Source of the DNA: Helicobacter sp. 16-1353
GTDB lineage: Bacteria; Campylobacterota; Campylobacteria; Campylobacterales; Helicobacteraceae
NCBI RefSeq assembly: GCF_003288815.1
Contig: NZ_NHYM01000007.1
Span: forward strand, 1 to 64,000
Reading direction: 5' to 3'
Length of the DNA: 64,000 nucleotides
Part shown: piece after piece, positions 1-64,000 of the stretch
Numbering within the stretch: the first letter of the stretch is position 1
Layout of the letters: every line of letters begins with the position of its first letter
Notes under the pieces: generated by a model
Databases searched by the model: none
Told to the model about the DNA's origin: nothing
Seen by the model: the letters and a program-made list of their open reading frames with translations, nothing else
Position numbers and translations under genes: made by a program

Positions 1-1318
1 GAACAAGCGTTACATTATGTATGCAATTACAACATTTGTAATTATGATTATTCCATTTATTAAGATTAATGGAAATCAAATATTTCTACTATCATTTGAT
101 AAAAAGCAATTGCATTTACTTGGAATGGTTTTTGATATGCAGGAATTATATCTAATGCCATTTTTACTCATTATGCTATTTGTTGGAATATTTTTATTGA
201 CGACTTTAGCTGGTCGTGCTTGGTGTGGCTGGGCTTGTCCGCATACGATTTTTAGGGTAATTTATAGAGATATAATCGAAACAAAACTACTAAAACTTCG
301 TCGCTCCATTGATAATAAACAAACACAACCAGACTTAAGCATCGCAAAAAATAAAGCCAAAAAAATACTAGCTATTTTTATATGGTTTATTCTATCACTC
401 ATTGCAGCATCCAATTTCTTATTATATTTTGTTCCTCCAAGTGATTTTTTTACTTATCTTGGTGATTATCAAAATCATATGGTTTTGCTTGTATTTCTAG
501 CAATAATTACGATGTTTTTGACATTAGAAATAGTATTTGTGCAAGAAAATTTCTGTATTTATATATGTCCTTATTGTAGGGTTCAATCTGTGCTATATGA
601 TAATGACACAAAAACCGTTATTTATGACACCGAAAGAGGCTCATTAGTTTATGATGATAATGGAGTAGCTTTAGATAAAAAAGATGTTAATGGAGAATGT
701 ATAAGCTGCCTTAAATGCGTTCGTGTATGTCCAACTCATATTGATATACGAAAAGGTCTTCAATTAGAGTGTATAAACTGCCTTGAATGTGCCGATGCGT
801 GTAGCAGTGTGATGGGCAAATTAGGCAAAATATCTTTGGTTAGATGGAGTAGCACAAATGATATGCAAACTAATAAAGGGGTAAAATATTTTAGAGGTAA
901 AACTATTGGATATATTATTGTTATTTTAATAGCTTTGGGTGTGGCTATTTTCCTATCGCAAACAAAATCAAATATGCTATTAAATATTAATAGAACAACA
1001 GAATCCTACAAGATTCTAGAAAATGGTATTGTTGAAAATCACTATACAATGCTATTTCAAAATACCGATAACAAACCGCATACATACTATTTTAGGATAT
1101 TAAATAATAATGACATACAAATCAAACAGCCTACAGAATCCTTTGAGATTAAGCCGGGTAAAAAAGTGCGAAAAAGAGTATTTTTATACACAACAAAGGA
1201 TTTAAGCACAGATTCTAGTGATGATACTATTGTGCCTATCTTAATCCAAGCATATGCTACTGATGATGAAAATATACATATCACCAAAGAGAGTATTTTT
1301 GTATATCCAAAAAAATAG
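1..1318 (+). CDS. ccoG: CcoG-type cbb3 oxidase accessory protein (5' end outside the window)
   Basis: Membrane-bound iron-sulfur protein needed to assemble cbb3-type cytochrome c oxidase, thought to act in copper reduction. The reading frame is open to the window edge (in-frame codons from base 2 read Asn-Lys-Arg-Tyr-Ile), so the ATG at 17 is internal and the true start lies upstream. Visible are hydrophobic segments, the WCGWACP motif near 220-240, a first ferredoxin cluster (CISCLKCVRVCP, about 698-733), a second Cys cluster (CINCLECADAC, about 770-805), another TM helix near 900-960 and a C-terminal Ig-like domain typical of FixG/CcoG. The 3' end overlaps the longest possible cmoB frame. 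Family assignment is strong; no other cco gene is in the window. Confidence 0.9.
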   Translation, partial: NKRYIMYAITTFVIMIIPFIKINGNQIFLLSFDKKQLHLLGMVFDMQELYLMPFLLIMLFVGIFLLTTLAGRAWCGWACPHTIFRVIYRDIIETKLLKLRRSIDNKQTQPDLSIAKNKAKKILAIFIWFILSLIAASNFLLYFVPPSDFFTYLGDYQNHMVLLVFLAIITMFLTLEIVFVQENFCIYICPYCRVQSVLYDNDTKTVIYDTERGSLVYDDNGVALDKKDVNGECISCLKCVRVCPTHIDIRKGLQLECINCLECADACSSVMGKLGKISLVRWSSTNDMQTNKGVKYFRGKTIGYIIVILIALGVAIFLSQTKSNMLLNINRTTESYKILENGIVENHYTMLFQNTDNKPHTYYFRILNNNDIQIKQPTESFEIKPGKKVRKRVFLYTTKDLSTDSSDDTIVPILIQAYATDDENIHITKESIFVYPKK

Positions 1319-2192
1319 TAGGTTATTAAAACAAAAATTAGAAGCAAAAAATATCGCTCCATTATGCGATATGATTGCTTCTCTACCACAAATACAAATC
1401 TCACATATAAATCTTAATGACATTATAGAAATAGAATGCATAGAAAGCGACAAAAAAGATTCCATACTTGAGGCTATAACTGCACTAAAACCTTGGAGAA
1501 AAGGTCCATTTAGAATCTTAGGAAATACCATTGAAAGCGAATGGGATAGCTCAATCAAATATAATATTATTAAAAATCATTTGCATATAAAAAATAAAAA
1601 TATTGCGGATATAGGCTGTAATAATGGATATTATATGTTTAGAATGCTAGAGTTACTTCCAAAATCTATAATTGGCTTTGACCCTAGTGCATTGTGTAAA
1701 TGTCAATTTGATTTTATCAATAGATTTATTCAAAGTAATATACAATTTGAATTGCTAGGTATCGAGGATTTATCACATTATGATAGAACATTTGATGTTA
1801 TTATTTGTCTTGGTGTTTTATATCATAGAACAAACCCTATAGATTCCCTAAAACTTTTGAAAAATTCACTCAATAGTGGCGGAGAGATTATTATTGATTG
1901 CTTAATTTTAGATACAGATGAGCCAATAGTCCTTAGCCCATTAAGATATGCTAAAATGAAAAATGTATATTTTATTCCAAGTATTGGAGCTATTAAAAAT
2001 TGGCTATTCCGTGCTGGATTCAAGCATATAGAAATAATTGCAAAGAAAAAAACTGATACAATAGAGCAAAGAAAAACAAAGTGGATAAATGGGGAAAGTT
2101 TAGAGGATTTCTTAGACCCAAACGATAGCTCAAAAACGATTGAGGGCTTTCAAGCACCAATTAGAATCTATATAAAAGCTAAAGGAAAATAA
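1254..2192 (+). CDS. cmoB: tRNA U34 carboxymethyltransferase CmoB
   Basis: Transfers a carboxymethyl group from carboxy-SAM to 5-hydroxyuridine at the tRNA wobble position, giving cmo5U34. The SAM-binding motif is ADIGCNNGYYMFRML, preceded by the family-typical PWRKGPF and SEWDSSIK segments and followed by CLGVLYHR and KMKNVYFIPS. The start is uncertain. ATG 1254 overlaps ccoG by 65 bases; TTG 1299 would overlap by 20; ATG 1371 gives a protein close in length to the short H. pylori form. Residues 23-60 look like the longer Campylobacter N terminus, so I keep the long frame. A hotdog-fold gene follows after one base, an arrangement also known in H. pylori. Confidence 0.88.
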   Translation: MLLMMKIYISPKRVFLYIQKNSRLLKQKLEAKNIAPLCDMIASLPQIQISHINLNDIIEIECIESDKKDSILEAITALKPWRKGPFRILGNTIESEWDSSIKYNIIKNHLHIKNKNIADIGCNNGYYMFRMLELLPKSIIGFDPSALCKCQFDFINRFIQSNIQFELLGIEDLSHYDRTFDVIICLGVLYHRTNPIDSLKLLKNSLNSGGEIIIDCLILDTDEPIVLSPLRYAKMKNVYFIPSIGAIKNWLFRAGFKHIEIIAKKKTDTIEQRKTKWINGESLEDFLDPNDSSKTIEGFQAPIRIYIKAKGK

Positions 2193-2193
2193 T

Positions 2194-2631
2194 ATGGAAG
2201 ATGAAGAAATATTAGACGAAAATCTCGATGACATTAGAATCTATAAAAAAATAAATAAGGATTTATGTGGCGAGATTATAAAACTATCCAAAAATGAAGC
2301 GATGGTGAAGTTTATCCCAACAGAAAAAATGGTAGTTGATGATAGTATGCTAATCCATTATGGCTTTATATTCTCTTCGGCGTCGTTTTGTGCGATGGCT
2401 GCGGTAAATCACCCAAATTCTATGATTATTTACGCAGAAACTAAATTCCTATCTCCTGTGGAATTAAATAGCGAGATAATCTTTAAAGCAAAAGCATTAC
2501 AAAGCGATTTAAAGAAAAGGGAAGTCGTGGTGGAGGGCTTTTTATACAATATCAAAATCTTTGATGCAGTATTTCATATCGTTGTTTTTGATAAAAATAT
2601 ATTTAAGATTGACTTCAAAAGTATTAAATAA
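2194..2631 (+). CDS. Hotdog-fold thioesterase-like protein
   Basis: A 145-residue protein with the composition of a PaaI/FapR-type hotdog domain: the VVDDSMLIHYGFIFSSASF stretch fits the central helix, and LSPVELNSEIIFKAKALQ resembles the strand region that follows. It looks homologous to the H. pylori protein encoded directly after cmoB (HP0420). It starts one base after the cmoB stop, so the two are probably co-translated. Substrate unknown; hotdog domains usually hydrolyse or bind acyl-CoA. A role linked to tRNA modification is only suggested by the pairing. Confidence 0.65.
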   Translation: MEDEEILDENLDDIRIYKKINKDLCGEIIKLSKNEAMVKFIPTEKMVVDDSMLIHYGFIFSSASFCAMAAVNHPNSMIIYAETKFLSPVELNSEIIFKAKALQSDLKKREVVVEGFLYNIKIFDAVFHIVVFDKNIFKIDFKSIK

Positions 2632-2634
2632 TTA

Positions 2635-2648
2635 AGATTCTAGAATCT
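2635..2648. repeat. AGATTCTAGAATCT palindrome, copy 1
   Basis: Perfect 14-base palindrome immediately after the hotdog gene stop. An identical copy lies at 2842-2855. Part of the GAATC word excess seen across the window. Confidence 0.6.
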
Positions 2649-2841
2649 GCATATTTTGGTGATTTGGGATTTTAGGGATTCTACGCTTGAAGTGGAATCT
2701 TTTAGCTTCTCTAGTAATTCTTTTGAAAATCCATCAAGTAGGTTATTTATAATTTTTATTAGATTCTTTTAGTTTGGAATCTAGATTTTTATTTAGGGAT
2801 TCCAAATTTTCTTTAGATTGTAAATCTAATTTTTTATTTAA

Positions 2842-2855
2842 AGATTCTAGAATCT
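2842..2855. repeat. AGATTCTAGAATCT palindrome, copy 2
   Basis: Second exact copy of the 14-base palindrome at 2635-2648, about 75 bases upstream of the lipoprotein promoter. Confidence 0.6.
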
Positions 2856-2929
2856 ATATTTAGCTCCATTTGGCTTTTAATATTTAATTTTAGGCATTTT
2901 TATATATTTTAGTATAAAATTAGATTTGA

Positions 2930-2935
2930 TATAAT
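2930..2935 (+). promoter_or_regulatory. Extended -10 box of the LPP20 lipoprotein gene
   Basis: Perfect TATAAT preceded by TG one base upstream (TGATATAAT), 26 bases before the ATG at 2962. An AGAGGA ribosome site lies near 2949. No clear -35 box, as is usual in Campylobacterota. Confidence 0.5.
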
Positions 2936-2961
2936 TTTATAAAATGTAAGAGGATAGTAAG

Positions 2962-3549
2962 ATGAGAGTAATGAAATTCATAGTTCTTTTTTTAGGATTT
3001 ATATTTATTATTGCGGGATGCTCTTCAAAATATGAGCTTGGCGAGGGTGCAAGTAGCATAGAGGAATCTGCATTAGAGGCGAATAATTTAGCAAATGCAC
3101 CATCTTGGGTTTTAAATGGTGGTGGCACGGGATTAAGTGCTATTGGCTCTGCTGAGATAACAAAGGCTGGTTTGCAATTTGCAAGAAATGAAGCTCTAGC
3201 TATGGCGAGAGATGAATTAGCAAGAATGATATCTGTTAAGGTTGAGGGTTTGGTTAATAATGCAGTGCAGCAAACTATTGGTGATAATGCCTATGATAGT
3301 AATGTGGAAAAATACGGAGAGCAAGTAACTAGACAAATAGTATCCCAAACTATGGTTGGCACAAAACAAAAAGATACTTGGATTACCTCTAATGGAAAAC
3401 AAATTTATGTTTTAGTTGAGTTAGATTCGAATCTAGCAGATAAAGCGAAGAAAAGTATAATGCAAAATTTGTCTAAGGATAATAGCATACCATTAGAAAA
3501 AGATAAATTCTTAGATGCACTAGACCAAGCATTGGGAAATGATTTATAA
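2962..3549 (+). CDS. lpp20: LPP20 family outer membrane lipoprotein
   Basis: Lipoprotein related to H. pylori Lpp20, a surface-exposed antigen of uncertain function. Residues 1-20 form a lipoprotein signal ending in the lipobox IIAGC, so Cys20 should be lipidated. The mature part holds the typical segment APSWVLNGG, then SAIGSAEI and an Ala-rich amphipathic helix (FARNEALAMARDELARMIS), consistent with the LPP20 domain, which often occurs in tandem genes. A second lipoprotein of the same type follows 78 bases downstream. Family fit is strong; exact orthology to lpp20 is likely. Confidence 0.82.
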   Translation: MRVMKFIVLFLGFIFIIAGCSSKYELGEGASSIEESALEANNLANAPSWVLNGGGTGLSAIGSAEITKAGLQFARNEALAMARDELARMISVKVEGLVNNAVQQTIGDNAYDSNVEKYGEQVTRQIVSQTMVGTKQKDTWITSNGKQIYVLVELDSNLADKAKKSIMQNLSKDNSIPLEKDKFLDALDQALGNDL

Positions 3550-3627
3550 GATTATTAGATTATGAGAACTAAAGTAATAAATCCTAAGGTAATAATTTAT
3601 GAAAATAAATAATATAAGTTTGGCTAT

Positions 3628-4557
3628 ATGAGATATTTTTTAATTATTATATGTGTTATAGCTAGTTGCTTTTTTATTGCTTGTAGTGGAACTATATCTT
3701 ATCCAGATTGGTATTTAAAAAGCCAATCTGATTCTAGATATTTATATGGCGTTGGTGAGGCAGATAGTTTGCAAGATGCGAAGTTGGCGGCATTGAATGA
3801 TTTAGCATCAAAAATATCACTAAATATAGAATCCAATATAAATATCCAAAAAGAGCAAATTGATTCTAAGGTAACAAGTAAGATTAATAATAATGTGGGT
3901 ATTAATGTAAGTGATATTGAATTAGATAGTGTTGAACACCCAATTATAGAGGAAATTGACGGATTATTTTTCGTCCAAGCAAGGGTTGAGAAAGTAAAAA
4001 TTATAAATAAATTAAATAGCGATATAGATTCTAGTGCAATCAAAATAAATAGTATTTTAAGTGATATTAAAAATTCAAAATGTAGCACTATGTCGCCAAA
4101 ACATAGAGAAAAACTTTTGGAATTACTTGCTTTGAGCGATTATAAAAGTCAGCAAATAAGTTCCTTAAATGGTGTTGTTAGGCAAAAGCAATTATTAGAT
4201 AATGTAGCAAATATGCTTTTACACCCTCCAAGAGCTTATTATATTTCATTTGCAAAAGGTGGGAATAGCAATGATTATAAACTTGTTGATAATGCCTTAA
4301 TGAATGAATATAATAAGTTTTTTAGCATTAGTTCAAAAGATTCTGATATTTATTACATTGAGAATAGATATGATATTCATAAAACAAATACACAAGTAAC
4401 GATAGCACTTGATTCTAGCATTAAAGATTGCAATGATAATGTTGTTTTTAACACTACATTAGAAGTTGTGCAAGATGTTAAGGATAAATCCATAGCAATT
4501 GCTATAAATAGACTAAAGGCACAATTATATAAAAAAATTTATTCTTGGATAGAATAA
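3628..4557 (+). CDS. LPP20-type lipoprotein, second copy
   Basis: A 309-residue predicted lipoprotein with signal peptide and lipobox FIAC at residues 16-19 (Cys19). Residues about 25-70 repeat the LPP20 pattern: PDWYL, then YLYGVGEADSLQDAKLAALN and the helix NDLASKISLNIES. The C-terminal half has no family I recognise. It probably forms an operon with the preceding lipoprotein, as in H. pylori, where several lpp20-like lipoproteins are adjacent. Function unknown; location in the envelope is the safe inference. Confidence 0.75.
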   Translation: MRYFLIIICVIASCFFIACSGTISYPDWYLKSQSDSRYLYGVGEADSLQDAKLAALNDLASKISLNIESNINIQKEQIDSKVTSKINNNVGINVSDIELDSVEHPIIEEIDGLFFVQARVEKVKIINKLNSDIDSSAIKINSILSDIKNSKCSTMSPKHREKLLELLALSDYKSQQISSLNGVVRQKQLLDNVANMLLHPPRAYYISFAKGGNSNDYKLVDNALMNEYNKFFSISSKDSDIYYIENRYDIHKTNTQVTIALDSSIKDCNDNVVFNTTLEVVQDVKDKSIAIAINRLKAQLYKKIYSWIE

Positions 4558-4590
4558 TAATATATTAAAATCTAAAAAGGTTTGGGGTTG

Positions 4591-6324
4591 ATGCAGAAAT
4601 TTTTAATTCCTATAGCAGTAATAGCTTTATGTGTTATATTTTATAAATTTAGAGATAGTATTGATATAATCTCAGGTCTTGCTATTTTCCTTTTTGGAAT
4701 GTTTGTTATGCAAGATGGGCTTAAAATGCTTAGTGGTGGATTCCTAGAAAAGACAATGAAAAAAGTTGCAGGGAACACCGCTAAAAGTATAGCATTTGGG
4801 ACAATATCTACTGCTGTTATGCAGTCTAGCACTTTGGTTGCACTTTTTTCCATATCATTTGTATCCGCAGGTATTATTACCCTAACACAAGGTGTTGGAA
4901 TTATATTTGGCTCTAATCTTGGAAATAGCACAGGAGCTTGGTTTATAGCAACTGTTGGTATGAAAGCAAATATATCTGCCCTAGCTTTACCGATTATTGC
5001 TTTTGGGGTTATATTTCTATTTCAAAAAATAAAAGCAGTCAAAGGTGCTGGATATGTCCTAGCGGGTATTGGATTTATTTTTCTTGGAATGTTTTATATA
5101 AAAACAGGTTTTGATAATTATCAAGATACCCTAAACTTAGCACAATATAGCATCAGTGGCATTAAGGGAATGGCTATATTTGCCTTAATTGGATTATTTA
5201 TCACTCTACTTACGCAATCAACTCACGCTACTTTATTTTTAATTATGTCGGCATTATCTGCTAATCAAATCACTTTTGATAATGCAATAGCACTCACAAT
5301 CGGCGCACAATTAGGAAGCAGTATAACAACTGGATTAGGTGCTATAAGTGCAAATATCGATGGTAAAAGATTAGCAATTGCACATATAGTATTCAATGTC
5401 ATTACAGCATTAGTAGCAGTGATATTCTCAAAGCCTATCATTTTTGTAGTTACTCTTATAGCCCAATTTTTGGGTATTACGGATTTGAATCTTCAATTAG
5501 CTATTTTTCATACATTATTTAATATTATAGGTATCGCCCTCATACTACCTGTTAAAACGAAATTTGTATATTATTTAACTAAATTTATTCGTCAAAGAAA
5601 ACACGATAGCTTAAATGACCCTATATATTTAGATAATTCTAAGATTGATTATGCAAATGCTTCGTTAGAAGCCATAAGAAACGAAACAAAACATTTATAT
5701 GATAATGCCCTAAGTATTATAGTCCATAGTATTGGATTTGATAGAAGTGGGATTCGCTCATTTGAACCGATAGAAAATCTAGCTAAAAATAAGATTCTAT
5801 TAAAAGATGATATTGATATAGATAATCTATATGAAACAAAAATCAAATCTCTATCTAATGCCATTATGGAATTTACCGCAAAAGCAAAAACACATATGGG
5901 CAAAGAAGAGCAAATGAAAGAAGTCTTTAAGCTACAAATGGCAGCAAAAGATATTGTTGAGGCTACAAAACATATGCGTTTGGTGCAGAAAAATCTACAA
6001 AAATATTCACTATCAGAGCATCAAGCTTTAAGCAATGAATATGATAATATGAGAAGCACAATGGCATATTTACTTAGAAGTATTGAGGAGTTGCGTATTA
6101 CTCCAGCTGATGAAAATGCACCTATAGTGAAAAAAATCAGTAAATATAAATCTTCGTTTAAATACGATGACCTTGATATTCTTAATAAAATAGATAATCT
6201 TGTATCCAATAAATCAATAAGTATTTCAGAGGGAACTTCAATGCTAAATGATTTGTCATTTATGCGAAGTATTGCTTTGGAGCTAGTTGAATCAATTGAG
6301 TATTTATATAATATCGAAACCTAA
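4591..6324 (+). CDS. Na+/phosphate cotransporter (NptA/PF02690 family) with PhoU-like tail
   Basis: Imports phosphate with sodium. The N-terminal half has about eight hydrophobic helices with the two family repeats: GLAIFLFGMFVMQDGLKML and TAVMQSSTLVALFSISFVSAG in the first half, TLLTQSTHATLFLIMSAL and GAQLGSSITTGLGA in the second. The QSST/QSTH motifs are the transport signature. The C-terminal 200 residues are helical and resemble the PhoU domain often fused to bacterial members. I choose ATG 4591 over TTG 4582 because AAAAGG at 4575-4580 is better spaced from it. Monocistronic by position. Confidence 0.85.
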   Translation: MQKFLIPIAVIALCVIFYKFRDSIDIISGLAIFLFGMFVMQDGLKMLSGGFLEKTMKKVAGNTAKSIAFGTISTAVMQSSTLVALFSISFVSAGIITLTQGVGIIFGSNLGNSTGAWFIATVGMKANISALALPIIAFGVIFLFQKIKAVKGAGYVLAGIGFIFLGMFYIKTGFDNYQDTLNLAQYSISGIKGMAIFALIGLFITLLTQSTHATLFLIMSALSANQITFDNAIALTIGAQLGSSITTGLGAISANIDGKRLAIAHIVFNVITALVAVIFSKPIIFVVTLIAQFLGITDLNLQLAIFHTLFNIIGIALILPVKTKFVYYLTKFIRQRKHDSLNDPIYLDNSKIDYANASLEAIRNETKHLYDNALSIIVHSIGFDRSGIRSFEPIENLAKNKILLKDDIDIDNLYETKIKSLSNAIMEFTAKAKTHMGKEEQMKEVFKLQMAAKDIVEATKHMRLVQKNLQKYSLSEHQALSNEYDNMRSTMAYLLRSIEELRITPADENAPIVKKISKYKSSFKYDDLDILNKIDNLVSNKSISISEGTSMLNDLSFMRSIALELVESIEYLYNIET

Positions 6325-6514
6325 AGTTTATCTTTAAGTTTTGATAAACCATTCCTTATCCATTTTTATGAAAATATATAAAAAAGTAATTTTTCATCAT
6401 ATATTTTAGGATTCAAATAAAAGCTTAGTGTAAATGGAATGGTAGCTTTACTATTTTTAATATAAATTTTGATATTTATAGATTCTATGATACTTTTCTA
6501 TCAAGATTCATATT

Positions 6515-7384
6515 TTAATCATAATAAGAATTATTCGCTTTTTGTAGTTGCTTTGGTGTTTTACCATATCGCAATCTAAATCGTTTTATAAACCACGACA
6601 CACTATTAAAATTAAATTCTTGGCATATTTCAGTAATATTCTTATTGCTAAACTCTATAAATAATTTTGCTCTCTCAAATCGTTTATTATCCAGCCATTC
6701 TTTTGGTGATATTCCAAAAGAATTTTTAAATCTCTTACTAAATAGTGCAATATCCATATTAAAAGTATCTGCCATTTCTTTTACACTAGCGAATTTCGAA
6801 TTTCCCCTTAATAGCATTGAATGAAAATCAAAAGGAAAGGAATTTGCAATATTTTGGATAAATTCACTAAAAACCCTATCTTCTCTATTCATTAAAAGTA
6901 GCAATAATGCTTCAATTTTTAGCTTTAAAATCTCCTTATGAGTGTTTGTTACAAGCTGATTTTTATTATCTAAAAATACATTTATAGATTTAATCTGCTC
7001 CACCAAAAAAACATCTGTTGTAATTTTAAAAATCTCCCTATCTTTAGACTTAGGCTCTACCCTATCCAATAGATATTTATGCCTATTTATAAACTTCAAA
7101 AGCATCATATTAGAAAATGATAGAAAATATGATTGATAAACCCCATCTTTAAGCGATACTATATCACTCATAACAAATTTTCCAGCCTTTAGAAATACTA
7201 TCTCTCCTTCATTGATAACATAGGAATTATTATTAAAATGTAGAATCTTTTGACCTTTATTTATAAAAATAATGCTATTTTGGGAGTTGGATATATGATA
7301 GTTTTTATTGCAATTATCGCTATATCGAGCAACAACGACATCACCACAATCTAGCAAACTAGCATTTTTATCTTTTGAAATCAT
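6515..7384 (-). CDS. AraC family transcriptional regulator
   Basis: A 289-residue regulator. Residues about 1-110 look like a small cupin-like sensor domain (repeated GQKILHFNNNSYVINEGEI pattern). Residues about 190-285 hold the two helix-turn-helix motifs of AraC proteins: KFASVKEMADTFNMDIALFS followed by FKNSFGISPKEWL, then NITEICQEFNFNSVSWFIKR and FRLRYGKTPKQLQ. It is divergent from the sensor kinase gene with an 88-base spacer containing a TATTACA/TGTAATA inverted repeat, so it may control itself and the kinase operon. Signal unknown. Confidence 0.85.
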   Translation of the reverse strand: MISKDKNASLLDCGDVVVARYSDNCNKNYHISNSQNSIIFINKGQKILHFNNNSYVINEGEIVFLKAGKFVMSDIVSLKDGVYQSYFLSFSNMMLLKFINRHKYLLDRVEPKSKDREIFKITTDVFLVEQIKSINVFLDNKNQLVTNTHKEILKLKIEALLLLLMNREDRVFSEFIQNIANSFPFDFHSMLLRGNSKFASVKEMADTFNMDIALFSKRFKNSFGISPKEWLDNKRFERAKLFIEFSNKNITEICQEFNFNSVSWFIKRFRLRYGKTPKQLQKANNSYYD

Positions 7385-7413
7385 AGCAAACCTCTTAATT
7401 ATTGACTAAAGTA

Positions 7414-7443
7414 TATTACACTAAATAATTAAATTATGTAATA
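7414..7443. promoter_or_regulatory. Inverted repeat TATTACA-N16-TGTAATA between araC-type and kinase genes
   Basis: Seven-base perfect inverted arms at 7414-7420 and 7437-7443 in the divergent spacer. The same GTAATA core recurs upstream of hydA and between kinase and response regulator. A candidate operator; AT-richness makes chance occurrence possible. Confidence 0.35.
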
Positions 7444-7472
7444 ATATATAAACCTATAGAAAGAGGTTATCA

Positions 7473-9395
7473 TTGAAAATCAAAAAAAATAAATCAATAA
7501 CAATAATAGCACTTATAATTTTATTGCTTGGTGTTGCGTTTGTTACTATTTCTGCATTACTATTTAAAAATATAAAAGAAGATATTTTATTAATTGATAT
7601 AAAAAATAGCAAACAAAATATTGAGAATATTAATAAAAATATGAGCTTTTGGATAAATGAAAAAATAAATCTATTGAATGTAGCACCCACTCTAAAAAAT
7701 ATCCAAGATAGCAAAAATATTAATAATATTAAGAATTTTATGGAATCTACATTTTATTTTGATGATAGCTTTGATATTTTACAGATTCTATATGAGGATA
7801 AACATTTTTATATATATCATAATGCTAAACTTTTCTATATAGATGCTAATAAAATAACAAATGATATAAATCCATATAATTTAGATTGGTATAAAAAGAC
7901 TAAAAATACACTAAAACCAAATATCTATATAGTTGAACAACACGGGCGATTGCATAAAACAACGATGAATATTTCTGTCCCAATTATCTATAATGATAAA
8001 TTTATAGGGGTGTTGGCTGGTGTAATAGTTATTGATGATTTTCTAGAAAAATTCTCAAATAATCTTGCATTCAATGATAATATACATATGTTTATCATTA
8101 AGAACAATAACATTATATTTCCTAATAAAATAAACCCAAAGATAAAAGACGCAATAACAACATATATTCTCAATCCGGATATTAAGAGTGATTATTTTTT
8201 TACTAGTAACCTAGATTTTGATATTGGAAAAATAGGATTCTATATCAATAATGAAGGAACGGCAAATTATCTAAACAAGCTTTTTACACAAGAAGTTTTT
8301 CTTATGCTGTTTTTTATTGTCATACTTGGGATTATAGGTTTTTTACACAAACTATATAGTTTTTACATAAATAAAAGATTATTAAACACAAAGCAATTAA
8401 CAGATATTTATCTTGATAAAAAAGAGCAAGGTTTAATTCTTTTAGATAAAAACTATCAAATAACATTCATCAATAAAATAGCAAAAAAAATTCTCTCTAT
8501 TTTAAATATCAATGATATTTTTACATTTTTGCAAGAGGGTAGCGAAATGGTTACATATAAAAATAAATCGTGGATTATCAATAAGATTCCACTTTATCAA
8601 TATGGATATTTTCAAGGGGGAATTATATCTATAGAAGATATAACAGAAAAAGAGAATCTAAAAAAAGAAAAGCAAAAAAACGAATATATTCTTATGCATC
8701 AAGCAAAAATGATTGAGATGGGAGAATTAGTAGGTGGGATAAATCATCAACTAAAACAACCATTAAATGGAATTAGTATTTTGATTGGAAATATCATAGA
8801 TTTTGAAAAAAATAATATGCTAACTAAGGAATTATTATTACAGAATCTAAAATATTGCACAGATAGAATTAAGATGCTTGATGATACGATAAATCTATAT
8901 AGCAATTATTACAATAGCCAGATAAATATCAAATATTTTAATCTCTATAATTGCATAGAAAATGTTATAAATATCATAAATATAACTAAAAATATTGGTG
9001 GATATAAGAAAGATATAAAAATACACGGAAATAAAACATTGATGTTATACTCATTAGAAAATATCATTAGCCAAATCATATTGATACTACTCTCAAATGC
9101 AAATGACGCTGTGCAAAATAAACAAAATAAAACCATACTTATAGAGTTTGCACAACAACAAGATAATATAATAATTAGTGTAACAGATTATGGAATCGGC
9201 ATAGATAAAAATTTAAGAAATGATTTATTTAATGAAATCAAAACAACAAAAGCAAAAGGCGTGGGAATTGGATTATATTTTGCTAAGAAACTTGCAAACG
9301 ATAAACTACAAGGAGATTTATATATAACTAGCTATGAGAATCCAACAATATTTGTTTTAAAAATCAAGAAAGAGTTAAAAGATATAAATAAATAA
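7473..9395 (+). CDS. Membrane sensor histidine kinase
   Basis: A 640-residue two-component sensor. TM helices at about 10-31 and 275-297 flank a periplasmic domain of about 240 residues with Cache-like features. A PAS-like segment (about 310-395) follows, then the H-box GGINHQLKQPLNG with phospho-acceptor His425, N-box LLSNANDAV, G1 box DYGIGI (572-577) and G2 box GVGIGLYFAKK. The start is TTG 7473, supported by AGAAAGAGG at 7458-7465 seven bases upstream. A poly-A8 run at 8483-8490 lies in frame. The response regulator gene follows after 76 bases, so they are likely cognate. The ligand is unknown. Confidence 0.85.
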   Translation: MKIKKNKSITIIALIILLLGVAFVTISALLFKNIKEDILLIDIKNSKQNIENINKNMSFWINEKINLLNVAPTLKNIQDSKNINNIKNFMESTFYFDDSFDILQILYEDKHFYIYHNAKLFYIDANKITNDINPYNLDWYKKTKNTLKPNIYIVEQHGRLHKTTMNISVPIIYNDKFIGVLAGVIVIDDFLEKFSNNLAFNDNIHMFIIKNNNIIFPNKINPKIKDAITTYILNPDIKSDYFFTSNLDFDIGKIGFYINNEGTANYLNKLFTQEVFLMLFFIVILGIIGFLHKLYSFYINKRLLNTKQLTDIYLDKKEQGLILLDKNYQITFINKIAKKILSILNINDIFTFLQEGSEMVTYKNKSWIINKIPLYQYGYFQGGIISIEDITEKENLKKEKQKNEYILMHQAKMIEMGELVGGINHQLKQPLNGISILIGNIIDFEKNNMLTKELLLQNLKYCTDRIKMLDDTINLYSNYYNSQINIKYFNLYNCIENVINIINITKNIGGYKKDIKIHGNKTLMLYSLENIISQIILILLSNANDAVQNKQNKTILIEFAQQQDNIIISVTDYGIGIDKNLRNDLFNEIKTTKAKGVGIGLYFAKKLANDKLQGDLYITSYENPTIFVLKIKKELKDINK

Positions 9396-9414
9396 TTTAA
9401 ACGAATGAATATTA

Positions 9415-9432
9415 GATATATTGTAATATATC
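9415..9432. promoter_or_regulatory. 18-base palindrome between kinase and response regulator genes
   Basis: GATATATTGTAATATATC is a palindrome with eight-base arms around a GT centre, 40 bases upstream of the response regulator ATG. It contains the GTAATA core seen at two other sites. Could be an operator or a weak transcript hairpin. Confidence 0.4.
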
Positions 9433-9471
9433 ATATGAATTTACGATGTAAATAAGAGCTAAAGGTTTTAA

Positions 9472-10173
9472 ATGGGGAATAACTTCTTAAATCTATTAAA
9501 TAATATAAGTGTATTAATCGTAGAAGATGACGAAGTGGCATTATTTGGACTAAAACAGGCATTATTACCATATTGTAAAAATGTTTTTGAAGCACAAGAT
9601 GGATTGAGTGCATTTGAAATCTATAGAAAAAATAGCAATAATATAGATATTGTGGTTACAGATATAAATCTACCTGAACTTAATGCCTTTGAAATGCTAG
9701 AGCGTATAATAAAAATCAATCCAAATCAAAAAACTATTATAATGACTTCATACCCAACAGATAGTAATCTACAACATAGCTTTAAAATAAATAATGTTTG
9801 TTTGTTTTTACGCAAACCAATAAATATACCAGATTTACAAACACATCTTGCAATCTTGGCTAAAAAACCACAAGATGACATTATTATCCAACTTAGCGAT
9901 AGAATCTATGTAAATAAAACAAAAAAAGAGATTTTCCTAGACAATAAACCACTAATACTAAATGGCTTAGGAAATAATTTTTTCTGGCTACTAATTAATA
10001 ATATAAATCGAGTTATGAGTTATGATATTTTACAAGATTATCTTTATGGGGAAAAAGAAAGCTCTGTTTATAATTTAAGAATGGTTGTAGTTAGGCTTAA
10101 AAATCAACTTCAAGATAAAAATATTATAATTAATATTCAAGATGAAGGCTATATGATAAAAAGTATCAATTAA
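9472..10173 (+). CDS. OmpR-type response regulator
   Basis: A 233-residue DNA-binding response regulator. The receiver domain (about 12-125) has the acidic pair Asp19-Asp20, phospho-acceptor Asp64 in VVTDINLP, and the conserved Lys115-Pro116. The C-terminal winged helix includes the recognition-helix region SSVYNLRMVVVRLKNQL and the ending DEGYMI typical of OmpR/PhoB members. A TAAAGG ribosome site lies at 9460-9465, six bases before ATG 9472. It is downstream of the sensor kinase and probably its partner. Targets unknown. Confidence 0.85.
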   Translation: MGNNFLNLLNNISVLIVEDDEVALFGLKQALLPYCKNVFEAQDGLSAFEIYRKNSNNIDIVVTDINLPELNAFEMLERIIKINPNQKTIIMTSYPTDSNLQHSFKINNVCLFLRKPINIPDLQTHLAILAKKPQDDIIIQLSDRIYVNKTKKEIFLDNKPLILNGLGNNFFWLLINNINRVMSYDILQDYLYGEKESSVYNLRMVVVRLKNQLQDKNIIINIQDEGYMIKSIN

Positions 10174-10191
10174 TTTATTACAGGAAAAATA

Positions 10192-11412
10192 ATGGAAAAT
10201 ATGCTTAAAAAAGCACAGGAAGCAAAAAAAATAATTGCGAATCTAAAAGATAATGTGAGAAATGACATATTAAACAAAATGGCAGAAAATCTTATTAAAA
10301 ACAAAGATTCTATTCTAAATGCAAATAAAATCGATATAAAAAACGCACAAGATTCCCTATCAAATGCTATGTTGGAGCGATTAAAACTAGATTCCAAAAA
10401 AATAGATTCTATGGCAAAATCCCTAAATGAAATCGCAGATTTAAAAAGTCCAATAGGCAGAATCCTAGATGGATTTGAAAACTACAAGGGATTAAAAATA
10501 CAAAAGGTATCTGTCCCAATTGGTATTATTGCTGTGATTTACGAATCGCGTCCAAATGTTACAAGCGATACTTCGGCATTATGCTTTAAAAGCGGTAATG
10601 TTTGTATTCTAAAAGGCGGGAAAGAATCCATAAACTCAAATAAAGCTATTTTGGAGATTTTACATAAAAGCTTAGAATCCTACAATATCCCAAAGGCTGC
10701 AATTAGCTTTGTAGATTCTAGAGATTCTATGGAATCTCTATTAAAAGAATATAAATATATAGATTTAGTTATTCCACGAGGTGGGGAAAATCTCATTAAA
10801 TTTGTAACAACAAATTCCACCATTCCTGTTATCAAACACGATAAGGGCGTATGTCATTTATACATACATAAATATTGCGATAAAAAGAAAGCACTAAATA
10901 TAGCAATAAACGCAAAAAGCTCAAAACCAGCAGTTTGCAATAGTATTGAAACGATTTTAATCCACGAGGATTCTAACATCTTAGCAGAGCTAATAGAAAC
11001 CTTAAAGAAAAATAATATTAAAATAAAAGCTTGTAAGAATCTTGCAGATAGATTTAATTTAGATATTGCTGTGGAGAGTGATTTTTACAATGAATATGGC
11101 GATAATATACTAAATCTAAAAATAGTCAAAAACACCAATGAAGCAATAGAGCACATACAAAAATATGGCTCAAGCCATTCTGATAGCATTATAACAGAGG
11201 ATTACAGCGTAGCACAGCGATTTTTAAATGAGGTAGATTCTGCTTGTGTGTATGTAAATGCAAGCACAAGATTCAGCGATGGAGGGGAATTTGGCTTTGG
11301 GGCGGAGATTGGAATCTCAACTTCTAAGATACACGCAAGGGGACCGATGGGAATTGAAAGTCTTACAACATATAAATACCAAATCTATGGCGATGGGCAG
11401 ATACGAGAATAA
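10192..11412 (+). CDS. proA: Gamma-glutamyl phosphate reductase ProA
   Basis: Reduces gamma-glutamyl phosphate to glutamate semialdehyde with NADPH in proline synthesis. Full-length (406 residues). Diagnostic segments are IPRGGENLIKFV, IPVIKHDKGVCHLY, the catalytic Cys249 in SKPAVCNSIETIL, and the C-terminal ARGPMGIESLTTYKY. It starts 18 bases after the response regulator stop with an AGGAAAAATA leader; the two may share a transcript but need not be related in function. proB is not in the window. Confidence 0.95.
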   Translation: MENMLKKAQEAKKIIANLKDNVRNDILNKMAENLIKNKDSILNANKIDIKNAQDSLSNAMLERLKLDSKKIDSMAKSLNEIADLKSPIGRILDGFENYKGLKIQKVSVPIGIIAVIYESRPNVTSDTSALCFKSGNVCILKGGKESINSNKAILEILHKSLESYNIPKAAISFVDSRDSMESLLKEYKYIDLVIPRGGENLIKFVTTNSTIPVIKHDKGVCHLYIHKYCDKKKALNIAINAKSSKPAVCNSIETILIHEDSNILAELIETLKKNNIKIKACKNLADRFNLDIAVESDFYNEYGDNILNLKIVKNTNEAIEHIQKYGSSHSDSIITEDYSVAQRFLNEVDSACVYVNASTRFSDGGEFGFGAEIGISTSKIHARGPMGIESLTTYKYQIYGDGQIRE

Positions 11413-11418
11413 AAAATA

Positions 11419-12804
11419 TTAATTATCTTTTGGCGGATTTATATCTTGTAATGGTTTGCTTATATAATATCCCTGTGCGTAGTCCATTCCCATTTCTTTA
11501 ACAACATCATAAACTTCTTTTGAGCTTACAAATTCTGCTATTGTGTAGATTTTAAGTAATTTAGCAAAGCGAACAATCGTCTCAACTATAATCTTTGCAT
11601 TTTTATCTTTATCTATATTTTTAATTAGGGAGCCATCAATCTTTAAGAAATCTATTTGTAACTGCATCAAAATAGAAAAGTTAGAATATCCGCTACCAAA
11701 GTCATCTAAAGCGATTTGGACGCCCAATTCCTTAATATTTGTAATAAAATTACTAACACTATCAAAATCCTCAATACTCTCTTGCTCTGTTATCTCAACA
11801 ACTACCCTGCCCTCTAGATTATAATGCACGATTCTATCCATAAACCATATTGAAAAATCCGAAGATAACATATCTTCTAATGCAAGATTCACAGAAAAAG
11901 TAAGATTCTTCCTAGTCGATAAATATGCAAAAGATTTTTCTATCATAAGTTTTGAAAGCTTTGAATACGCACTTGAACGCTTGGAAATCTCTAAAAATAA
12001 TCCCGGCGGGATAATATGTCCCTCTTTATCCTTAATACGCATAAGGGCTTCATATTTTTCTTTATCTTTTGTGTCGTGGTATCCTTGAATACCCTCTATT
12101 TTTTGGTAAAAAGGCACAACTTCTTGACTTTTTAGTGCTTGATATATGATTTCAGTATATTGGATATTATTTTTTAATGTGTTTAAAATAGGCAGATTTC
12201 TGTTATAAATTACAATTGGATTTTTATATTCTTTCGCGTGATGAAGTGCCATTTGAGCATTTACCATACTATATTTAGCACTATCATAAGAAAATGCAAT
12301 GCCAATAGTCGCAGTTAGATTAATATATGTATAACCATCAATTAGGATTTCTTTCTTACCTAGATAATTTAAAAAATTCTCTAATTTATGTATAAACATA
12401 CTTCTATCTATACAATTAGGCCAAAGGATAGCAAAATCATCACCATGGATTCTATATAATAAATAGTTTTCATCTTTAAAATAATTTTTTAGGATATTTG
12501 CCACAGAGCATAGAATTTGGTCTGCCAACTCCACACCATAAAAACTATTTATTTCCTTAAAATTGCTTATGTTTAAAACGGCTATCACATGATTTGAATA
12601 CTCTTCTAAATCTTGTCTAAGCACAATATTTGTTTTTAATCCCGTTAATGGGTCGCAGTTTATGCAAGTATTTAAGTCATATATTTGTTTTGCGATATTA
12701 TTATGAAAATATCTTGATATTTCAGCCACTTCCTTTGGTGAAGTAATAATCTTTTGCGACCAATTCGTAAAGTGGGTTTTATTTGTTTTATAAAAATTTT
12801 GCAT
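11419..12804 (-). CDS. GGDEF-EAL cyclic di-GMP protein, C-terminal part of a frameshifted gene
   Basis: The 461-residue frame carries a GGDEF domain (about 45-200) with degenerate signature HGDDF (120-124), so probably no cyclase activity, and an EAL phosphodiesterase domain (about 210-455). The EAL catalytic set looks intact: Glu252 in YEALMR, Asn306, Glu337, Asp367-Asp368 in DDFGSGYS, Lys388 and Glu424. The frame continues upstream of ATG 12804 without a stop to the T8 run at 12878-12885, where it meets the end of the membrane segment encoded in another frame. One extra T would join them into a protein of about 550 residues. As read, this part would need internal initiation. Confidence 0.8.
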   Translation of the reverse strand: MQNFYKTNKTHFTNWSQKIITSPKEVAEISRYFHNNIAKQIYDLNTCINCDPLTGLKTNIVLRQDLEEYSNHVIAVLNISNFKEINSFYGVELADQILCSVANILKNYFKDENYLLYRIHGDDFAILWPNCIDRSMFIHKLENFLNYLGKKEILIDGYTYINLTATIGIAFSYDSAKYSMVNAQMALHHAKEYKNPIVIYNRNLPILNTLKNNIQYTEIIYQALKSQEVVPFYQKIEGIQGYHDTKDKEKYEALMRIKDKEGHIIPPGLFLEISKRSSAYSKLSKLMIEKSFAYLSTRKNLTFSVNLALEDMLSSDFSIWFMDRIVHYNLEGRVVVEITEQESIEDFDSVSNFITNIKELGVQIALDDFGSGYSNFSILMQLQIDFLKIDGSLIKNIDKDKNAKIIVETIVRFAKLLKIYTIAEFVSSKEVYDVVKEMGMDYAQGYYISKPLQDINPPKDN

Positions 12805-12830
12805 ATCTTCATAAAAAATATTGAGCGAAT

Positions 12831-13064
12831 TTAATATATTATCCCTAAGAAATTTATTTGAAAAATGTATGATAAGTAAAAAAAAGTTATATTTATAGCA
12901 ATGAGAATCCCAATAAAACTTGCAAAAAAGGCTAAACTGCTTGATGTTTCTTCAATAAGCGTTAAAAATAGCATTCCACATATTATATAACCTGTATTTA
13001 TTAACAAAAATATAAATACTGGAATAAATAAAAATACTTTAAAGTTAGCCTTTATATCATACAA
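12831..13064 (-). CDS. N-terminal membrane segment of the frameshifted GGDEF-EAL gene
   Basis: A short frame with two strong TM helices (starting FLFIPVFIFLLINTGYI and LAFFASFIGILIAINITFF). The start is TTG 13064, chosen because GGAGGG (13071-13076 on the complement) lies six bases upstream; the TTG at 13094 has no such site. After the T8 run the frame reads YLSYIFQINFLGIIY and stops. In the alternative frame the same bases give LLIIHFSNKFL and then run into the GGDEF-EAL frame, a normal TM exit with basic residues. I therefore read this as the 5' part of one split gene. Confidence 0.7.
   Translation of the reverse strand: MYDIKANFKVFLFIPVFIFLLINTGYIICGMLFLTLIEETSSSLAFFASFIGILIAINITFFYLSYIFQINFLGIIY
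12878..12885 (-). repeat. T8 homopolymer at the frameshift in the GGDEF-EAL gene
   Basis: Eight A on the plus strand (T8 in the coding strand). With T8 or T7 translation stops within about 15 codons; with T9 (or T6) the membrane segment joins the GGDEF-EAL frame. Candidate slippage site or sequencing indel. Confidence 0.7.
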
Positions 13065-13144
13065 ATCACGCCCTCCAATCTCATATATTATCAAATTTAT
13101 TTTTATTAAATAAAAATAATTGAGAATTATATCTAAAACTATAT

Positions 13145-14746
13145 CTACATTTGGTCTATATAATCTGGAAAATGCAAAATCAAATCTTGTGGAAACTTTT
13201 TTGTAATTTTACTAAAAAAAATTCTATTGACAAACAAATCGCCAATTATGCCTATATCTTTAATACCATAATTAGTATTTGCATCGCGAAATACATTAAT
13301 AACAAAATCTGCCAAACTATCTAGGATTCCGTAGCATAGGGTTTCATTGTCAATTCCAGCTAGAGTAAAACTAATAGATGAGCTAACAGAAGCTAAATAA
13401 TCGTAGTTTGCTTCTCCATCGCTATTTATTATTTTAAAGTCGATTCTAGGACCAATATCGCGTAATGATAAACTTGCATATTCAAAAATCCTATCTTTTT
13501 CTAAAATCTTGCTAAAGCCCAAAATAACGCAAATAGAACTAAAAATATCTAAAATATTATCACTCCATATTTCTTCATCACTAAAGCTATTAATAAAATG
13601 GATTCTATCTGGGAATGACTTTTCGTAATTCTCCAAAAGCTTTTTACCATTTGGTCGAAGTGAAAGCTGCTTTAAGATATTTTTTGGATTCATATCAAAA
13701 TGAATATTTATTATATTAGCATTAGAATCTAGAATCTTAAATATTGTTTGATGGTATGTGCTAATATATGCGACAAATAAAGGCGTATTAGTATCAAAAT
13801 TTGATTGGATAAAAGGAATTAAGCCATATTTTGTTATATTAGAATCCTTAGTAGAATCTAAAAATTTATTTTCTATAAAATATCCATTTTCACCCATAAC
13901 AATCTCAAAAAATCGCTCTTTAAAAGGATTTATATAATCTATCCCATTTTTTATCTTATGTTTTTTGTATTCCCCATTATCATAATTTGCAAATAAAAAT
14001 GGTATTTCTAAATCTATCAAAATACTTGATAATGCACATAGAATAGGGTCATAAGGCAAAATAAATAAAGCGTTTTTAAAACCCAATTCATTCACAAAAA
14101 CTTCTTTGATATATAGATTTATATAAGGTTTTTCAAATGTCGCCAACGCATCTAATTCATTTTGAGTGGCTCTTGTATAAAGATTTATCGTTGATATATC
14201 ATTTGATAAAATAAAGTCAAAATCCCTATTATTGAGCGATAAAATAATCTCTCCTTTTATCGTTTGAAATCGCACAGATTCCCCATTTTGCAACATCTTA
14301 GTAATGCTATTTAGAGAATCTTTTAATTTATCTTTTGTAGTAATGCTTTTATTATCAAATAATATATCTATATTTATTTTACTATTTGGATATGTGAAAA
14401 TATCACAAAATTGCTCTCCATTAATATCCTTAATATTAATAGTTTCACTTAAATCAAAGTCAAATGTGCAACTCTGCTCATCGATAGTAGAAGAATAACC
14501 CTTCATCATCTCCTTAGAAACCTCAACACTTTTTAGTATAAAATATAATGAAAGCGGGATTTTATAGGATATTTGAGTGGCGAAATTACTTAGATTCTCA
14601 TCATCTCCATTAACAAAAAATAATAACTCATTACCTAAAATCATATCATAATGCTTTAAATCAAGCCCAGTAGCAGTTTTTCGCATAATTTTTAGGAAAT
14701 AATCTTTATTTGAATGTTTATATAAAAAAATAAATTTAAGAATCAT
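13145..14746 (-). CDS. hydE: HydE, hydrogenase operon protein with HypF-like C terminus
   Basis: Last gene of the hydABCDE operon; a 533-residue protein like that at the same place in H. pylori and Wolinella. Its exact role is not established. The N terminus (residues 1-75) and C-terminal third resemble the Kae1/HypF carbamoyltransferase fold: ETLCYGILDSLADFVINVF and KDIGIIGDLFVNRIFFSKI align in pattern with the HypF C-terminal nucleotide-binding domain, but the usual metal and ATP motifs are not visible, so it may be a non-catalytic paralogue. ATG 14746 shares one base with the hydD stop. Its place in the operon implies maturation of the hydrogenase. Confidence 0.75.
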   Translation of the reverse strand: MILKFIFLYKHSNKDYFLKIMRKTATGLDLKHYDMILGNELLFFVNGDDENLSNFATQISYKIPLSLYFILKSVEVSKEMMKGYSSTIDEQSCTFDFDLSETINIKDINGEQFCDIFTYPNSKINIDILFDNKSITTKDKLKDSLNSITKMLQNGESVRFQTIKGEIILSLNNRDFDFILSNDISTINLYTRATQNELDALATFEKPYINLYIKEVFVNELGFKNALFILPYDPILCALSSILIDLEIPFLFANYDNGEYKKHKIKNGIDYINPFKERFFEIVMGENGYFIENKFLDSTKDSNITKYGLIPFIQSNFDTNTPLFVAYISTYHQTIFKILDSNANIINIHFDMNPKNILKQLSLRPNGKKLLENYEKSFPDRIHFINSFSDEEIWSDNILDIFSSICVILGFSKILEKDRIFEYASLSLRDIGPRIDFKIINSDGEANYDYLASVSSSISFTLAGIDNETLCYGILDSLADFVINVFRDANTNYGIKDIGIIGDLFVNRIFFSKITKKFPQDLILHFPDYIDQM

Positions 14747-15285
14747 TAATAGCCTTTAAATGAATTATTAGCTATTTCTTGAATATCCCTATTATCAACC
14801 TCATCTATACTAAAACCAAGTTCTTTTAGATATTTTAATGCAATATCACGCATCACTATACAAGAATCTTTGATTTTCGGTGATAGATTAAAAGCTGTAT
14901 CATCATTTAATATTTCTGGAATCGTCGCTATTATCTTGATTTGTGGTAAATCACCTAGTATTTCAATCATCTTTAATGTTTGCAACATTTCGACTTCGTG
15001 TGCCGTGCCCTGCCAATTTAGGTTATTTGGAATATTATTAAAATCAAAAAAGAATACATCTCCAATATTTCCATCATCAGCATTAATGCAATCCAAAATC
15101 AAAACACTATCATAAGAGGTTATAAGGGGAATCAAACTTTGAGCTAAAGTCCCACCATCAATAATATCAAGACTATGCTCACTAGAGGTGAATTTATAAT
15201 TCACCTTAAGAAGATTGGATAGATGAACGCCAATGCCCTCATCTCCAAATAAAATATTACCAATGCCAAGAATTAGAATCTTCAT
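14746..15285 (-). CDS. hydD: HydD hydrogenase maturation endopeptidase
   Basis: Nickel-dependent endopeptidase of the HyaD/HybD family that removes the C-terminal tail of the large subunit after nickel insertion. Seen are the N-terminal GIGNILFGDEGIGVHL, where the Glu of GDEG is a nickel ligand, LDIIDGGT, the Asp in LILDCINADD, and HEV (about 80-100) contributing the third ligand. ATG 15285 is preferred over GTG 15294 because the family begins directly with the hydrophobic strand KILILGIGN. It overlaps hydE by one base. Its substrate is expected to be HydB. Confidence 0.9.
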   Translation of the reverse strand: MKILILGIGNILFGDEGIGVHLSNLLKVNYKFTSSEHSLDIIDGGTLAQSLIPLITSYDSVLILDCINADDGNIGDVFFFDFNNIPNNLNWQGTAHEVEMLQTLKMIEILGDLPQIKIIATIPEILNDDTAFNLSPKIKDSCIVMRDIALKYLKELGFSIDEVDNRDIQEIANNSFKGY

Positions 15286-15364
15286 AAATACCACAAACCT
15301 AAATTAAATATCATTCTCTATCTCTCGCTTTAATTTATATAAGATTCTAATTCATTTAACAATA

Positions 15365-16054
15365 TCAATTCTCTTTTGCAACTTCTTGGTAGCGATACCC
15401 ACCAACGATAGAATCTGCCCCGCCATCTGGGTGTTTTACTGCATTCCAAACGACCATATAAACATGCACAGGGATAAAAATGATAATCGCCCAAGTAGTA
15501 ATATGGTGTATCTTTCTAACATTTGCTAATCCACCAACAGCAACTTCAAGCCATTTAAAGCAAGGTTCTAATATCGCTCCTAAGCCATTATGATATACAT
15601 TATAATACAAAATCACGCCACTTAGGGAAATAATAAGCACCAAAATCGCCAAAATCAAATATGCAAAAAATTGTATTGGGTTATAAACTCCCTTTACATG
15701 CGGATGAGCACCCATAAAAAGATAGTTTTTTATCTGCCCTATCCACATTTTAGCACTAAATAAATCACTTGCATAAACTTTCTCATTTGTTTTTCTAGTC
15801 GTGCTTAAGAATAAATACAATCTAAAAATCGAAACTGATATAAGCAAAAATCCAGCTATAACATGAAAACTCCTAAAAGTCGCAATCAAAAAGCCGGTAG
15901 GCTCTGGATTTGGATTTGGAGTCAAAAATGGATATGCGATATAGAATCCACTAAAAATTAAAAAGAATATCGAAAACGCTCTCACCCAGTGAAAAAATCT
16001 AACACCGGGCGTGAAAGTCAAAGTTCTTTTAAAAAATTTTTCTTTTGTTATCAT
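15365..16054 (-). CDS. hydC: HydC, cytochrome b subunit of NiFe hydrogenase
   Basis: Di-heme cytochrome b that passes electrons from H2 oxidation to menaquinone and anchors the enzyme. The 229-residue protein has four TM helices with the conserved heme His residues in VRFFHWVRAFSIF, TFRSFHVIAGFLL, and the pair HHITTWAIIIFIPVHVYMV, and ends with the family motif KHPDGGADSIVGGYRY. It follows hydB after nine bases with CTCCTT (complement AAGGAG) as ribosome site. An 79-base gap separates it from hydD, so translation is not coupled there. Confidence 0.93.
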   Translation of the reverse strand: MITKEKFFKRTLTFTPGVRFFHWVRAFSIFFLIFSGFYIAYPFLTPNPNPEPTGFLIATFRSFHVIAGFLLISVSIFRLYLFLSTTRKTNEKVYASDLFSAKMWIGQIKNYLFMGAHPHVKGVYNPIQFFAYLILAILVLIISLSGVILYYNVYHNGLGAILEPCFKWLEVAVGGLANVRKIHHITTWAIIIFIPVHVYMVVWNAVKHPDGGADSIVGGYRYQEVAKEN

Positions 16055-16063
16055 AACTTCTCC

Positions 16064-17788
16064 TTATGCGCGTAAAGTCGCAGGATTCACTTTATATTCA
16101 CCTATTTTATTACCTTTGACATCTATCATATGCACTGAACAAGCAATACAAGGGTCAAATGAATGTATAGTTCTAATAATCTCTAATGGTTGGGTTATAT
16201 TTTGAACTTTAATTCCTATCAAACTAGCTTCATAAGGTCCTTTTTGACCTTTTGCATCTCTAGGTCCTGCATTCCAAGTGGATGGAACGACTGCTTGATA
16301 ATTTTCAATAACACCATTTTTGATTCTAACCCAGTGGCTCAAAGTTCCTCTAGGAACATTACCGATATATCGCCCTTTATATTCCTTGTTTTTATCGATT
16401 ACATATGGGGCGCAAGTCGTTTTATCTGTTTTGATATTTTCTATTAATGAATTAAACACTTCAATACCATAATCCGCAGATAATTTACATTCCAACGCCC
16501 TAGCCGCAGTCCTACCTAATGTGCTAAATACCGCACTAACAGGCAATCCTGTATCTTTTAAAAACTTTGTAGCAATAGTGGTAATTCTAGGATTCTTAGC
16601 AGCTAGTCCCACAACAATCGCCGCCAAAGGTCCAACTTCCATCGGCTCTCCATCGTATCTTGGCGATTTAATCCAACTATACTTACCATCTGTATCTAAT
16701 AGTTTGCTACTAACTTCTTTTGAATCCACCCCAATACTAGTGCCATCTTTAAACCCTGTATAATTAGGATTTGTTTTGCCATCATATGGTTGAAGCGGTC
16801 CATTGTCCTTATACCAAGAATGCGTAGCATCCTCTGTGATTAGATTTTCATCAATTGGATGAAGTTTTGTTATATCATAATCTTTTACAATTCCCGTGCT
16901 ATATAGATATTCGCCATTGCCAATTGGAATCTCCTCAAAACAAAGGAAATTCTTAACCCCAGAGCCTTTAAGGACACTTGGCTCATTTTTATAAACCTCA
17001 GCTGCCATCAAAATATCCGGATAATATGCTCTATCCACGAAATCCTTAACATATTTATATTTTAAAAGCCAATCACCCAAACGACTTGGGTCTAAAATAT
17101 CCATAACAGAAGTAACACCACCAACAGTTAGGCTTTGTGGATGTGGCTGCTTAGAGCCAAAAATCGCCATCATTTGTGCGGCAACTCGCTGAACCTCAAG
17201 TAATTTTAGATAATGCGATAAAACGATTAGATTCTGCTCTGGGCTAAATCTATATGTTTTATGTCCCCAATAAGCATTTGCAAATGGTCCTAAAGCTCCT
17301 TTTTTTACGAAATCCGCAACCCTAGTTTGAACTGCCTTTAGCTCATCTTCACCTGTATTCATAGGAAAATCGGCATAATTAAATGCGAGTTTTGAAGCCT
17401 TTGCAGGTGAAGCGCTAAGCGCAGATACTACATCACACCAATCCAATCCGTGCAATGTGTAAAAATGCACTGTGTGGTCGTGTAATACAAGCGAAATATT
17501 CATCAATGAGCGGACTAATTCGGCATTTTTTGGCGGGATTATACCTAGTGCATTTTCAACCGCCGAGATTCCAGCCTTATAGTGAGAATAAGTGCAAACA
17601 CCGCAGATTCTCTGCATCATAAATCCAGCATCTCTTGGGTCTCTATTTTGCACTATTCGCTCTAAACCTCTCCAAAGTGTAGAAGATGAAAATGCGTCCT
17701 GTATCACATTATTTTCATCTACTACAACCTCAATTCTTAAATGCCCTTCAATTCTTGTTATCGGGTCAACTACGATTCTTTTTGTCAT
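16064..17788 (-). CDS. hydB: HydB, large subunit of membrane-bound NiFe hydrogenase
   Basis: Catalytic subunit of the quinone-reactive uptake hydrogenase. Both nickel-binding Cys pairs are present: RICGVCTYSHYKAG near residue 60 and DPCIACSVH near the C terminus. HydD should cut after the His of the second motif, removing the tail MIDVKGNKIGEYKVNPATLRA (written here as the last 21 residues starting at MIDVKGN). The N-terminal DPITRIEGHLRIEV is a family hallmark. The 574-residue length is normal. Lies between hydA and hydC in one operon. Confidence 0.95.
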   Translation of the reverse strand: MTKRIVVDPITRIEGHLRIEVVVDENNVIQDAFSSSTLWRGLERIVQNRDPRDAGFMMQRICGVCTYSHYKAGISAVENALGIIPPKNAELVRSLMNISLVLHDHTVHFYTLHGLDWCDVVSALSASPAKASKLAFNYADFPMNTGEDELKAVQTRVADFVKKGALGPFANAYWGHKTYRFSPEQNLIVLSHYLKLLEVQRVAAQMMAIFGSKQPHPQSLTVGGVTSVMDILDPSRLGDWLLKYKYVKDFVDRAYYPDILMAAEVYKNEPSVLKGSGVKNFLCFEEIPIGNGEYLYSTGIVKDYDITKLHPIDENLITEDATHSWYKDNGPLQPYDGKTNPNYTGFKDGTSIGVDSKEVSSKLLDTDGKYSWIKSPRYDGEPMEVGPLAAIVVGLAAKNPRITTIATKFLKDTGLPVSAVFSTLGRTAARALECKLSADYGIEVFNSLIENIKTDKTTCAPYVIDKNKEYKGRYIGNVPRGTLSHWVRIKNGVIENYQAVVPSTWNAGPRDAKGQKGPYEASLIGIKVQNITQPLEIIRTIHSFDPCIACSVHMIDVKGNKIGEYKVNPATLRA

Positions 17789-17799
17789 TTTAACTCCCC

Positions 17800-18963
17800 T
17801 TAATCTTTACTTTTTGTTACAGCAGAAATAGCAGCATGTGCAGCAATACCAATTGCAGTAGCACTCAATAGCACAATGCCAATAGTATCAGCAGTCTTGT
17901 CTGCACCCAAGCCATCAAATTTTGTTGCATATAGTTTATTTGCAAGTGGCTCTTCAAATGGACTCATAGTATCCCAGAAATTCGGCTCACTACAACCGAT
18001 ACATCCGTGCCCAGCTCTTACAGGCCAACTTGTGTGGTCGTTAAACCCAAGTCTAGAGCAGTTATTAAATGTATATGGACCTTTACAACCCACTTTATAC
18101 AAGCAATATCCATTTTGTGCTCCCTCATCACCGAAGCTTTGGACGAATTCTCCAGCATCAAAATGTCCTCTTCTCTCGCATAAATCGTGGATTCTATGTC
18201 CGTAAGCCCAAGTTGGGCGATTATACGCATCGATTGCTGGAAGTGTGCCAAATAAAATAAAATGCAATACGCTTCCTACGATATTTTTCTCACTTGGCGG
18301 ACAGCCGGGGACATTTATCACAGGCTTATTTGTGATTTTGCTAAGTGGCATTGCATTTGTTGGATTTGGATTTGCCGCTTGGACGCCACCAAAGCTAGAG
18401 CAAGTTCCAATAGCAAATATCGCTAAAGCGTCTTTTGCCGCTTCCCTTGCATTATGTGCTCCTGTAGCTCCGTGAGCCCCAATTGTGAGATAAAACTCAC
18501 TTCCACCAGATGGGATTCCGCCCTCTACCATAAGGATATATTTCCCTTTATAATCCCTTATAGCATTTTGCATATTCTCTTCTGCTTGCCACCCAGAGGC
18601 AGCCATAACGGTCTCGTGATATTCCAAGCTAATATAATCAAAAATTAGGCTATCTATGCTAGGTGTAGAGCTTCTAAGTAAGCTTTCGCTACAGCCCGTG
18701 CATTCCGCCATATGTAGCCAAACTACCGGAATTCGTCCAGCTAATTCCGCTGCTTTTGCTGTTAGCGGAATAAATGAGCTAGGAAGTGCTAGAGTAGCAG
18801 TCATAGCAGCTGCCCATTTCATAAAATCCCGTCTTGAAATTCCATTATTATCCAACATGTCTTTGACATTCCCACTATTTTTATCAATTCGTGTTGGTAA
18901 TTTTTCTAACTCCTCAAGCCTTTTTAAGGCTTCATTATATGCAAGATTATCCTTTTTAAACAT
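17800..18963 (-). CDS. hydA: HydA, small subunit of membrane-bound NiFe hydrogenase
   Basis: Iron-sulfur subunit carrying electrons from the NiFe site. A Tat signal is visible (SRRDFMKWAAAMTATLALPS, about 38-57), so the dimer is exported folded. Cluster ligands include MAECTGCSESLL, GTCSSFGG, VPGCPPSE, HDLCERRGHFDAGEF and HGCIGCSEPNFWD. A C-terminal TM helix (starting IGIVLLSATAIGIAAHAA) anchors it near HydC. First gene of hydABCDE; AAGGAG lies nine bases before ATG 18963. Confidence 0.95.
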   Translation of the reverse strand: MFKKDNLAYNEALKRLEELEKLPTRIDKNSGNVKDMLDNNGISRRDFMKWAAAMTATLALPSSFIPLTAKAAELAGRIPVVWLHMAECTGCSESLLRSSTPSIDSLIFDYISLEYHETVMAASGWQAEENMQNAIRDYKGKYILMVEGGIPSGGSEFYLTIGAHGATGAHNAREAAKDALAIFAIGTCSSFGGVQAANPNPTNAMPLSKITNKPVINVPGCPPSEKNIVGSVLHFILFGTLPAIDAYNRPTWAYGHRIHDLCERRGHFDAGEFVQSFGDEGAQNGYCLYKVGCKGPYTFNNCSRLGFNDHTSWPVRAGHGCIGCSEPNFWDTMSPFEEPLANKLYATKFDGLGADKTADTIGIVLLSATAIGIAAHAAISAVTKSKD

Positions 18964-19197
18964 TGATGAAATCTCCTTATCTTTAAAATAAATCTACAAA
19001 CTATAATAATACAAAACACTAAAATAAAAGTAACAATTTCTAATCTATTTTGCTATTTTCACTACTTTATTACAAAAAGTAATAACAAAAATAAACTATG
19101 AATTTTAGCATTAAAAAATATATTTTTCTTGATTATAATCTTGCTTATTTTTTAATATTTTATGCTAACTTTTATATATTTTAAGAATACAGAATCT
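18964..19197. promoter_or_regulatory. hyd operon upstream region with TTATTAC-N5-GTAATAA inverted repeat
   Basis: The spacer upstream of hydA holds a perfect seven-base inverted repeat at 19067-19085, about 105 bases before the hydA ATG. On the minus strand a TATTAT/TATAGT-like -10 region lies near 19000-19010. The repeat is placed as expected for an activator or repressor site. No match to a known operator such as NikR or Fur was established. Confidence 0.4.
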
Positions 19198-19740
19198 TTA
19201 AGAATAAATCTTATTTTTTACCCTAATTGCAAAAATATAAAAAAATGGCGTATTAATCAAACTTAGTATAATTTTCACACTAAAATCAAGTAATGCACTA
19301 ATAACCACCGCTTTGAATCCCCAAGTAGCCAAAAATGCGATATGGAAAAAAATCATAGTATCAAAAAATTGTGCGATTATCGTGGAGGCATTATTCCTAA
19401 GCCACCATAGTTTTGGAAATAGTTTTTTCAGCATAAAAAATATATAAACATCTAGATGTTGCGAAATAAAGAATGCGAAAATAGAAGCAATAGCCACAGA
19501 AGGTTGCGAGATAAAAAAAGATGGCAAAAACGCAAATAAGATTCCATAACGAAGCATTTTTAACACATCTTTTTTATTATATTTTTCACTCAAAATATCG
19601 AGGAATAAAAAACTAAAAGGATATATCAAAGCTCCGTAAGTAAGGTAAGAGGAGCCGATTTTAAACTGCACACTATAATTTGCCAAAACAACAATAAATG
19701 CAAAAATAAAAGCAGTGATAAAAATCATTTTAGAAGACAA
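19198..19740 (-). CDS. VUT family queuosine precursor transporter (YhhQ type)
   Basis: An integral membrane protein of 180 residues with about six TM helices. Segments ANYSVQFKIG, LTYGALIYPFSFLFLDILSE and AQFFDTMIFFHIAFL fit the YhhQ/VUT family, which takes up queuosine precursors such as preQ0/preQ1. The start is TTG 19740: AAAGGA lies about seven bases upstream on the coding strand, while ATG 19728 has none. It follows the coiled-coil protein gene after 16 bases. Function is by family. Confidence 0.75.
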   Translation of the reverse strand: MSSKMIFITAFIFAFIVVLANYSVQFKIGSSYLTYGALIYPFSFLFLDILSEKYNKKDVLKMLRYGILFAFLPSFFISQPSVAIASIFAFFISQHLDVYIFFMLKKLFPKLWWLRNNASTIIAQFFDTMIFFHIAFLATWGFKAVVISALLDFSVKIILSLINTPFFYIFAIRVKNKIYS

Positions 19741-19756
19741 GAATAATCCTTTACAT

Positions 19757-20227
19757 CTAATGAATATCAGCTAATTTTAGTGTAAATTCTACTTCGCTTT
19801 TTGTTATCATTAATTCTTTTGCGATAGATTCCACACTCCAACCATCTTTAAACATTGCTATTATTTTTCTATCATCGACATTGCTTGAACTACTTGGAAA
19901 GTAATTAAATTCTTTTATTTTATCTTCAATAATTGCAAGTTTATTATCCACATATTCGCGGTCTTTTTCTATTATTGCATAAATATCGTTGATACTATTT
20001 CTAAAATCTTCCTTTAGGTTTTTTTGAAATTTTTCACTATATCCATTTTCTAATTCATTATTTTTTAGGAATTTCTGAATCTTATAAATTTCTTTATTTA
20101 GGTCGTCGAGTGATTTTTCATATCGGCTTAATCTCCTTTGAGATTCTCCATCTTTGATATAAAAAAATATAAGGATTAGCACAAAAAGAATAATCACTCC
20201 AAGATTTACAATAAGCATTCCGCTCAT
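19757..20227 (-). CDS. Membrane-anchored coiled-coil protein with HTH-like C terminus
   Basis: A 156-residue protein of no recognised function. Residues 5-24 form one TM helix; about 30-105 are charged and heptad-like, consistent with a coiled coil; residues about 118-156 (KIIAMFKDGWSVESIAKELM and the following TKSEVEFTLKLA) resemble a small helix-turn-helix, a pattern found in a conserved family with a short anchor and DNA-binding-like tail. It lies between a gene of unknown function and the VUT transporter, all on the minus strand. Whether the tail binds DNA is not known. Confidence 0.6.
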   Translation of the reverse strand: MSGMLIVNLGVIILFVLILIFFYIKDGESQRRLSRYEKSLDDLNKEIYKIQKFLKNNELENGYSEKFQKNLKEDFRNSINDIYAIIEKDREYVDNKLAIIEDKIKEFNYFPSSSSNVDDRKIIAMFKDGWSVESIAKELMITKSEVEFTLKLADIH

Positions 20228-20268
20228 AAATTTCCTTTAAATATTTAACTCTAATTTCGTATTTTAGC

Positions 20269-20811
20269 CTAAATTTTATTTCCTTGCTTTAGCTCTCTTA
20301 TAATACTTCTCTCCCTTGAGGCTATATAATTATCAAAATCAACTACATCTCTATTGTGCATTAGTATTATTTTAGCGATTTTTGGCTTTAATGCTTCAAA
20401 AAAAATAGGTATTTTTCTAATAGGAAAAACAGCAATATCTAATCTAGCATAATATTTTTTGTGAGATTCTAAAACATCATTTGCAAAAACCAATAAATTA
20501 TGTCCAATGGAATCCAAATATAATGTGGAATCTAATGCAATATATTCTTTCTTTTCACTATTCATTGTGTTAATGGAATTACTCAATGCATCTATTTTTC
20601 TATGTAATTCTACTAAGAGTTGTATAATAGGCTCACTTTCATCTACTATTTTGCCTCTTGCACGAATATTTTTAAGCCACGAGCCAATAGGGTCATCATT
20701 ATTTTCGGATAATAAATCAAATTCATTTTTAAATATTTCTTCATTATTATCTATTTTTGAAAATTCAATCTTAAGTGGTGCTTTTATAATCCTCGTTTCG
20801 AAATAATTCAT
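20269..20811 (-). CDS. Conserved hypothetical protein of Helicobacter/Campylobacter type
   Basis: A 180-residue soluble protein with no signal peptide or TM helix. Features are a conserved-looking WLKNIRARGK segment, the mid-region QLLVELHRKIDALSNSI, and the C-terminal VDFDNYIASRERSIIRELK, a pattern known from uncharacterised Campylobacterota proteins. The start overlaps the stop of the prenyltransferase gene by four bases, implying co-translation. I do not recognise a function. Confidence 0.6.
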   Translation of the reverse strand: MNYFETRIIKAPLKIEFSKIDNNEEIFKNEFDLLSENNDDPIGSWLKNIRARGKIVDESEPIIQLLVELHRKIDALSNSINTMNSEKKEYIALDSTLYLDSIGHNLLVFANDVLESHKKYYARLDIAVFPIRKIPIFFEALKPKIAKIILMHNRDVVDFDNYIASRERSIIRELKQGNKI

Positions 20812-21656
20812 AAAGCATAATCCAATATTATAAATATTAAAAATACAAATCCCAAATAGCCATTTGTTTGAAAAAATGCTTTTGGGATATTTAAAAAATC
20901 TTTATTAACTAAATAATGCTCATAAACTAACATTATAACAGCACTTAAAAGTCCTAAATATGAGAAGATTCCGCCATTACTATAAATTACAAATAAAAGC
21001 CAAAACAAACAAGCCATTATATGGCAAAGCCTAGAAATAATTAATGTTGCTTTTACACCATATTTAGAAGGTATTGAAAATAGCCCATTATCTTTATCAA
21101 ACTCAATATCCTGTAAAGAATATAATAAATCAAATCCCGCAACCCAAAACATAACGCCAATAGCTAAACATATGCTCCATAGCGGAATGCTTCCTAAAAC
21201 TGCTATAACTCCAGCTATCGGGGCAAGAGAAAGGGATAATCCAAGTATAAAATGTGCTAAAACGCTAAATCGTTTGAAATATGAATAAATGGCTAAAATA
21301 AATAAAAATGGCAAGGATAATTTAAGTGCTAAATCATTTACTAAATATGATATAAAAATAAATAAAACTGCATTAATGATAACAAAAATAAGTATCCCAA
21401 AAGATGAGATTCTACCATCAACACTTGGGCGATATTTGGTTCGTGGATTTTCCTTGTCTATATCTATATCGCAAAAACGATTAAAAGCCATCGCGAAATT
21501 TCTAGCACTAATTAAAGCTATGGCACAAAGCATTAGAATCTCCCAGCCAAACCAGCCTTTTGCCGCAACTACCATAGCAATTAAAATAAAAGCTGATGAA
21601 AATATGGTATGTTGAAATACAACTAATTCACTTAGAATCTTAAGTTTTTTAAACAT
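20808..21656 (-). CDS. UbiA family prenyltransferase, probably menaquinone synthesis (MqnP)
   Basis: Membrane prenyltransferase attaching a polyprenyl chain to an aromatic acid. Both Asp-rich motifs are present: NRFCDIDIDKENPRTKYRP (binding of prenyl diphosphate through Mg2+) and SLQDIEFDKDNGLFSIPSKYG. About nine hydrophobic helices, 282 residues. Campylobacterota make menaquinone by the futalosine route, where the UbiA homologue MqnP does this step, so it is more likely MqnP than a ubiquinone enzyme. It shares one base with the DUF502 gene. In H. pylori the homologue also lies beside comEC. Confidence 0.85.
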   Translation of the reverse strand: MFKKLKILSELVVFQHTIFSSAFILIAMVVAAKGWFGWEILMLCAIALISARNFAMAFNRFCDIDIDKENPRTKYRPSVDGRISSFGILIFVIINAVLFIFISYLVNDLALKLSLPFLFILAIYSYFKRFSVLAHFILGLSLSLAPIAGVIAVLGSIPLWSICLAIGVMFWVAGFDLLYSLQDIEFDKDNGLFSIPSKYGVKATLIISRLCHIMACLFWLLFVIYSNGGIFSYLGLLSAVIMLVYEHYLVNKDFLNIPKAFFQTNGYLGFVFLIFIILDYAL

Positions 21657-22198
21657 TATTTTATACCCAATGAAACTAATTTCTTAAATCCATTTGCTAC
21701 GCTCAAATCGCTTTTCTCAACACTATCTTTTTTAGCATTTAGCAAGAATCCAGAAGTAGGATTCGGCGTAGTGGGGACAAAAACCCAATATGAATCTTCT
21801 AATTCTTTTGTTACAAAGCCCATTACCTTATAATCATTTATCGTTACATATACTACGCCTAAATAATTATCCGCACTTTTTCCAGAAAATAGATTTACCG
21901 CTTCTTTAAGTGTAGAGTAAATAGATGCTATAACGGGAATCTTGCCAATTATAAGCTCTGTGATTTTTAATATTATGGCATCTCTATTTCTCTCCACAAC
22001 AAAACCCAATAAAAAGAAAAATACAATAACCAAAATACAAATTATAGTCGTCGCTAGAAAACTACCAGCTGTGCTTGAAAATATATAATATACAATGCCA
22101 CTAATTGCATTATATACGATTTTTATAAGCCATAATAAGATTATTATCGGTAGTAAGGCTAAGATTCCCTTGAAAAAATATGATAAAAATGTATTCAT
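21656..22198 (-). CDS. DUF502 membrane protein
   Basis: A 180-residue protein with two TM helices near residues 7-35 and 45-70, then the DUF502 signature KIPVIASIYSTLKEAVNLF and VPTTPNPTSGFLL. The family is widespread, with no firmly established function. The start overlaps the comEC stop by four bases and the stop overlaps the prenyltransferase start by one, so all three are translationally coupled. Confidence 0.8.
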   Translation of the reverse strand: MNTFLSYFFKGILALLPIIILLWLIKIVYNAISGIVYYIFSSTAGSFLATTIICILVIVFFFLLGFVVERNRDAIILKITELIIGKIPVIASIYSTLKEAVNLFSGKSADNYLGVVYVTINDYKVMGFVTKELEDSYWVFVPTTPNPTSGFLLNAKKDSVEKSDLSVANGFKKLVSLGIK

Positions 22199-23514
22199 AA
22201 AAAGTCCTTTACAAATAGTAATACTCCATATAGAAAATAGATTCCAGATAGAGCAAGAAGTAATAAATAGATTCGCTTAGAAAACATTGCCATCAACGAA
22301 CAAACTATAAAAATAATAAAAAACCAAAATGGCGTTTGTAATTTTACATTAAAAAAATCATAATTTATAACAGCAAAGAGTGGCTCATCTAAGATTCCCC
22401 CAAATCCTATAATATGCAATAATAACACTAATGGATAAAAAACCACAAAAGCAATCGCTATTAATGGTGATAATAATTGATACAAACTAAATTCATAGAA
22501 AAAATAATGCGCAATGGGTAGCATATTTAAAAATACAATAAAATTTAATAGCAACACAAATTGCCAATTTTTGATTTTTGGAATATGCCTAAGATATAGA
22601 TAAATATAGAATACACCGCTAACAGAAAGCCAGAATCCAATAGAAAAAAAGATTTTAGGAAATAACGCCAATATAAACAAAGCACATATAAAAAGTAGTT
22701 TAAAGCTAAGCAATTTTATCCCAGAATACAGCACAAAAAACCCAAATGCAAACATCACAAATGAGCGTAAAAAGCTAGGATTAAAATCAAGCACAATGAG
22801 ATATAAAAATGCGATAATTAGAATCATAAAATTTAAGTCATAAAATTCATTTCTATAACTAAAATATCTTTTTTGTAGGATTCTATAAATTGGTGCAAAA
22901 ACGATATATAAAGCGAGTGTTAAGATTCCAAGATGGAATCCACTAATAGCAAAAACATGTGCTATCCCAAGAGATGCGGTAACTTCCCTAAGTTTCGGTT
23001 CCATCGGGTGTGCTAAAAATATATTTTTATACAATGAACCAAGCAAATTTATCTCAAATTCACCAGATTTATATAGATATTTATCGCTATGCTGGGAATC
23101 TATATATTCATTAACACCACTTCTATAATCCTTTTTATTGGTTAATGAAATATCAAAACTAATAATAAAACAGCTTTTTAGGTATTGCAAAAAATTACAA
23201 TCCTTACCTAAAATCCCATAAACACGGACAAATCTACCTCTTATATCTCTTAAATCATCTCTTGATATAGTGTAGAATATTTCCCCATCAATGCTTTTGA
23301 GTTTTAATACAAAATAATTTTTATCCGGCTTTTTGTATTGCAATAGCACTTGTGCATTAATATTGACATTTTTTTCTTTTGTGAGATTCTTGTATTTATA
23401 ATATTCATAGGAAATAGAAGCAATAAATATAAGTAAAATAATTATTAGAAAATAAATCCAATCTTTAGTATTATTAATCAAATCTAATTCTAACGAAGAA
23501 TGGATAGTTTTCAT
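22195..23514 (-). CDS. comEC: ComEC/Rec2 family DNA uptake channel
   Basis: Inner membrane channel for single-stranded DNA during natural transformation. Seen are an N-terminal TM helix, an OB-like extracytoplasmic part, and the competence domain with ASLGIAHVFAISGFHLGIL, followed by about eight hydrophobic helices. At 439 residues it lacks the C-terminal metallo-beta-lactamase domain of the long Bacillus form, as usual in Campylobacterota. H. pylori has ubiA - comEC - dnaB in this order; here a glycan block separates comEC from dnaB. Confidence 0.88.
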   Translation of the reverse strand: MKTIHSSLELDLINNTKDWIYFLIIILLIFIASISYEYYKYKNLTKEKNVNINAQVLLQYKKPDKNYFVLKLKSIDGEIFYTISRDDLRDIRGRFVRVYGILGKDCNFLQYLKSCFIISFDISLTNKKDYRSGVNEYIDSQHSDKYLYKSGEFEINLLGSLYKNIFLAHPMEPKLREVTASLGIAHVFAISGFHLGILTLALYIVFAPIYRILQKRYFSYRNEFYDLNFMILIIAFLYLIVLDFNPSFLRSFVMFAFGFFVLYSGIKLLSFKLLFICALFILALFPKIFFSIGFWLSVSGVFYIYLYLRHIPKIKNWQFVLLLNFIVFLNMLPIAHYFFYEFSLYQLLSPLIAIAFVVFYPLVLLLHIIGFGGILDEPLFAVINYDFFNVKLQTPFWFFIIFIVCSLMAMFSKRIYLLLLALSGIYFLYGVLLFVKDFL

Positions 23515-23629
23515 ATTCTCCCTTAAAAATCCATTGAAACAATTGAATATTACTTGATAAAATAATACCTAAAAGAATCTATGTCTTGCTTATATATTTC
23601 AAGTATAAATTATAAGTTTAAATTTCATT

Positions 23630-26464
23630 TTATTGTTGTAGCAAATTTTCCCAAAGCCCTCTAATCGCCTCTTTGGAGAATTTTTCTTGCACGATTTGCT
23701 TGGCATTTTTGCCAAAATTTTCTCGCATTTTCTCATCGCTCATTAGCATTTTTAGGGAATCTGCAAAGGCATTCAAGTCATTATCGCTCACCAAAAAGCC
23801 ACTTTTTTCATTCTCAATTATATCGCTTGGTCCAGTTTTGACATCAAAAGCCACGCTTGGTAGCCCAAAATATCCGCTCTCTAAAAGCACCATTCCAAAG
23901 CCCTCATAGTGGCTTGTAAGTGCATAAATGCTAGATTTGGCATACTCATTTTGGATATTTTTAGTAAATGGTTTTAGCACTATGGAATCGCCCAAATTCG
24001 CCGCTTTTATTTTTTTCCAAAGCTCATTTTTTAGGATTCCATCGCCTACAATGTGGAGCTGCCACTTGGAAAACTCCGCCTTGAAGCTAGAATCTTGTGC
24101 CAAAATCGCCCAAATATCAATAAGCCGCAAAAATCCCTTTTGATTATCGTCCATTCGCCCAATGGATAGGACGATTTTTTGGCGAGATTTTTGGGAATCT
24201 ATGGGGCTAAAAGGCGTTAGGAAGTTTGGAATTACAGCGATATTTTTATGATATTTCTGCCAAGTTTCTAGCTCTTTTTTGGAGAGAATAACAAGCATAT
24301 CAAAGTAATTATTTCGCTTGTGATAGCGAGTGAAATTTAGATGAATTAGCTTGATATATTTTGCGACTTTGTGGCGGAAAATAGGCGTATAAACCCAGTC
24401 GCTAATGATGAAAAAATCAATATCTTTATAGCGTTTTTTAATATGGAAGCTTAAAAGTGGCTTATAGAGATTTTTAAAATAGAATTTTTTAAGCACATTT
24501 TGCGTCCATTTGGCACTAAAATCACTCTCGCCAATATCGCAATAAAAGCTAAGTTTGACATTTTTTAGACTATAGGGCAGAGTTTTATTGCTTCGATAAA
24601 AGCTTAGAATTTCCACGCTATGCCCACTTTCCGCGAACAAATTCGCTAGATTTACCACCACACGCTCCGCTCCGCCAGTGATAGAAATATCGCCGATAGT
24701 TAGCAAAATGCGTTTGGGCGATTTGTGGGGGTTGGTGAGATTTGGACTATGTGAAACTGTTGGATTATGTGGATTTTCTAAACTCGCTAGATTCTGCGAG
24801 ATTCCTAGATTGCGCGGAATCTGTGTTTTAAGCAAAAATCCCATTACAAAGCCAAACATTATAAAAATCGGCTCTAAGATTATGGGATAAATCGCATCAA
24901 AAACGCTCTGTGTGGCAAGTCCGCAAAGGAAAATAAGAAATGATAATGCGATAAATGTGGTCGTTGAATCTTGCTCTATTAGATTCTGCTTCGGTAGATT
25001 CTTGGGCGGATTTTTGCTAGATTCCACATTTTCCGGAGATTCCACATTTTTGGCAGAATCTAAAACTTTCGTAGAATCTAACATTTTCGTAGAATGCTCC
25101 GGCGAATCTAACCCAAGCGATTTATTTAACGCCCTTTTTGCGCTAACAAACATAAAAATATACATCATTACCACAAGTCCAAAGCCAAGAATCCCAAACA
25201 TAAAAAATAGGCTAACGACATAATTATGCGGAGAATTATAGAGATTTACGCCATCTCTAAGCGAGTAGGTGGAGTTTTGGAGATTTCGCGCTCTGGATTT
25301 TTCCGGATTCTGCCCCGCTTCTTTGTAGTAAATATATAGATAACTCCCAATATTAAAGGGGCTAAGCGTATGTGGGACAAATGGCGAATCTAGGGCGGAT
25401 AGAAAGGTGGACTTTCCCATAGCAATGCGAGAGAGCGAAGAGTGCTCCCAAGTAATCTCGCTTTTGCCGTTTTTTGTGCTTTCGCTCTTGCACTCCAACC
25501 AGCCATTAAAGCAGCCCTCGTCATATTTCCCCATTTCCCTTGGCGGAGTGTTCCACACGATGTGGAAGTTATCAACCATATGGGCGAAATTGTATCTTGG
25601 CGGAAGATTCTTTGAAAACTCATAAGCCACAAAGAAAAATACAACTAAAAATATCCCAAAAATAGCTAGAATCCGCCGCTTATATGGGTATTTCCAAAAC
25701 ACAAAGCAAGAGCAAATCATCGCCATAAATGCCACTAAAAATGAGCGTTCGCTATTTGCGATTATGGCAATTAGGCAGATAGCAATAAGGACTAAAAATA
25801 TTGCCTTTTTCGCCCAGCTTCTAGCGATACAGAATCCCGCCAAAGCAAATGCACTAGGATAAAGCAGCCAGATATTATAAGTAAAAATCGACTGAAAGAA
25901 AAACGGCTCATTGTAGCCAAAGTCCCTACTCCACGAGCTAAAGTCATTTCTAATCCATACAAATATCGTAGCTACCACATTCACCGCACACATATAAACG
26001 AAAACATAAAAAAAGCCTAAAGCGTATTTTCTAGCGATGTAAAAGGCAAAAATATATGAGAGTAAAAACAGCAAAAAATACTTGAAAATATGGGAGTTTA
26101 TCTCCTTTAGCACTTGCGAGAAGCTAAGCGGCATAACGGTATCAAAAACCAGCAATAGCGAGATAAAAACTAGCCCCAAAAAAGTAAAAATGGGAATCTT
26201 AATCGCCCTAAAAGAATCTAACGAAATAAGCCTAAAATGCGTGATTATAAGCACCACTCCGCCAAGTAAAAAGAAAGTTTGCGTCCTTAGAGAGCCGTTA
26301 ATACCGAATGCATACAAAATCATACCGATAGCAAATAGGGCAAATGTGATTATTTGGGACTTTGGAGATGGTGCATTGTGTGGCGTTGGGCTTTGGAGCG
26401 TTACTTGGTGTGGTAGAAACTCTGTGGGCGATATGGCATTGTGTGGCGTTAGGGGCTTTTTCAT
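23630..26464 (-). CDS. O-antigen ligase / GT4 glycosyltransferase fusion
   Basis: A 944-residue fusion. Residues about 40-550 are a polytopic membrane domain of the Wzy_C/WaaL ligase type; the large periplasmic loop carries the typical NSPHNYVVSLFFMFGILG near 410-428. Residues about 586-944 are a GT4 transferase: ITGGAERVVVNLANLF at the N-terminal fold and YEGFGMVLLESG, the E-x7-E donor motif, near 855. Two low-complexity linkers lie at about 450-500 (Asp-Ser/Glu-Ser repeats) and 550-585. The first 35 residues hold a TPHNA-containing repeat. It probably builds and transfers a surface glycan. Richer in G+C than its neighbours; it sits between comEC and the second ligase. Confidence 0.8.
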   Translation of the reverse strand: MKKPLTPHNAISPTEFLPHQVTLQSPTPHNAPSPKSQIITFALFAIGMILYAFGINGSLRTQTFFLLGGVVLIITHFRLISLDSFRAIKIPIFTFLGLVFISLLLVFDTVMPLSFSQVLKEINSHIFKYFLLFLLSYIFAFYIARKYALGFFYVFVYMCAVNVVATIFVWIRNDFSSWSRDFGYNEPFFFQSIFTYNIWLLYPSAFALAGFCIARSWAKKAIFLVLIAICLIAIIANSERSFLVAFMAMICSCFVFWKYPYKRRILAIFGIFLVVFFFVAYEFSKNLPPRYNFAHMVDNFHIVWNTPPREMGKYDEGCFNGWLECKSESTKNGKSEITWEHSSLSRIAMGKSTFLSALDSPFVPHTLSPFNIGSYLYIYYKEAGQNPEKSRARNLQNSTYSLRDGVNLYNSPHNYVVSLFFMFGILGFGLVVMMYIFMFVSAKRALNKSLGLDSPEHSTKMLDSTKVLDSAKNVESPENVESSKNPPKNLPKQNLIEQDSTTTFIALSFLIFLCGLATQSVFDAIYPIILEPIFIMFGFVMGFLLKTQIPRNLGISQNLASLENPHNPTVSHSPNLTNPHKSPKRILLTIGDISITGGAERVVVNLANLFAESGHSVEILSFYRSNKTLPYSLKNVKLSFYCDIGESDFSAKWTQNVLKKFYFKNLYKPLLSFHIKKRYKDIDFFIISDWVYTPIFRHKVAKYIKLIHLNFTRYHKRNNYFDMLVILSKKELETWQKYHKNIAVIPNFLTPFSPIDSQKSRQKIVLSIGRMDDNQKGFLRLIDIWAILAQDSSFKAEFSKWQLHIVGDGILKNELWKKIKAANLGDSIVLKPFTKNIQNEYAKSSIYALTSHYEGFGMVLLESGYFGLPSVAFDVKTGPSDIIENEKSGFLVSDNDLNAFADSLKMLMSDEKMRENFGKNAKQIVQEKFSKEAIRGLWENLLQQ
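26372..26455 (-). repeat. Imperfect direct repeat at the start of the fusion gene
   Basis: GCATTGTGTGGCGTT occurs near 26372 and again near 26437 (plus strand), 66 bases apart, so the reading frame is kept. It encodes the repeated TPHNA residues at protein positions 6-10 and 27-31. Confidence 0.5.
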
Positions 26465-26735
26465 ATCGCCACCTTAGCTGGATATGTAATTGATAATGTG
26501 GCAGATTTTTTATGGGTGGAGAATCTAGCGTTTAAAAAACTTAGTTGGCGGAATCCAAAAGCGAAACTAAAAGAAGCGAATCTAAAGAGATTAAATCGTT
26601 TGTGGAATCCAAAAGTGGAGAATCTAAAAAGGGCGAATAAGTGGGATTTGAATGTGAAAAGATTTAGAAGAAAAAATTTGAGTGGTGTGAAAAATTTTAG
26701 TGGCGAAAGATTCCGCCACTTTTTAAAAGAGTGTT
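26465..26735. other. Spacer between two ligase genes, full of GAATC words
   Basis: No convincing gene. The 271 bases hold many GAATCC/GAATCT and GTGGAATCC repeats. A plus-strand open frame (26498-26821) exists but is built from these words and is antisense to the ligase gene end. May be decayed coding sequence. Confidence 0.5.
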
Positions 26736-28199
26736 TTAGGCTTTGGAAGCTCCATTTGGTGGATTTTTGCGTGAATCTACAAATGATTTTGTGGAATCCG
26801 CAACAAGTGAGCCAAATATAAATGCTAAGCTTAGAGCTAAGAATGTGGATTCTGGGTGTCCTGTGAGTGGGTCGCCACTTGTTCCAGCTCCGATATAAAG
26901 TAGCATAATGCCCCCCCCTAGGATGGCAGAAATTGGGAGTGCAGAGTTAGGCTGAGTTGGGGTAGATTCCGCTAGATTAGTGGATTCCGTGCCGGAATTT
27001 AAAGCGGATTCAATATTAGATTCCGCACCGGAATTTTTGATGGAATTAAAGCCAAATTCCACAGATTCCACTCTAGATTCTGCGGATTCTGCCCTATTTT
27101 TACGCCATATTTTAAGATACTTCCAGCCCATATTAAATACCGCAAAATAGAAAAATAGTAGGCTTAAAAGCCCTATAATCCCACGCTTTGCCATAAAGTT
27201 AAGAATATCATTATGTCTTTTGCCCCGCCCATCGCCGATAGTATTGATATTTTTATCCGTGCCACTTAACTCTTTAATCTCAGTAGTTCGTTCCGCCGCA
27301 CTTTTTGCACTTAGTCCAATTAGTGGCGAAATCCTAAACATCGCTAATGCTTCCTTATACATCACCAGCCTAAGCCCAATTGATGAGCTATAATCGCCAC
27401 TTTTGATTTGCTCTAGTTCGCTCTGTGTGTATTCTAATCTATCGTGTGGCGTGGCTTGTGCGACTATGTAGCCGATAATTCCAATTAATAATAAAAATGA
27501 TAAAAAGTATTTTAGGGCAGTTTTTAGATTTATGATTTTGGTAAAAATACTAAAGATAAATAGCACCACACACGCAAATACAACGCCCAGCACGACGCCT
27601 CTAAGCCCACTTCCCACGACTCCAGAAAATGCCAAAAGCGAGGCAATCAAAAAAACTGCCTTATATTTATGGGAGCTAAAAATAAAAAGGATTAGATTCA
27701 TCACGCATAATGCCCCGCAGATAATGCCAAACTCATTTATCCCGCTAAAGCCCTCTACCCTAGCCCCAGCGTATAATAAATCTGTAAAAATATAAAGTTG
27801 CGATAATGCGATAAGTCCATTGATGATTCCAGCCGCACAAATCGAAAAATACAATATGTTTTTATTGATTTGTGGCTTTGTTTTGAATAATAAAAGAATG
27901 ATAAATGCGAATAATAAATATTTGCTAGGTAAATCTAACTCGCTAAATCCAATTGATAAGCTACTATTTACCAAAAGTGGCGGGAGTGCGGAAAATGCCA
28001 TTAATAAAAATGCGATGAAAAGAAATTTTTCCTCTTTTTCTAGGGCGAAAACTGCGAGTTTTTTTAGCTTTAAAAAAATGTAATATGATAGCAAAACTAA
28101 AAATAGCAAAATGCTACATACTTGCACACTAGGGCGAATCCCACTCGTTACAAAAAACCCCACCACAAGCAATGAAAACAAAATATAAAAAATTCGCAT
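26736..28199 (-). CDS. O-antigen ligase family protein (WaaL/Wzy_C) with G8 tract
   Basis: A 487-residue polytopic membrane protein. About eleven hydrophobic helices and a periplasmic loop with RHNDILNFMAKRGIIGLL (His329), the WaaL catalytic region, plus Arg-rich AGARVEGF and GLRGVVLG segments. Residues about 369-418 form a Glu-Ser-rich linker before the last TM helices. Codons 428-430 (GGG GGG GGC) contain a run of eight G. It is expected to join glycan to lipid A-core or another carrier. AUG 28199 lies 35 bases after the dnaB stop region; transcription probably starts upstream in dnaB or locally. Second ligase-like gene in tandem. Confidence 0.82.
   Translation of the reverse strand: MRIFYILFSLLVVGFFVTSGIRPSVQVCSILLFLVLLSYYIFLKLKKLAVFALEKEEKFLFIAFLLMAFSALPPLLVNSSLSIGFSELDLPSKYLLFAFIILLLFKTKPQINKNILYFSICAAGIINGLIALSQLYIFTDLLYAGARVEGFSGINEFGIICGALCVMNLILFIFSSHKYKAVFLIASLLAFSGVVGSGLRGVVLGVVFACVVLFIFSIFTKIINLKTALKYFLSFLLLIGIIGYIVAQATPHDRLEYTQSELEQIKSGDYSSSIGLRLVMYKEALAMFRISPLIGLSAKSAAERTTEIKELSGTDKNINTIGDGRGKRHNDILNFMAKRGIIGLLSLLFFYFAVFNMGWKYLKIWRKNRAESAESRVESVEFGFNSIKNSGAESNIESALNSGTESTNLAESTPTQPNSALPISAILGGGIMLLYIGAGTSGDPLTGHPESTFLALSLAFIFGSLVADSTKSFVDSRKNPPNGASKA
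26911..26918 (-). repeat. Poly-G8 tract inside the O-antigen ligase gene
   Basis: Eight C on the plus strand, G8 in the coding strand. The length seen keeps the frame. A loss of one G would end translation about 25 codons later; a gain would replace the C-terminal TM region. Runs of this type are classic contingency loci in Helicobacter and Campylobacter. Confidence 0.75.
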
Positions 28200-28234
28200 A
28201 AAAGTTATCCTTAATATCTCTTAAAATCTCATAA

Positions 28235-29653
28235 TTAAAGCGGAATCATATCATCTAAATCATTCAATATTTTCGTTTCGCTCTGCTCGGTAATATGGCT
28301 TTCAATGCTAACAAATCTTGTATATTTAGTATCCATTTTAAGCTTTATTGTGCCAATAGGTCCATTTCTATGTTTGCCTATTATTAGCTCAGCCTCTTCA
28401 TTATCCTGCTCTACTAATATCTCTTCTTTTGGAGGTGGTTTACCCTCTTTTTTTGCTTGTTCTATTTTTTCTTTCATATCTCTACGCTTATAAACTGCAT
28501 CACGATAAATAAATAAGATAATATCTGCGTCCTGCTCTATTGAGCCTGATTCCCTTAAATCACTCAAAATCGGGCGTCTATCGCCTCTACTCTCTAATGT
28601 CCTATTTAATTGACTCAATGCAAGAATAGGAATATCTAATTCCCTAGCTAGAATCTTCAAACCTCTAGAAATCTCGGCAATCTCTAAATGCCTGTCCTTA
28701 TTCCCTATGCCAGACATTATTTGCAAGTAATCCACAATAGCTAAAGATATACTAGGGTCTTTTGACTTTAGCTTTCGCAATTTACTTCTTAAATGCGTTA
28801 TATCCAAGCCACCGCTATCATCAATATAGAATTTCCAAGATTCTAATTTGTCGCAAGTAGATTGAAAATAATTCCACTCTTTATCATCTAAATCACCTAT
28901 GCGAAGTCGCTGTAAAGGAATATTAGCGATGGACGACATCATTCTTAAAACAATCTGTTCTGCTCCCATCTCAAGGCTGAAAAATGCAACTCCTTTACCA
29001 CTTTTTAGTGTGGGTATTAACATATTTAATGCTAAGGAAGTTTTCCCCATAGCAGGGCGAGCCGCTAAGATTATCAACTCTCCTTTATTAAATCCAGTGG
29101 TATATCGATTTAATTCAGGGAATCCTGTATCAACACCTATTAAATAGCTATTACCTCGTTCTTTTAGCTCTTTTATCATCGAAATCACAGAAGAAGTAAC
29201 ATCGCCAAAAGTCCTAAACTCCCTATTTGATGATTTGCTTTGGAGATTGAAAATCTCGCTTTCTAATTCATTTATGATTTCTCTTGAGGGGAGATTTATA
29301 TCAATACTTTTTTCTTTAATAGTATTTGCTAGGTGATGTAATTTTCGTTTTAGGGATAAATCCTGAATCTCTTTTACATATGATTTAATGTCGATTATAG
29401 GGGCAGTTGATATAATCTCAAAAATATCTTCATCGATATTTGCTTTAGATGATAATTTTTTGCGGATAAACTCCTCATTAATAGGCAAATCAAGTCGTTT
29501 TAGATTCCCCATTGTTGCAAAAATAATAGAGTGATTATGGTATCCAAAATCACTAGGTCCTAACTCATCTTCGATAGTATCAAAAATATTAGGGTCAAAT
29601 AATATCGCAGATAATAAGGACCTCTCAATTGGGATATTAAATAAATCGTGCAT
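28235..29653 (-). CDS. dnaB: Replicative DNA helicase DnaB
   Basis: Hexameric 5'-3' helicase of the replication fork. The N-terminal primase-interacting domain starts NIPIERSLLSAILFDPN; the RecA-like domain has Walker A ARPAMGKTS (198-206), AFFSLEMGAEQIVLRM, Walker B-like LAIVDYLQIMSG, and SQLNRTLESRGDRRP with the arginine finger. Length 472 is normal. The start shares one base with the ppa stop (TAATG). Confidence 0.96.
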   Translation of the reverse strand: MHDLFNIPIERSLLSAILFDPNIFDTIEDELGPSDFGYHNHSIIFATMGNLKRLDLPINEEFIRKKLSSKANIDEDIFEIISTAPIIDIKSYVKEIQDLSLKRKLHHLANTIKEKSIDINLPSREIINELESEIFNLQSKSSNREFRTFGDVTSSVISMIKELKERGNSYLIGVDTGFPELNRYTTGFNKGELIILAARPAMGKTSLALNMLIPTLKSGKGVAFFSLEMGAEQIVLRMMSSIANIPLQRLRIGDLDDKEWNYFQSTCDKLESWKFYIDDSGGLDITHLRSKLRKLKSKDPSISLAIVDYLQIMSGIGNKDRHLEIAEISRGLKILARELDIPILALSQLNRTLESRGDRRPILSDLRESGSIEQDADIILFIYRDAVYKRRDMKEKIEQAKKEGKPPPKEEILVEQDNEEAELIIGKHRNGPIGTIKLKMDTKYTRFVSIESHITEQSETKILNDLDDMIPL

Positions 29654-30177
29654 TACTTGCTATTTTGATATTTTTTTATTGAGGATTCTAGAATCTCATA
29701 GGCTTTGTCTTTATTTTCATATTTCTTAACTCTTACCCATTTATCATTTTCAAGCATTTTATATGTCTCAAAAAAGTTCTTAATTCGTGCCAATGTAGCC
29801 TCTGAAATATCATCAATATCTTGTATATTTGTATAATTTGGGTCAATATTATCAAGCGGTAATGCTAGGATTTTCTCGTCCATTCCAGATTCATCTTCCA
29901 TAATAAGAACGCCAACTAATCTAACCCTAATAATACTTCCTGCTTGAAGTGGATAGTTATTTAACACCAAAATATCGACTGGGTCGCCATCATCTGCCAA
30001 AGTATCTGGCACAAATCCATAATTTGCAGGATAATAAACGGCACTATACATAACCCTATCAACTACAATTGCACCTGTTTCTTTGTCAATTTCATATTTT
30101 ATATTTGAGCCATAAGGTATTTCTATAACCGCATTTATATAATCTTTTGTTCCATATCCTATTTTGTCTAAATTCAT
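29653..30177 (-). CDS. ppa: Inorganic pyrophosphatase Ppa
   Basis: Soluble class I pyrophosphatase that drives biosynthetic reactions by hydrolysing PPi. The signature DDGDPVDILVLNNYPLQ holds the metal-binding Asp residues; EIPYGSNIKYEIDKETG contributes substrate-binding Lys. At 174 residues full length. Between adk and dnaB in a conserved run; the C-terminal coding end contains GATTCTAGAATC, one of the window's repeated palindromes. Confidence 0.95.
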   Translation of the reverse strand: MNLDKIGYGTKDYINAVIEIPYGSNIKYEIDKETGAIVVDRVMYSAVYYPANYGFVPDTLADDGDPVDILVLNNYPLQAGSIIRVRLVGVLIMEDESGMDEKILALPLDNIDPNYTNIQDIDDISEATLARIKNFFETYKMLENDKWVRVKKYENKDKAYEILESSIKKYQNSK

Positions 30178-30187
30178 TTTTCTCTCC

Positions 30188-30760
30188 TTAAATTTTACTT
30201 TTTATATAAGATTCCATCTCACTAACAATTTCCTCGATACCTCGCTCACCATTAATTTTTTTTAAGATATTAAGGCTATTGTAGAATCTTTGAATGCTTT
30301 CTAAAGGTTCTAAATAAACACTCATTCTATTTTTGAAAACCTCAACATTATCATCGCTTCCCCTAGCTCTTCCAATAACTCTATCAAAAGCAGTTTCTTC
30401 GCTAACAACAACCTCAATCACACTAATCAAATGCACTTCGCTTTGCGATTTTAAAACCTTGTCTAATTCTTCCATCTGCTCTACACTTCTAGGATAGCCA
30501 TCAATTAAAATGACATCTTTTGGTGCATTTTTAAGTGCTGATAAAATAGTATCGACAACAATATCCAAAGGCACAAGATTCCCTTTTGAGGTGTATTTAT
30601 CGATAGTTTTTCCAAGCTCTGTTTCTTTTGCAACCTCCTCTCTAAGTAAGTCGCCCGTTGAATAATGCACTATCATATCTTTATTATTTTGTGCGATATG
30701 CTGTGCATCTGTGGTTTTTCCACTGCCCGGAGCACCGATAATTAAAAATAACTTTTTCAT
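30188..30760 (-). CDS. adk: Adenylate kinase Adk
   Basis: Interconverts ATP, ADP and AMP. P-loop GAPGSGKTT (residues 8-16), AMP-binding [20 protein letters not shown] and the [10 protein letters not shown] segment are all present. The lid is short, as is usual in Campylobacterota, giving 190 residues. Ten bases separate it from both aspS and ppa, consistent with one operon. Confidence 0.95.
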
Positions 30761-30770
30761 AAATCCTCCT

Positions 30771-32516
30771 CTAAATTTTTTTATCTTTTATCCGCAATCC
30801 AAGTTCATCTAATTGCGATTTATCAACCTTACTTGGAGCATCACTCAAAAGGTCTGTGGCTTTTTGAGTTTTTGGAAAAGCAATAACATCACGAATGCTA
30901 TTTTGTTTCGTAAGTAACATTATCAATCTATCAAATCCAATAGCAAATCCTCCGTGTGGCGGTGCTCCATAGCTTAGTGCCTCTAATAAAAAGCCAAATT
31001 TCTCATTTGCTTCATTTTCATCAATATCAAGCAACTTAAATACCTTTTGTTGAATATCACTTTTATGGATTCTAATACTTCCGCCACCAAGCTCAACGCC
31101 ATTTAAAACCACATCATAGGCGATAGAAGTCATATCTAGCGGATTAATCTCATCGATATTATTTGGCATTGTAAATGGGTGATGAAGTGCTTTAAGGCGA
31201 TTTTCATTATATTCAAACATAGGAAAATCCACAACCCAAAGAAATGCAAATTTATCTTCATCAATTAGATTCATCATAGAAGCAATTTTTAATCTTAATC
31301 TTCCCATATAATCCAAGATTATCTCTTTTTCACCTGCACCAAAAAATACAATATCATTATCGCAAAGTTTAAGCTTATCACGCATTTTAGCAACAGAATC
31401 ACTGCTTAGAAATTTTACAATTGGACCTTTTAGTTCCCCATCTCGCACTTGGATATAAGCTAAACCTTTCGCACCAAATTTCCGCACAAATTCATCGCAC
31501 TCACCTAGAATCTTACGCGTAAAAAAGCTATCGCCATTTGGAATCTTCAATGCCTTAAATCTATTTTTCTTTAAATCTTTGGCAATAGAGCTAAAAATCT
31601 CATTATTGGAATCTACAAAAAACTCACCTACATCAACCAAAGGAAGTTCAAATCGTAAATCTGGCTTATCGCTTCCGTAGTTTTCCATCGCATCATTATA
31701 TTGCAATCGCATAAAAGGCGTCTTAATAGTATATCCGCATACTTCAAAAATATCTTTCAATAAAGATTCTGCTACATTCATAACATCATTTTGATTGCAA
31801 AAACTCATCTCAACATCTATTTGGGTAAATTCTGGCTGTCTATCAGCTCTCAAATCCTCATCTCTAAAACATTTTGCAATTTGAAAATATCTATCAAATC
31901 CGCCAACCATAAGCAATTGCTTAAATAATTGTGGGGATTGCGGGAGTGCAAAAAATTCTCCATTGTAGATTCTACTTGGAACTAAATAATCTCTAGCACC
32001 TTCTGGTGTGGCTCTCGTTAAAATTGGGGTTTCAATCTCCAAAAAATCCATTTTGCTAAGTGATTGCCTAACCTGCAATGCAACTTTACTTCGTAGTTTA
32101 AATATTTCATAAGATTTATTAGACCTTAAATCAAGATAGCGATATTTTAATCGTAATTCTTCGCTTGTATTTGTGTCTCCTATGGTAATTGGCGGAGTTT
32201 GGCTTTTATTTTCTATAATTAGCGAATCCAACTCAACCTCGATTTTGCCTGTTTTTAATTTTGGATTCTCTAGTCCTTTCCCTCTAGGGCGAATCCTACC
32301 TTTTGCGATTAACACAAATTCATCTCTAACCTTACTTGCGGTATTATAGGCTTTGCTATTTGGGTCGCAAACTAATTGCACAATCCCGCTTTTATCTCGT
32401 AAATCAATAAAAACTACGCCCCCGTGGTCTCTATAGGTATTACACCAACCGCATAGCTCAACTACTTCACCTATATTATTTTCGTTTAATTCTGTGCACA
32501 AATGAGTTCTCAACAT
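30771..32516 (-). CDS. aspS: Aspartyl-tRNA synthetase AspS
   Basis: Charges tRNA(Asp). OB-fold anticodon domain at residues 1-110 ([19 protein letters not shown]), class II catalytic core with motif 2 [19 protein letters not shown] and motif 3 [18 protein letters not shown], and the bacterial GAD insertion. I start at ATG 32516 rather than TTG 32528, since TTGGA lies seven bases upstream and the family begins MLRTHLC. In Campylobacterota AspRS is generally of the kind that also charges tRNA(Asn); not testable here. Confidence 0.95.
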
Positions 32517-32572
32517 CAATAAATCCAACTTTGTATTTTAAATTTTAATTTTGCGATTTTATCACAATTTGA

Positions 32573-33520
32573 TTATAAACTTGTATTCTCTAATATTTTC
32601 CTTAGCTCAAATTCAATCTCAATCGGTTTTAGCTTCGTTATAAAAGCATCGGCTTTGAGCGATTTTGCCATTGAAATATTAGATTCGCTACTCATTGAAG
32701 TATTAATTATCACGGGTATATTTTTAAATTCTGGGGTATTTTTAACTTGTTTTAAAACCTCAAATCCTGATATTACGGGCATTTCTAAATCTGTTATAAT
32801 AGCCCCAATAGATGATAAATCATTAGTTTTATGCAAATATTCTAATAAATCACCACCATTTGGAAATGAAAAATACCTAAGCCCCAATTTTTCTAATATT
32901 AACTGCATTGATTTTGTAACAGATTTGGAATCTTCTGCTAAAAGTATGATTTTATCTGTATATATTTTTTCTAAGGTTTGCATACTTAATGTATTATAAT
33001 CCTTTATCATTGGAAATATCTCGCTCAACATCTTTTCAACATCAAGCACTTGGACAATCTTTCCATCATCAAATTTTGTAGTGGCAACGACTTTTCCATT
33101 TTTTTGGAATCCATATTCACTTCCAGTAACTACATCGTTCCAATTTCGTTGGATAATTCTCTTCACAGAGTGAATCTTAAGACCCACAGTATATCCGCTA
33201 AACTCACAGATAACTACAAGATTCTTATTTGATTGTATGGAATGCTCTTTTAGATTATTTATTGTGGAATCTGGATTGAAATAAAGCCATCTTTTCAAAT
33301 CAAGTAAAGGTATGGATTCCCCTCTCATTGTTATAAATCCTAATACAACATCATTATCTTCGCCCTCTGTTTTTGTGATAACATCTGTATAATGCACGAC
33401 TTCACGCACTTTAAATACATTCGTAGCGTATAGCTCACCATCTTCCTCAAGCAAAAAGCATAGAAATTGCACTTCATTTAATAAATGCAATTCTGAAGAT
33501 TTCACAACTTCTTTTACCAA
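32573..33520 (-). CDS. cheV: CheV chemotaxis coupling protein
   Basis: Fusion of a CheW-like domain (about 10-170) with a response-regulator receiver (about 190-312), used to couple chemoreceptors to CheA and to tune the response. CheW features: EVQFLCFLLEEDGELYATNV and GFITMRGESIPLLDL. Receiver features: ILLAEDSKSV, IITDLEMPVISGFEVL with the phospho-Asp, and the conserved Lys in FITKLKPIE. Helicobacter carries several CheV paralogues; position between ligA and aspS matches H. pylori cheV1. Confidence 0.93.
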   Translation of the reverse strand: MVKEVVKSSELHLLNEVQFLCFLLEEDGELYATNVFKVREVVHYTDVITKTEGEDNDVVLGFITMRGESIPLLDLKRWLYFNPDSTINNLKEHSIQSNKNLVVICEFSGYTVGLKIHSVKRIIQRNWNDVVTGSEYGFQKNGKVVATTKFDDGKIVQVLDVEKMLSEIFPMIKDYNTLSMQTLEKIYTDKIILLAEDSKSVTKSMQLILEKLGLRYFSFPNGGDLLEYLHKTNDLSSIGAIITDLEMPVISGFEVLKQVKNTPEFKNIPVIINTSMSSESNISMAKSLKADAFITKLKPIEIEFELRKILENTSL

Positions 33521-33557
33521 TTTATTGTCCTTGAATATATTAAGATAAAAGTTATTA

Positions 33558-33563
33558 TATAAT
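33558..33563 (+). promoter_or_regulatory. -10 box candidate for ligA
   Basis: Perfect TATAAT about 47 bases before the ligA ATG, in the 89-base divergent spacer between cheV and ligA. Confidence 0.4.
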
Positions 33564-33609
33564 TTCTAGCTTTAAATGTTAAGATTAAATCATAAAAAGA
33601 GTTTAAGAA

Positions 33610-35571
33610 ATGATTATTGATTACAATACCTACAAACAAAAAACAGAGATTCTAAAAAAAATGGCTTATCATTATTATATGCTAGATTCTCCAATCGCGA
33701 GTGATGATGAATATGATACATTATATGCTGAATTAATAGAGTTTGAAAAGCAGAATCCACACCTAATAGATTCCACATCTCCAACGCAAAGGGTTGGAGA
33801 TAAGATTAGCGAATCCTTTCCAAAAATTGCCCATATAGAAAAAATGTGGAGTTTAGATGATATTTTTAATGAAAAGGAGCTAAAGTTGTGGATTGAGCGA
33901 ATCTATAAAAATGCAAGAAATATGGCTTTTATGTGTGATGCGAAATTTGATGGTGCAAGCTTAAATCTAACCTATGACAATGGTATTTTAATCACAGCTA
34001 CCACAAGGGGAGATGGTAGCATTGGCGAGATGGTGATAGAAAATGCAAGGACAATTAATTCAATCCCGCTAAGCATTCCTTATAAAAATAAAATTGAGAT
34101 TCGAGGAGAAGTGGTAATAAGCAAAAATGATTTTGAAAAGCTAAATAACGAGCGATTAGAAAATGGAGAAAATATTTTTGCAAATCCAAGAAACGCAGCT
34201 TCTGGAAGCTTAAGGCAATTAGATTCTAAAATCACAAAAAAACGAAAATTAAGATTTATTCCGTGGGGATTTGGGTATTGTGAGATACAAAATAATAGCT
34301 TTTTTGAGCGTTTGAATCTTATAAAAAGCTTTGGTTTTATAGATACGAAACTAAGCAGACTTTGCAATAATATAAATGAAATAGAAGAATTCTATCAAGA
34401 ATTGGTTAATATCAGGCATTCATATGAAATTATGCTAGATGGAATGGTTATTAGGCTTGATGATATACCAAAACAAAATGAGCTTGGATATACAAATAAG
34501 AATCCTAGATTCGCGGTTGCATATAAATTTCCCGCTATAGAAAAACAAACAAAAATCTTAGATGTAAGCTTTTCTGTTGGGCGAAGTGGGGTTATCACTC
34601 CTGTAGCAGAACTAGAAAAAGTAAATATTGAAGGTGCTAATATAAGCAAAGCGACTTTGCATAATTTTGATGAAATAGAGAAAAAAGATATTAGGATAAA
34701 TGACACTGTGCTTATCATTCGAAGTGGTGATGTTATCCCAAAGATTATTAAGCCTATAAAAGAATTGCGAAATGGTAGCGAAATAAGTATCAAAAAACCT
34801 ACTATTTGTCCTGTTTGTGAGACTAAATTACTAATAGAAGATATTTTAATCAAATGTCAAAATCTAAAATGCAAAGCTAGGGTAAAAAATGCGATTATTC
34901 ATTTTTGCTCTAAAAAAGCAATGGATATAAATGGATTGGGTGAGAAAATCGTAGATTTTTTATTTGAAAATGGAATAATTAGCAATATCAAGGATATTTA
35001 TAGTATAGAATATACCGCATTAGAGGGGAAAGAGGGTTGGCAGGATAAAAAAATAAATAATCTTATAAATGCGATTGAAAACAGCAAAAAAACACCATTA
35101 TGGCGTTTTATAAATGCACTTGGAATAGAGCATATTGGAGAGGGCACGAGTAAGAAACTAGCTTCTGTGCTTGGCTTTAGAATCTTTGATATAGATTATA
35201 ATGGATTAATGAATGTTGATGGGATAGGTGAAGAGAGTGCAAATTCTATATTGCTATTTATGAATACAAATAGAAATCTAATTAATGAATTATTAGAAAT
35301 CATAAAACCACAAGTGGAATCTCGCCAAAACAGCGATATATTAAGCAATGAAATTATTGTTCTTAGCGGAAGTATGTCAAAACCAAGAGATGAGATTGCC
35401 GCTAAATTGGAATCCTTGGGAGCAAGTATTAGCTCTAGTGTTGGCAAAAAAACAACAATGCTTGTTATTGGTGAAAATCCCGGAAGCAAAAGGGATAAAG
35501 CCCTTAATCTTGGAATAAAAATCGTTAATGAAGATGAATTAAATGAGATAATAAAAAAAGCAGAATCCTAA
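33610..35571 (+). CDS. ligA: NAD-dependent DNA ligase LigA
   Basis: Seals nicks during replication and repair. N-terminal NAD-binding Ia domain (YYMLDSPIASDDEYD), adenylation motif CDAKFDGAS with Lys112, OB fold, a four-Cys zinc finger (CPVC then CQNLKC), helix-hairpin-helix segments and a C-terminal BRCT domain from about residue 580. The 653-residue length is normal. The last four bases overlap the convergent methyltransferase-like gene. Confidence 0.97.
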   Translation: MIIDYNTYKQKTEILKKMAYHYYMLDSPIASDDEYDTLYAELIEFEKQNPHLIDSTSPTQRVGDKISESFPKIAHIEKMWSLDDIFNEKELKLWIERIYKNARNMAFMCDAKFDGASLNLTYDNGILITATTRGDGSIGEMVIENARTINSIPLSIPYKNKIEIRGEVVISKNDFEKLNNERLENGENIFANPRNAASGSLRQLDSKITKKRKLRFIPWGFGYCEIQNNSFFERLNLIKSFGFIDTKLSRLCNNINEIEEFYQELVNIRHSYEIMLDGMVIRLDDIPKQNELGYTNKNPRFAVAYKFPAIEKQTKILDVSFSVGRSGVITPVAELEKVNIEGANISKATLHNFDEIEKKDIRINDTVLIIRSGDVIPKIIKPIKELRNGSEISIKKPTICPVCETKLLIEDILIKCQNLKCKARVKNAIIHFCSKKAMDINGLGEKIVDFLFENGIISNIKDIYSIEYTALEGKEGWQDKKINNLINAIENSKKTPLWRFINALGIEHIGEGTSKKLASVLGFRIFDIDYNGLMNVDGIGEESANSILLFMNTNRNLINELLEIIKPQVESRQNSDILSNEIIVLSGSMSKPRDEIAAKLESLGASISSSVGKKTTMLVIGENPGSKRDKALNLGIKIVNEDELNEIIKKAES

Positions 35572-36167
35572 TATACATTGATAAAAACAGGTAAGATTCC
35601 TAGATTCTGTAGATATGTTATACAATAAATGATAAATGCTCCAAGTATCCAAACAAAGGCTCTTTTTATTTCTTTATGTAGAAAAAATGGTCTAATTTCT
35701 AATCTCTCGCTATATCGAAATTTACTAAAATTTGGGAAAAATCTAGGGGTTGATTTTAAAAATATCTTATAAGATTCCCCAAACTTATCGCTTAAAAACT
35801 TCTCTTCGCCTAAAATCGTAAAGTGATAAATAACAAGAAATAAAACAGCTCCTATGATGATTAGAATAATTTGTCCTTTTAAAAACAAAACCCCAATTAA
35901 CCCAACAAACGAAAAGAAATATAGAGGATTCCTGCAAACACTATAGATTCCATCATTTACAAAGCTAGTGCCATCATTTCCGCTATTTTTCATTCCGCCA
36001 ATGTAGAGTGTAGAGTAGATTCTCCCTAAGATTCCAATAAATAATAAAAGTAATCCTATGATATTAAATATATTTTGCATATAATAAAGTTTATTACCGC
36101 TAAATAATATCCACATTAAAAATATAATGCCAAAAATCCACTGCCAAATCATTCTATTAAATCTCAA
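35568..36167 (-). CDS. Isoprenylcysteine methyltransferase-like membrane protein (ICMT/PEMT superfamily)
   Basis: A 199-residue protein with about five TM helices. The signature RNPLYFFSFVGLIG and, later, EEKFLSDKFGESYKIF with STPRFFP mark the ICMT/PEMT superfamily, which methylates membrane substrates with SAM. Bacterial substrates are mostly unknown. Convergent with ligA (four-base overlap) and downstream of the heptose genes and three small proteins on the minus strand. Confidence 0.75.
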   Translation of the reverse strand: MRFNRMIWQWIFGIIFLMWILFSGNKLYYMQNIFNIIGLLLLFIGILGRIYSTLYIGGMKNSGNDGTSFVNDGIYSVCRNPLYFFSFVGLIGVLFLKGQIILIIIGAVLFLVIYHFTILGEEKFLSDKFGESYKIFLKSTPRFFPNFSKFRYSERLEIRPFFLHKEIKRAFVWILGAFIIYCITYLQNLGILPVFINVY

Positions 36168-36177
36168 AATTTCTCCT

Positions 36178-36672
36178 TTATTGCTCTATGCCACTAAAAT
36201 CAATTTCTGGCTTATTTTTAATATAGAATTTTACATCATTTGGGGATAAATATTGATATATTTTTTTCTTACTTAACATTCCAGCATTATCAATACTTAT
36301 GATAAATACAAGCTTTTCGCACTCAAGCCTTACGCGAAGATGAAATGTTTTCCCAATATCAAAATCATAATATCTACCTTTTATATATGAATTTTTAGTA
36401 TTTTTTTCTAAATTATATATAAAAACACTACCTAAAACCTCCCTATCACGAAGCGAATATTGCTCATTATGAATATCAAGTTCGCTAAGAAGAGAATCTA
36501 GATATACGACTTTATATCCAAAATATTTACCATCTTTTTTAATTATCTCAACTATACTTGTTCGCCCAGTAACTTCATCTTTTGGACTAAGCCAATATCC
36601 TGTAATATCTGTATTACAATTTGCGATAAGTTGGATATTTAGTATAAAAAATAAAATAAATAGAATACGCAA
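36178..36672 (-). CDS. DUF2147 family exported protein
   Basis: A 164-residue protein with an N-terminal signal peptide (about 1-18, hydrophobic LFILFFILNIQLIANC) and the DUF2147 pattern: ITGYWLSPKDEVTGRTSIVEI followed by GYKVVYL and a C-terminal beta-rich part. The family is exported and of unknown function. Ten bases separate it from the following methyltransferase-like gene. Confidence 0.7.
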   Translation of the reverse strand: MRILFILFFILNIQLIANCNTDITGYWLSPKDEVTGRTSIVEIIKKDGKYFGYKVVYLDSLLSELDIHNEQYSLRDREVLGSVFIYNLEKNTKNSYIKGRYYDFDIGKTFHLRVRLECEKLVFIISIDNAGMLSKKKIYQYLSPNDVKFYIKNKPEIDFSGIEQ

Positions 36673-36683
36673 AATGCCCTCTT

Positions 36684-37202
36684 TTAAAATCTAAATTGTA
36701 GTAGTGGATAAGGCACTTTTACTACGGATTTATAAACAATATCAATATTTTTATCAATAAAGAATCCTCCTGCGTGTATGTCATAGGGAAATAAAACAAG
36801 CAATGTTTTTGGGGTCAAAAATATCTTAGAAACATCATTGATTTTTTCATAAAATACTACATCTTTGCTATTATCATACTCGCTAATCACCTTAAAATTT
36901 TTAGAATCCCCAACCTCCATACATTCTTTTGCATTAACTAATAATTGAAAATCTACATATTTTTTATGCGATTCAAATCTACTCTCACCACCTAGCCTAT
37001 AACTCTGCTCTATTGCCACCATATCAAAACCTAGATTATATTTCATCTCCATTCTATTATCGCCACAATCCAAGCTTAGGATTCTATTGTAGATTCTAGA
37101 ATCTTTTTGAGTGGCTTCTAATAGATAATCATAAAGGATTTTTAATGCATCATTTTTAATAAACATATCACTAATTTTATCAATATTACCAATCAACGCC
37201 AT
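36684..37202 (-). CDS. YhcH/YjgK/YiaL family protein (DUF386)
   Basis: A 172-residue cupin-like protein. The family pattern is clear in ESHKKYVDFQLLVNAKECM and LTPKTLLVLFPYDIHAGG, ending in VKVPYPLL. Homologues include sugar-anomerase-like proteins near sialic acid genes, but no sialic acid genes are seen here. Overlaps the preceding gene by 17 bases. Confidence 0.8.
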   Translation of the reverse strand: MALIGNIDKISDMFIKNDALKILYDYLLEATQKDSRIYNRILSLDCGDNRMEMKYNLGFDMVAIEQSYRLGGESRFESHKKYVDFQLLVNAKECMEVGDSKNFKVISEYDNSKDVVFYEKINDVSKIFLTPKTLLVLFPYDIHAGGFFIDKNIDIVYKSVVKVPYPLLQFRF

Positions 37203-37776
37203 TTTCTTTCCTTGTTAGATAAAAATTTTTATCCCCAATATGGACATTCATAGGGACAAAATTCATATTTACACTAAAGGCATCTTCGATTGCGATTTTT
37301 TCTAATTTTATAATTCTTTTACTTGCGAAAAGTAGATTCCATAATTCTAATCTTGGATTGAGATTAAATTTTAAAAATATTGTTTCATAAACAGATATGC
37401 AAGTAGGGCAAAATGGCAATTCAACATTATAAAATAATTTATTTGAACTATTTTTACCCATTCCAACTTGAAAATCAAATAGATTATGTTGTGGAATCTT
37501 TGCCTTAAGCGAAATAGAATCTTTATCAAAAATCGACCACAAATCCCTGCAATTACAAAAATGAATCTTTGGTTTAGAGTGTTTTTTATACTCATCTGGA
37601 CTTAAAATAAAATTATAAATAACGCAAGGATATAGAATATTTTGTGGTGTTAAAATATAAATAAAATATTTACCAAAAATAATATCTGCATATTTTATAA
37701 TAATACCTTCTTTTGCTTTTTGGACAAAAAAATCCTCCATATTAGGAAAGATAGGATTATCTTTTGGGTTGCTCAC
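37186..37776 (-). CDS. Conserved hypothetical protein with two Cys pairs
   Basis: A 196-residue protein with no recognised family. It has HFCNCRDLW near residue 72 and PFCPTCISVYETI near 127, two Cys pairs that could bind zinc or iron. The GTG start at 37776 overlaps the gmhA stop by four bases (GTGA), suggesting coupling; ATG 37740 is a less supported alternative. It links the heptose operon to the DUF386 gene, so it may share that transcript. Confidence 0.6.
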   Translation of the reverse strand: MSNPKDNPIFPNMEDFFVQKAKEGIIIKYADIIFGKYFIYILTPQNILYPCVIYNFILSPDEYKKHSKPKIHFCNCRDLWSIFDKDSISLKAKIPQHNLFDFQVGMGKNSSNKLFYNVELPFCPTCISVYETIFLKFNLNPRLELWNLLFASKRIIKLEKIAIEDAFSVNMNFVPMNVHIGDKNFYLTRKENGVDW

Positions 37777-38342
37777 GCGAATTCTCGCTCGATTATATCA
37801 CATAGGATATGTTCGATTATTAGATGCATTTCTTGGATTCTAGGTGTGCTAGAACTTGGGACAACAATATTTAAGTCAGAGCAATCACACATCTCACCGC
37901 CACTTTTTCCAGTAAGTGCAATAACCTTGCAACCTCTGCTTATTGCCACATTCATAGCTTTAATCACATTTATAGAATTTCCACTAGTGGAGATTGCAAG
38001 CAAAACATCACCTTTTCTTGCTAAAGCCTCAACCTGCCTTGAAAATATAAAATCAAATCCAAAATCATTTCCAATAGCAGTCAATGCGGAGGTATCAGTT
38101 GTTAGTGCAATACAACTTAGTGCATCTCTATCAATCTTATATCTACCACTAAGTTCTGCTGCGAAATGCTGGGAATCCGCCGCTGAGCCACCATTCCCAC
38201 AAACCATAATCTTATTCCCCATTTTTAAGCATTCAATCATAATATTTGATGCCTCATCAATGCTATCAACTAAAAGCTTTAAAGTGCTTTGTGCTGTATC
38301 AATATGCGAAAAAAACTCACTTTGTATGAAATCACTATTCAT
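37773..38342 (-). CDS. gmhA: Sedoheptulose 7-phosphate isomerase GmhA
   Basis: First enzyme of ADP-heptose synthesis: converts sedoheptulose 7-phosphate to glycero-manno-heptose 7-phosphate. SIS-domain features: GNKIMVCGNGGSAADSQHF, ELSGRY, ALTTDTSALTAIGNDFG, AISTSGNSINVIKA. The 189-residue length is normal. Overlaps hldE by eight bases in the operon hldD-hldE-gmhA. ADP-heptose feeds LPS core and is also a known host innate-immune trigger in this group. Confidence 0.95.
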   Translation of the reverse strand: MNSDFIQSEFFSHIDTAQSTLKLLVDSIDEASNIMIECLKMGNKIMVCGNGGSAADSQHFAAELSGRYKIDRDALSCIALTTDTSALTAIGNDFGFDFIFSRQVEALARKGDVLLAISTSGNSINVIKAMNVAISRGCKVIALTGKSGGEMCDCSDLNIVVPSSSTPRIQEMHLIIEHILCDIIEREFA

Positions 38343-39741
38343 TAGATTCTCCTTTGATTTTATTAACTATATTTGTTGTGCTCATATTTGGGATAAACTC
38401 TACAATCCTAGTATCCTTTACAATATCGCTTCCAACGACATCTTTACCATTATAATCCCCACCTTTTACCAAAATATCTGGTTTTATCTTTTTTATTAGA
38501 TTATAGGGTGTTTCTTCATCAAAGATAACTACAAAATCCACGCAAGATAAAGAAGCCAAAACAAAAGCCCTATCCTTTTCATTATTTATTGGTCTATTTT
38601 TACCTTTTAGGATTCTAACCGAATTATCACTATTTAATCCAACAACCAAAATATCACCAAAACTTTTTGCTTTCTTAAGATACGAAATATGCCCAATGTG
38701 TATAATGTCAAAACAACCATTTGTAAAAACGATTTTTTTACCATCTTTTTTAAGATTCTCAATCAATAAAAGATTATCAATCTCCCTATCTTTCGAAATA
38801 TCGTTTTTATAGCTAAAAATCTCACCCAAAGTCGCACTCGCAGAGCCAATCTTACCAACCACAACTGCCGCAGCCGCATTTGCAAACTCAGCACTTTTAT
38901 AAATATCTAATTTACAAGAAAGCCCAAAAGCAAGTGCGGCAATAACCGTATCTCCCGCACCTGTTACATCAAAAACTTCTCGTGCAAGGGTTGGAATCTC
39001 TGTCATTTGAGAATCAAAAATAGCCATTCCATCTTCACTTAAGGTAATTATGGCGTATTGAAGATTACACATTTCTTTTAGTTTAAAACCTGCTTTAAAT
39101 AGAGAATCCTTAGAATCTATCTTGATATTTGTCGCATTCTCCGCCTCTTTTCTATTTGGCGTAATCAAAGTTGCATTTGCATATTTACTATAATCATTGC
39201 CTTTTGGGTCGCATAAGATAATCTTATTAAAGGAATTAGCTAGATTTATAAGAGATTGGGTAAAGTCTTTCGATAAAGCACCTTTGGCGTAATCTGAGAT
39301 AATAATACTATCAAATTCATTTATTTTACTAGCAATCTTATCTAATATCATCTGTGAATCTAAACTAACTATTTCACATTCCCTATCAACGCGTAAAACC
39401 TGCTGACGAGCGGCTATTAATCGTGTTTTCTTAATCGTATGAAAATTATTCAATATAGCAATTAAATCTATATCGATATTAGAATCTTCTAGCATTTTAA
39501 GTAAAATATTACCATCGCTATCATCGCCCACTATCCCGCATAAGGAAACTTTAGCACCAAGTGAAATGAGATTATTCGCGACATTACACGCCCCACCTAA
39601 TCGATTATTTTCCTTTTGCACTTTTAGGATTTGCACAGGGGCTTCAGGTGAGATTCGCTCACAAGTTCCCCACACATAGTGGTCTATCATCAAGTCGCCA
39701 ACGACTAAAATATTAGGAATGTGATTTGTTAAATTAATCAT
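38335..39741 (-). CDS. hldE: Bifunctional heptose kinase / ADP-heptose synthase HldE
   Basis: Two domains: PfkB-type kinase (about 1-320) with ILVVGDLMIDHYVWG and the DVTGAGDTVIAALAFG motif, and a nucleotidyltransferase (about 330-468) with FTNGCFDIIHIGHISYL and GLNSDNSVR. It phosphorylates heptose 7-phosphate and, after GmhB acts, adds AMP. Full length at 468. It overlaps hldD and gmhA by eight bases on each side. Confidence 0.96.
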   Translation of the reverse strand: MINLTNHIPNILVVGDLMIDHYVWGTCERISPEAPVQILKVQKENNRLGGACNVANNLISLGAKVSLCGIVGDDSDGNILLKMLEDSNIDIDLIAILNNFHTIKKTRLIAARQQVLRVDRECEIVSLDSQMILDKIASKINEFDSIIISDYAKGALSKDFTQSLINLANSFNKIILCDPKGNDYSKYANATLITPNRKEAENATNIKIDSKDSLFKAGFKLKEMCNLQYAIITLSEDGMAIFDSQMTEIPTLAREVFDVTGAGDTVIAALAFGLSCKLDIYKSAEFANAAAAVVVGKIGSASATLGEIFSYKNDISKDREIDNLLLIENLKKDGKKIVFTNGCFDIIHIGHISYLKKAKSFGDILVVGLNSDNSVRILKGKNRPINNEKDRAFVLASLSCVDFVVIFDEETPYNLIKKIKPDILVKGGDYNGKDVVGSDIVKDTRIVEFIPNMSTTNIVNKIKGESNE

Positions 39742-40732
39742 TTGCTATATTACTTATTTCATCAATATAATCTTCAATGCCACTTTCAAGACTATATCTA
39801 GGCTCATAGAATAAATCATTAATAGTATTTGTAATATCTGCTTCTGTGTGATTTTGATAAAAAGTATATGGATTTTTAATATACTCGACCTCAAAATCTC
39901 CAATATGTGTTTTTAATATATTTACAATATCATTAAAACTTCGTGCTTTTCCACTTCCTACATTATAGATTCCGCTTTTATGGGATTCTATTGCTTTGAT
40001 ATTTGCCTGAACTACATCTTTTATATAGACAAAATCTCGAAGTTGTTCGCCAAACTCAAATAATCTTATTTTTTTATTTTTTATCGCTTGGAGTCCTAAT
40101 TGTAAAATCATAGATGCAGTGCTACCTTTGAAAAACTCATTTTTACCATAAACATTAAAATAGCGTAAAGAAATTATCGTAAAATCATCATTTTCTTCTT
40201 GTTGCATAATCTCTCTTAATCGCATATCCATAGATAATTTTGAAAAACCATATACATTTTCTGGAATCTCGCCCTCTCCTATGATATTTGGAGCTTTTGA
40301 ATTACCATAAGTAGCCGCAGATGAAGCATAGATTAATGTTCCATTATGTTGTTTTACTTTATTGATAAAATAATCCAAACTCTCATAATTTGTTTTTAAA
40401 ACTAATTCTTGGTCTAAACAAGTTGTATCCGAAATAGCACCTTCATGAAAAATATAATCAAATTCATATTTATCAAGTTTTGCTAAATCTTCTTTTTTTG
40501 CCAAATCCCCTATAATAATCTCACCTCTAAAACCAAGTAGATTTTTAAAATGCCCAAGAGATGTAAGATTCCCATTATGGAATCTATCATTACTTCTAAA
40601 TTTATCGAAAATAAATAAATTTGCCTTAGGGTGATATTTATTTAGATAATGAGCGATATTGCTTCCTACAAACCCTGCTCCGCCAGTAATTAGTATATTT
40701 TTATCTTTTAAGTCATCATAAATATATTTCAT
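39734..40732 (-). CDS. hldD: ADP-glyceromanno-heptose 6-epimerase HldD
   Basis: NADP-dependent short-chain epimerase giving ADP-L-glycero-D-manno-heptose for LPS core. Rossmann motif ITGGAGFVGSNIAHYL, catalytic Tyr-x3-Lys in NVYGFSKLSMD, and the substrate segment SLRYFNVYGKNE. Length 332 is normal. The gene is first of the tightly overlapped trio, 19 bases below gmhB. Confidence 0.95.
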   Translation of the reverse strand: MKYIYDDLKDKNILITGGAGFVGSNIAHYLNKYHPKANLFIFDKFRSNDRFHNGNLTSLGHFKNLLGFRGEIIIGDLAKKEDLAKLDKYEFDYIFHEGAISDTTCLDQELVLKTNYESLDYFINKVKQHNGTLIYASSAATYGNSKAPNIIGEGEIPENVYGFSKLSMDMRLREIMQQEENDDFTIISLRYFNVYGKNEFFKGSTASMILQLGLQAIKNKKIRLFEFGEQLRDFVYIKDVVQANIKAIESHKSGIYNVGSGKARSFNDIVNILKTHIGDFEVEYIKNPYTFYQNHTEADITNTINDLFYEPRYSLESGIEDYIDEISNIAND

Positions 40733-40751
40733 TTACAATCCTCCAAAATAT

Positions 40752-41312
40752 TTATTTTATTATACTATTTACTTTATAAAGGGAATCCACAATAAAATCT
40801 GCTTTTGATGTTACCTTATCTTTTTTGTTAAATAAAATAGTAGTTTTAATGCCACCACTTATAGCGGCTTCTACATCACTTTCTTTATCACCAATCATAT
40901 AAGATTTTTCTAGATTTATATTAAATTCATCTATTGCTTGTTTAATCATTCCGCTTTTAGGCTTTCTACACAAGCAATTAATTTCTGGCTTATGGGAGCA
41001 GAAATAAATCTTATCAAAGCAGAAACCAAATCGATTTTTTAAATCATTTTGCATAAAATCACTTAAATCTAAAAATTCTTCTAAAGTATAATATCCTCTA
41101 CCAATTCCAGATTGATTGGTAACTACAAATAGTAGATAGCCCTTTTGTTTGCAAGATTCAAAAAGCTCCAAGAATCCATCTATATAAATAAAATCCTGTG
41201 GTTTATAAATATATTCATCATCGATATTTACAACACCATCTCTATCAAAAAATACTGCGGGTGTGAGCTTTAGGATATTAGCTGGATTACGATTTTGTTG
41301 TAGCTGTTTCAT
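40752..41312 (-). CDS. gmhB: Heptose 1,7-bisphosphate phosphatase GmhB
   Basis: HAD-family phosphatase removing the C7 phosphate between the two HldE steps. Nucleophile motif FFDRDGVVN, TNQSGIGRGYY, a zinc-site Cys/His cluster (CSHKPEINCLCRKP) and KSYMIGDKESDVEAA. I start at ATG 41312 because AAGGA sits six bases upstream; the frame opens at 41375 but those residues lack support. It follows the SafE-like gene by 16 bases. Confidence 0.92.
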   Translation of the reverse strand: MKQLQQNRNPANILKLTPAVFFDRDGVVNIDDEYIYKPQDFIYIDGFLELFESCKQKGYLLFVVTNQSGIGRGYYTLEEFLDLSDFMQNDLKNRFGFCFDKIYFCSHKPEINCLCRKPKSGMIKQAIDEFNINLEKSYMIGDKESDVEAAISGGIKTTILFNKKDKVTSKADFIVDSLYKVNSIIK

Positions 41313-41328
41313 ATATATTCCTTGAATT

Positions 41329-42003
41329 TTATGTAAATAATATTTTAAACCCTTTAATAATAGTATAGATTCCAAAAAACATAATTAAAATAAAGGATAG
41401 TTTATTAATAATATTTCTATATTTTGTAAGATTTAGCATAGAATTAAAGATTCCAAGTAACACCATTGGGAATAAAGTCGCCACTCCAAAAACTATCATA
41501 ACTAATGCCCCATTTAGGATTCCCCCGCTCACACTAGCACTAATGGCGAAAAAATACACAATCCCGCACGGAATAGCCCCATTTAAGATTCCAAGAATAT
41601 AGAAGCTAAATAAACTTTTCTTTTTTAAAACAAAAGCAAAAAACTTCTTAAAGATTCTCAAATTAGCAACATTTACCTCTAATAATGCCAAAATCTTTGG
41701 GCTAAATAAGAGAAAGATTCCAAATAAAACCATAATAAAACCAATAATGATAAAAAAACCGCCCTTTGTGCTTTGGTTGAGAAAAAAGCCACTTCCAATA
41801 AACGCGCTTATCATTCCAATTATCGCATAGGTCGTAATTCGCCCAAATCCATATATAAAATGTGAAATAAATCTAATAAAAATATTACCCTGTAGTTTCA
41901 TTTGGCTATATGCTAAAACAATCCCGCCACACATTCCCAAGCAATGCCCAAATGACGCAGTAAGAGCGATAAAAAATAAAGAGATTAAATCAATATTATT
42001 CAA
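41329..42003 (-). CDS. SafE/TauE-like membrane protein (cytochrome/copper-type)
   Basis: A membrane protein with about six TM helices and the GHCLGMCGGIV motif in the first helix, typical of the sulfite exporter TauE/SafE-like family that in Campylobacterota is tied to cbb3 oxidase or cytochrome biogenesis. A second proline/cysteine site is GAIPCGIVY. The start is TTG 42003: AAGGAG lies six bases upstream; the longer GTG start at 42033 has no ribosome site. Head of the heptose operon region; function assigned by family only. Confidence 0.75.
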   Translation of the reverse strand: MNNIDLISLFFIALTASFGHCLGMCGGIVLAYSQMKLQGNIFIRFISHFIYGFGRITTYAIIGMISAFIGSGFFLNQSTKGGFFIIIGFIMVLFGIFLLFSPKILALLEVNVANLRIFKKFFAFVLKKKSLFSFYILGILNGAIPCGIVYFFAISASVSGGILNGALVMIVFGVATLFPMVLLGIFNSMLNLTKYRNIINKLSFILIMFFGIYTIIKGFKILFT

Positions 42004-42178
42004 TATTTTCTCCTTTGATACTAAATATAGCACAGAAAAGTTAAACTTTACAACAAATTGCTACCTAATCTTATAAATGATATTATATCGCAAGGCTATC
42101 AAGCTATCTCTTTTTAAAACATTAAAAACTATCCAAAATTACTAAAATACTATAAAATTGCATATTTTACTTTTAAGA

Positions 42179-42184
42179 TATAAT
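42179..42184 (+). promoter_or_regulatory. -10 box of the methyltransferase gene
   Basis: TATAAT 23 bases before ATG 42208, followed by a T7-A6 run. Likely promoter of the restriction-modification methyltransferase. Confidence 0.45.
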
Positions 42185-42207
42185 TTTTTTAAAAAAGAGC
42201 TGAGATT

Positions 42208-43506
42208 ATGAGCCGAAATCCCCAAATTACGCAGAGAAATATCGAATCTATTTTTAAGATATATGATGAGCTAAATAGCGATATGAGCCACAAAACCTCA
42301 GGTGATGATATTTGCACGCCGATGGAATGCGTGAAAACTATGCTTGATTATATCCCGCAAGACTTTTGGGAGCGAGAGAATCTAAAGATTCTTGACCCTT
42401 GCTGTGGGAATGGGAACTTTGGGGCGTATTGCCAGTTTAAAACGGATTTGGATAATATTTATTTTAACGACACAAATCCTACGCGCACGGCAAACTGCAA
42501 GAAGATTCTAAACCCAAAGAATCTCACAAATTACGATATTTTTGGCTTGGAATTTGCCATGAATGTGGAATCTCGCATTAATACAGAATCTAATTCAAGT
42601 GCGGAATCTAGTTTGAATACAGAATCTCGCACCAACGCGGAATCTGCGGAATCTTGGGACTTAATAATGGCGAATCCGCCCTATTCCGGCGGTGGCAATA
42701 AAAATAAAAGTCTCTCAAATAAATTCATCGAATTTGCCATAGATAGGCTTAAAAAGGGCGGATATCTCTGCTTTGTAACGCCGAATAATTGGCAGACTTT
42801 TAATAACTCAAATACGACCTTAAAAAAGCTTTTGACGCAGGGCTCGTTTGTGGTGCTTGACTATGATGTGAAGCGGTTTTTTAAGAAGGTCGGCTCGTCG
42901 TTTGTGATTTTTATCTGGCAAAAGGGCGTGTTTGGCAAGACGAAAATTTTTAATAATTATCTTTTAAAAGACATTCAAACTGACATTTTAATCCCCAAGA
43001 ATCTCCCATTTATCCCGCTTTACATCTCACAAATTACGCTAAATCTAGTGGAGAAACTAATCCAAAAAGATAATAATAGATTCCACTACCGATGCGATTT
43101 GCATAACTTCACAAAAAAGGAATTTTTGAGTGATTTTCAAAGCGAGATTTTCCGCTATAAAACTATCCATACGCCCTTAAAAACGAGGTTTGCCAAAATC
43201 AAACAAGATATTTATGACAAGTGGCTCATCATCATTCCGCTATCAACTTATTATGTGCCTTATATCGCTCACAACGCCAACACAACGCAGTCTGTGGGAT
43301 ATTTTAGCTTTGATACAAAAGTGGAGGCGGAGGCGTATTTGGAGATAATCACCCAAGATTATTTTAAGGCTTTAATCCACATCACAAGATATGGGAATTT
43401 CAACAATATTATGGTTTTAAAACATTTGAGATTCGACGATGTGCCAGATTTAACTAGCGAGGAAAAGGGCGAGATTGAGAAATTAAGGGCAACTATTAAA
43501 TACTAG
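42208..43506 (+). CDS. N6-adenine DNA methyltransferase (type II-like)
   Basis: A 432-residue DNA methyltransferase. Motif I ILDPCCGNGNFG (residues 61-72), motif IV NPPY (156-159) preceded by WDLIMA, then FVTPNNWQTF and a target-recognition part. Residues about 120-149 form an inserted Glu-Ser-rich stretch coded by six copies of GAATCT between the usual motif III and IV; without it the distance would be normal. G+C is higher than in flanking genes. Convergent with a nuclease-like gene with a four-base overlap, so the pair is probably a restriction-modification system. Recognition site not predictable. Confidence 0.85.
   Translation: MSRNPQITQRNIESIFKIYDELNSDMSHKTSGDDICTPMECVKTMLDYIPQDFWERENLKILDPCCGNGNFGAYCQFKTDLDNIYFNDTNPTRTANCKKILNPKNLTNYDIFGLEFAMNVESRINTESNSSAESSLNTESRTNAESAESWDLIMANPPYSGGGNKNKSLSNKFIEFAIDRLKKGGYLCFVTPNNWQTFNNSNTTLKKLLTQGSFVVLDYDVKRFFKKVGSSFVIFIWQKGVFGKTKIFNNYLLKDIQTDILIPKNLPFIPLYISQITLNLVEKLIQKDNNRFHYRCDLHNFTKKEFLSDFQSEIFRYKTIHTPLKTRFAKIKQDIYDKWLIIIPLSTYYVPYIAHNANTTQSVGYFSFDTKVEAEAYLEIITQDYFKALIHITRYGNFNNIMVLKHLRFDDVPDLTSEEKGEIEKLRATIKY
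42566..42655 (+). repeat. Six GAATCT copies inside the methyltransferase gene
   Basis: Within about 90 bases GAATCT occurs six times in one frame, each giving Glu-Ser. Spacers differ (CGC, AAC, AGC, GCG codons), so it is not a simple tandem repeat. Confidence 0.75.
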
Positions 43507-44204
43507 GCTTTTGTGGCGTCGGTTTGGATATTTGCTAGAGGTTTAAAACTAAATTGTTGAATGAATTTTTTAAGCATTATATCTTCAACCGCTAGTGATT
43601 TAGGCGAAGCAAACGGCACGGACTTTTCACCCCTCCATTCTATAATAGTAACCTCATCGCTACAATCATACAAGTATAAATTAAAATCTGTCCTATTTGT
43701 TACCATTGATTGCAACATTTTTATATTTGTAGTGGAGGCTGTCCGCCAATTATTCACCACGCCACAATTATACGAACCCAATCTTTTCTTAAAAATAGTG
43801 CGAGACTGACCGAACTTAATAATATGCTCTCTATTGCCTATCTTGCAAGTCAAAATATACGCAACCCCCAAAGCTTTTTCAAAAATCCTTTTTTCTTTAT
43901 CGCCAACAAAATTTATCGCTTTTATCCGCTCATTTTTTCTTTTACTATCTTTATCAATACTCATAGGCTCAACACTCAAATTACAGATAAAAATAAAATC
44001 ATCTTTCCCACTAAATGAAAATTCCTCTAATGTCGGCTGGGACTTAATATCATCTAGGCTAAAGGGCTTGTCGTTTTTATTGTTTATAGCAAATACTTTG
44101 CTTAGGCTCTCAATATATTCATTGCCACTTTTTTGGATATAAATGCCATTTTTGTAATCGCATAATGATTTTAACTGCTCTAAATTTAGTGAACCCTTTG
44201 CCAT
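43503..44204 (-). CDS. GIY-YIG-like restriction endonuclease candidate
   Basis: A 233-residue protein. Residues 113-117 VAYIL and 129-135 IKFGQSR match the two half-motifs of GIY-YIG nucleases, followed by Arg141 in KKRLGSY and a possible metal-binding Glu207 in SLAVEDIML. Convergent and overlapping by four bases with the methyltransferase, which supports a type II restriction enzyme. The first motif is degenerate (AYI for GIY), so activity is not certain. The upstream 110 residues have no recognised domain. Confidence 0.6.
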   Translation of the reverse strand: MAKGSLNLEQLKSLCDYKNGIYIQKSGNEYIESLSKVFAINNKNDKPFSLDDIKSQPTLEEFSFSGKDDFIFICNLSVEPMSIDKDSKRKNERIKAINFVGDKEKRIFEKALGVAYILTCKIGNREHIIKFGQSRTIFKKRLGSYNCGVVNNWRTASTTNIKMLQSMVTNRTDFNLYLYDCSDEVTIIEWRGEKSVPFASPKSLAVEDIMLKKFIQQFSFKPLANIQTDATKA

Positions 44205-44285
44205 TAATGTCCCTTGCTTTTATGAAATTACATCCTTTTGAGTTTTTAGATTCCCAAGATTCTAAGTTTTATTATCCAATGAATA

Positions 44286-45329
44286 TTAATAAAATCTTAA
44301 TATAAATCTCCTATATAATAAATATGACCCCAAAAACCATAATGATAAAAGAATGCCAATCCCAAATATTGGTATATAATTTGCCACCAAATAAGTAAAA
44401 GCATAAAAAATAATAATAGAAGTAATAATATAAAAATATGAAAAATTTTTATTAAATCGTGGATTTGCAACACCAAATAAAGGCAATAAAGTTACACTAA
44501 AAAGCGGAAAAAGTGATATTAAAATAGATTGAGAAAATAATCTTGATGTTTTTTGTGAGCTACCATCAAACGCCTTTTTCCAATAGTCATATAAATCATA
44601 ACTGCGTAATTGTGGCTCACCTAGCTTGTTTCTAACAATCATATTTTCAAATACAACTTTTTTAATATCATAACTCTCCGCAAAATAGGCAATTCCATCA
44701 TATAAATCAATCTCAAAAATACTATCAATGTTATTTGCTTTTCCTTCTCTAGCTAAGATAAAACTCTCGGATTCAAAATTTGCACTAGAAAATAATGCTA
44801 GATTCTTATACTCCCTATTTTGTGCTTCATCTACATAAATCAGCCAATCTCCCAGCTTCTGCCCAAATTCTCCAGATTTGATATTTACATCAACACTTGA
44901 TTTTTTCTCATCGATAAAATTCCTATATGCAGAATTTGAAAGTGGCACAATGGCTAAAGAAAAGATAAGTAGAGTTACACTTATTAAAATACTAATTGGC
45001 AAAAATACCTTGATAATAGAATTAGGACTAATCCCAAGCGAGAAAAAAACAAGTAATTCATAATCATAAGAAAGTTTCGATAGAGATAAAACCCCAGTAG
45101 CAAAAAAGGTTATAGGGAGGATAAAAAAAACACTATTTGGTAATGAATATAAATATAGCTGTAAAAGGTCGCTAAAAGATATTTTAACAACAAATGTAAC
45201 ACCAGCAATTCCTATCAAAACAACAATAGAAGATATAAAAAATAAAACAATAAAAAAAATAAAAAATAATCTCGCAAATGATAAAAATAGATAATTTCTA
45301 ATACTACTTCTAAAAAAATTAGCAATCAT
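44286..45329 (-). CDS. lptF: LptF/LptG family LPS export permease
   Basis: A 347-residue permease of the LPS transport ABC complex: three N-terminal TM helices, a periplasmic jellyroll-like part (about 140-245) and three C-terminal helices. Characteristic segments are SLPNSVFFILPITFFATGVLS and ELLVFFSLGISPNSI. The same gene lies beside pcm and nrdB in H. pylori. Whether it is LptF or LptG cannot be settled here. Confidence 0.82.
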   Translation of the reverse strand: MIANFFRSSIRNYLFLSFARLFFIFFIVLFFISSIVVLIGIAGVTFVVKISFSDLLQLYLYSLPNSVFFILPITFFATGVLSLSKLSYDYELLVFFSLGISPNSIIKVFLPISILISVTLLIFSLAIVPLSNSAYRNFIDEKKSSVDVNIKSGEFGQKLGDWLIYVDEAQNREYKNLALFSSANFESESFILAREGKANNIDSIFEIDLYDGIAYFAESYDIKKVVFENMIVRNKLGEPQLRSYDLYDYWKKAFDGSSQKTSRLFSQSILISLFPLFSVTLLPLFGVANPRFNKNFSYFYIITSIIIFYAFTYLVANYIPIFGIGILLSLWFLGSYLLYRRFILRFY

Positions 45330-45332
45330 TAT

Positions 45333-46082
45333 TTAGACTTGGAAAAAATAATTCATAAGTAGATTATTAAAAAATGATGTGAAAAACAAACAAGGCAAAG
45401 TCCCTAGAAATAAAAATGGAATATATGGAATCTTATAATCTTTTTTAGACAAAATTAAAAGAATAATTAAAGCAAATAACGCAGATAAAAATATAGCAAA
45501 TAACGCTATTTTCCATCCAACTAATGCCCCGATAGTCGCAACTACGATTATATCGCCCTCGCCTAATGCCTCCTTTTTAGCTAGGCTTTGAAATGCAAAT
45601 CTAAGCAAGGTAAAAAATCCAGCCAATGCAAACGCACTACCAACAATATACAAAAAATCACCATAATATAAGATTCCGCCAATTAGCCCAAAGATTAGAG
45701 CGGAGAAGTTAATACTATCGGGCACTTCTTTTGTTTTTAAATCAATCACGCTTAAAGCAAATAAAAGCAAAATGCTAATGCCAATAAATAATGCAGAAAA
45801 ACTAAATCCAAATCTAAGATATATAAAAAATCCAAATAACGCAGAAACAGCCTCTACAATGGGATAAATCATCGAGATTCTAGCTCCACAAAAGCCACAT
45901 TTCCCGCGTAAGAAAATATAAGAAATTAATGGGATATTATGATAGAATCTTAGCTTATTGCCACAGCTCATACAGCTACTTGGTGGGAAAATTACACTTT
46001 TATCCATCGGCGTTCTTATTATCAAAACATTTAAAAAAGAGCCGAAACAAAGTCCCAATAAAATAGCAATAAGAGCTAACAT
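45333..46082 (-). CDS. pilD: Prepilin peptidase (A24 family, PilD/TcpJ type)
   Basis: Cleaves and methylates type IV prepilin-like proteins. The N-terminal methylase domain has the two CxxC pairs (CMSCGN and CGFCGA); the catalytic aspartates lie in VIDLKTKEVPD and GEGDIIV. About seven TM helices, 249 residues. No pilin or secretion gene is in the window; with comEC it may belong to a DNA-uptake apparatus. It shares one base with pcm. Confidence 0.9.
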   Translation of the reverse strand: MLALIAILLGLCFGSFLNVLIIRTPMDKSVIFPPSSCMSCGNKLRFYHNIPLISYIFLRGKCGFCGARISMIYPIVEAVSALFGFFIYLRFGFSFSALFIGISILLLFALSVIDLKTKEVPDSINFSALIFGLIGGILYYGDFLYIVGSAFALAGFFTLLRFAFQSLAKKEALGEGDIIVVATIGALVGWKIALFAIFLSALFALIILLILSKKDYKIPYIPFLFLGTLPCLFFTSFFNNLLMNYFFQV

Positions 46083-46717
46083 TATATATTCTCCACATTA
46101 TTTTTCACAAGCACAAAAGAACAAACACCTTTTGTATCCAAAATCTGCAATCTTGAATTTTTTTTTATAAACCGCTTTATTACTTGATTTCCATTAGATT
46201 CTATTATTGGGGCTACTAAGATTCCGCCATCGCTTAATTGGTCTATTATCTTTTGTGGGATACATTCTACAGCAGCAGAAAATAGGATTCTATCAAATGG
46301 AGCAAACTTCTCCCAGCCCTCTTGTCCGTCACTAAATCTCGTGTGGATATTCATAATTCCTAAAATCCTAAATCGCTCTATTGCTTCTTGCCGAAGTCGC
46401 TCAATCCGCTCGATGCTAAAAACTCGCCGAAAAATCTTACTCAAAACCGCCGCTTGATAGCCACTCCCACAGCCGATTTCAAGCACACTATCACAACCAT
46501 CGCTTTGTAGATACTGCGTCATTTTAGCAACTGTAAAAGGTGAGCTTATAAATTGCTTTGCACCGAGTGGAATGGCATCAAGATTATATGCGATATGGAG
46601 CATTCCAGAGGGTATAAAAATCTCCCTTGGTGTTTTAAGCATTGCGTTTTTAACATTATGGGATAATTTGAATTTGGAATCTATAGAATCCACCATTCTA
46701 ATTAATTGGATATTCAT
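46082..46717 (-). CDS. pcm: Protein-L-isoaspartate O-methyltransferase Pcm
   Basis: Repairs isoaspartyl residues with SAM. SAM motif LEIGCGSGYQAAVLS, SSPFTVAKMTQYLQ and FDRILFSAAVECIP are typical; 211 residues is normal. Near the C terminus the coding strand has an A9 run (46158-46166). It overlaps the nitrilase gene by 20 bases and pilD by one. Confidence 0.95.
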   Translation of the reverse strand: MNIQLIRMVDSIDSKFKLSHNVKNAMLKTPREIFIPSGMLHIAYNLDAIPLGAKQFISSPFTVAKMTQYLQSDGCDSVLEIGCGSGYQAAVLSKIFRRVFSIERIERLRQEAIERFRILGIMNIHTRFSDGQEGWEKFAPFDRILFSAAVECIPQKIIDQLSDGGILVAPIIESNGNQVIKRFIKKNSRLQILDTKGVCSFVLVKNNVENI

Positions 46718-47450
46718 ATAAATCTATCAAACCTACATTTACATATTTACGCATTTTCTTAACTTCGTTTAAATCCACTTCCGCAGAGATAACCTCTCTT
46801 TTATCATCTTTTATCACCACGCCAAATGGGGAGATTATCGCACTTCCCTTTGCCATCGCATCATTCGCGGAATCCGCACACACCACGAACGCCTGATTTG
46901 CAATCGCTAGGGCGCGTGTCAAAGTCTCCCAATGCTCCTTTCGCTCTCGCCCCCACTGCCCGGGGACAAAGATTATATCCGCTCCACGCACAAGCTCCCA
47001 AAGCTTAGGAAATCGCAATTCAAAGCAGTTTAACGCGGCACATTTAATGCTATCAATATCAAATATGCAAATCTCGCTTTCCTTGCCACTGCTAAAGTGA
47101 TTATGCTCGTCGCCTAGCGGGAAAAGCTTACATTTCGTCTGCTTATGCACCATAACGCCACGCGAAAAAACCTTAAGATTATTCAAAAATTTCCCATTAT
47201 ATTTTTCAATCATCGTGGTAATAATGGTCTTATCGTGGCTTAGCTCCAAAAGCCGCTCGGTGGCGACTTTGGCGAACTCACTTGCGTCATTCATACGCTG
47301 ATAGCAGAATCCGCTAAGTGCCACCTCCGGCGTTAGGATAATCGCCCCCTCACCGCAATTCTCCGCCATGCTCTCAACATTTTTAAGATTGTATTCGAAG
47401 TTAAATTTCGTCTTAATTTGAAGTGCATAAAGCCTTTTCTTAAAAGTCAT
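46698..47450 (-). CDS. Carbon-nitrogen hydrolase (nitrilase superfamily)
   Basis: A 250-residue hydrolase of C-N bonds. The Glu-Lys-Cys triad is Glu42 ([11 protein letters not shown]), Lys106 ([13 protein letters not shown]) and Cys142 ([11 protein letters not shown]). Substrate unknown; family includes omega-amidase and beta-ureidopropionase-like enzymes. Overlaps nrdB by 11 bases and pcm by 20. The local base composition is much higher in G+C than flanking genes (33 of 60 bases at 46921-46980). Confidence 0.82.
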
Positions 47451-48477
47451 CGAATGTTATGCTCCCTTTTGAGTAGTTTGTAACCTTAGATTCAAAGAAA
47501 TTCGTCTTTTGGTCGTTAAAGCTGGAAAATTGGTCGACCCATTTTATCGGGTGCTTGGAGTTATAAATCTTTTTCATGCCAACTCGCTCAAGCCGTTCAT
47601 CTGCCAAATACTCGATATATTGGCGGATAATCTCGCTTGTAAGCCCTAGAATCTGCCCCTGTGTGATGTAATCTCCCCAGCTAGATTCTAAATCGACTGC
47701 TTTTCTAAACATTTCAACGACCTCTTCCTCAAGCGATTTTGTGAATAAATCTGGTCGCTCTTTTTTAACAGAATTTATCATCGATGAAAAAAGTATCAAA
47801 TGCGTAACTTCATCTCGCTGGATAAATCGTATCATATTCGCACTAGCAAGCATTTTACCGCTTTTTGCAAGTGTGTAGAAAAATGAAAATCCGGAATAAA
47901 AATAGATTCCCTCTAAAATTTGATTTGCAAAAAATGCTTTAAGCAGATTCTGCTCGGTTGGATTCTTTGCCAGTTCCATATAAACATCGGCGATATGGTC
48001 GTTTTTATTGCGAAGTTCTACATCTCGTCGCCACATCTCATAAATCTCATCGCTATTATCGCTAATCGCTTGCACCATCACATCGTAGCTTTGGGAATGC
48101 AACGCCTCCTCGTAGGCTTGGCGAACGAGAATTAGATTTAACTCCGGGCTTGTGATATAAGGATTCACATTATCAATCAAGTTATTTGTCTGCAAGGAAT
48201 CCATAAAAATAAGTTGCGCCAAAGCCCTATCATAGCCAAGTTTCTCTTGCTCGGTTAGTCCGCCTACATAGTCCCTTTTGTCCTGAGCCATTCCCACTTC
48301 TTCGGGGAACCAAGTGTTTGCCAACATAACTTTCCAAAGATTATACGCCCATTGATATTTGATTTTATTAAGGTCGAACATACTGGTTGGATTCCCATTG
48401 AAAATCCGCCTATCATTCACGCTTTCAGTAGATTCTGGATTATAAATCTTTTTTCGTTTTGCCACATTGTCGTTCAT
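47440..48477 (-). CDS. nrdB: Ribonucleotide reductase class Ia beta subunit NrdB
   Basis: Holds the diiron-tyrosyl radical. Metal ligands are visible in [11 protein letters not shown] (Asp), [16 protein letters not shown] (Glu, His and the radical Tyr), [11 protein letters not shown] (Glu) and [10 protein letters not shown] (Glu, His). The C-terminal peptide (starting KGSITFDDF) should bind NrdA. Length 345. Part of the higher-G+C patch with the nitrilase gene. Divergent from nosL. Confidence 0.95.
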
Positions 48478-48588
48478 AATATTTTCCTTTGTTTATATAG
48501 TTATAAGATTATTTATATTTAGAAATTAATATTTTTGAATCAATCATTATACAAAACTAGATATAAGAAATATATAAAAAATTCTAAG

Positions 48589-48594
48589 TATAAT
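48589..48594 (+). promoter_or_regulatory. -10 box candidate for nosL
   Basis: TATAAT about 60 bases before ATG 48655, in the spacer divergent from nrdB. AGGGTAATG near 48646 gives a ribosome site. Confidence 0.4.
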
Positions 48595-48654
48595 GCCAAA
48601 ACTTTTAGCGTAAGTAGATTGATAATCAATTTTAAATATTCTTAGGGTAATGTT

Positions 48655-49266
48655 ATGAAATTTATACTTATTTTTGTATTAGCTATTTTTGCATTTGCAG
48701 AAGAATACTGCGAGATATGCGGAATGAATCTAAATCATCACAAGCATACTAATCATAGACTAATAAATAAAAACAAAGTAGTTGAAACTTGCTCACTTCA
48801 TTGCATATATGATATTATCATTAGAGATTCTGCTAATAAATACACCATACAAGGTTTTGATAATACAAATGGTGAGTTTAAAAATCTAAAAGATTTATTA
48901 TATGTAGTAGGAAGCGATAAAAAGGGAACAATGACAAGTGAGAGTGAATTTGCATTTAGCTCTAAAGAAAAAGCGAATAATTTTATAAAAGATAATGGCG
49001 GGAGAATTATCCAAGGTAAAGATATATTGGAATATACAAAGAATAAATTTGATAAAGATAAACAAATACTAGAAAGCAATCAAGCCAAAATAGCTGCATT
49101 AGGAGAAAAAATCGCACAAAAATATTGCAATATCAAAGAATTGGAAAAAATAAGAATTGAAGCAAAAAATATAGCTGAATTCAAAACGAAAGCAAAGGGT
49201 AGTTGTAATAATATCGATGGCAAAGGATTACAAGCAGTAAGCCTTTATTTCTGGAAAAAGCAATAG
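48655..49266 (+). CDS. NosL family copper-binding-like protein
   Basis: A 203-residue exported protein with signal peptide (about 1-15) and the NosL motif YCEICGMNLNHHKHT (Cys19, Cys22, Met24). NosL delivers copper to nitrous oxide reductase, but homologues occur without nos genes and none are seen here. The C-terminal 90 residues are Lys/Glu-rich and helical with two further Cys. The next gene starts 14 bases later, so the dynamin-like genes may be on its transcript. Confidence 0.75.
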   Translation: MKFILIFVLAIFAFAEEYCEICGMNLNHHKHTNHRLINKNKVVETCSLHCIYDIIIRDSANKYTIQGFDNTNGEFKNLKDLLYVVGSDKKGTMTSESEFAFSSKEKANNFIKDNGGRIIQGKDILEYTKNKFDKDKQILESNQAKIAALGEKIAQKYCNIKELEKIRIEAKNIAEFKTKAKGSCNNIDGKGLQAVSLYFWKKQ

Positions 49267-49280
49267 CTATTAAAATATCA

Positions 49281-51197
49281 ATGAACCAAATCAATAGATA
49301 TTTTTTCTTAAATACATATCATACGAATCCGCCTAAAGAGCGATTGGATTTTGAAAAATTATTGAATGATAAAAATAGCGAAGATGAGATTCTAACCATA
49401 CTTATTGCTTGTAATCAAAGAAATATACAAAATTATTTAAAGCATAGTATGATAAAAAAATTTTGCAATAATCTAGCTATAGAAATAGATGAGGATTCTA
49501 TTAAGAAATTGCAAAATGAGGCTATCTTGCGATTTTTACAATCCAATAATAAAAGTAGAATCCTAAATCTAATATCAAAGCTAAAAAATAATAATATAAT
49601 TTTTTATGAAGAAGAGCAGAATATTAGAATCTCACTTGGGGGCGATAAAAATATATCCTTTAGCAAATCCCAGCCAACACCAAATAAAATTGATTTTAGT
49701 AGCGATAATGTATATCTTAATTTTACAAACAATATTAGAAATAAAATAGAAGATTCTAAGAATATCTATCTAAAAAATAAAACCTTAGAGATTTTAGACA
49801 ATTTTATAAAAGAGAAAATATTTAGCATTGCTGTTTTGGGTTTGGAGGATTCTGGAAAGCAAACACTAATCAAAGCCTTAAATGAAACAAATAATATAGA
49901 TAAAACAAATGCTATTTTACATATATCAAATACAGAATCTAAGCCAAAAGCACCATCGAAAAATATCCTAGAAATCTTGGCATTTTATGATAAAAATAAT
50001 ATGGAAATAGAGCGTCATATAAAGCTAGAAAGCTATATTACAAAACAAAATATTGATATGTTTAGCATTCCGGCAATTTGTAATCCATACACAAAAATAT
50101 ATGCTCAAAATATCATAAATAACGCCTCATTGATACTTTATTTAATCGATGTAAATAAAAAAATAAATAATAAAGACATAGAGATAATCGCTGGAATCTT
50201 TAAAGAAAATAAATCTTTAGCTATTGTTTGGACGCATTTTGATTTAATCAATCCCAATACATTAAAAACAATCAAAAAAAGCGTAGTAAAAAAACTATAT
50301 GAATATCTAAAGCGATACAACATTAGCGAAATAGAAATACAAACTAAGATAGATTTTATCTGCACTGCATCTAATATATCATTAATGTATTTGCAAAATA
50401 GGGAGGATTTAGCCCTTAGTAAGGGATTTAGAGTGCAAGACAGCGGAATCTACGAGCTACAAAAATATATAAAATCAACATTATTTAGCGAAAAAAATAC
50501 TAAATCAATATCTAAAGAAATACTCTTTAGACTAAATTCAGCGATAAAAATATATATCCAAAATCTACAAAAAGAGCCGATAGATTTTCATATAGATGAT
50601 GATTTAATACAAAGCTATAAAAACAATTTGGAGATAATAAAAAATAATATAAATCATAATATTTTAGTAAGTTTAAATATCATATTTGAATCCATTAGCC
50701 AAGATAATAGCAAAGCAAATAAAAAGATTCTGCTAAAAATCAAAATAACGGATTTATTGAATAATATTTTTAAAATGGGGGAAAAAGATTTTGAGAAAAT
50801 AAATCTACAATTTTTACATAAAATAAAGCATTCAAATGAGCTTAATAAAAAACAATTAGAAGTAGTGATTTTAAAGCTTAATATACTAAAATCACATCTC
50901 AAAAAAATCTTTGTATTGGATAATAAATTTTTAATCTCCCAAATCATAGAAACATTAAATGAAAATGAGAATCTCAATAGCAAGGATATTTTAATCACAA
51001 AAAAAGTGATTATGGAAAACTTATGTTTAGAATCAAAAATAGATTCTGCATTGAAAAATGCAAAAAATGCGATAGATAGTATAACAAATATACTTGAGAT
51101 GAGATTCCAATATAGTCCAAATGAGATAAAAGATAGAATCTCTCAAGCAAGACAATTGTTAAATTCCCTTATTGTGATAAATAATGAATATAATTGA
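49281..51197 (+). CDS. Dynamin-like GTPase, first of a pair
   Basis: A 638-residue predicted GTPase. P-loop GLEDSGKQT at 187-195, G4-like WTHFD at 317-321, G3 degenerate (MFSIPAI). N-terminal 160 residues and the last 230 are strongly helical. The long helical tail and the overlapping second GTPase gene fit the heterodimeric dynamin-like proteins DLP1/DLP2 of Campylobacter jejuni, which tether membranes. ATG 49281 follows nosL by 14 bases. Low sequence identity is expected in this family, so the assignment rests on architecture and pairing. Confidence 0.6.
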   Translation: MNQINRYFFLNTYHTNPPKERLDFEKLLNDKNSEDEILTILIACNQRNIQNYLKHSMIKKFCNNLAIEIDEDSIKKLQNEAILRFLQSNNKSRILNLISKLKNNNIIFYEEEQNIRISLGGDKNISFSKSQPTPNKIDFSSDNVYLNFTNNIRNKIEDSKNIYLKNKTLEILDNFIKEKIFSIAVLGLEDSGKQTLIKALNETNNIDKTNAILHISNTESKPKAPSKNILEILAFYDKNNMEIERHIKLESYITKQNIDMFSIPAICNPYTKIYAQNIINNASLILYLIDVNKKINNKDIEIIAGIFKENKSLAIVWTHFDLINPNTLKTIKKSVVKKLYEYLKRYNISEIEIQTKIDFICTASNISLMYLQNREDLALSKGFRVQDSGIYELQKYIKSTLFSEKNTKSISKEILFRLNSAIKIYIQNLQKEPIDFHIDDDLIQSYKNNLEIIKNNINHNILVSLNIIFESISQDNSKANKKILLKIKITDLLNNIFKMGEKDFEKINLQFLHKIKHSNELNKKQLEVVILKLNILKSHLKKIFVLDNKFLISQIIETLNENENLNSKDILITKKVIMENLCLESKIDSALKNAKNAIDSITNILEMRFQYSPNEIKDRISQARQLLNSLIVINNEYN

Positions 51198-52866
51198 TGA
51201 TTTTATAAACGAATATCTGCAGATTTCAAAGATTACAGAAACAAACGAACAAAGTAGCATTCTAAATAAACTATCTGCATTTTTAGAATACACAAGGATA
51301 AAAGATAGAAAAAAAGCATTAGAATTTAAAACAAATATAGAAAAAATGATTAATGCAAATTTGAGAATCTGCATAAAAGGACAAAAGCTATCTGGGAAAT
51401 CAAGCCTTATTAACGCATTTCTAGAATCCAATATAATACCGAAAAATAAATCCCTAAATTTTATAATAAAATATTCGCATATACCATATTTGAGAATCCA
51501 CAAAGATAATATAATCACAACTCATAGCTTAGAAATGCTAGAAATAATCAAAGAATGCGATTTTGCGGAGATATTCTTAGATAATGAAATCCTAAAAAAA
51601 GTAACATTAATAGAATCTAATAATGATTTTTATAGTATGGAAAAATGTGATTTTTGTATTTCTGTAAATAATCATTTAGATGAAAGTAAAAATTGTAATT
51701 TTGTGGTGTTAAATAAGATAGATTTACTCACAGAAGGGGAGCTACAAGAAATAAATAAAATTATAAAAGAAAAATATTTATTATTAGATTCTAGCAACTC
51801 TATAGATTCCGCAATAAAGCAAAATATCACTCCCATTGTGGCAACTTCTATTATAAATAACGAAGATTCTAAAAATCTACTTAAGATATTTAAAGAGCAG
51901 ATTCTCCCACAAGCAAAGATATTAAAAGACAAAAAAATAAAAAATAGCATTATAAATCTTATGGAATCCACTATAAAATCTTATAATGAATTAATACAAT
52001 CTTATGAAAATTTAAGCTTAATTATAAAAAAGCAGAATTTCATCGAATACGCCCAAGATTTACACCTAAGAATACAAAATAATCTAGATAGTATTTTAAA
52101 AACATTTAGTGAAGATTTTAAGGATATAGGCGATGTTTTTTGGGAAAATATGCAAGGTGAGAAAATAGATTTTATAAATAAAACCAATATTTTAAAAGTA
52201 AAAAAAATAAATAAAAAAATGCTATATAGCTTAGATATAGATTCCATTAAGGAAATATTATTTAATGATAATAGTATTTATGCAAGAAAATATAGGGCTA
52301 ATATTTATAATTTATCAAAGCTTAGAGATTCCGCCATAGAAGAGATAACATCAAGGAGAGAATATTTTATTAGTGATGTTAAAATCTGGCAAGCAAAAGT
52401 CCAAAATCAAGACAATACCATAACTTTTATAACAGAAATACATAATGATAATCTGCTATATTTCGCATTAAAAATATACGATAATATAATAAATATCTTT
52501 ATTCTACTTACTTCGCAAATAATAATGGATTTATATGCTCAAATATCAAAAATAGAATTTTTAATTAAGAATGAAAAAGCATTATTGATAGAATTTATTG
52601 TTTTAAAAGTAAATCAACAATTAGCGATGATGAGCGACAAACCCAATAAAGATAATCTACAAAACATAGTAAATAAAATCATTGATGATTATTTATTTAA
52701 AGATATAAATACATTCAACGCAAGTATTTTAGATAATACAGCACAGGAAATAGAATCTACAAAATCCCTAAAATGCGAGCAAATCAACAAAATCATCGAT
52801 GATATAAAGAATCTTAAGATAGATATAAATCATCTTTTTAACAATATTAAAGATGAAAAATTATAA
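51184..52866 (+). CDS. Dynamin-like GTPase, second of a pair
   Basis: A 560-residue GTPase. P-loop GQKLSGKSSL (66-75), G4 NKID at 177-180 in FVVLNKIDLLTEG, G3 degenerate. A hydrophobic segment near 432-455 (NIINIFILLTSQIIMDLY) could be a membrane-binding paddle. It overlaps the first GTPase gene by 14 bases and the EamA gene by 14, so the three are tightly coupled. Expected to work as a heteromer with the first protein in membrane tethering or fusion; that is inference from the C. jejuni pair. Confidence 0.62.
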   Translation: MNIIDDFINEYLQISKITETNEQSSILNKLSAFLEYTRIKDRKKALEFKTNIEKMINANLRICIKGQKLSGKSSLINAFLESNIIPKNKSLNFIIKYSHIPYLRIHKDNIITTHSLEMLEIIKECDFAEIFLDNEILKKVTLIESNNDFYSMEKCDFCISVNNHLDESKNCNFVVLNKIDLLTEGELQEINKIIKEKYLLLDSSNSIDSAIKQNITPIVATSIINNEDSKNLLKIFKEQILPQAKILKDKKIKNSIINLMESTIKSYNELIQSYENLSLIIKKQNFIEYAQDLHLRIQNNLDSILKTFSEDFKDIGDVFWENMQGEKIDFINKTNILKVKKINKKMLYSLDIDSIKEILFNDNSIYARKYRANIYNLSKLRDSAIEEITSRREYFISDVKIWQAKVQNQDNTITFITEIHNDNLLYFALKIYDNIINIFILLTSQIIMDLYAQISKIEFLIKNEKALLIEFIVLKVNQQLAMMSDKPNKDNLQNIVNKIIDDYLFKDINTFNASILDNTAQEIESTKSLKCEQINKIIDDIKNLKIDINHLFNNIKDEKL

Positions 52867-53764
52867 TAAACAAATATTATTTACCTATCTTTTATTTATA
52901 GCGATGGCATCTTGGGGATTATCGTGGCCCCTTTCAAAAATACTATCAAGCAATCATTCTATATTTATTGTTGCATTTGGGCGATTTTTTCTAGTGGCAT
53001 TAAGCCTAATCCCCATATTATTTTATTTCAAACTTAGCTTAAAAATACCAAGGGAGAATCTACTCGCATTAATCTTAAATACTATATTCAACGCTTCATA
53101 CGCACTCATATTTTTCTATGCATTGCGTTTAGGAAGTGCTGGAAGTGCAGGTGTTATAACAACCACATTATCGCCCATAATTGCGACATTGCTATCTATC
53201 ATTATTTTTAACAACAAACTAAATAGAAGAGAAATAATAGGGCTAATACTAGGTCTAATATCTGGAATCTTCTTGCTAAATCTAATCCATCTAGAATCCA
53301 TAATAAACCCATTTAATCTATTTTTTATTTTATGTGCATTTTTATGGGCTTGTGTAACACTTAGTGCAAGAAAATTATCCAATAATATCAATCCTTTAGT
53401 TATAAATTTCTATAGTTCATTTATAAGCTCGATATTATTTATTCCATTTTTAAAATGGGGCGATTTTGGCATTTTGAGAGAATGGGATTCTATGGCTATG
53501 CTAATAACTATAGCTTTATTTTCCACAGTATTTGGCACAACTATATATTATAAAGGCATAGGAGTATTAGGAATCACAAAATCCGCTTCTTACACGCTTC
53601 TCGTGCCATTTTTTGCATTAATACTATCTTGGATTATACTAGGTGAAGTTCCTAGTATTCATACGATTATAGGAGGCTCTTTAGCAGTTTGTGCAATATA
53701 TCTAATAAGTATTTATAATAAAAAACATCTTAGAATCTTTAAGAAATCATATATAAAAAGCTAA
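52853..53764 (+). CDS. EamA/DMT family transporter
   Basis: A 303-residue membrane protein with ten hydrophobic helices in two EamA repeats: MASWGLSWPLSKILSS and GRFFLVALSLIP in the first, LFFILCAFLWACVTLSARKL and YTLLVPFFALILSWIILGE in the second. The family exports metabolites such as amino acids or drugs. The overlap with the GTPase gene suggests it is the last gene of that operon. Confidence 0.85.
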   Translation: MKNYNKQILFTYLLFIAMASWGLSWPLSKILSSNHSIFIVAFGRFFLVALSLIPILFYFKLSLKIPRENLLALILNTIFNASYALIFFYALRLGSAGSAGVITTTLSPIIATLLSIIIFNNKLNRREIIGLILGLISGIFLLNLIHLESIINPFNLFFILCAFLWACVTLSARKLSNNINPLVINFYSSFISSILFIPFLKWGDFGILREWDSMAMLITIALFSTVFGTTIYYKGIGVLGITKSASYTLLVPFFALILSWIILGEVPSIHTIIGGSLAVCAIYLISIYNKKHLRIFKKSYIKS

Positions 53765-53799
53765 TATCCACATTAATTTATCACCTTAAAATAAAATTA

Positions 53800-53852
53800 A
53801 ATATCTTAAATCATAGTAAATAATGACATTTATTAATATCTTAAAATATTAA
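53800..53852. repeat. Direct and inverted repeats upstream of glnK
   Basis: AATATCTTAAA occurs at 53800-53810 and again at 53835-53845. The second copy overlaps the inverted repeat TTAATAT-N6-ATATTAA (53833-53852). Lies about 100 bases above the glnK -10 box. Candidate regulator site, but in very AT-rich DNA. Confidence 0.35.
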
Positions 53853-53947
53853 AAATAACTTAAGAAGTATATATTATATTTAAGCACACTTTTTTACCGC
53901 AACTAAAATATGATTTAATACTAATTGTATTTAAAGATTCTAGTATT

Positions 53948-53953
53948 TATAAT
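53948..53953 (+). promoter_or_regulatory. -10 box of glnK
   Basis: TATAAT 35 bases before ATG 53988. A strong ribosome site AAAGGAGG precedes the start. No sigma54-type GG/GC element was found in the spacer. Confidence 0.5.
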
Positions 53954-53987
53954 TCGCCTGTGTTTAGAATCTTAAAAGGAGGAACAT

Positions 53988-54332
53988 ATGGGAATAGTAA
54001 AAGTAGAAATTATAACTAGAGTAGAAAAAGCTACGGAACTAAGACAAGCATTAAATGATATTAATGTATGCGGTATGACTATAACAAATGTTATGGGACA
54101 AGGCAAACAAAAAGGGAAAACGGAAATTTATCGTGGCAATGAGATTGCATTTGATATGTTGCCTAAAATAAAAGTCGAGCTATTAATTGATGAAAATATA
54201 TTAGATGGGGTTTTAAAAGTAGCAAAATCTACATTAAATACAAATAATGTAGGCGATGGCAAAATCGCAATCTATCATATAGATAATGTTATTCGCATTA
54301 GAACAGGCGAAGAGGGCGTAAAAGCACTATAA
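53988..54332 (+). CDS. glnK: Nitrogen regulatory protein PII (GlnK)
   Basis: Trimeric signal protein reporting ATP/ADP, 2-oxoglutarate and nitrogen status. The T-loop GKTEIYRGNEI has the usual Tyr that can be uridylylated; the B-loop region is NVGDGKIAIYHIDNVIRIRTGEEG. Length 114. It lies upstream of an ammonium transporter, as in most bacteria, which it is expected to block when nitrogen is sufficient. No glnD or ntr genes are in the window. Confidence 0.95.
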   Translation: MGIVKVEIITRVEKATELRQALNDINVCGMTITNVMGQGKQKGKTEIYRGNEIAFDMLPKIKVELLIDENILDGVLKVAKSTLNTNNVGDGKIAIYHIDNVIRIRTGEEGVKAL

Positions 54333-54351
54333 TTAAAAGTAAAATCTAACA

Positions 54352-54389
54352 ACAAAGAGTGAAGATTTGGTAGGTTATTCACTCTTTGT
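54352..54389 (+). terminator. Stem-loop downstream of glnK
   Basis: Perfect 12-base stem: ACAAAGAGTGAA at 54352-54363 pairs with TTCACTCTTTGT at 54378-54389, loop of 14 bases. No clean U-tract follows, so it may be an attenuator or processing site rather than a simple terminator. The loop bases ATTTGGTAG (54365-54373) are complementary to CTACCAAAT (54448-54456). Confidence 0.55.
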
Positions 54390-54395
54390 ATGTAT

Positions 54396-54439
54396 TCTAT
54401 ATGACTTAAATTTCTATGTAGTTTTAAAAATCATATAGA
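54396..54439 (+). promoter_or_regulatory. Second stem-loop and downstream pairing in the amtB leader
   Basis: TCTATATGA (54396-54404) pairs with TCATATAGA (54431-54439). Immediately after, CTACCAAAT (54448-54456) can pair with the loop of the previous stem-loop. Together the 150-base glnK-amtB spacer can form two hairpins plus a loop-to-leader pairing just upstream of the amtB ribosome site (AAGGAT near 54471). Confidence 0.45.
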
Positions 54440-54481
54440 CGAAGATTCTACCAAATATTTTATTTGCATAAGGATAATTAA

Positions 54482-55780
54482 ATGAAAAAATTTGGAATCT
54501 TAGGTTTATTATTGCCGTATTTGGCATTTGGAAGCGGAGGAGAATCTAGCGAAATAGCAAGTAGCGGAGATATTGCATTTATGCTATTTTGTGCGTCATT
54601 AGTTTTACTTATGACACCAGCTTTGGCGATGTTTTACTCAGGTATGGTTAGAAGTAAGAATGTTTTAAATACCATTATGAATTGCTTTATAGTTATTGCG
54701 GTATTAAGCATTCAGTGGGTATTGCTAGGATATACACTAGCATTTGGGAGCGATATTGGTGGCGGAATCTTGGGTTCTTTAGAATATTTTGCCCTTGAAA
54801 ATATCGGCAATGATGGTGCAATCCCACATAATCTATTTATGATTTTTCAAATGATGTTTGCCATAATTGCCGCAGCAATTATCACTGGGGCATTCGTGGA
54901 GCGGATGAAATTTGGCGTTTTAGTAATTTTTATTGTGCTTTGGAGCACATTTGTTTATGACCCATTGGCACATTGGGTTTGGAATAGCGATGGTTGGCTT
55001 TTAAAGATTGGCTCACTAGATTTTGCCGGAGGTGGCGTTGTGCATATAAGTGCTGGAATCGCCGGATTAGTGGGCTGTATAATGCTTGGTAGGAGAAAAA
55101 AGCTCAATCAAATCGCCCCGCATAGTATCCCATATACATTTTTAGGTGGAATTTTACTTTGGATTGGATGGCTTGGTTTTAATGCTGGAAGTGCATTAGG
55201 AGCGAATGAAATTGCTATAAACGCCTTTATTACGACTAATATCGCCACTGCAAGCGGAATCTTGGGTTGGGTTGTAGCGGATTATATCAAGCATAAAAAG
55301 CCGACTTTATTAGGGGCAATCACTGGGGCAGTTGCGGGGCTTGTTTCCATCACTCCAGCAGCTGGGTTTGTAACGCCTTTAGCTTCGATTCCTATAGGAT
55401 TTTGCGGGGCGATTTTATGCTTTTTTGCTATCACATTTTTAAAGAATAAATTAAAATACGACGATTCACTCGATGTTTTTGGGCTTCACGGAGTAGGTGG
55501 AATCTGGGGTGGAATTGCCACAGGGCTATTTGCTACAAGTAAAGTTAATGAGCTAGTAGCAAATGATGCCGCAGGAGAGGGGCTTTTCTATAGCGGAGAT
55601 TTTAGTTTGCTTGGAGTGCAGATAATCGCAATTCTCGCTTGTGCAGGACTTTCGCTTGTTGGAAGTATTATTATTTTTAAGATTATCTCACTCTTTACCT
55701 CTATTCGAGTGGAATCTAATATTGAAGAATCTGGATTAGATTCTACCCTACACGGCGAAATTGGCTATAGAGGCATATAA
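54482..55780 (+). CDS. amtB: Ammonium transporter Amt
   Basis: Trimeric ammonium channel-transporter. An N-terminal signal-like segment (about 1-17) and eleven TM helices; signatures are AMFYSGMVRSKNVLN, FAGGGVVHISAGIAGLVG with the first pore His, and DVFGLHGVGGIWGGIATGLF with the second. Length 432. Regulated by GlnK by analogy with other bacteria. The second half has a higher G+C than glnK. The spacer to glnK is discussed as a structured leader. Confidence 0.95.
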   Translation: MKKFGILGLLLPYLAFGSGGESSEIASSGDIAFMLFCASLVLLMTPALAMFYSGMVRSKNVLNTIMNCFIVIAVLSIQWVLLGYTLAFGSDIGGGILGSLEYFALENIGNDGAIPHNLFMIFQMMFAIIAAAIITGAFVERMKFGVLVIFIVLWSTFVYDPLAHWVWNSDGWLLKIGSLDFAGGGVVHISAGIAGLVGCIMLGRRKKLNQIAPHSIPYTFLGGILLWIGWLGFNAGSALGANEIAINAFITTNIATASGILGWVVADYIKHKKPTLLGAITGAVAGLVSITPAAGFVTPLASIPIGFCGAILCFFAITFLKNKLKYDDSLDVFGLHGVGGIWGGIATGLFATSKVNELVANDAAGEGLFYSGDFSLLGVQIIAILACAGLSLVGSIIIFKIISLFTSIRVESNIEESGLDSTLHGEIGYRGI

Positions 55781-55809
55781 ATAATTATCGCATAAATGAG
55801 ATTTAATTT

Positions 55810-55853
55810 GCAAGATTCTTTTATTAGGATTCCAAACTTTAATAGAATCTTGC
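55810..55853 (+). terminator. Stem-loop after amtB
   Basis: Perfect ten-base stem GCAAGATTCT / AGAATCTTGC with a 24-base loop, 30 bases after the amtB stop. No U-tract directly after it. Its arms include GATTC/GAATC words. Confidence 0.35.
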
Positions 55854-56042
55854 GGATTCTGCATTTTTAAATTCCGCTTTTTTAATTTTACTTTTTAAAC
55901 TACACTTTTTTTAATTCCGCATTCCACATTTTGTGGAATTTTGCACGGAATCTAAAAAAATCCAAAGCCCAATCTAACGCGGAATCCTAAGAATCCGCCC
56001 ATTTATCGATTGAAAAATTTATTTAAGGTAGCAATAAAAATA

Positions 56043-56133
56043 GGCGACGAGCGGAAAAATGAAGTTTTCTTAAAGGGCAGTGAGTAGAGGGTTTTAGGGG
56101 ATTTGTCTCCCTATATTAAAGGGCGACGAGCGG
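56043..56133. repeat. Two copies of GGCGACGAGCGG
   Basis: Twelve identical bases at 56043-56054 and 56122-56133, offset 79, both followed by A-rich sequence (AAAAAT or GAAAAGA). Function unknown. Confidence 0.55.
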
Positions 56134-56470
56134 GAAAAGATTTAATAATAATTTTAAGAGCGTAGCTTTTAAAGTATCCATACAGAATCTTTTAAACTTT
56201 TATATAAACTTGAATCTTTGAGAGAATCTAAATCTTTAGAATCCCGTAGATTCTGCCCTTTTAAATTCATTAATTGCAAATTTCGCAAGAATCCAAGACT
56301 TTATAAATTTAGGATTCCGCAGATTCCGCGGAATCTAGATTCGCCACTTAATTTTAAATCAATCCTACCAACTCACTTTTACATTAAAAAATCCGCTGTT
56401 TTTTGGGTATGGAATCTAAGCCGATTTCGCAACCAAAGCCAATTGTATAATTCACGCCCAAATCTACTTT

Positions 56471-58768
56471 TTACAAATCATTTCTTAGCTTTACGAAAAA
56501 TTCTTGTTCTTTTATGAAATTTTGCATTTGATTAATTTCGCTTTGGCTTAGTCTTGGGATTAGGAGCTTTTGCTTTAAGTCGTTTTCTTTTATGTCTAGC
56601 ATTATAGAGCCGGTGGCTAGGGCTTCCATTTGCAGTTTATATTCTCTTGTAAATAAAAATCGATAGAATGACAATCGCTCACTTTCATTATCAATCCTAA
56701 CCCTAAAACAGCCATTTGTTAGAACGATATTTTCCGTTTCATCATTCATAATCATACAAAATTTATCAATGCTACCCTTTAGTTTGCTAATACAAATATC
56801 ATATTTTCTCACACTTTGCTTCGCCCTATTTGGTAGCTCCCAGCCATAAAGGGCATTAGGCAAGATGTAATTGCCTTTTTCCAAGCTTTTTATATCCAAG
56901 TAAAAATATGCGTGATTTGGAATCTTGTTAAAAGACAGCTTGTTTGTAACGCTCGCATTAATGCCCTCAAGCGTGAAATAGTCCTTTTGCTTTAGGCGAT
57001 TTATGGTATTTATATAACCCCTTTGGTTTCGCTCACTGCTTAGTATATAATCTATTTCCAAGCTAGATTTTTTAATACTCTCATATTCGATTTCTATATT
57101 TTCTTTTTCAAAGCCGCTAATATCATTATCATAAATGAATTTCTTAAAAGATTGCAGAATCTCTGGGAAATCGCTCGAAATAATTGGGTTATTATTATCA
57201 TCTAGTATCAATTCCCCACTTTCTTTATTGCGATGAAAAATGGGGCTTAAGTCCTTAGAGCGAAAGTCAAAGCCGATATTATTAGCAACTGCACTAAATA
57301 TCTCATAATCATTTTTTATATTTTCTTTTTTCAGCACCAAGATTCCCGTTTTGACCCCTGTTTCACTGCCCTTAAAGGCACCTTCTGGCAAGGATATATA
57401 GGCGATAATCCTAGTTTTATCTAGTAGAAATTTACGGATTGATATATCATTTGGATTATTTAAAAAGCCATTTGGCACGACGATACACAAGATTCCACTA
57501 TTCTTTAATAAATTTATACTTCGCTCGATAAATAGCACTCCAAGTTGCTTGTAATTATATTTAGCAAATAGCTCATAGCCAATGATGTCGCTTTCACTGC
57601 CGTTATAAATCGTCTTTTGTCCAAAAGGTGGATTTGTGATAACAATATCAAATGTGTTATTTTGCAAGTCGCTAGAAAAGATAGAATCTATGCATTTTAT
57701 ATTTGTCCTACCATCTCCATTTAAAATCATATTTAATCTAGCTACTTCAATGGCATTCTTGCTTATATCCCAGTAGGAGATATTTTTCGCACTATTTTTA
57801 TTTTTCTTTAAGCAGCCAATTAGAAAGTCCGCACTTCCGCCAGCTGGGTCTATGATTTTTGTAGTGTTGCCTATTTTTAGCATAGAGACGATAAATTCCA
57901 CTATGTCAATTGGCGTGTAGAATTGGTCTAGCTCCGTCTTAAGGCTGGATTGTGCGAACTTCATAAAAAGTGTTTGCAATATATTTTGTTTGCTCTCACT
58001 AAAAGAAAAGTTTTGCATTAGGGCTACAATCTTTTCCATTGTGGAATCTTGCATATCGATATTATCGCTTAGCCTTTCATTGCCATAATATGCTTTTGCT
58101 TTTTTGTAAAGTTTATTTATATTTTCAATGGTATTTTTTGAGCGTTGAAAATCCATAATATCATTTTCATTTTTTTCTTTTTCATCATAGTATTTGGATA
58201 AAATCAGCTTGAAAAATTCCCTATATTTTTCCTCTTTTGTAGTTCCCATATTATGCAAGATTTGCTCTACTTTAAATATAATTCCAGTTATATTTTTAAT
58301 CGGCTCTAGGTCTTTTAATCTTAAAGGCGTGTCGTTAAATTTATATCCAAAATGTGGCAATTTTAGGAGTGTATGCTCTTGCGAGTAATTATCATCTTTG
58401 GTGAAAAATGTATTTTCTATTCCATCAAAATAGATTCCAAAAGGGGCATTTTGCTTGATAATTGCCGGTTTTAGCTGATTTTTTATCGCAGAATCTTTGT
58501 CTTTTTTGTCTCTTTTGATTTTGGCAATTAATAATATTTTGTCTTTATCGTCATTTTCGTAGATTACAATATCTACCCTTAAGTGATTTCGCCCCGCATT
58601 GCCGATATCCCACACATTTTTTTCAAAATCAAAAAGATTTTTTGGATAGCCCCTATTTAATAGAAATTTTACGCACTCAATCCGCTGGTATTCTTCAGTA
58701 AATGTAATGTTGTCTTTTGCCTTATCATTTACATTTAATTCACCTCGAATGGGGCATTTTAATCGCAT
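56471..58768 (-). CDS. Type IIG-like restriction-modification protein with altered nuclease motif
   Basis: A 765-residue single-chain enzyme. Residues about 15-120 resemble the N-terminal PD-(D/E)xK nuclease domain (VDIVIY with Asp66, then LLIAKIKR at 79-86). At the position where such domains have Glu-x-Lys there is Lys83-x-Lys85, so the nuclease may be dead. Residues about 240-500 are an HsdM-like N6-adenine methyltransferase (IDPAGGSADFLIG, NPPFGQ). Residues about 590-765 look like one target-recognition domain plus helices of HsdS. AAGGA lies five bases before ATG 58768. Alternatively read as HsdM with fused TRD. Confidence 0.72.
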   Translation of the reverse strand: MRLKCPIRGELNVNDKAKDNITFTEEYQRIECVKFLLNRGYPKNLFDFEKNVWDIGNAGRNHLRVDIVIYENDDKDKILLIAKIKRDKKDKDSAIKNQLKPAIIKQNAPFGIYFDGIENTFFTKDDNYSQEHTLLKLPHFGYKFNDTPLRLKDLEPIKNITGIIFKVEQILHNMGTTKEEKYREFFKLILSKYYDEKEKNENDIMDFQRSKNTIENINKLYKKAKAYYGNERLSDNIDMQDSTMEKIVALMQNFSFSESKQNILQTLFMKFAQSSLKTELDQFYTPIDIVEFIVSMLKIGNTTKIIDPAGGSADFLIGCLKKNKNSAKNISYWDISKNAIEVARLNMILNGDGRTNIKCIDSIFSSDLQNNTFDIVITNPPFGQKTIYNGSESDIIGYELFAKYNYKQLGVLFIERSINLLKNSGILCIVVPNGFLNNPNDISIRKFLLDKTRIIAYISLPEGAFKGSETGVKTGILVLKKENIKNDYEIFSAVANNIGFDFRSKDLSPIFHRNKESGELILDDNNNPIISSDFPEILQSFKKFIYDNDISGFEKENIEIEYESIKKSSLEIDYILSSERNQRGYINTINRLKQKDYFTLEGINASVTNKLSFNKIPNHAYFYLDIKSLEKGNYILPNALYGWELPNRAKQSVRKYDICISKLKGSIDKFCMIMNDETENIVLTNGCFRVRIDNESERLSFYRFLFTREYKLQMEALATGSIMLDIKENDLKQKLLIPRLSQSEINQMQNFIKEQEFFVKLRNDL

Positions 58769-58796
58769 TTATGTCCTTAATCGATAGCTAAGAATT

Positions 58797-59558
58797 CTAT
58801 AAAATAAATATTAGAAATATCGTGCCAATAAAGATTCTATAAATCCCAAAAGAAATATAACTAAATTTAGATATAAATCTTAATAATGTTTTTATAGCCA
58901 CAAGTGCAAATATAAAGGAAAATAGCATTCCAATAAGTATAAACATAATATTTTCATTACTAAAATCACCAATATGTTTATATGTATCATAGCTAACCGC
59001 TATTATCATCGTAGGAACAGCAAGTAAAAAGGAAAATTCTGTTGCCACTTTCCTATCAAGCCTTAAAATCAATCCACCAAATATCGTAGCTCCACTCCTA
59101 GAAGTCCCCGGAACCATAGCTAGGCTTTGAAAACAGCCAATCAAAAAGGCTTTTTTTAAACTTATGGATTCTAGATTCTGCACTTTTGGGCTTTTATCTT
59201 TTAAATATAATTCTAATATGATAAAGAGAATCCCACCAATAATAAGCATATATGCGACAATATTTGCATCAAATAAACTTCGTATATATTTATATAGAAA
59301 TAATCCACAAAATCCTGTCGGTATAAATGCGACAATCAATCGTAGCCAAATACTAGCCCTTAGGAATTTTTGCCAAAATAAAAACACCACTGCAAGGATT
59401 GAGCCTAATTGAATAGCTATTTGAAAGCTCGTTTGAAAACTATCTTGTTCTATTCCTAGTATCTTAGAAGTTAAAATCAAATGCCCAGTTGATGATATAG
59501 GTAAAAACTCCGTAATACCCTCAACTATACTTAAAAATATAACATCAAAAAAATTCAT
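58797..59558 (-). CDS. uppP: Undecaprenyl-diphosphatase UppP
   Basis: Integral membrane enzyme recycling the lipid carrier for peptidoglycan and surface glycans. Signatures are SIVEGITEFLPISSTGHLIL at the N terminus (catalytic Glu) and MVPGTSRSGATIFGGLIL. Length 253, about eight TM helices. Divergent from the biotin carboxylase gene with a 222-base spacer in which I see no clear feature. Confidence 0.95.
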   Translation of the reverse strand: MNFFDVIFLSIVEGITEFLPISSTGHLILTSKILGIEQDSFQTSFQIAIQLGSILAVVFLFWQKFLRASIWLRLIVAFIPTGFCGLFLYKYIRSLFDANIVAYMLIIGGILFIILELYLKDKSPKVQNLESISLKKAFLIGCFQSLAMVPGTSRSGATIFGGLILRLDRKVATEFSFLLAVPTMIIAVSYDTYKHIGDFSNENIMFILIGMLFSFIFALVAIKTLLRFISKFSYISFGIYRIFIGTIFLIFIL

Positions 59559-59780
59559 AAAAATCCTAAAAGTTAAATGCGGAATTATAGCTATATTTTA
59601 GCTAGATTCTTTAAGGATTCACTCAATTCATACTATATACAGCTAAGACAACTAGCCAACATTAATAAAATATATACTTCATAGCCTAACTCCTTATAGT
59701 ATTATTGCAAAAGTCTTTAATTTAATGTCTAAATCATTAAAAATTTAGTAATATTTAGCACTAAAATAAAAGGTTATATT

Positions 59781-61202
59781 ATGTTTTCAAAGATATTAAT
59801 TGCAAATAGGGGCGAAATCGCCGTTAGAATCATTCGTGCTTGTAATGATTTACATATTAAAAGTGTGGCTATATACTCTAGGGCAGATAAGGAATCTATG
59901 CATGTAAAAATGGCAAGTGAAAGCTATGAAGTCAGCCAAGACCCTTTAAAATCCTATCTTGATGGAGATGCCATTATAGATATAGCTTTAGCTTGTGATG
60001 CAGAAGCCATACACCCCGGATATGGATTTTTAAGTGAAAATGCTGAATTCGCACAAAAAGTAAAAGATGCTGGGCTAGTGTGGATTGGACCAGATGCTTC
60101 TGTAATAGCTAAAATGGGCGATAAAAATGCAGCTAGAGAATTAATGAAAAAAAATGGGATTCCCATAGTTCCCGGAACAGATGCATTAAATAATCATAGT
60201 ATCCAAGAAATTAAGATTATGGCAAATAAAATCGGCTATCCCGTGATATTAAAGGCAAGTAATGGCGGAGGTGGACGAGGAATTCGCGTTGTTCGTAATG
60301 ATAGTGAAATTGAGGAGAATCTAGCTGCTTGTAAAAGAGAAGCGATGGCTTTTTTTAAAAATGATGAAGTCTTTATGGAAAAATGTATTGAGAATCCAAA
60401 ACATATAGAATTCCAGATTCTAGGCGATAACTATGGGAATATCATACATTTGCTAGAGAGAGATTGTTCGATTCAGCGAAGACATCAAAAGCTTGTAGAA
60501 ATAGCACCAAGCCCAACAATGAGTCTTGACTTAAGGCGTAGAATGGGGGCAGTGGCAGTTGCCGCGGCAAAAGCTGCAAATTATACAAATGCTGGAACGA
60601 TTGAATTTCTAGTCGATGATTTGGGTAATTTTTATTTTATGGAGATGAATACTAGAATCCAAGTCGAGCATGGAATAACTGAGGAAATAACAGGATTCGA
60701 CCTTATAGGACGACAAATACGAAGTGCGGCTGGGGAGATTTTGGACTTAAATCAAAATGAGGTTATTCATCAAGGATATGCAATAGAAGTAAGAATCAAT
60801 GCCGAAGATGTTAAAAACGACTTCACCCCAAATCCGGGTAAAATAACTACATATTATCCATCTTTAGGACCTTTTGTCCGCATTGATAGCTCTGTTTATA
60901 AGGATTATACGATTCCGCCACATTATGATTCTATGATTGCAAAGCTGATGGTTAGGGCATCAAGCTATGATTTAGCGGTAAATAAGCTTATTAGGGCATT
61001 AGATGAATTCACCATTAGAGGCATTAAAACGACTATTCCATTTTTATTAAATATCGCTAAGGATAAAGACTTTAGAAAAGGTAATTTTGACACCTCATAT
61101 TTGGAATCTAATATGCAAAGATTAATGCCAAGCGAGATTATCAATAAAGATGATATAGCCACAGCAATAGCAGCAGCAATAGCTATAAGGGCTGGATATT
61201 AA
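59781..61202 (+). CDS. Biotin carboxylase subunit (AccC or PycA type)
   Basis: ATP-grasp enzyme carboxylating biotin. Signatures: KILIANRGEIAVRIIRAC, HPGYGFLSEN, the ATP-binding Gly loop in KASNGGGGRGIRVV, EFQILGDNYGNI and EMNTRIQVEHGITEEITG. At 473 residues, with FFKNDEVFMEKCIENPKHIEF and KGNFDTSYLES, it resembles the pyruvate carboxylase subunit PycA of Campylobacter at least as much as acetyl-CoA carboxylase AccC. It stands alone: no biotin carrier gene is adjacent. The choice between the two cannot be made from this window. Confidence 0.85.
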   Translation: MFSKILIANRGEIAVRIIRACNDLHIKSVAIYSRADKESMHVKMASESYEVSQDPLKSYLDGDAIIDIALACDAEAIHPGYGFLSENAEFAQKVKDAGLVWIGPDASVIAKMGDKNAARELMKKNGIPIVPGTDALNNHSIQEIKIMANKIGYPVILKASNGGGGRGIRVVRNDSEIEENLAACKREAMAFFKNDEVFMEKCIENPKHIEFQILGDNYGNIIHLLERDCSIQRRHQKLVEIAPSPTMSLDLRRRMGAVAVAAAKAANYTNAGTIEFLVDDLGNFYFMEMNTRIQVEHGITEEITGFDLIGRQIRSAAGEILDLNQNEVIHQGYAIEVRINAEDVKNDFTPNPGKITTYYPSLGPFVRIDSSVYKDYTIPPHYDSMIAKLMVRASSYDLAVNKLIRALDEFTIRGIKTTIPFLLNIAKDKDFRKGNFDTSYLESNMQRLMPSEIINKDDIATAIAAAIAIRAGY

Positions 61203-61234
61203 TCCTTACTAATTTACTTTGAAAGTTTTTTTAG

Positions 61235-61240
61235 TATAAT
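61235..61240 (+). promoter_or_regulatory. -10 box of rpmH
   Basis: TATAAT about 44 bases before the rpmH ATG, after a T7 run. AAGGAATAAGA provides the ribosome site. Confidence 0.5.
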
Positions 61241-61284
61241 TACAGCTTTTATAGATTTATTTACATTATTTTCAAGGAATAAGA

Positions 61285-61419
61285 ATGAAAAGAACATATC
61301 AGCCACACAATAAGCCAAAGAAAAGCACTCACGGCTTTCGAACTAGAATGAAAACAAAAAATGGACAAAGAGTAATACGAAATAGAAGAGCTAAGGGCAG
61401 AAAAAGATTAGCAGTTTAA
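61285..61419 (+). CDS. rpmH: 50S ribosomal protein L34
   Basis: A 44-residue, very basic ribosomal protein, [20 protein letters not shown] and then [20 protein letters not shown]. It is an unmistakable L34. First gene of the rpmH-rnpA-yidD-yidC-jag cluster; rnpA starts four bases after its stop. Confidence 0.97.
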
Positions 61420-61423
61420 AGAT

Positions 61424-61801
61424 TTGAAGCAGATACAAACATTGAAGAATAAAAAAGAATTTGATTTTGTTTATAAAAACTCCACAAAATACAGAAGTCA
61501 AATTTGCGATATTTGTGTGTTAAAAAATAAAGATATAGATAGTTTTTATGCAAGGTTTAAAAAAAAAGATAGGTTAAATATTATCGGTCTTAGTGTTTCC
61601 AAAAAAATTGGCAAAGCAGTTGAACGCAATCTAATCAAAAGGCGAATTCGTGCAATTTATAGTCTATTTTTGCAAGATTTTTTATCAAGCAATTCAGCCA
61701 AATTTATTTTTATCATTATCGCAAAAGAGCAGATTAAACAAACACCTTTTTTATCTCTCAAAAAACATATTTACAATACATTATCAAGTGCTAGAAAATG
61801 A
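61424..61801 (+). CDS. rnpA: Ribonuclease P protein component
   Basis: Binds the RNase P RNA and helps 5' processing of tRNAs. The motif KAVERNLIKRRIRAIY (Arg-rich RNR helix) is characteristic. The start is TTG 61424, four bases after rpmH stop; a weak TAAAG site lies just before. Length 125. Overlaps yidD by four bases. Confidence 0.93.
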   Translation: MKQIQTLKNKKEFDFVYKNSTKYRSQICDICVLKNKDIDSFYARFKKKDRLNIIGLSVSKKIGKAVERNLIKRRIRAIYSLFLQDFLSSNSAKFIFIIIAKEQIKQTPFLSLKKHIYNTLSSARK

Positions 61802-62106
61802 AAGCTATAATTAGATTCTATCAATTATATATATCTCCGCTAAATCCGCCTAGTTGTAGATTCTACCCAAGTTGTTCAGAGTATTCTATGCTATGTTTTA
61901 GATTCCAGAATCCTATTTTAGCAAGCATAAAAACCATATCGCGGTTACTTAGATGTAATCATTTATTTCGTGGTGGATTAGAATATCCGGTAATTACACT
62001 AAATCATATAGTCGCACAAAAAGGCATAAAGATAGATGTAACTTTTTGGCTTGTGCCTAAAGAAAATAATAAATATTATATAATTAGAAATTTAAAGGGA
62101 AATTGA
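61798..62106 (+). CDS. yidD: Membrane protein insertion efficiency factor YidD
   Basis: Small peripheral membrane protein of 102 residues with the family signature CRFYPSCSEYS and a basic region LLRCNHLFRGG. Assists YidC-dependent insertion. Overlaps rnpA by four bases and yidC by one (TGATG). Confidence 0.93.
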   Translation: MKAIIRFYQLYISPLNPPSCRFYPSCSEYSMLCFRFQNPILASIKTISRLLRCNHLFRGGLEYPVITLNHIVAQKGIKIDVTFWLVPKENNKYYIIRNLKGN

Positions 62107-63719
62107 TGAATAAAAATTCAAATATTAGGATTCTAGTAGCTGTCGTGCTTTCTTTGTTATTCCTAATACCATATATGTATTTTTTTGCTCCAAAAACAGA
62201 ATTAAGTAATAATAATGCAACCATAGCATTAAAACAAACAGGGCAAACAGAAATTAGCAATAATGCTCCAGAAGTAGCAACAACAAATGGCGTAAATCAA
62301 GCTATAGAAGCACCTATAAGCAGTGATTCTAAGATACTTGCTAAGATAGAATCTAGCGATTTTAGTATAGAAATAGATGAATTAGGTAGAATAGCAAATG
62401 TATTATTAAAGGATAAAAAATACCTAGATGATGAGGGCAATCCTCTTTCATTATTGGATAAAAATGCGATTAAGCCACTTGAGATAAGATTCCAAGATAG
62501 GGAAATCAATCAAAAATCTTTCAATACCCCATATACTTCTAGTGCCACTTTAGTAAATCTTGATGAAAACCAAGTATCAAGTTTGACATTAACCCAAGAT
62601 TTAGGCGAAGTTACTATTAAGAAGATTCTAACTTTCCATAAAAATTTAGAATATGATATTAAGATAGAATTAAGCAAACCAGTAAATTACTTTATCTCAA
62701 ATGGTGCAAGACCGATTGCCGATAGCTCAGCTTATGTATTTAAGGGTGTGATTATTAAAAAAAGTGATGATAAGCTAGAAAAAATTGAAGATGGCGATGC
62801 GACTATTGGCGAGAATCTTAATTTTAATAATGCGAAATTCGTAGCAAGTGTAGATAGATATTACACTACATTATTTTTTGATGAAAATGGATTTAATATC
62901 ATCGTTGATGCAGATAAGAATGAAAATGCACTGCCATATATAATTCTTAATGATAATGCGTCTTTTAGTGGATATATTGGACCTAAAAACTATAAAGACC
63001 TAAAAGCAATCGCTCCATTTTTAACGGACACTGTAGAATATGGGGTTATTACATTTTTTGCAAAACCATTATTTTTGCTACTTGAATGGCTATTTGGAAT
63101 CTTTAAAAACTGGGGTTGGGCGATTATAGGTTTGACTATTATCGTTAGGATAGTGCTTTATCCGCTCACATATAAAGGTATGGTTTCTATGCAGAAACTA
63201 AAAGATTTGGCTCCTAAAATGAAAGAGATTCAGGCAAAATACAAAGGCGATGGGCAAAAATTACAATTACATATGATGGAGTTGTATAAAAAACATAATG
63301 TAAATCCAATGGGTGGTTGTCTGCCATTGCTTTTACAGATTCCTGTGTTTTTTGCAATCTATCGCGTTTTATATAATGCTGTGGAGTTGAAAGATTCTGC
63401 TTGGTTGTTTTGGATTCAAGATTTATCGGCGATGGACCCATATTTTATCCTACCGATTTTAATGGGTGCAAGTATGTATCTACAACAACATTTAAGCCCT
63501 GCTACTTTTAATGACCCAATGCAAGAAAAGATTTTTAAGTTTCTACCACTCGTCTTTACTATATTTTTAATAACATTCCCTGCTGGATTAATCTTATATT
63601 GGACTGTTAATAATATTTTCTCAATCATTCAACAATTAATAATCAATAGAGTTATTAAAAAGAAAAAAGAAGAGGAAATACAAGAGCATCATAAAGGTCA
63701 CAAAAGTGATAAAAGTTAG
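62106..63719 (+). CDS. yidC: Membrane protein insertase YidC
   Basis: Inner membrane insertase. N-terminal TM helix (about 8-25), a large periplasmic beta domain (to about 310), and a core with conserved ITIIVRIVLYPLTYKGMVSM, then QKLKDLAPKMKEIQAKY and NPMGGCLPLLLQIPVFFAIY. Length 537 from ATG 62106, chosen over TTG 62103 because AAAGGGA precedes it and it couples to the yidD stop. Confidence 0.96.
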   Translation: MNKNSNIRILVAVVLSLLFLIPYMYFFAPKTELSNNNATIALKQTGQTEISNNAPEVATTNGVNQAIEAPISSDSKILAKIESSDFSIEIDELGRIANVLLKDKKYLDDEGNPLSLLDKNAIKPLEIRFQDREINQKSFNTPYTSSATLVNLDENQVSSLTLTQDLGEVTIKKILTFHKNLEYDIKIELSKPVNYFISNGARPIADSSAYVFKGVIIKKSDDKLEKIEDGDATIGENLNFNNAKFVASVDRYYTTLFFDENGFNIIVDADKNENALPYIILNDNASFSGYIGPKNYKDLKAIAPFLTDTVEYGVITFFAKPLFLLLEWLFGIFKNWGWAIIGLTIIVRIVLYPLTYKGMVSMQKLKDLAPKMKEIQAKYKGDGQKLQLHMMELYKKHNVNPMGGCLPLLLQIPVFFAIYRVLYNAVELKDSAWLFWIQDLSAMDPYFILPILMGASMYLQQHLSPATFNDPMQEKIFKFLPLVFTIFLITFPAGLILYWTVNNIFSIIQQLIINRVIKKKKEEEIQEHHKGHKSDKS

Positions 63720-64000
63720 TGCTCCAAGTGTAGAAGAAGCCCTACTTAAAGCATCAAAAGATTTAAACTGCTCTTGCGTTGATTTAGATTACGAGATTAT
63801 ACAATACCCAAGTGATGGGATTTTTGGTATTAGAAAAAAAGAAGCAAAAATCGTTGTTTCTATAAAATCAAAACCAATAAAAGAAAAAAGCAAGGTGCAG
63901 AAAAAATATTGTATCGACGATGCAATTAGTGAGATTTCAAAAGAGATAAACGAACTTTTTGCACTTTTGCCTTATAAATTAGATGAAATAAAGATTAGTA
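63706..64000 (+). CDS. jag: Jag RNA-binding protein, 3' end outside the window
   Basis: First 98 residues visible. GTG 63706 overlaps the yidC end by 14 bases with AAAGG about eight bases upstream. The N-terminal Jag_N motif is seen: VIKVSAPSVEEALLKASKDL, then PSDGIFGIRKKEAKIVV. The KH and R3H domains would lie beyond the window. Usual partner of YidC in this cluster. Confidence 0.88.
   Translation, partial: MIKVSAPSVEEALLKASKDLNCSCVDLDYEIIQYPSDGIFGIRKKEAKIVVSIKSKPIKEKSKVQKKYCIDDAISEISKEINELFALLPYKLDEIKIS

Follow-up and report, generated by a model that had tools for sequence, protein, structure and literature searches.

The stretch of DNA analysed here (the window) comprises 64,000 nucleotides of Helicobacter sp. 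16-1353. Between proA and a [NiFe]-hydrogenase gene cluster it carries a GGDEF-EAL gene whose reading frame is interrupted at a run of eight T residues. The features concerned are the following:

10192-11412, plus strand: proA, convergent neighbour (NF001221, 4e-164)
11419-12804, minus strand: degenerate GGDEF (HGDDF) plus EAL segment (Pfam), 461 aa when read from the earliest ATG in the downstream frame
12831-13064, minus strand: upstream frame with a two-TM hairpin segment, the hydrophobic segments being seen in orthologs too
12878-12885, minus strand: T8 run, site of the frame break, zero frame ACT TTT TTT TAC with the heptamer T TTT TTT
13145-18963, minus strand: [NiFe]-hydrogenase gene cluster, upstream of the split gene (TIGR00391, NF007778, TIGR02125, TIGR00072)

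The T8 run at complement 12878-12885 was confirmed, its minus-strand context being AAC-T8-AC at 12885-12878. The upstream frame begins with a TTG start at 13064 that is preceded by GGAGGG, leaves the frame of the gene past the T8 and terminates at the TAA 12831-12833. The downstream GGDEF-EAL frame is open across the T8 and ends at 11419; its ATG 12804 lies 26 bases past the upstream stop and has a weak GAAG before it. When the frame shift is applied the product has about 548 residues, compared to 542-547 in intact orthologs. Frames and coordinates thus agree with a preliminary description of this DNA, in which a two-TM frame and a GGDEF-EAL frame in different phases meet at the T8, and its estimate of about 550 residues after a one-base shift that joins the frames holds as well.

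The hydrogenase cluster comprises genes for the small subunit, the large subunit, a b-type cytochrome and a maturation protease, and an ORF of 533 aa that occupies the hydE position. This ORF (minus strand) ends at 13145, just before the split gene, and gave no match in NCBIfam at 1e-10; a homolog of it likewise precedes the gene in other species of the genus. The proA gene also adjoins the gene, in convergent orientation, in two of these species (G001 and G003). A search of the literature for a link between hydrogenase and EAL genes in Helicobacter found nothing direct, and when the region was scanned for promoters and terminators the results were at or near chance level.

The EAL domain (PF00563) was recognised by Pfam with an E-value of 4.6e-53 and 180.5 bits against a cut-off of 31.3, and the GGDEF domain with 1.1e-16. 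E252, N306, E337/E340, D367, D368, K388, E424 and Q444 (P0001 numbering), which we take to be the EAL catalytic set (E-x-L, N, E, DD, K, E, Q), are invariant in 4/4 orthologs. One motif reads AEFVSS, where Ser428 replaces the second Glu that is usual at this position (AEGVET). The four orthologs have HGDDF or AGDDF where an active diguanylate cyclase would be expected to carry GG(D/E)EF, and an RxxD inhibition site, looked for five residues upstream of the motif, was not found in any of the four. The earlier assignment of a degenerate GGDEF motif therefore stands, and that of intact EAL residues stands except for the Ser at the second Glu of AEGVET. Judged by its sequence, the gene product is probably a membrane-anchored c-di-GMP phosphodiesterase.

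An AlphaFold model built from four sequences (mean pLDDT 54) was too poor for a fold search. By sequence, the closest solved structure is RbdA (PA0861; PDB 5xgb), with an E-value of 1.1e-41 spanning both domains. Like the membrane GGDEF-EAL phosphodiesterases of the RbdA type, the split gene encodes GGDEF and then EAL; unlike them it has a short two-TM hairpin with no sensory domain found, the HGDDF motif and a Ser for the second Glu of AE(G/F)VE. Elsewhere in the genome there are a second EAL gene, a single HD-GYP gene and four further GGDEF matches, and therefore the loss of the split gene would not abolish c-di-GMP turnover. A gene with an HD-GYP phosphodiesterase domain is located just past the window end (G000:C30:69091-69546, G000 being Helicobacter sp. 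16-1353).

In three other species of the genus (G001, G003 and G004) the gene is uninterrupted, with open frames of 543-547 residues; the independent decay in relatives that the preliminary description had named as evidence against a switch was not seen. The GGDEF-EAL part shares 77-80% identity with the three intact orthologs, the upstream segment shares 43% identity over 85 residues with the N-terminus of the G003 ortholog, and the junction peptide aligns with the relatives across the break. A scan of named genomes for the gene gave matches only in two MAGs, both of other species, and a search of viral contigs gave no match. To locate the break, every possible shift position was scored against the three intact orthologs. 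The best -1-type transition was obtained for the interval 12869-12887, which includes the T8, with a summed score of 995 compared to 380 for the unshifted sequence. The chance that an A/T run of at least eight falls inside this 19-base interval is about 0.2%, as the compared coding DNA (about 470 kb) holds 77 such runs, and the break is therefore explained either by slippage at the run or by an erroneous run length. By alignment, the two-TM segment and the GGDEF-EAL segment belong to a single gene that is split into two halves by a frame break at the T8, as had been proposed; intact orthologs and shift-point scoring agree on this. The homologous site reads T6 in G003 and T5 in G004 and G001, so that T8 is missing in the three congeners, where no shift is needed.

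The GGDEF-EAL part shows a dN/dS of 0.05-0.10 compared to the relatives, the synonymous sites being almost saturated. It carries 18 unique changes, compared to 43 in G004, and thus no excess. It is free of stops, although 5.6% of single changes would create one. Had no constraint acted on this part after the break, the expectation would be about 77 stops per substitution per site, and their complete lack would limit the neutral time to at most about 0.04 substitutions per site, which is very roughly 1/20 of the branch, dS being poorly known. As there is no decay, the break should be recent, compensated or not real (a consensus error); the absence of decay is, however, equally expected of a switching or rescued gene.

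Of the 1.9 Mb genome, 864 kb (stretches L055-L074 and L115-L134) were compared with 1.2 Mb of G003, and frame splits were scored in 467 orthologs (156,523 aligned aa) with G003 as the reference. In the 864 kb, A/T runs of lengths 6 to 9 number 2591, 836, 116 and 10, respectively, which is a smooth fall-off in which a T8 is not unusually long. The earlier remark that A8 runs are common in this sequence is correct, with 16 matches in the window (though below the 58 expected from shuffles) and the 116 A/T8 runs of the larger sample. The orthologs contain 451 A/T7, 73 A/T8 and 4 A/T9 runs, and among these the frame is broken at the T8 of the GGDEF-EAL gene only. Altogether 3/467 orthologs have a split frame, which in the remaining two lies at poly-G; widespread homopolymer error is therefore unlikely. 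In addition, the profiles for MutS1 (MutS_I) and MutL (MutL_C) gave no match in the genome, compared to matches in 11/14 control genomes, and slips at the T8 would therefore escape repair by the mismatch-repair path.

Poly-G/C runs behave differently from the smoothly declining A/T runs. There are 59 of at least 8 in the 864 kb, with a peak at 9-10, and G runs number only 2 at length 7 compared to 29 at length 9 and 13 at length 10. This excess at 9-10 is the mark of maintained contingency tracts, and poly-G9-10 are likely the switch tracts of this lineage. In G003, 11 poly-G/C runs of 9 or more were counted in 1.2 Mb. The poly-G/C load of Helicobacter sp. 16-1353 is exceptional and provides a large set of candidate phase-variable genes. 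The runs are densest at the beginning of contig C2 (L134, C2:1-20000), where 11 of them, within 20 kb, lie in or beside glycosyltransferase-like or receptor-like ORFs. The two poly-G splits concern a glycosyltransferase-like gene at L065 (G000:C11:210614; G9) and a sugar-nucleotide epimerase-like gene at L122 (G000:C28:15607; G8), each compared to its G003 ortholog; from their sequences both are likely phase-variable and OFF as sequenced. The sole G/C run of 8 in the window, a C8 at 26911-26918, sits in a 487-aa membrane ORF (26736-28199, minus strand), is in frame as sequenced and is a possible contingency tract.

Several explanations for the broken frame have to be weighed. A single-homopolymer sequencing or assembly error would leave an intact gene, and it fits the draft state of the genome (32 contigs), the complete lack of decay, the intactness of all relatives and the fact that this is the only A/T-run break among the 467 orthologs. 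The 72 other A/T8 runs, as well as the A/T7 and A/T9 runs, nevertheless break no frame, and we consider such an error unlikely. The break might also be silent, or tune the level of expression, if full-length protein was produced from the T8 either through slippage during transcription or through a -1 frameshift of the ribosome at U UUU UUU. Indeed, the zero frame ACU UUU UUU UAC holds the heptamer in the needed phase, so that the full protein would be unchanged whether the ribosome slips by -1 or the mRNA gains one U. A/T homopolymers of at least eight are the favoured and typical sites of transcriptional realignment (PMC3711429), and transcriptional slippage at runs shorter than nine may occur in some bacteria (PMC1088944). 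The bypassed frame breaks of IS genes and dnaX (PMC1088944, PMC3711429) likewise change frame at an A/T run of eight or nine, but neither the long run nor the heptamer of the split gene is conserved in congeners. As RNA folding also detected no stable structure downstream of the T8 (z = 0.11), recoding appears very unlikely. The idea that there are two genes, one for a small membrane protein and one for a soluble GGDEF-EAL protein that begins with ATG 12804, could draw on that ATG, its weak GAAG and its short distance from the upstream stop; it is disfavoured and extremely improbable, because the orthologs carry one open frame (3/3 relatives) and the junction peptide aligns through the break.

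The preliminary description had proposed that slippage switches a c-di-GMP phosphodiesterase, i.e. that reversible T8/T9 replication slippage turns the membrane-anchored enzyme off and on in the population. As in repeat-borne phase-variable genes, the gene is otherwise intact and under purifying selection, its frame is broken at the repeat, and MutS1 and MutL were not detected. Phase-variable c-di-GMP phosphodiesterases do exist: expression of pdcB and pdcC of Clostridioides difficile varies among clonal cells (PMC9286219), there through inversion of upstream DNA, whereas the split gene has only a T8 frame break. The translationally phase-variable poly-G/A/T genes of Helicobacter (PMC2823697) are similar in having a coding homopolymer beyond which the gene continues in a different frame. 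In the H. canadensis survey, however, the candidates for translational phase variation were all poly-G, their tracts being long and variable in read data (PMC2823697), whereas for the short T8 no variation is known. Its length is ordinary and otherwise harmless in this genome, the run is missing in congeners, and the contingency-type tracts of the genome are poly-G9-10. The proposal is therefore not supported, and we judge reversible phase variation to be quite unlikely. Nothing that we found marks the T8 as a maintained tract, and a switch is possible but unsupported. The more specific idea that, in a bacterium lacking mismatch repair, the T8 allows a reversible change at low frequency from a membrane-anchored phosphodiesterase to a truncated or soluble one and back, tying the c-di-GMP level to a gene that lies with the hydrogenase cluster, is very unlikely.

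We therefore favour, with a rough probability of 0.58, a recent strain-level one-base slip at the T run of a real phosphodiesterase gene, which would be revertible in principle and would not constitute a dedicated contingency locus. The T5-T6 at the homologous site of the three congeners support such a slip. The ancestor would have had an intact membrane-anchored GGDEF-EAL protein, a probable c-di-GMP phosphodiesterase, encoded behind the hydrogenase genes. The slip would have occurred recently in this strain, in a host without detectable MutS1 or MutL, and the main product of the gene as sequenced would be a short two-TM peptide. Residual full-length GGDEF-EAL protein might be provided if RNA polymerase or the ribosome slips at U UUU UUU to a low extent; alternatively, a soluble form might arise by re-initiation at ATG 12804. 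Reversion of the slip could occur at a low rate.

The known targets of homopolymer phase variation in Helicobacteraceae are mostly surface structures. If switching was true, the split gene would be a case in this family where c-di-GMP signalling is subject to homopolymer phase variation. For the present, it illustrates how a homopolymer frame break can resemble a switch without bearing its marks, in a genome that is rich in likely poly-G switches.

Follow-up and report, generated by a model that had tools for sequence, protein, structure and literature searches.

A poly-G tract late in a Helicobacter O-antigen ligase gene is a probable contingency locus, and one of its alternative frames ends on the start codon of a second ligase-family gene

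We found a G8 tract close to the 3′ end of a waaL-type O-antigen ligase gene in the window, by which we mean the whole 64-kb stretch of DNA analysed here (contig C30 of the 1.9 Mb, 32-contig source genome G000), and we consider it probable that this tract is a poly-G contingency locus, a C-terminal switch that would disable the encoded ligase (WaaL1, or ligase 1) and possibly pass ribosomes to the gene that follows (gene 2). The present assembly holds the G8 state, in which WaaL1 is complete. The first-pass annotation had described eight G in frame at codons 428-430 of an O-antigen ligase gene, and had predicted that loss of one base would bring a TAG about 25 codons later and remove the last transmembrane segments. 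Inspection of the sequence and its open reading frames agreed with this description, the shortened product being 453 aa long, with the TAG 23-25 codons past the tract and with the C-terminal helices predicted to go. The accompanying suggestion of phase-variable ligation held up in part: the tract is one of a set of poly-G runs spread over the whole genome, with G8 peers in glycan genes, but the reading was incomplete in that only the -1 outcome had been weighed. The +1 outcome, which was missed, is the one retained in a second species. The features of the locus are collected in Table 1.

Table 1. Features of the ligase locus (positions in the window).
Feature	Position	Strand	Remarks
waaL-type O-antigen ligase gene (WaaL1)	26736..28199	-	487-aa ORF, complete in the G8 state; Pfam Wzy_C E 2e-15
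G8 tract	26911..26918	-	in frame (phase 0), WaaL1 codons 428-430, GGG GGG GGC; C8 on the + strand
GATTC-rich in-frame WaaL1 insert, about residues 363-425	26920..27110	-	36.6 GATTC per kb; immediately 5′ of the tract; missing from aligned homologues
TAG ending the frame with one G fewer	26837..26839	-	codon 454; 453-aa product
TGA ending the frame with one G more	26461..26463	-	579-aa product; overlaps the ATG of the next gene as ATGA
271-nt spacer 3′ of the waaL stop	26465..26735	-	stop-free in the extra-G frame
Second Wzy_C protein, fused to a GT4 glycosyltransferase (gene 2)	23630..26464	-	944 aa (Pfam); ATG at 26464, AAGG 7 nt upstream
dnaB	28235..29653	-	upstream neighbour; common to G003 and G004
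comEC-like competence gene	22195..23514	-	at the other end of the glycan locus; likewise shared

On the strength of its Wzy_C domain (Pfam PF04932, 57 bits against a cut-off of 31.7) and its WaaL sequence profile, we assign WaaL1 to the O-antigen ligase family, as the first-pass annotation had done. A WaaL1 profile built from 12 homologues matched PDB entry 7tpg with an E value of 4e-29 over 340 residues, and the conserved HN pair was aligned. WaaL1 was the sole Wzy_C protein found in the congener G003 and in five sampled WaaL1-bearing genomes of other genera, and its position as the lone protein of this kind favours a ligase over a polymerase. The G8 tract sits 88% along WaaL1 (codon 428 of 487), and the alignment with 7tpg together with a low-confidence model places it where the penultimate C-terminal helix is predicted to begin; the AlphaFold model, made from four sequences, had a pLDDT of 54.6 and helices at 423-440 and 449-478, and is too weak for more. 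While WaaL1 is like WaaL (PDB 7tpg and H. pylori waaL) in its Wzy_C family, its profile match and its HN pair, it differs in carrying a GATTC-coded insert of about 60 residues and the G8 tract, and in being the first of two Wzy_C genes arranged in tandem.

The motif that encodes this insert is common in the surrounding DNA. GATTC/GAATC occurs at 6.45 per kb in the window, about 3.2 times the expectation from base composition, and fills spacers as well as in-frame protein inserts, being densest in the waaL insert and in the spacer 3′ of the gene (Table 1); nearly always it has A or G on its 5′ side and T or C on its 3′ side. The excess was 2.6-fold in G004, another congener, and 1.3-fold in G003.

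Since a change in tract length shifts the reading frame of this surface-structure gene, we predicted the products of all three frames and obtained 453, 487 and 579 aa, that is, a long product in every frame from a tract at the 3′ end, which is the pattern of C-terminal phase variation. We propose that replication slippage at the tract would give three heritable states. G8 would yield the complete ligase, and G7 or G10 a ligase cut at about 453 aa, with the last two helices gone and activity presumably lost. In the G9 state the last helices would be swapped for an unrelated tail: the extra-G frame has 149 open codons and runs through the waaL stop and the spacer to the ATGA of gene 2, where the ribosome would stop on the start codon of that gene, so that G9 would be predicted to give up ligase 1 in exchange for translation of gene 2 by coupling, with a corresponding change of phenotype. 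The hydrophobicity maximum of the G9 tail is 1.34 in the window (no strong segment) and 1.42 in G004 (borderline), and given this borderline segment G9 in G004 might leave ligase 1 active. A survey of 96 distinct tracts of at least 8 in G000, out of about 142, revealed six with two downstream frames open for at least 35 codons; among the tracts sampled, waaL was the only one that combined two open frames with an unused frame ending on a start codon.

The WaaL1 profile matched 58 of 121 genomes of the family and, after remote weak matches in G101, G027 and G022 had been dropped, 55 genes were examined. A G run of at least 8 was found in two of these, in the window and in G004, where the tract is again G8 at the same aligned site and in the same phase in a WaaL1 protein that is 50% identical. 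The third congener with WaaL1, G003, has GGC TGT GGA at the site (residues GCG, with Gly partly retained and the helix conserved) and neither tract nor open frame. In G004 the extra-G frame is open for 61 codons and crosses a 64-nt spacer unlike that of the window in sequence, and it also ends on the ATGA of the next gene. The same two homologues out of 55 were the only ones in which the extra-G frame reached the next start; in 51 of the 53 others it closed within the gene, and the other two were uninformative, one running into the contig end (L109) and one being a frame-broken gene (L124). The notion that the extra-G frame is ancestral was discarded, as homologues that lack the tract keep to the frame used with G8 and reach the same C-terminal helices. 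In L095 and L101 the other alternative frame was open beyond the stop, without a start.

Other waaL genes showed irregularities of their own. The L124 gene, from another genus (G071), is frame-broken within a stretch that holds a G7 run (836-986), and the waaL homologue of G067 contains a C7 run. The waaL of G062 (L123) is also frame-broken, with no G tract at that stretch. G001, of the same genus and 99% complete, had no Wzy_C match at all, and from this we suggest that O-antigen ligation may be absent there.

These comparisons bear on the question of whether it is by mere accident of how the genes are laid out that the extra-G frame ends at the next ATG, in which case the locus would show plain C-terminal phase variation, with ligase 1 complete or damaged and nothing further; we regard this as unlikely, though it is a reading with precedent. 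In H. canadensis (Snyder et al. 2010, PMC2823697), the part of the account available to us describes poly-G phase variation in which 3′ tracts alter C-termini, and at HCAN_0660 an alternative frame merges with the next coding sequence. The waaL tract is like these in being a poly-G tract late in the gene at which a length change alters the C-terminus, but the listed 3′ tracts of H. canadensis are at least G10, no O-antigen ligase stands among the listed genes, and whereas HCAN_0660 fuses frames, the extra-G frame of waaL ends on the next start as ATGA, and does so in two species. Also in favour of a layout accident, ATGA overlaps are common near poly-G genes of G000, and the open extra-G frame occurs in two species only. 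Against it, when the ligase end was recoded synonymously and the spacer shuffled, such a frame arose with a probability of 3.3e-4 in the case of the window and 2.2e-4 in that of G004, values that contain a factor of 1/3 for phase and, by assumption, one of 0.5 for an A following the ATG, and that are post hoc, the frame having been noticed before the test, with two frames and hindsight uncorrected and with two species that share ancestry. The GATTC-rich composition of the spacer lowers the frequency of stops, which the shuffle partly allows for. Among 124 alternative frames in a control of 62 same-strand neighbour pairs from eight loci, the next start was reached by these two only and by none of the 122 others, and closure of the frame within the gene in 51 of the 53 other homologues likewise argues against an accident. 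On balance we lean slightly towards a coupled G9 frame that is functional, not accidental.

The gene that would receive the ribosomes differs in form between the relatives: its G004 counterpart is unfused and encodes a Wzy_C protein of 467 aa, with the GT4 gene standing separately after it, and G003 has the GT4 gene only. A search by sequence revealed no PDB relative of the downstream Wzy_C protein of G004. Strong relatives of the second Wzy_C protein (E at most 4e-61) were present in 14 of the 121 family genomes, namely the window, G004 and 12 genomes of genera g10 and g13. Among the matches listed, none of these 12 had a strong WaaL1 match, and the WaaL1-profile match of G027 (8.9e-5) lay within its own second-type protein. 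Each of the five g13 genomes yielded the second-type protein as its only Wzy_C protein, and the seven g10 genomes had two or three Wzy_C proteins each, none of the WaaL1 type. As a separate observation, four of the five g13 relatives lie in long frames of 820-1234 codons. Among the matches listed for the 121 family genomes, then, strong matches to both ligase-family genes were confined to the window and G004, in tandem in both, and the tract thus occurs in the genomes in which the two ligase-family genes come together; if two of the 55 homologues were drawn at random, the tandem pair would come up with a probability of 7e-4, but the two genomes are related. A scan for viral contigs found nothing.

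The tandem arrangement raises the further idea of a ligase swap, with one tract setting which of the two ligase-family enzymes is well made, so that a single cell could exchange the enzyme by which its surface glycan is attached instead of just losing it; we offer this tentatively and think it rather doubtful. Coupling and ligase swapping may both take place, and we infer them post hoc from the sequences of two species. Gene 2 may not need coupling, given the sequence resembling a ribosome-binding site upstream of its own start.

Whether the tract is of the variable kind was addressed through the distribution of G runs. In the window the numbers of G/C runs were 11 of length 5, none of length 6 or 7 and one of length 8, the G8 tract being the sole run above 5; dinucleotide shuffles of the window produced at least two G7 matches in 27 of 100 cases, and the window alone shows no excess. 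Across the whole genome, counting exact G runs on both strands, there were 67 G6, 4 G7, 20 G8, 70 G9 and 33 G10, with 142 runs of at least 8 and 19 of at least 11 (by arithmetic from a 7-mer total of 494 and a 9-mer total of 206). The distribution is bimodal, and the dip at G7 and peak at G9 indicate a separate poly-G population, of which G8 forms the lower shoulder. By these genome-wide counts the tract is longer than chance allows, and a chance run in a GC-poor genome was ruled out on the same distribution, despite the failure of the window shuffles to reject chance. Lying at the short end of its class, G8 may switch more slowly than G9-G12 tracts. MutL was not found in G000, while the same model was positive in 14 of 14 control genomes. 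Elsewhere in this genome, clusters of consecutive genes each carry a G9-G12 tract of their own (G000:C2:1-20000, L130 and L131; G000:C12, L133; G000:C29:3500-20000, L066 and L134).

The 19 other exact G8 tracts of the genome fall in frame within a gene (7), at a frame break that separates an upstream piece from a long frame downstream of it (6), at the 5′ border of a long frame (2) or away from any gene (4). Nine of the 15 gene-linked tracts belong to glycan-enzyme families (GT2, GT4, GT61, PMT_2, FkbM methyltransferases and sugar-nucleotide dehydratases), and the remainder comprise one sulfatase, one TonB receptor and four without a family match. The frame-break cases point to slippage of tracts this long in G000, though assembly error is possible at single loci. 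Taken as a claim by itself, slippage as the driver of the waaL tract appears very likely to us.

Slippage need not act on DNA, and the tract could serve fixed recoding, in which -1 ribosomal frameshifting or transcriptional slippage on G8 would put a constant fraction of ribosomes into the extra-G frame in every cell and tie the output of gene 2 to that of gene 1 without any change in DNA. The general form of slippery sequences for frameshifting is X XXY YYZ, and G GGG GGG fits it; moreover, exactly G8 in the same phase occurs in both species, and -1 slippage leads into the conserved frame. The region 3′ of the tract, by contrast, has no stable structure (z from -1.8 to +1.2, unshared between the two species), and the genome is rich in poly-G tracts, many of them at frame breaks, resembling switches at the level of DNA, which makes fixed recoding improbable in our judgement. 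We give hardly any credence to the view that GGG GGG GGC merely spells ordinary Gly codons of a membrane helix, neither variable nor selected: the partly retained Gly and conserved helix of the tract-less G003 would fit it, but GGG makes up 17% of Gly codons, GGG-GGG accounts for one of the 54 Gly-Gly pairs counted over 40 ORFs of the window, namely the pair at this site, the 1.9 Mb genome has 4 G7 against 20 G8 runs, and tract and phase are kept in a species with 50% protein identity.

The proposed poly-G contingency locus can be set beside known systems. In C. jejuni and H. pylori, poly-G tracts are usually 5′ or central and give ON/OFF expression. The waaL locus shares with their contingency loci a G homopolymer of at least 7, a surface-glycan gene and a bacterium poor in mismatch repair, but differs in that its tract comes 88% of the way through the gene and one of the off-frames is open. 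In the portions of the literature accessible to us, the PhasomeIt cut-off is 7 G and C. jejuni NCTC 11168 has evidence of variation for all tracts of at least 8 (PMC6321876); a review table classes 6G-8G as mutable, with 1e-7 to 1e-5 mutations per division, and longer runs as hypermutable, the values listed for C. jejuni loci being 4.2e-4 to 4.1e-3 (PMC4235727). H. pylori X47 deleted for waaL failed to colonise mice, according to the part of that report that we could consult (PMC5371381). Our literature search, with subscription journals mostly outside its reach, found no account of a phase-variable waaL or of tract-driven coupling. The tract itself is a further case of known poly-G switching; what is new is the retained alternative frame that joins two ligase-family genes.

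Poly-G switches mostly govern a single decorating enzyme. One that acts on the ligase would alter the O-antigen as a whole in a single step and, if it is true that the extra-G frame delivers ribosomes to gene 2, one tract would set two genes oppositely. Our analysis suggests that the off-frames of contingency genes are worth checking for kept openness, rather than being written off as junk.

What the first reader, a model, noticed from the sequence alone, without database searches (positions are those of the whole stretch)
42566..42655. Glu-Ser inserts coded by GAATC words in unrelated proteins
Seen: six GAATCT in about 90 bases of the methyltransferase gene, placed between motif I and NPPY; the ligase (27000-27090) and fusion gene (about 25000-25120) carry similar ES/DS-rich linkers from GAATC or GATTC words. 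The frames all give Glu-Ser or Asp-Ser. Inference: a short word spreads or expands and is tolerated where it yields flexible linkers. No mobile element with this behaviour was recognised.
Basis: partly seen in the sequence, partly recalled or inferred. Interest (0 to 1): 0.7.

Follow-up and report, generated by a model that had tools for sequence, protein, structure and literature searches.

The report
Heptamer repeated thousands-fold in gut Helicobacters
The Glu-Ser linker comes from a seven-base word (RGAWTCY) repeated about ten thousand times in this bacterium and in most of its non-gastric Helicobacter relatives, kept by resistance to loss rather than by jumping, and the linkers look like places where a stretch holding the word was duplicated and tolerated.

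Summary
The window has 413 GAATC/GATTC against 140 expected. The whole genome has 9,733 RGAATCY against 1,167 of the reversed control, one per 196 bp. Enrichment runs through the family (121 genomes), but 33 of 34 genomes of genus g2 fall below their control. The word is symmetric (T-RGAWTCY-A), found in all six coding frames and densest between convergent genes, so it acts at DNA level, not as a peptide linker. The GAATCT block in the methyltransferase is a true insert: 7 of 7 close orthologues lack 28-30 residues there, and three of them carry one GAATCT at that spot. It looks like an 18-bp tandem duplication whose spacers drifted while the word stayed. In four near-identical species the word is lost at half the neutral rate (39 against 74.7) but not gained faster (16 against 17.2), and long indels do not carry it in excess. 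So it does not spread as a unit. No tested methyltransferase tracks it. Nearest known kinds are cyanobacterial HIP1 and DNA uptake sequences. My preferred but unproven function is an uptake-type self word. Ten paper searches found no earlier report.

The parts
42559..42651 (+). Insert of about 28-31 residues in the methyltransferase, six GAATCT in a diverged 18-bp (then 9-bp) tandem arrangement
   Evidence: Sequence; TRF period 18 at 42580-42627 and period 9 at 42637-42654; absent from 7 of 7 close orthologues, 3 of which hold one GAATCT at the junction
42208..43506 (+). Accessory adenine-specific DNA methyltransferase-like gene (MTS / Eco57I / N6_Mtase hits), 15 GAWTC; carrier of the insert, not shown to act on the word
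26736..28199 (-). O-antigen ligase-like gene (Wzy_C) with an ES-rich insert of 41 aa (5 words) relative to G113
26965..27089 (-). GAATC-rich block in the ligase gene
23630..26464 (-). Wzy_C - glycosyltransferase fusion gene with a word-rich linker between its two domains
25055..25095 (-). 18-bp tandem repeat, 2.3 copies, 91% matches, each copy holding one word: looks like a recent duplication
24966..25108 (-). Word cluster in the linker of the fusion gene
26605..26638 (.). 15-bp tandem repeat with GAATCC in each unit, in the spacer between the fusion gene and the ligase
2632..2961 (.). Word-rich intergenic stretch, related to fragments at three other places of the genome and to a coiled-coil gene

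Best explanation
The block is a local expansion of a genome-wide, highly iterated DNA word, RGAWTCY (seven bases, two-fold symmetric, best context T-RGAWTCY-A), present at about 1-7 copies per kb in most non-gastric Helicobacteraceae. Shown: genome-wide enrichment on both strands, in all coding frames and in spacers; lower loss than neutral; no raised creation; no enrichment in genus g2; the methyltransferase block is an insert at a site where orthologues carry a single word. Inferred: (1) the word is recognised as double-stranded DNA by some factor, and its number is held up by selection or drive against loss; (2) short tandem duplications (9-18 bp units) that include the word arise in tolerant linkers and spacers, the spacers drift and the words persist, which leaves strings of Glu-Ser, Asp-Ser, Asn-Leu and so on; (3) the factor is most likely a self-DNA recognition or uptake step of natural transformation, by analogy with uptake words. 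Step 3 is the weakest: about 0.3 likely, against a chromosome-organising protein (about 0.2), methylation- or repair-linked bias (about 0.15) and other (about 0.35). The confidence given below is for steps 1 and 2.
For: Counts. Both orientations equally common in ORFs (1,243 GAATC and 1,202 GATTC in the sense strand) and all six frames enriched: DNA level. Symmetric logo with R at -1 and Y at +5. Site-level conservation: GAATC intact 93.0% against 84.5% for other 2-GC 5-mers, first of 155 words (G037/G040), first of 154 (G037/G041) and fourth of 154 (G037/G036); above the frame average in 6 of 6 coding frames, though barely in one (0.840 against 0.824, GAATC frame 2). Polarised loss 39 against 74.7 expected, pooled controls 0.955. 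Insert at an ancestral one-word site. Tandem arrays hold a word in 75 of 205 against 42.0 expected in the sample, and 37 of 67 against 18.0 in G042. Flanks of words within 60 bp are more alike than random pairs (0.354 against 0.284; 5.6% against 0.15% at 0.6 identity or more). Words avoid the 20 bp before starts (3.7 per kb) and gather between convergent genes (17.2 per kb), as expected of a word placed where constraint is least.
Against: Gains are not raised (16 against 17.2; controls 1.08 of expectation), whereas symmetric selection or uptake drive strong enough to halve losses should raise gains about 1.7-fold (my arithmetic); recent losses exceed gains 39 to 16, so the quartet is not at equilibrium (small numbers). 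Five of 99 control words resist loss more. Words are not kept at the same places between genera more than other words are (O/E 1.58; nine controls 1.3-6.0), so no site-specific role shows. Uptake words are not expected to form tight clusters. TRF finds arrays more easily when words are retained, so the array excess is partly built in. 33 of 85 clusters resemble a cluster elsewhere against 3.8 for spacer-shuffled ones, so some clusters are copied pieces rather than independent expansions. Nothing here shows binding, uptake or any phenotype.
Confidence: 0.72

Rival explanations
1. HIP1-like: a DNA methyltransferase acting on the word biases repair or mutation so that the word accumulates without direct selection.
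For: GANTC contains the word, and H. typhlonius has 20,546 GANTC instances 99.7% methylated (PMC4705304, passages). HIP1 in cyanobacteria co-occurs with cognate methyltransferases (PMC4390886, abstract and part 1 of section 3.4). GAGTC is depleted where GAATC is enriched (G000 84 against 265).
Against: The CcrM-type (GANTC) enzyme is found in many unenriched g2 genomes and not in enriched G000, G036, G037, G040 and G113. Four other methyltransferases of G000 are patchy: two in 23 of 121 genomes together, two in 33 of 121, with none in G111-G114. Creation of new words is not raised. The published model needs mismatch repair; Helicobacter lacks classical MutS/MutL (recalled).
Confidence: 0.13
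2. A chromosome-organising or segregation protein binds RGAWTCY genome-wide; words are kept for spacing or density.
For: Two-fold symmetric site, both strands, no long word-free islands (longest gap 1,512 bp in 464 kb, 1,172 expected), clade-wide presence.
Against: Density is far above known organiser sites (recalled). Words are over-dispersed and clustered rather than even (variance/mean 2.34). No binding protein identified.
Confidence: 0.2
3. Protein-level selection for Glu/Asp-Ser linkers creates the words as a by-product of codon choice.
For: DS 1.68 and ES 1.35 fold over random pairing; inserts are ES/DS rich.
Against: All six frames enriched over synonymous shuffles; spacers denser than ORFs; DNA symmetry; SE and SD not enriched (0.73, 0.76).
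Confidence: 0.03
4. A mobile or gene-converting short element copies word-rich pieces round the genome.
For: 33 of 85 clusters match a cluster elsewhere against 3.8 of 85 with shuffled spacers and 2 of 85 random segments. window:2632-2961 has three relatives of about 200 bp.
Against: The best-studied relative is part of a coiled-coil gene. Long indels between near-identical species carry the word at 7.1 per kb against 5.6 background. Similar amino-acid habits in linkers also make clusters alike.
Confidence: 0.1

Closest known systems
HIP1 (GCGATCGC) and alternate HIPs of cyanobacteria
   Same: Short symmetric word, thousands of copies, in genes and spacers, clade-wide with some members lacking it; function unsettled
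   Different: Different word (odd length, W centre), density up to one per 141 bp (G042) against about one per 1,000 nt for HIP1 (PMC4390886 section 3.4), local strings, no tested cognate methyltransferase tracking it
DNA uptake sequences of Neisseriaceae (DUS) and Pasteurellaceae (USS)
   Same: Over-represented word held against loss in a naturally competent lineage, gathered where constraint is low
   Different: Symmetric, shorter, several-fold denser, clustered; no uptake test; DUS/USS papers seen in search listing only
RAATTY methylation mark of Campylobacter jejuni competence
   Same: Short symmetric methylatable word tied to self-DNA uptake in a related lineage (role recalled; search listing only)
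   Different: That role depends on methylation; here no tested methyltransferase tracks the word
GANTC sites of CcrM / HinfI / M.HpyAIV
   Same: GAWTC is a subset of GANTC
   Different: GASTC is depleted, flanks R and Y matter, enrichment independent of the CcrM-type enzyme

Membership tests
HIP-type highly iterated word | Short symmetric word far above Markov expectation genome-wide, in genes and spacers | tested here: met
HIP-type highly iterated word | Cognate methyltransferase co-occurs with the word | tested here: not met
   CcrM-type and four other methyltransferases do not track it; other enzyme classes untested
DNA uptake sequence | Over-represented word held against loss | tested here: met
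DNA uptake sequence | Fragments with the word are taken up preferentially | not testable with these tools
   needs a bench assay
DNA uptake sequence | Biased gain of the word as well as slowed loss | tested here: inconclusive
   16 gains against 17.2 expected; a 1.7-fold rise looks unlikely but numbers are small
Mobile element / REP-like repeat | Word moves as an inserted unit | tested here: not met
   24 indels of 6 bp or more, 7.1 words per kb against 5.6 background
Short tandem repeat expansion | Head-to-tail copies with alike spacers | tested here: met
   18-bp arrays in the fusion gene (91%) and the methyltransferase (70%); flank similarity; arrays
GANTC methylation site | All GANTC forms behave alike | tested here: not met
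   GAATC 3,154/1,040 and GAGTC 84/265 in the sample

The most novel reading that the evidence does not exclude
RGAWTCY is the self-recognition (uptake-type) word of enterohepatic Helicobacteraceae, the densest such word known, with a receptor that reads a seven-base symmetric site, absent from the gastric-type genus; local word strings in linkers are its by-product.
Probability: 0.25. Interest if true: 0.85.

Novelty: new variant of a known kind. Interest (0 to 1): 0.7.

Why it matters
A word occurring about every 140-1,000 bp across most of a bacterial family shapes codon choice, spacers and even protein linkers, yet I found no report of it. It gives a second, independent case beside HIP1 in which the open question of why some genomes keep a tiny word by the thousand can be tested, in a family with cultivable species and close relatives lacking it. 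It also explains odd Ser-rich linkers in these proteins without calling on protein function.

Tried and rejected
Peptide-level selection as main cause: rejected by frame and spacer results. Mobile word: not supported by indels and gains. CcrM-type and four other methyltransferases as the driver: not supported. Helical phasing in spacers: nothing convincing; the strongest of seven periods tried, 9, fits tandem units. AspRS tree: base unresolved, so loss in g2 against gain elsewhere cannot be told. Low-density bins that I looked at hold ordinary metabolic or restriction genes, no clear island.

Full report
WHAT IS THERE. The six GAATCT at 42566-42655 are real, as are the blocks in the ligase and fusion genes. 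The window holds 413 GAATC/GATTC against 139.9 +/- 10.8 in 100 dinucleotide shuffles. The window is part of contig C30 of a 1,907,433-base genome, G000. There GAATCTNNNGAATCT occurs 195 times against 1 for the pattern read backwards, and RGAATCY 9,733 times against 1,167.

THE WORD. I sampled 464 kb of G000 (window plus 20 stretches of 20 kb; a quarter of the genome, chosen by me). GAATC occurs 3,154 times, one per 147 bp; AGAATCT 1,134 against 132 (second-order Markov). The base before is A or G in 83%, the base after T or C in 91%, with weaker T and A beyond, so the word is T-RGAWTCY-A, a seven-base symmetric site with A/T at its centre. The sister GAGTC is depleted (84 against 265). Sense and antisense orientations are equally common in ORFs, every coding frame is 1.7-3.3 fold over a synonymous shuffle, and spacers are denser than ORFs (9.0 against 6.4 per kb). 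ORFs here are mechanical (100 aa or more, greedy), so some 'spacer' is unannotated coding sequence.

WHO HAS IT. Of 121 genomes of the family, 33 of 34 in genus g2 have fewer RGAATCY than their own reversed control (the exception is G001, 511 against 406). Of the other 87 genomes, by my hand count of the table, 76 have at least twice their control and 11 do not (all seven of g11, three of g8, and G082). The highest is G042, 19,199 in 2.7 Mb. Among 137 genomes of other families in the order, only G121 (family f2) exceeds 1,000 per Mb. The reversed control has its own biases (some genomes nearly lack the control word), so I also used expectation from base order: GAATC O/E 2.0-2.4 in named H. pullorum, H. 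mesocricetorum, the H. caesarodunensis record and 13S00401-1; 1.02 in 13S00477-4; 0.25-1.3 in non-Helicobacter records and in a MAG labelled H. cetorum that groups with Arcobacter and Sulfurimonas. In the smaller samples g8 and g11 show no enrichment at all (0.89 and 0.88-0.98). That g2 is the gastric genus is my inference from genome counts, not from a label.

ARE THE BLOCKS INSERTS? Yes for the methyltransferase. It is an accessory gene found in 11 of 121 genomes. Seven close orthologues (62-68% identical) from three genera align on both sides and lack 28-30 residues exactly at the block. In G058, G040 and G057 the junction holds one GAATCT, in G043 GAATGT, and in the three g2 orthologues none. 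Two more distant relatives (37%) are also shorter there. The insert reads as four units of 18 bp and two of 9 bp, each starting with GAATCT; spacers of units 1 and 4, and 1 and 3, resemble each other (sequence; TRF). The ligase block is a 41-residue insert against the one orthologue held (G113). In 36 protein pairs around aspS, inserted residues of G000 carry 7 words in 216 bases against 7.0 per kb elsewhere, but all 7 lie in that one ligase gene; the 13 inserted residues of the relatives carry none.

HOW WORDS CHANGE. Four g3 species 96-98% identical were aligned. In G037/G040 (184 kb) GAATC is intact in 93.0% of 2,081 instances against 84.5% for other two-GC 5-mers, first of 155. With polarity (84.5 kb of columns) losses are 39 against 74.7 expected, and gains 16 against 17.2; pooled control words give 0.955 and 1.08 (a first pass on 57 kb gave 34 against 63.1 and 14 against 14.8). 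So the word is held by slow loss, not fast creation. This fits selection on standing sites or a cold spot better than symmetric drive, and losses exceed gains now. Both points weigh against a simple uptake-drive model, though numbers are small. Between genera, words in aspS are not shared by position more than control words (O/E 1.58; controls 1.3-6.0): positions turn over while density stays, which needs gains in the long run. I could not reconcile the two time scales.

CLUSTERS. There are 85 clusters (four or more words, gaps of 25 bp or less) in 464 kb, in ORFs of several frames and outside. Same-strand spacings favour multiples of 3 and 9. Neighbouring flanks are more alike than random pairs, tandem arrays hold a word more often than matched random segments (75 of 205 against 42.0 in G000, 37 of 67 against 18.0 in G042, 12 of 44 against 8.5 in G040, 0 of 27 against 1.0 in G017), and 33 of 85 clusters resemble another cluster beyond their words, against 3.8 with shuffled spacers. 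I read this as tandem duplication and occasional copying of stretches whose spacers drift while the word is kept.

FUNCTION. Methylation: H. typhlonius has GANTC fully methylated, 20,546 instances (PMC4705304, passages; those I saw do not remark on the excess). Yet the CcrM-type enzyme is common in unenriched g2 and missing in enriched G000, G036, G037, G040 and G113 (that search scored at most 15 candidates a genome), and four other methyltransferases of G000 are patchy. So methylation by these enzymes is neither needed nor enough. An uptake-type self word is my first choice because the family is naturally competent (recalled), words gather where constraint is least (17.2 per kb between convergent genes, 3.7 per kb just before starts), and a short methylatable word serves uptake in Campylobacter (recalled; search listing). 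It stays a guess until tested.

IN PRINT? Ten searches of the held library gave no report of this word; PMC5217627, which includes H. hepaticus, lists other motifs in the passages I saw. Subscription papers and preprints were not searched.

Noticed in passing
464 kb sample of G000 (window, L012-L031): GATC is almost absent (34 counted on both strands), and GGCC, GCGC and CATG are scarce in the window: strong avoidance of typical restriction sites beside the excess of GAWTC.
   Followed up: no
L013:18490-20000: Word-rich low-complexity stretch after a poly-G tract with a long open frame (DSQTSQNP-like) that has no ordinary start: looks like a phase-variable or decayed repeat protein; 43 words in 2 kb.
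   Followed up: partly
window:2632-2961; L022:10890-11116; L022:12760-12987: About 200-bp related word-rich segments at four places of the genome; one lies in a coiled-coil gene, the window copy is intergenic and looks like a fragment.
   Followed up: partly
L384 and L385: The accessory methyltransferase of G058 (g5) and G040 (g3) is identical in DNA around the insert site across genera, suggesting recent transfer.
   Followed up: no
L220-L225 and L156 (g2 genomes): GAATC is depleted in g2 (O/E 0.63 in G017, 0.44 in G001), the opposite of its relatives.
   Followed up: no
G082 and g8 genomes (L157, L037, L039, L040, L050, L054, L061): GAGTC is depleted although GAATC is not enriched, as if the word had been lost after the sister form was cleared.
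   Followed up: no
464 kb sample of G000: Poly-G/C tracts of nine are far above expectation (66 against 0.9), typical of phase variation.
   Followed up: no
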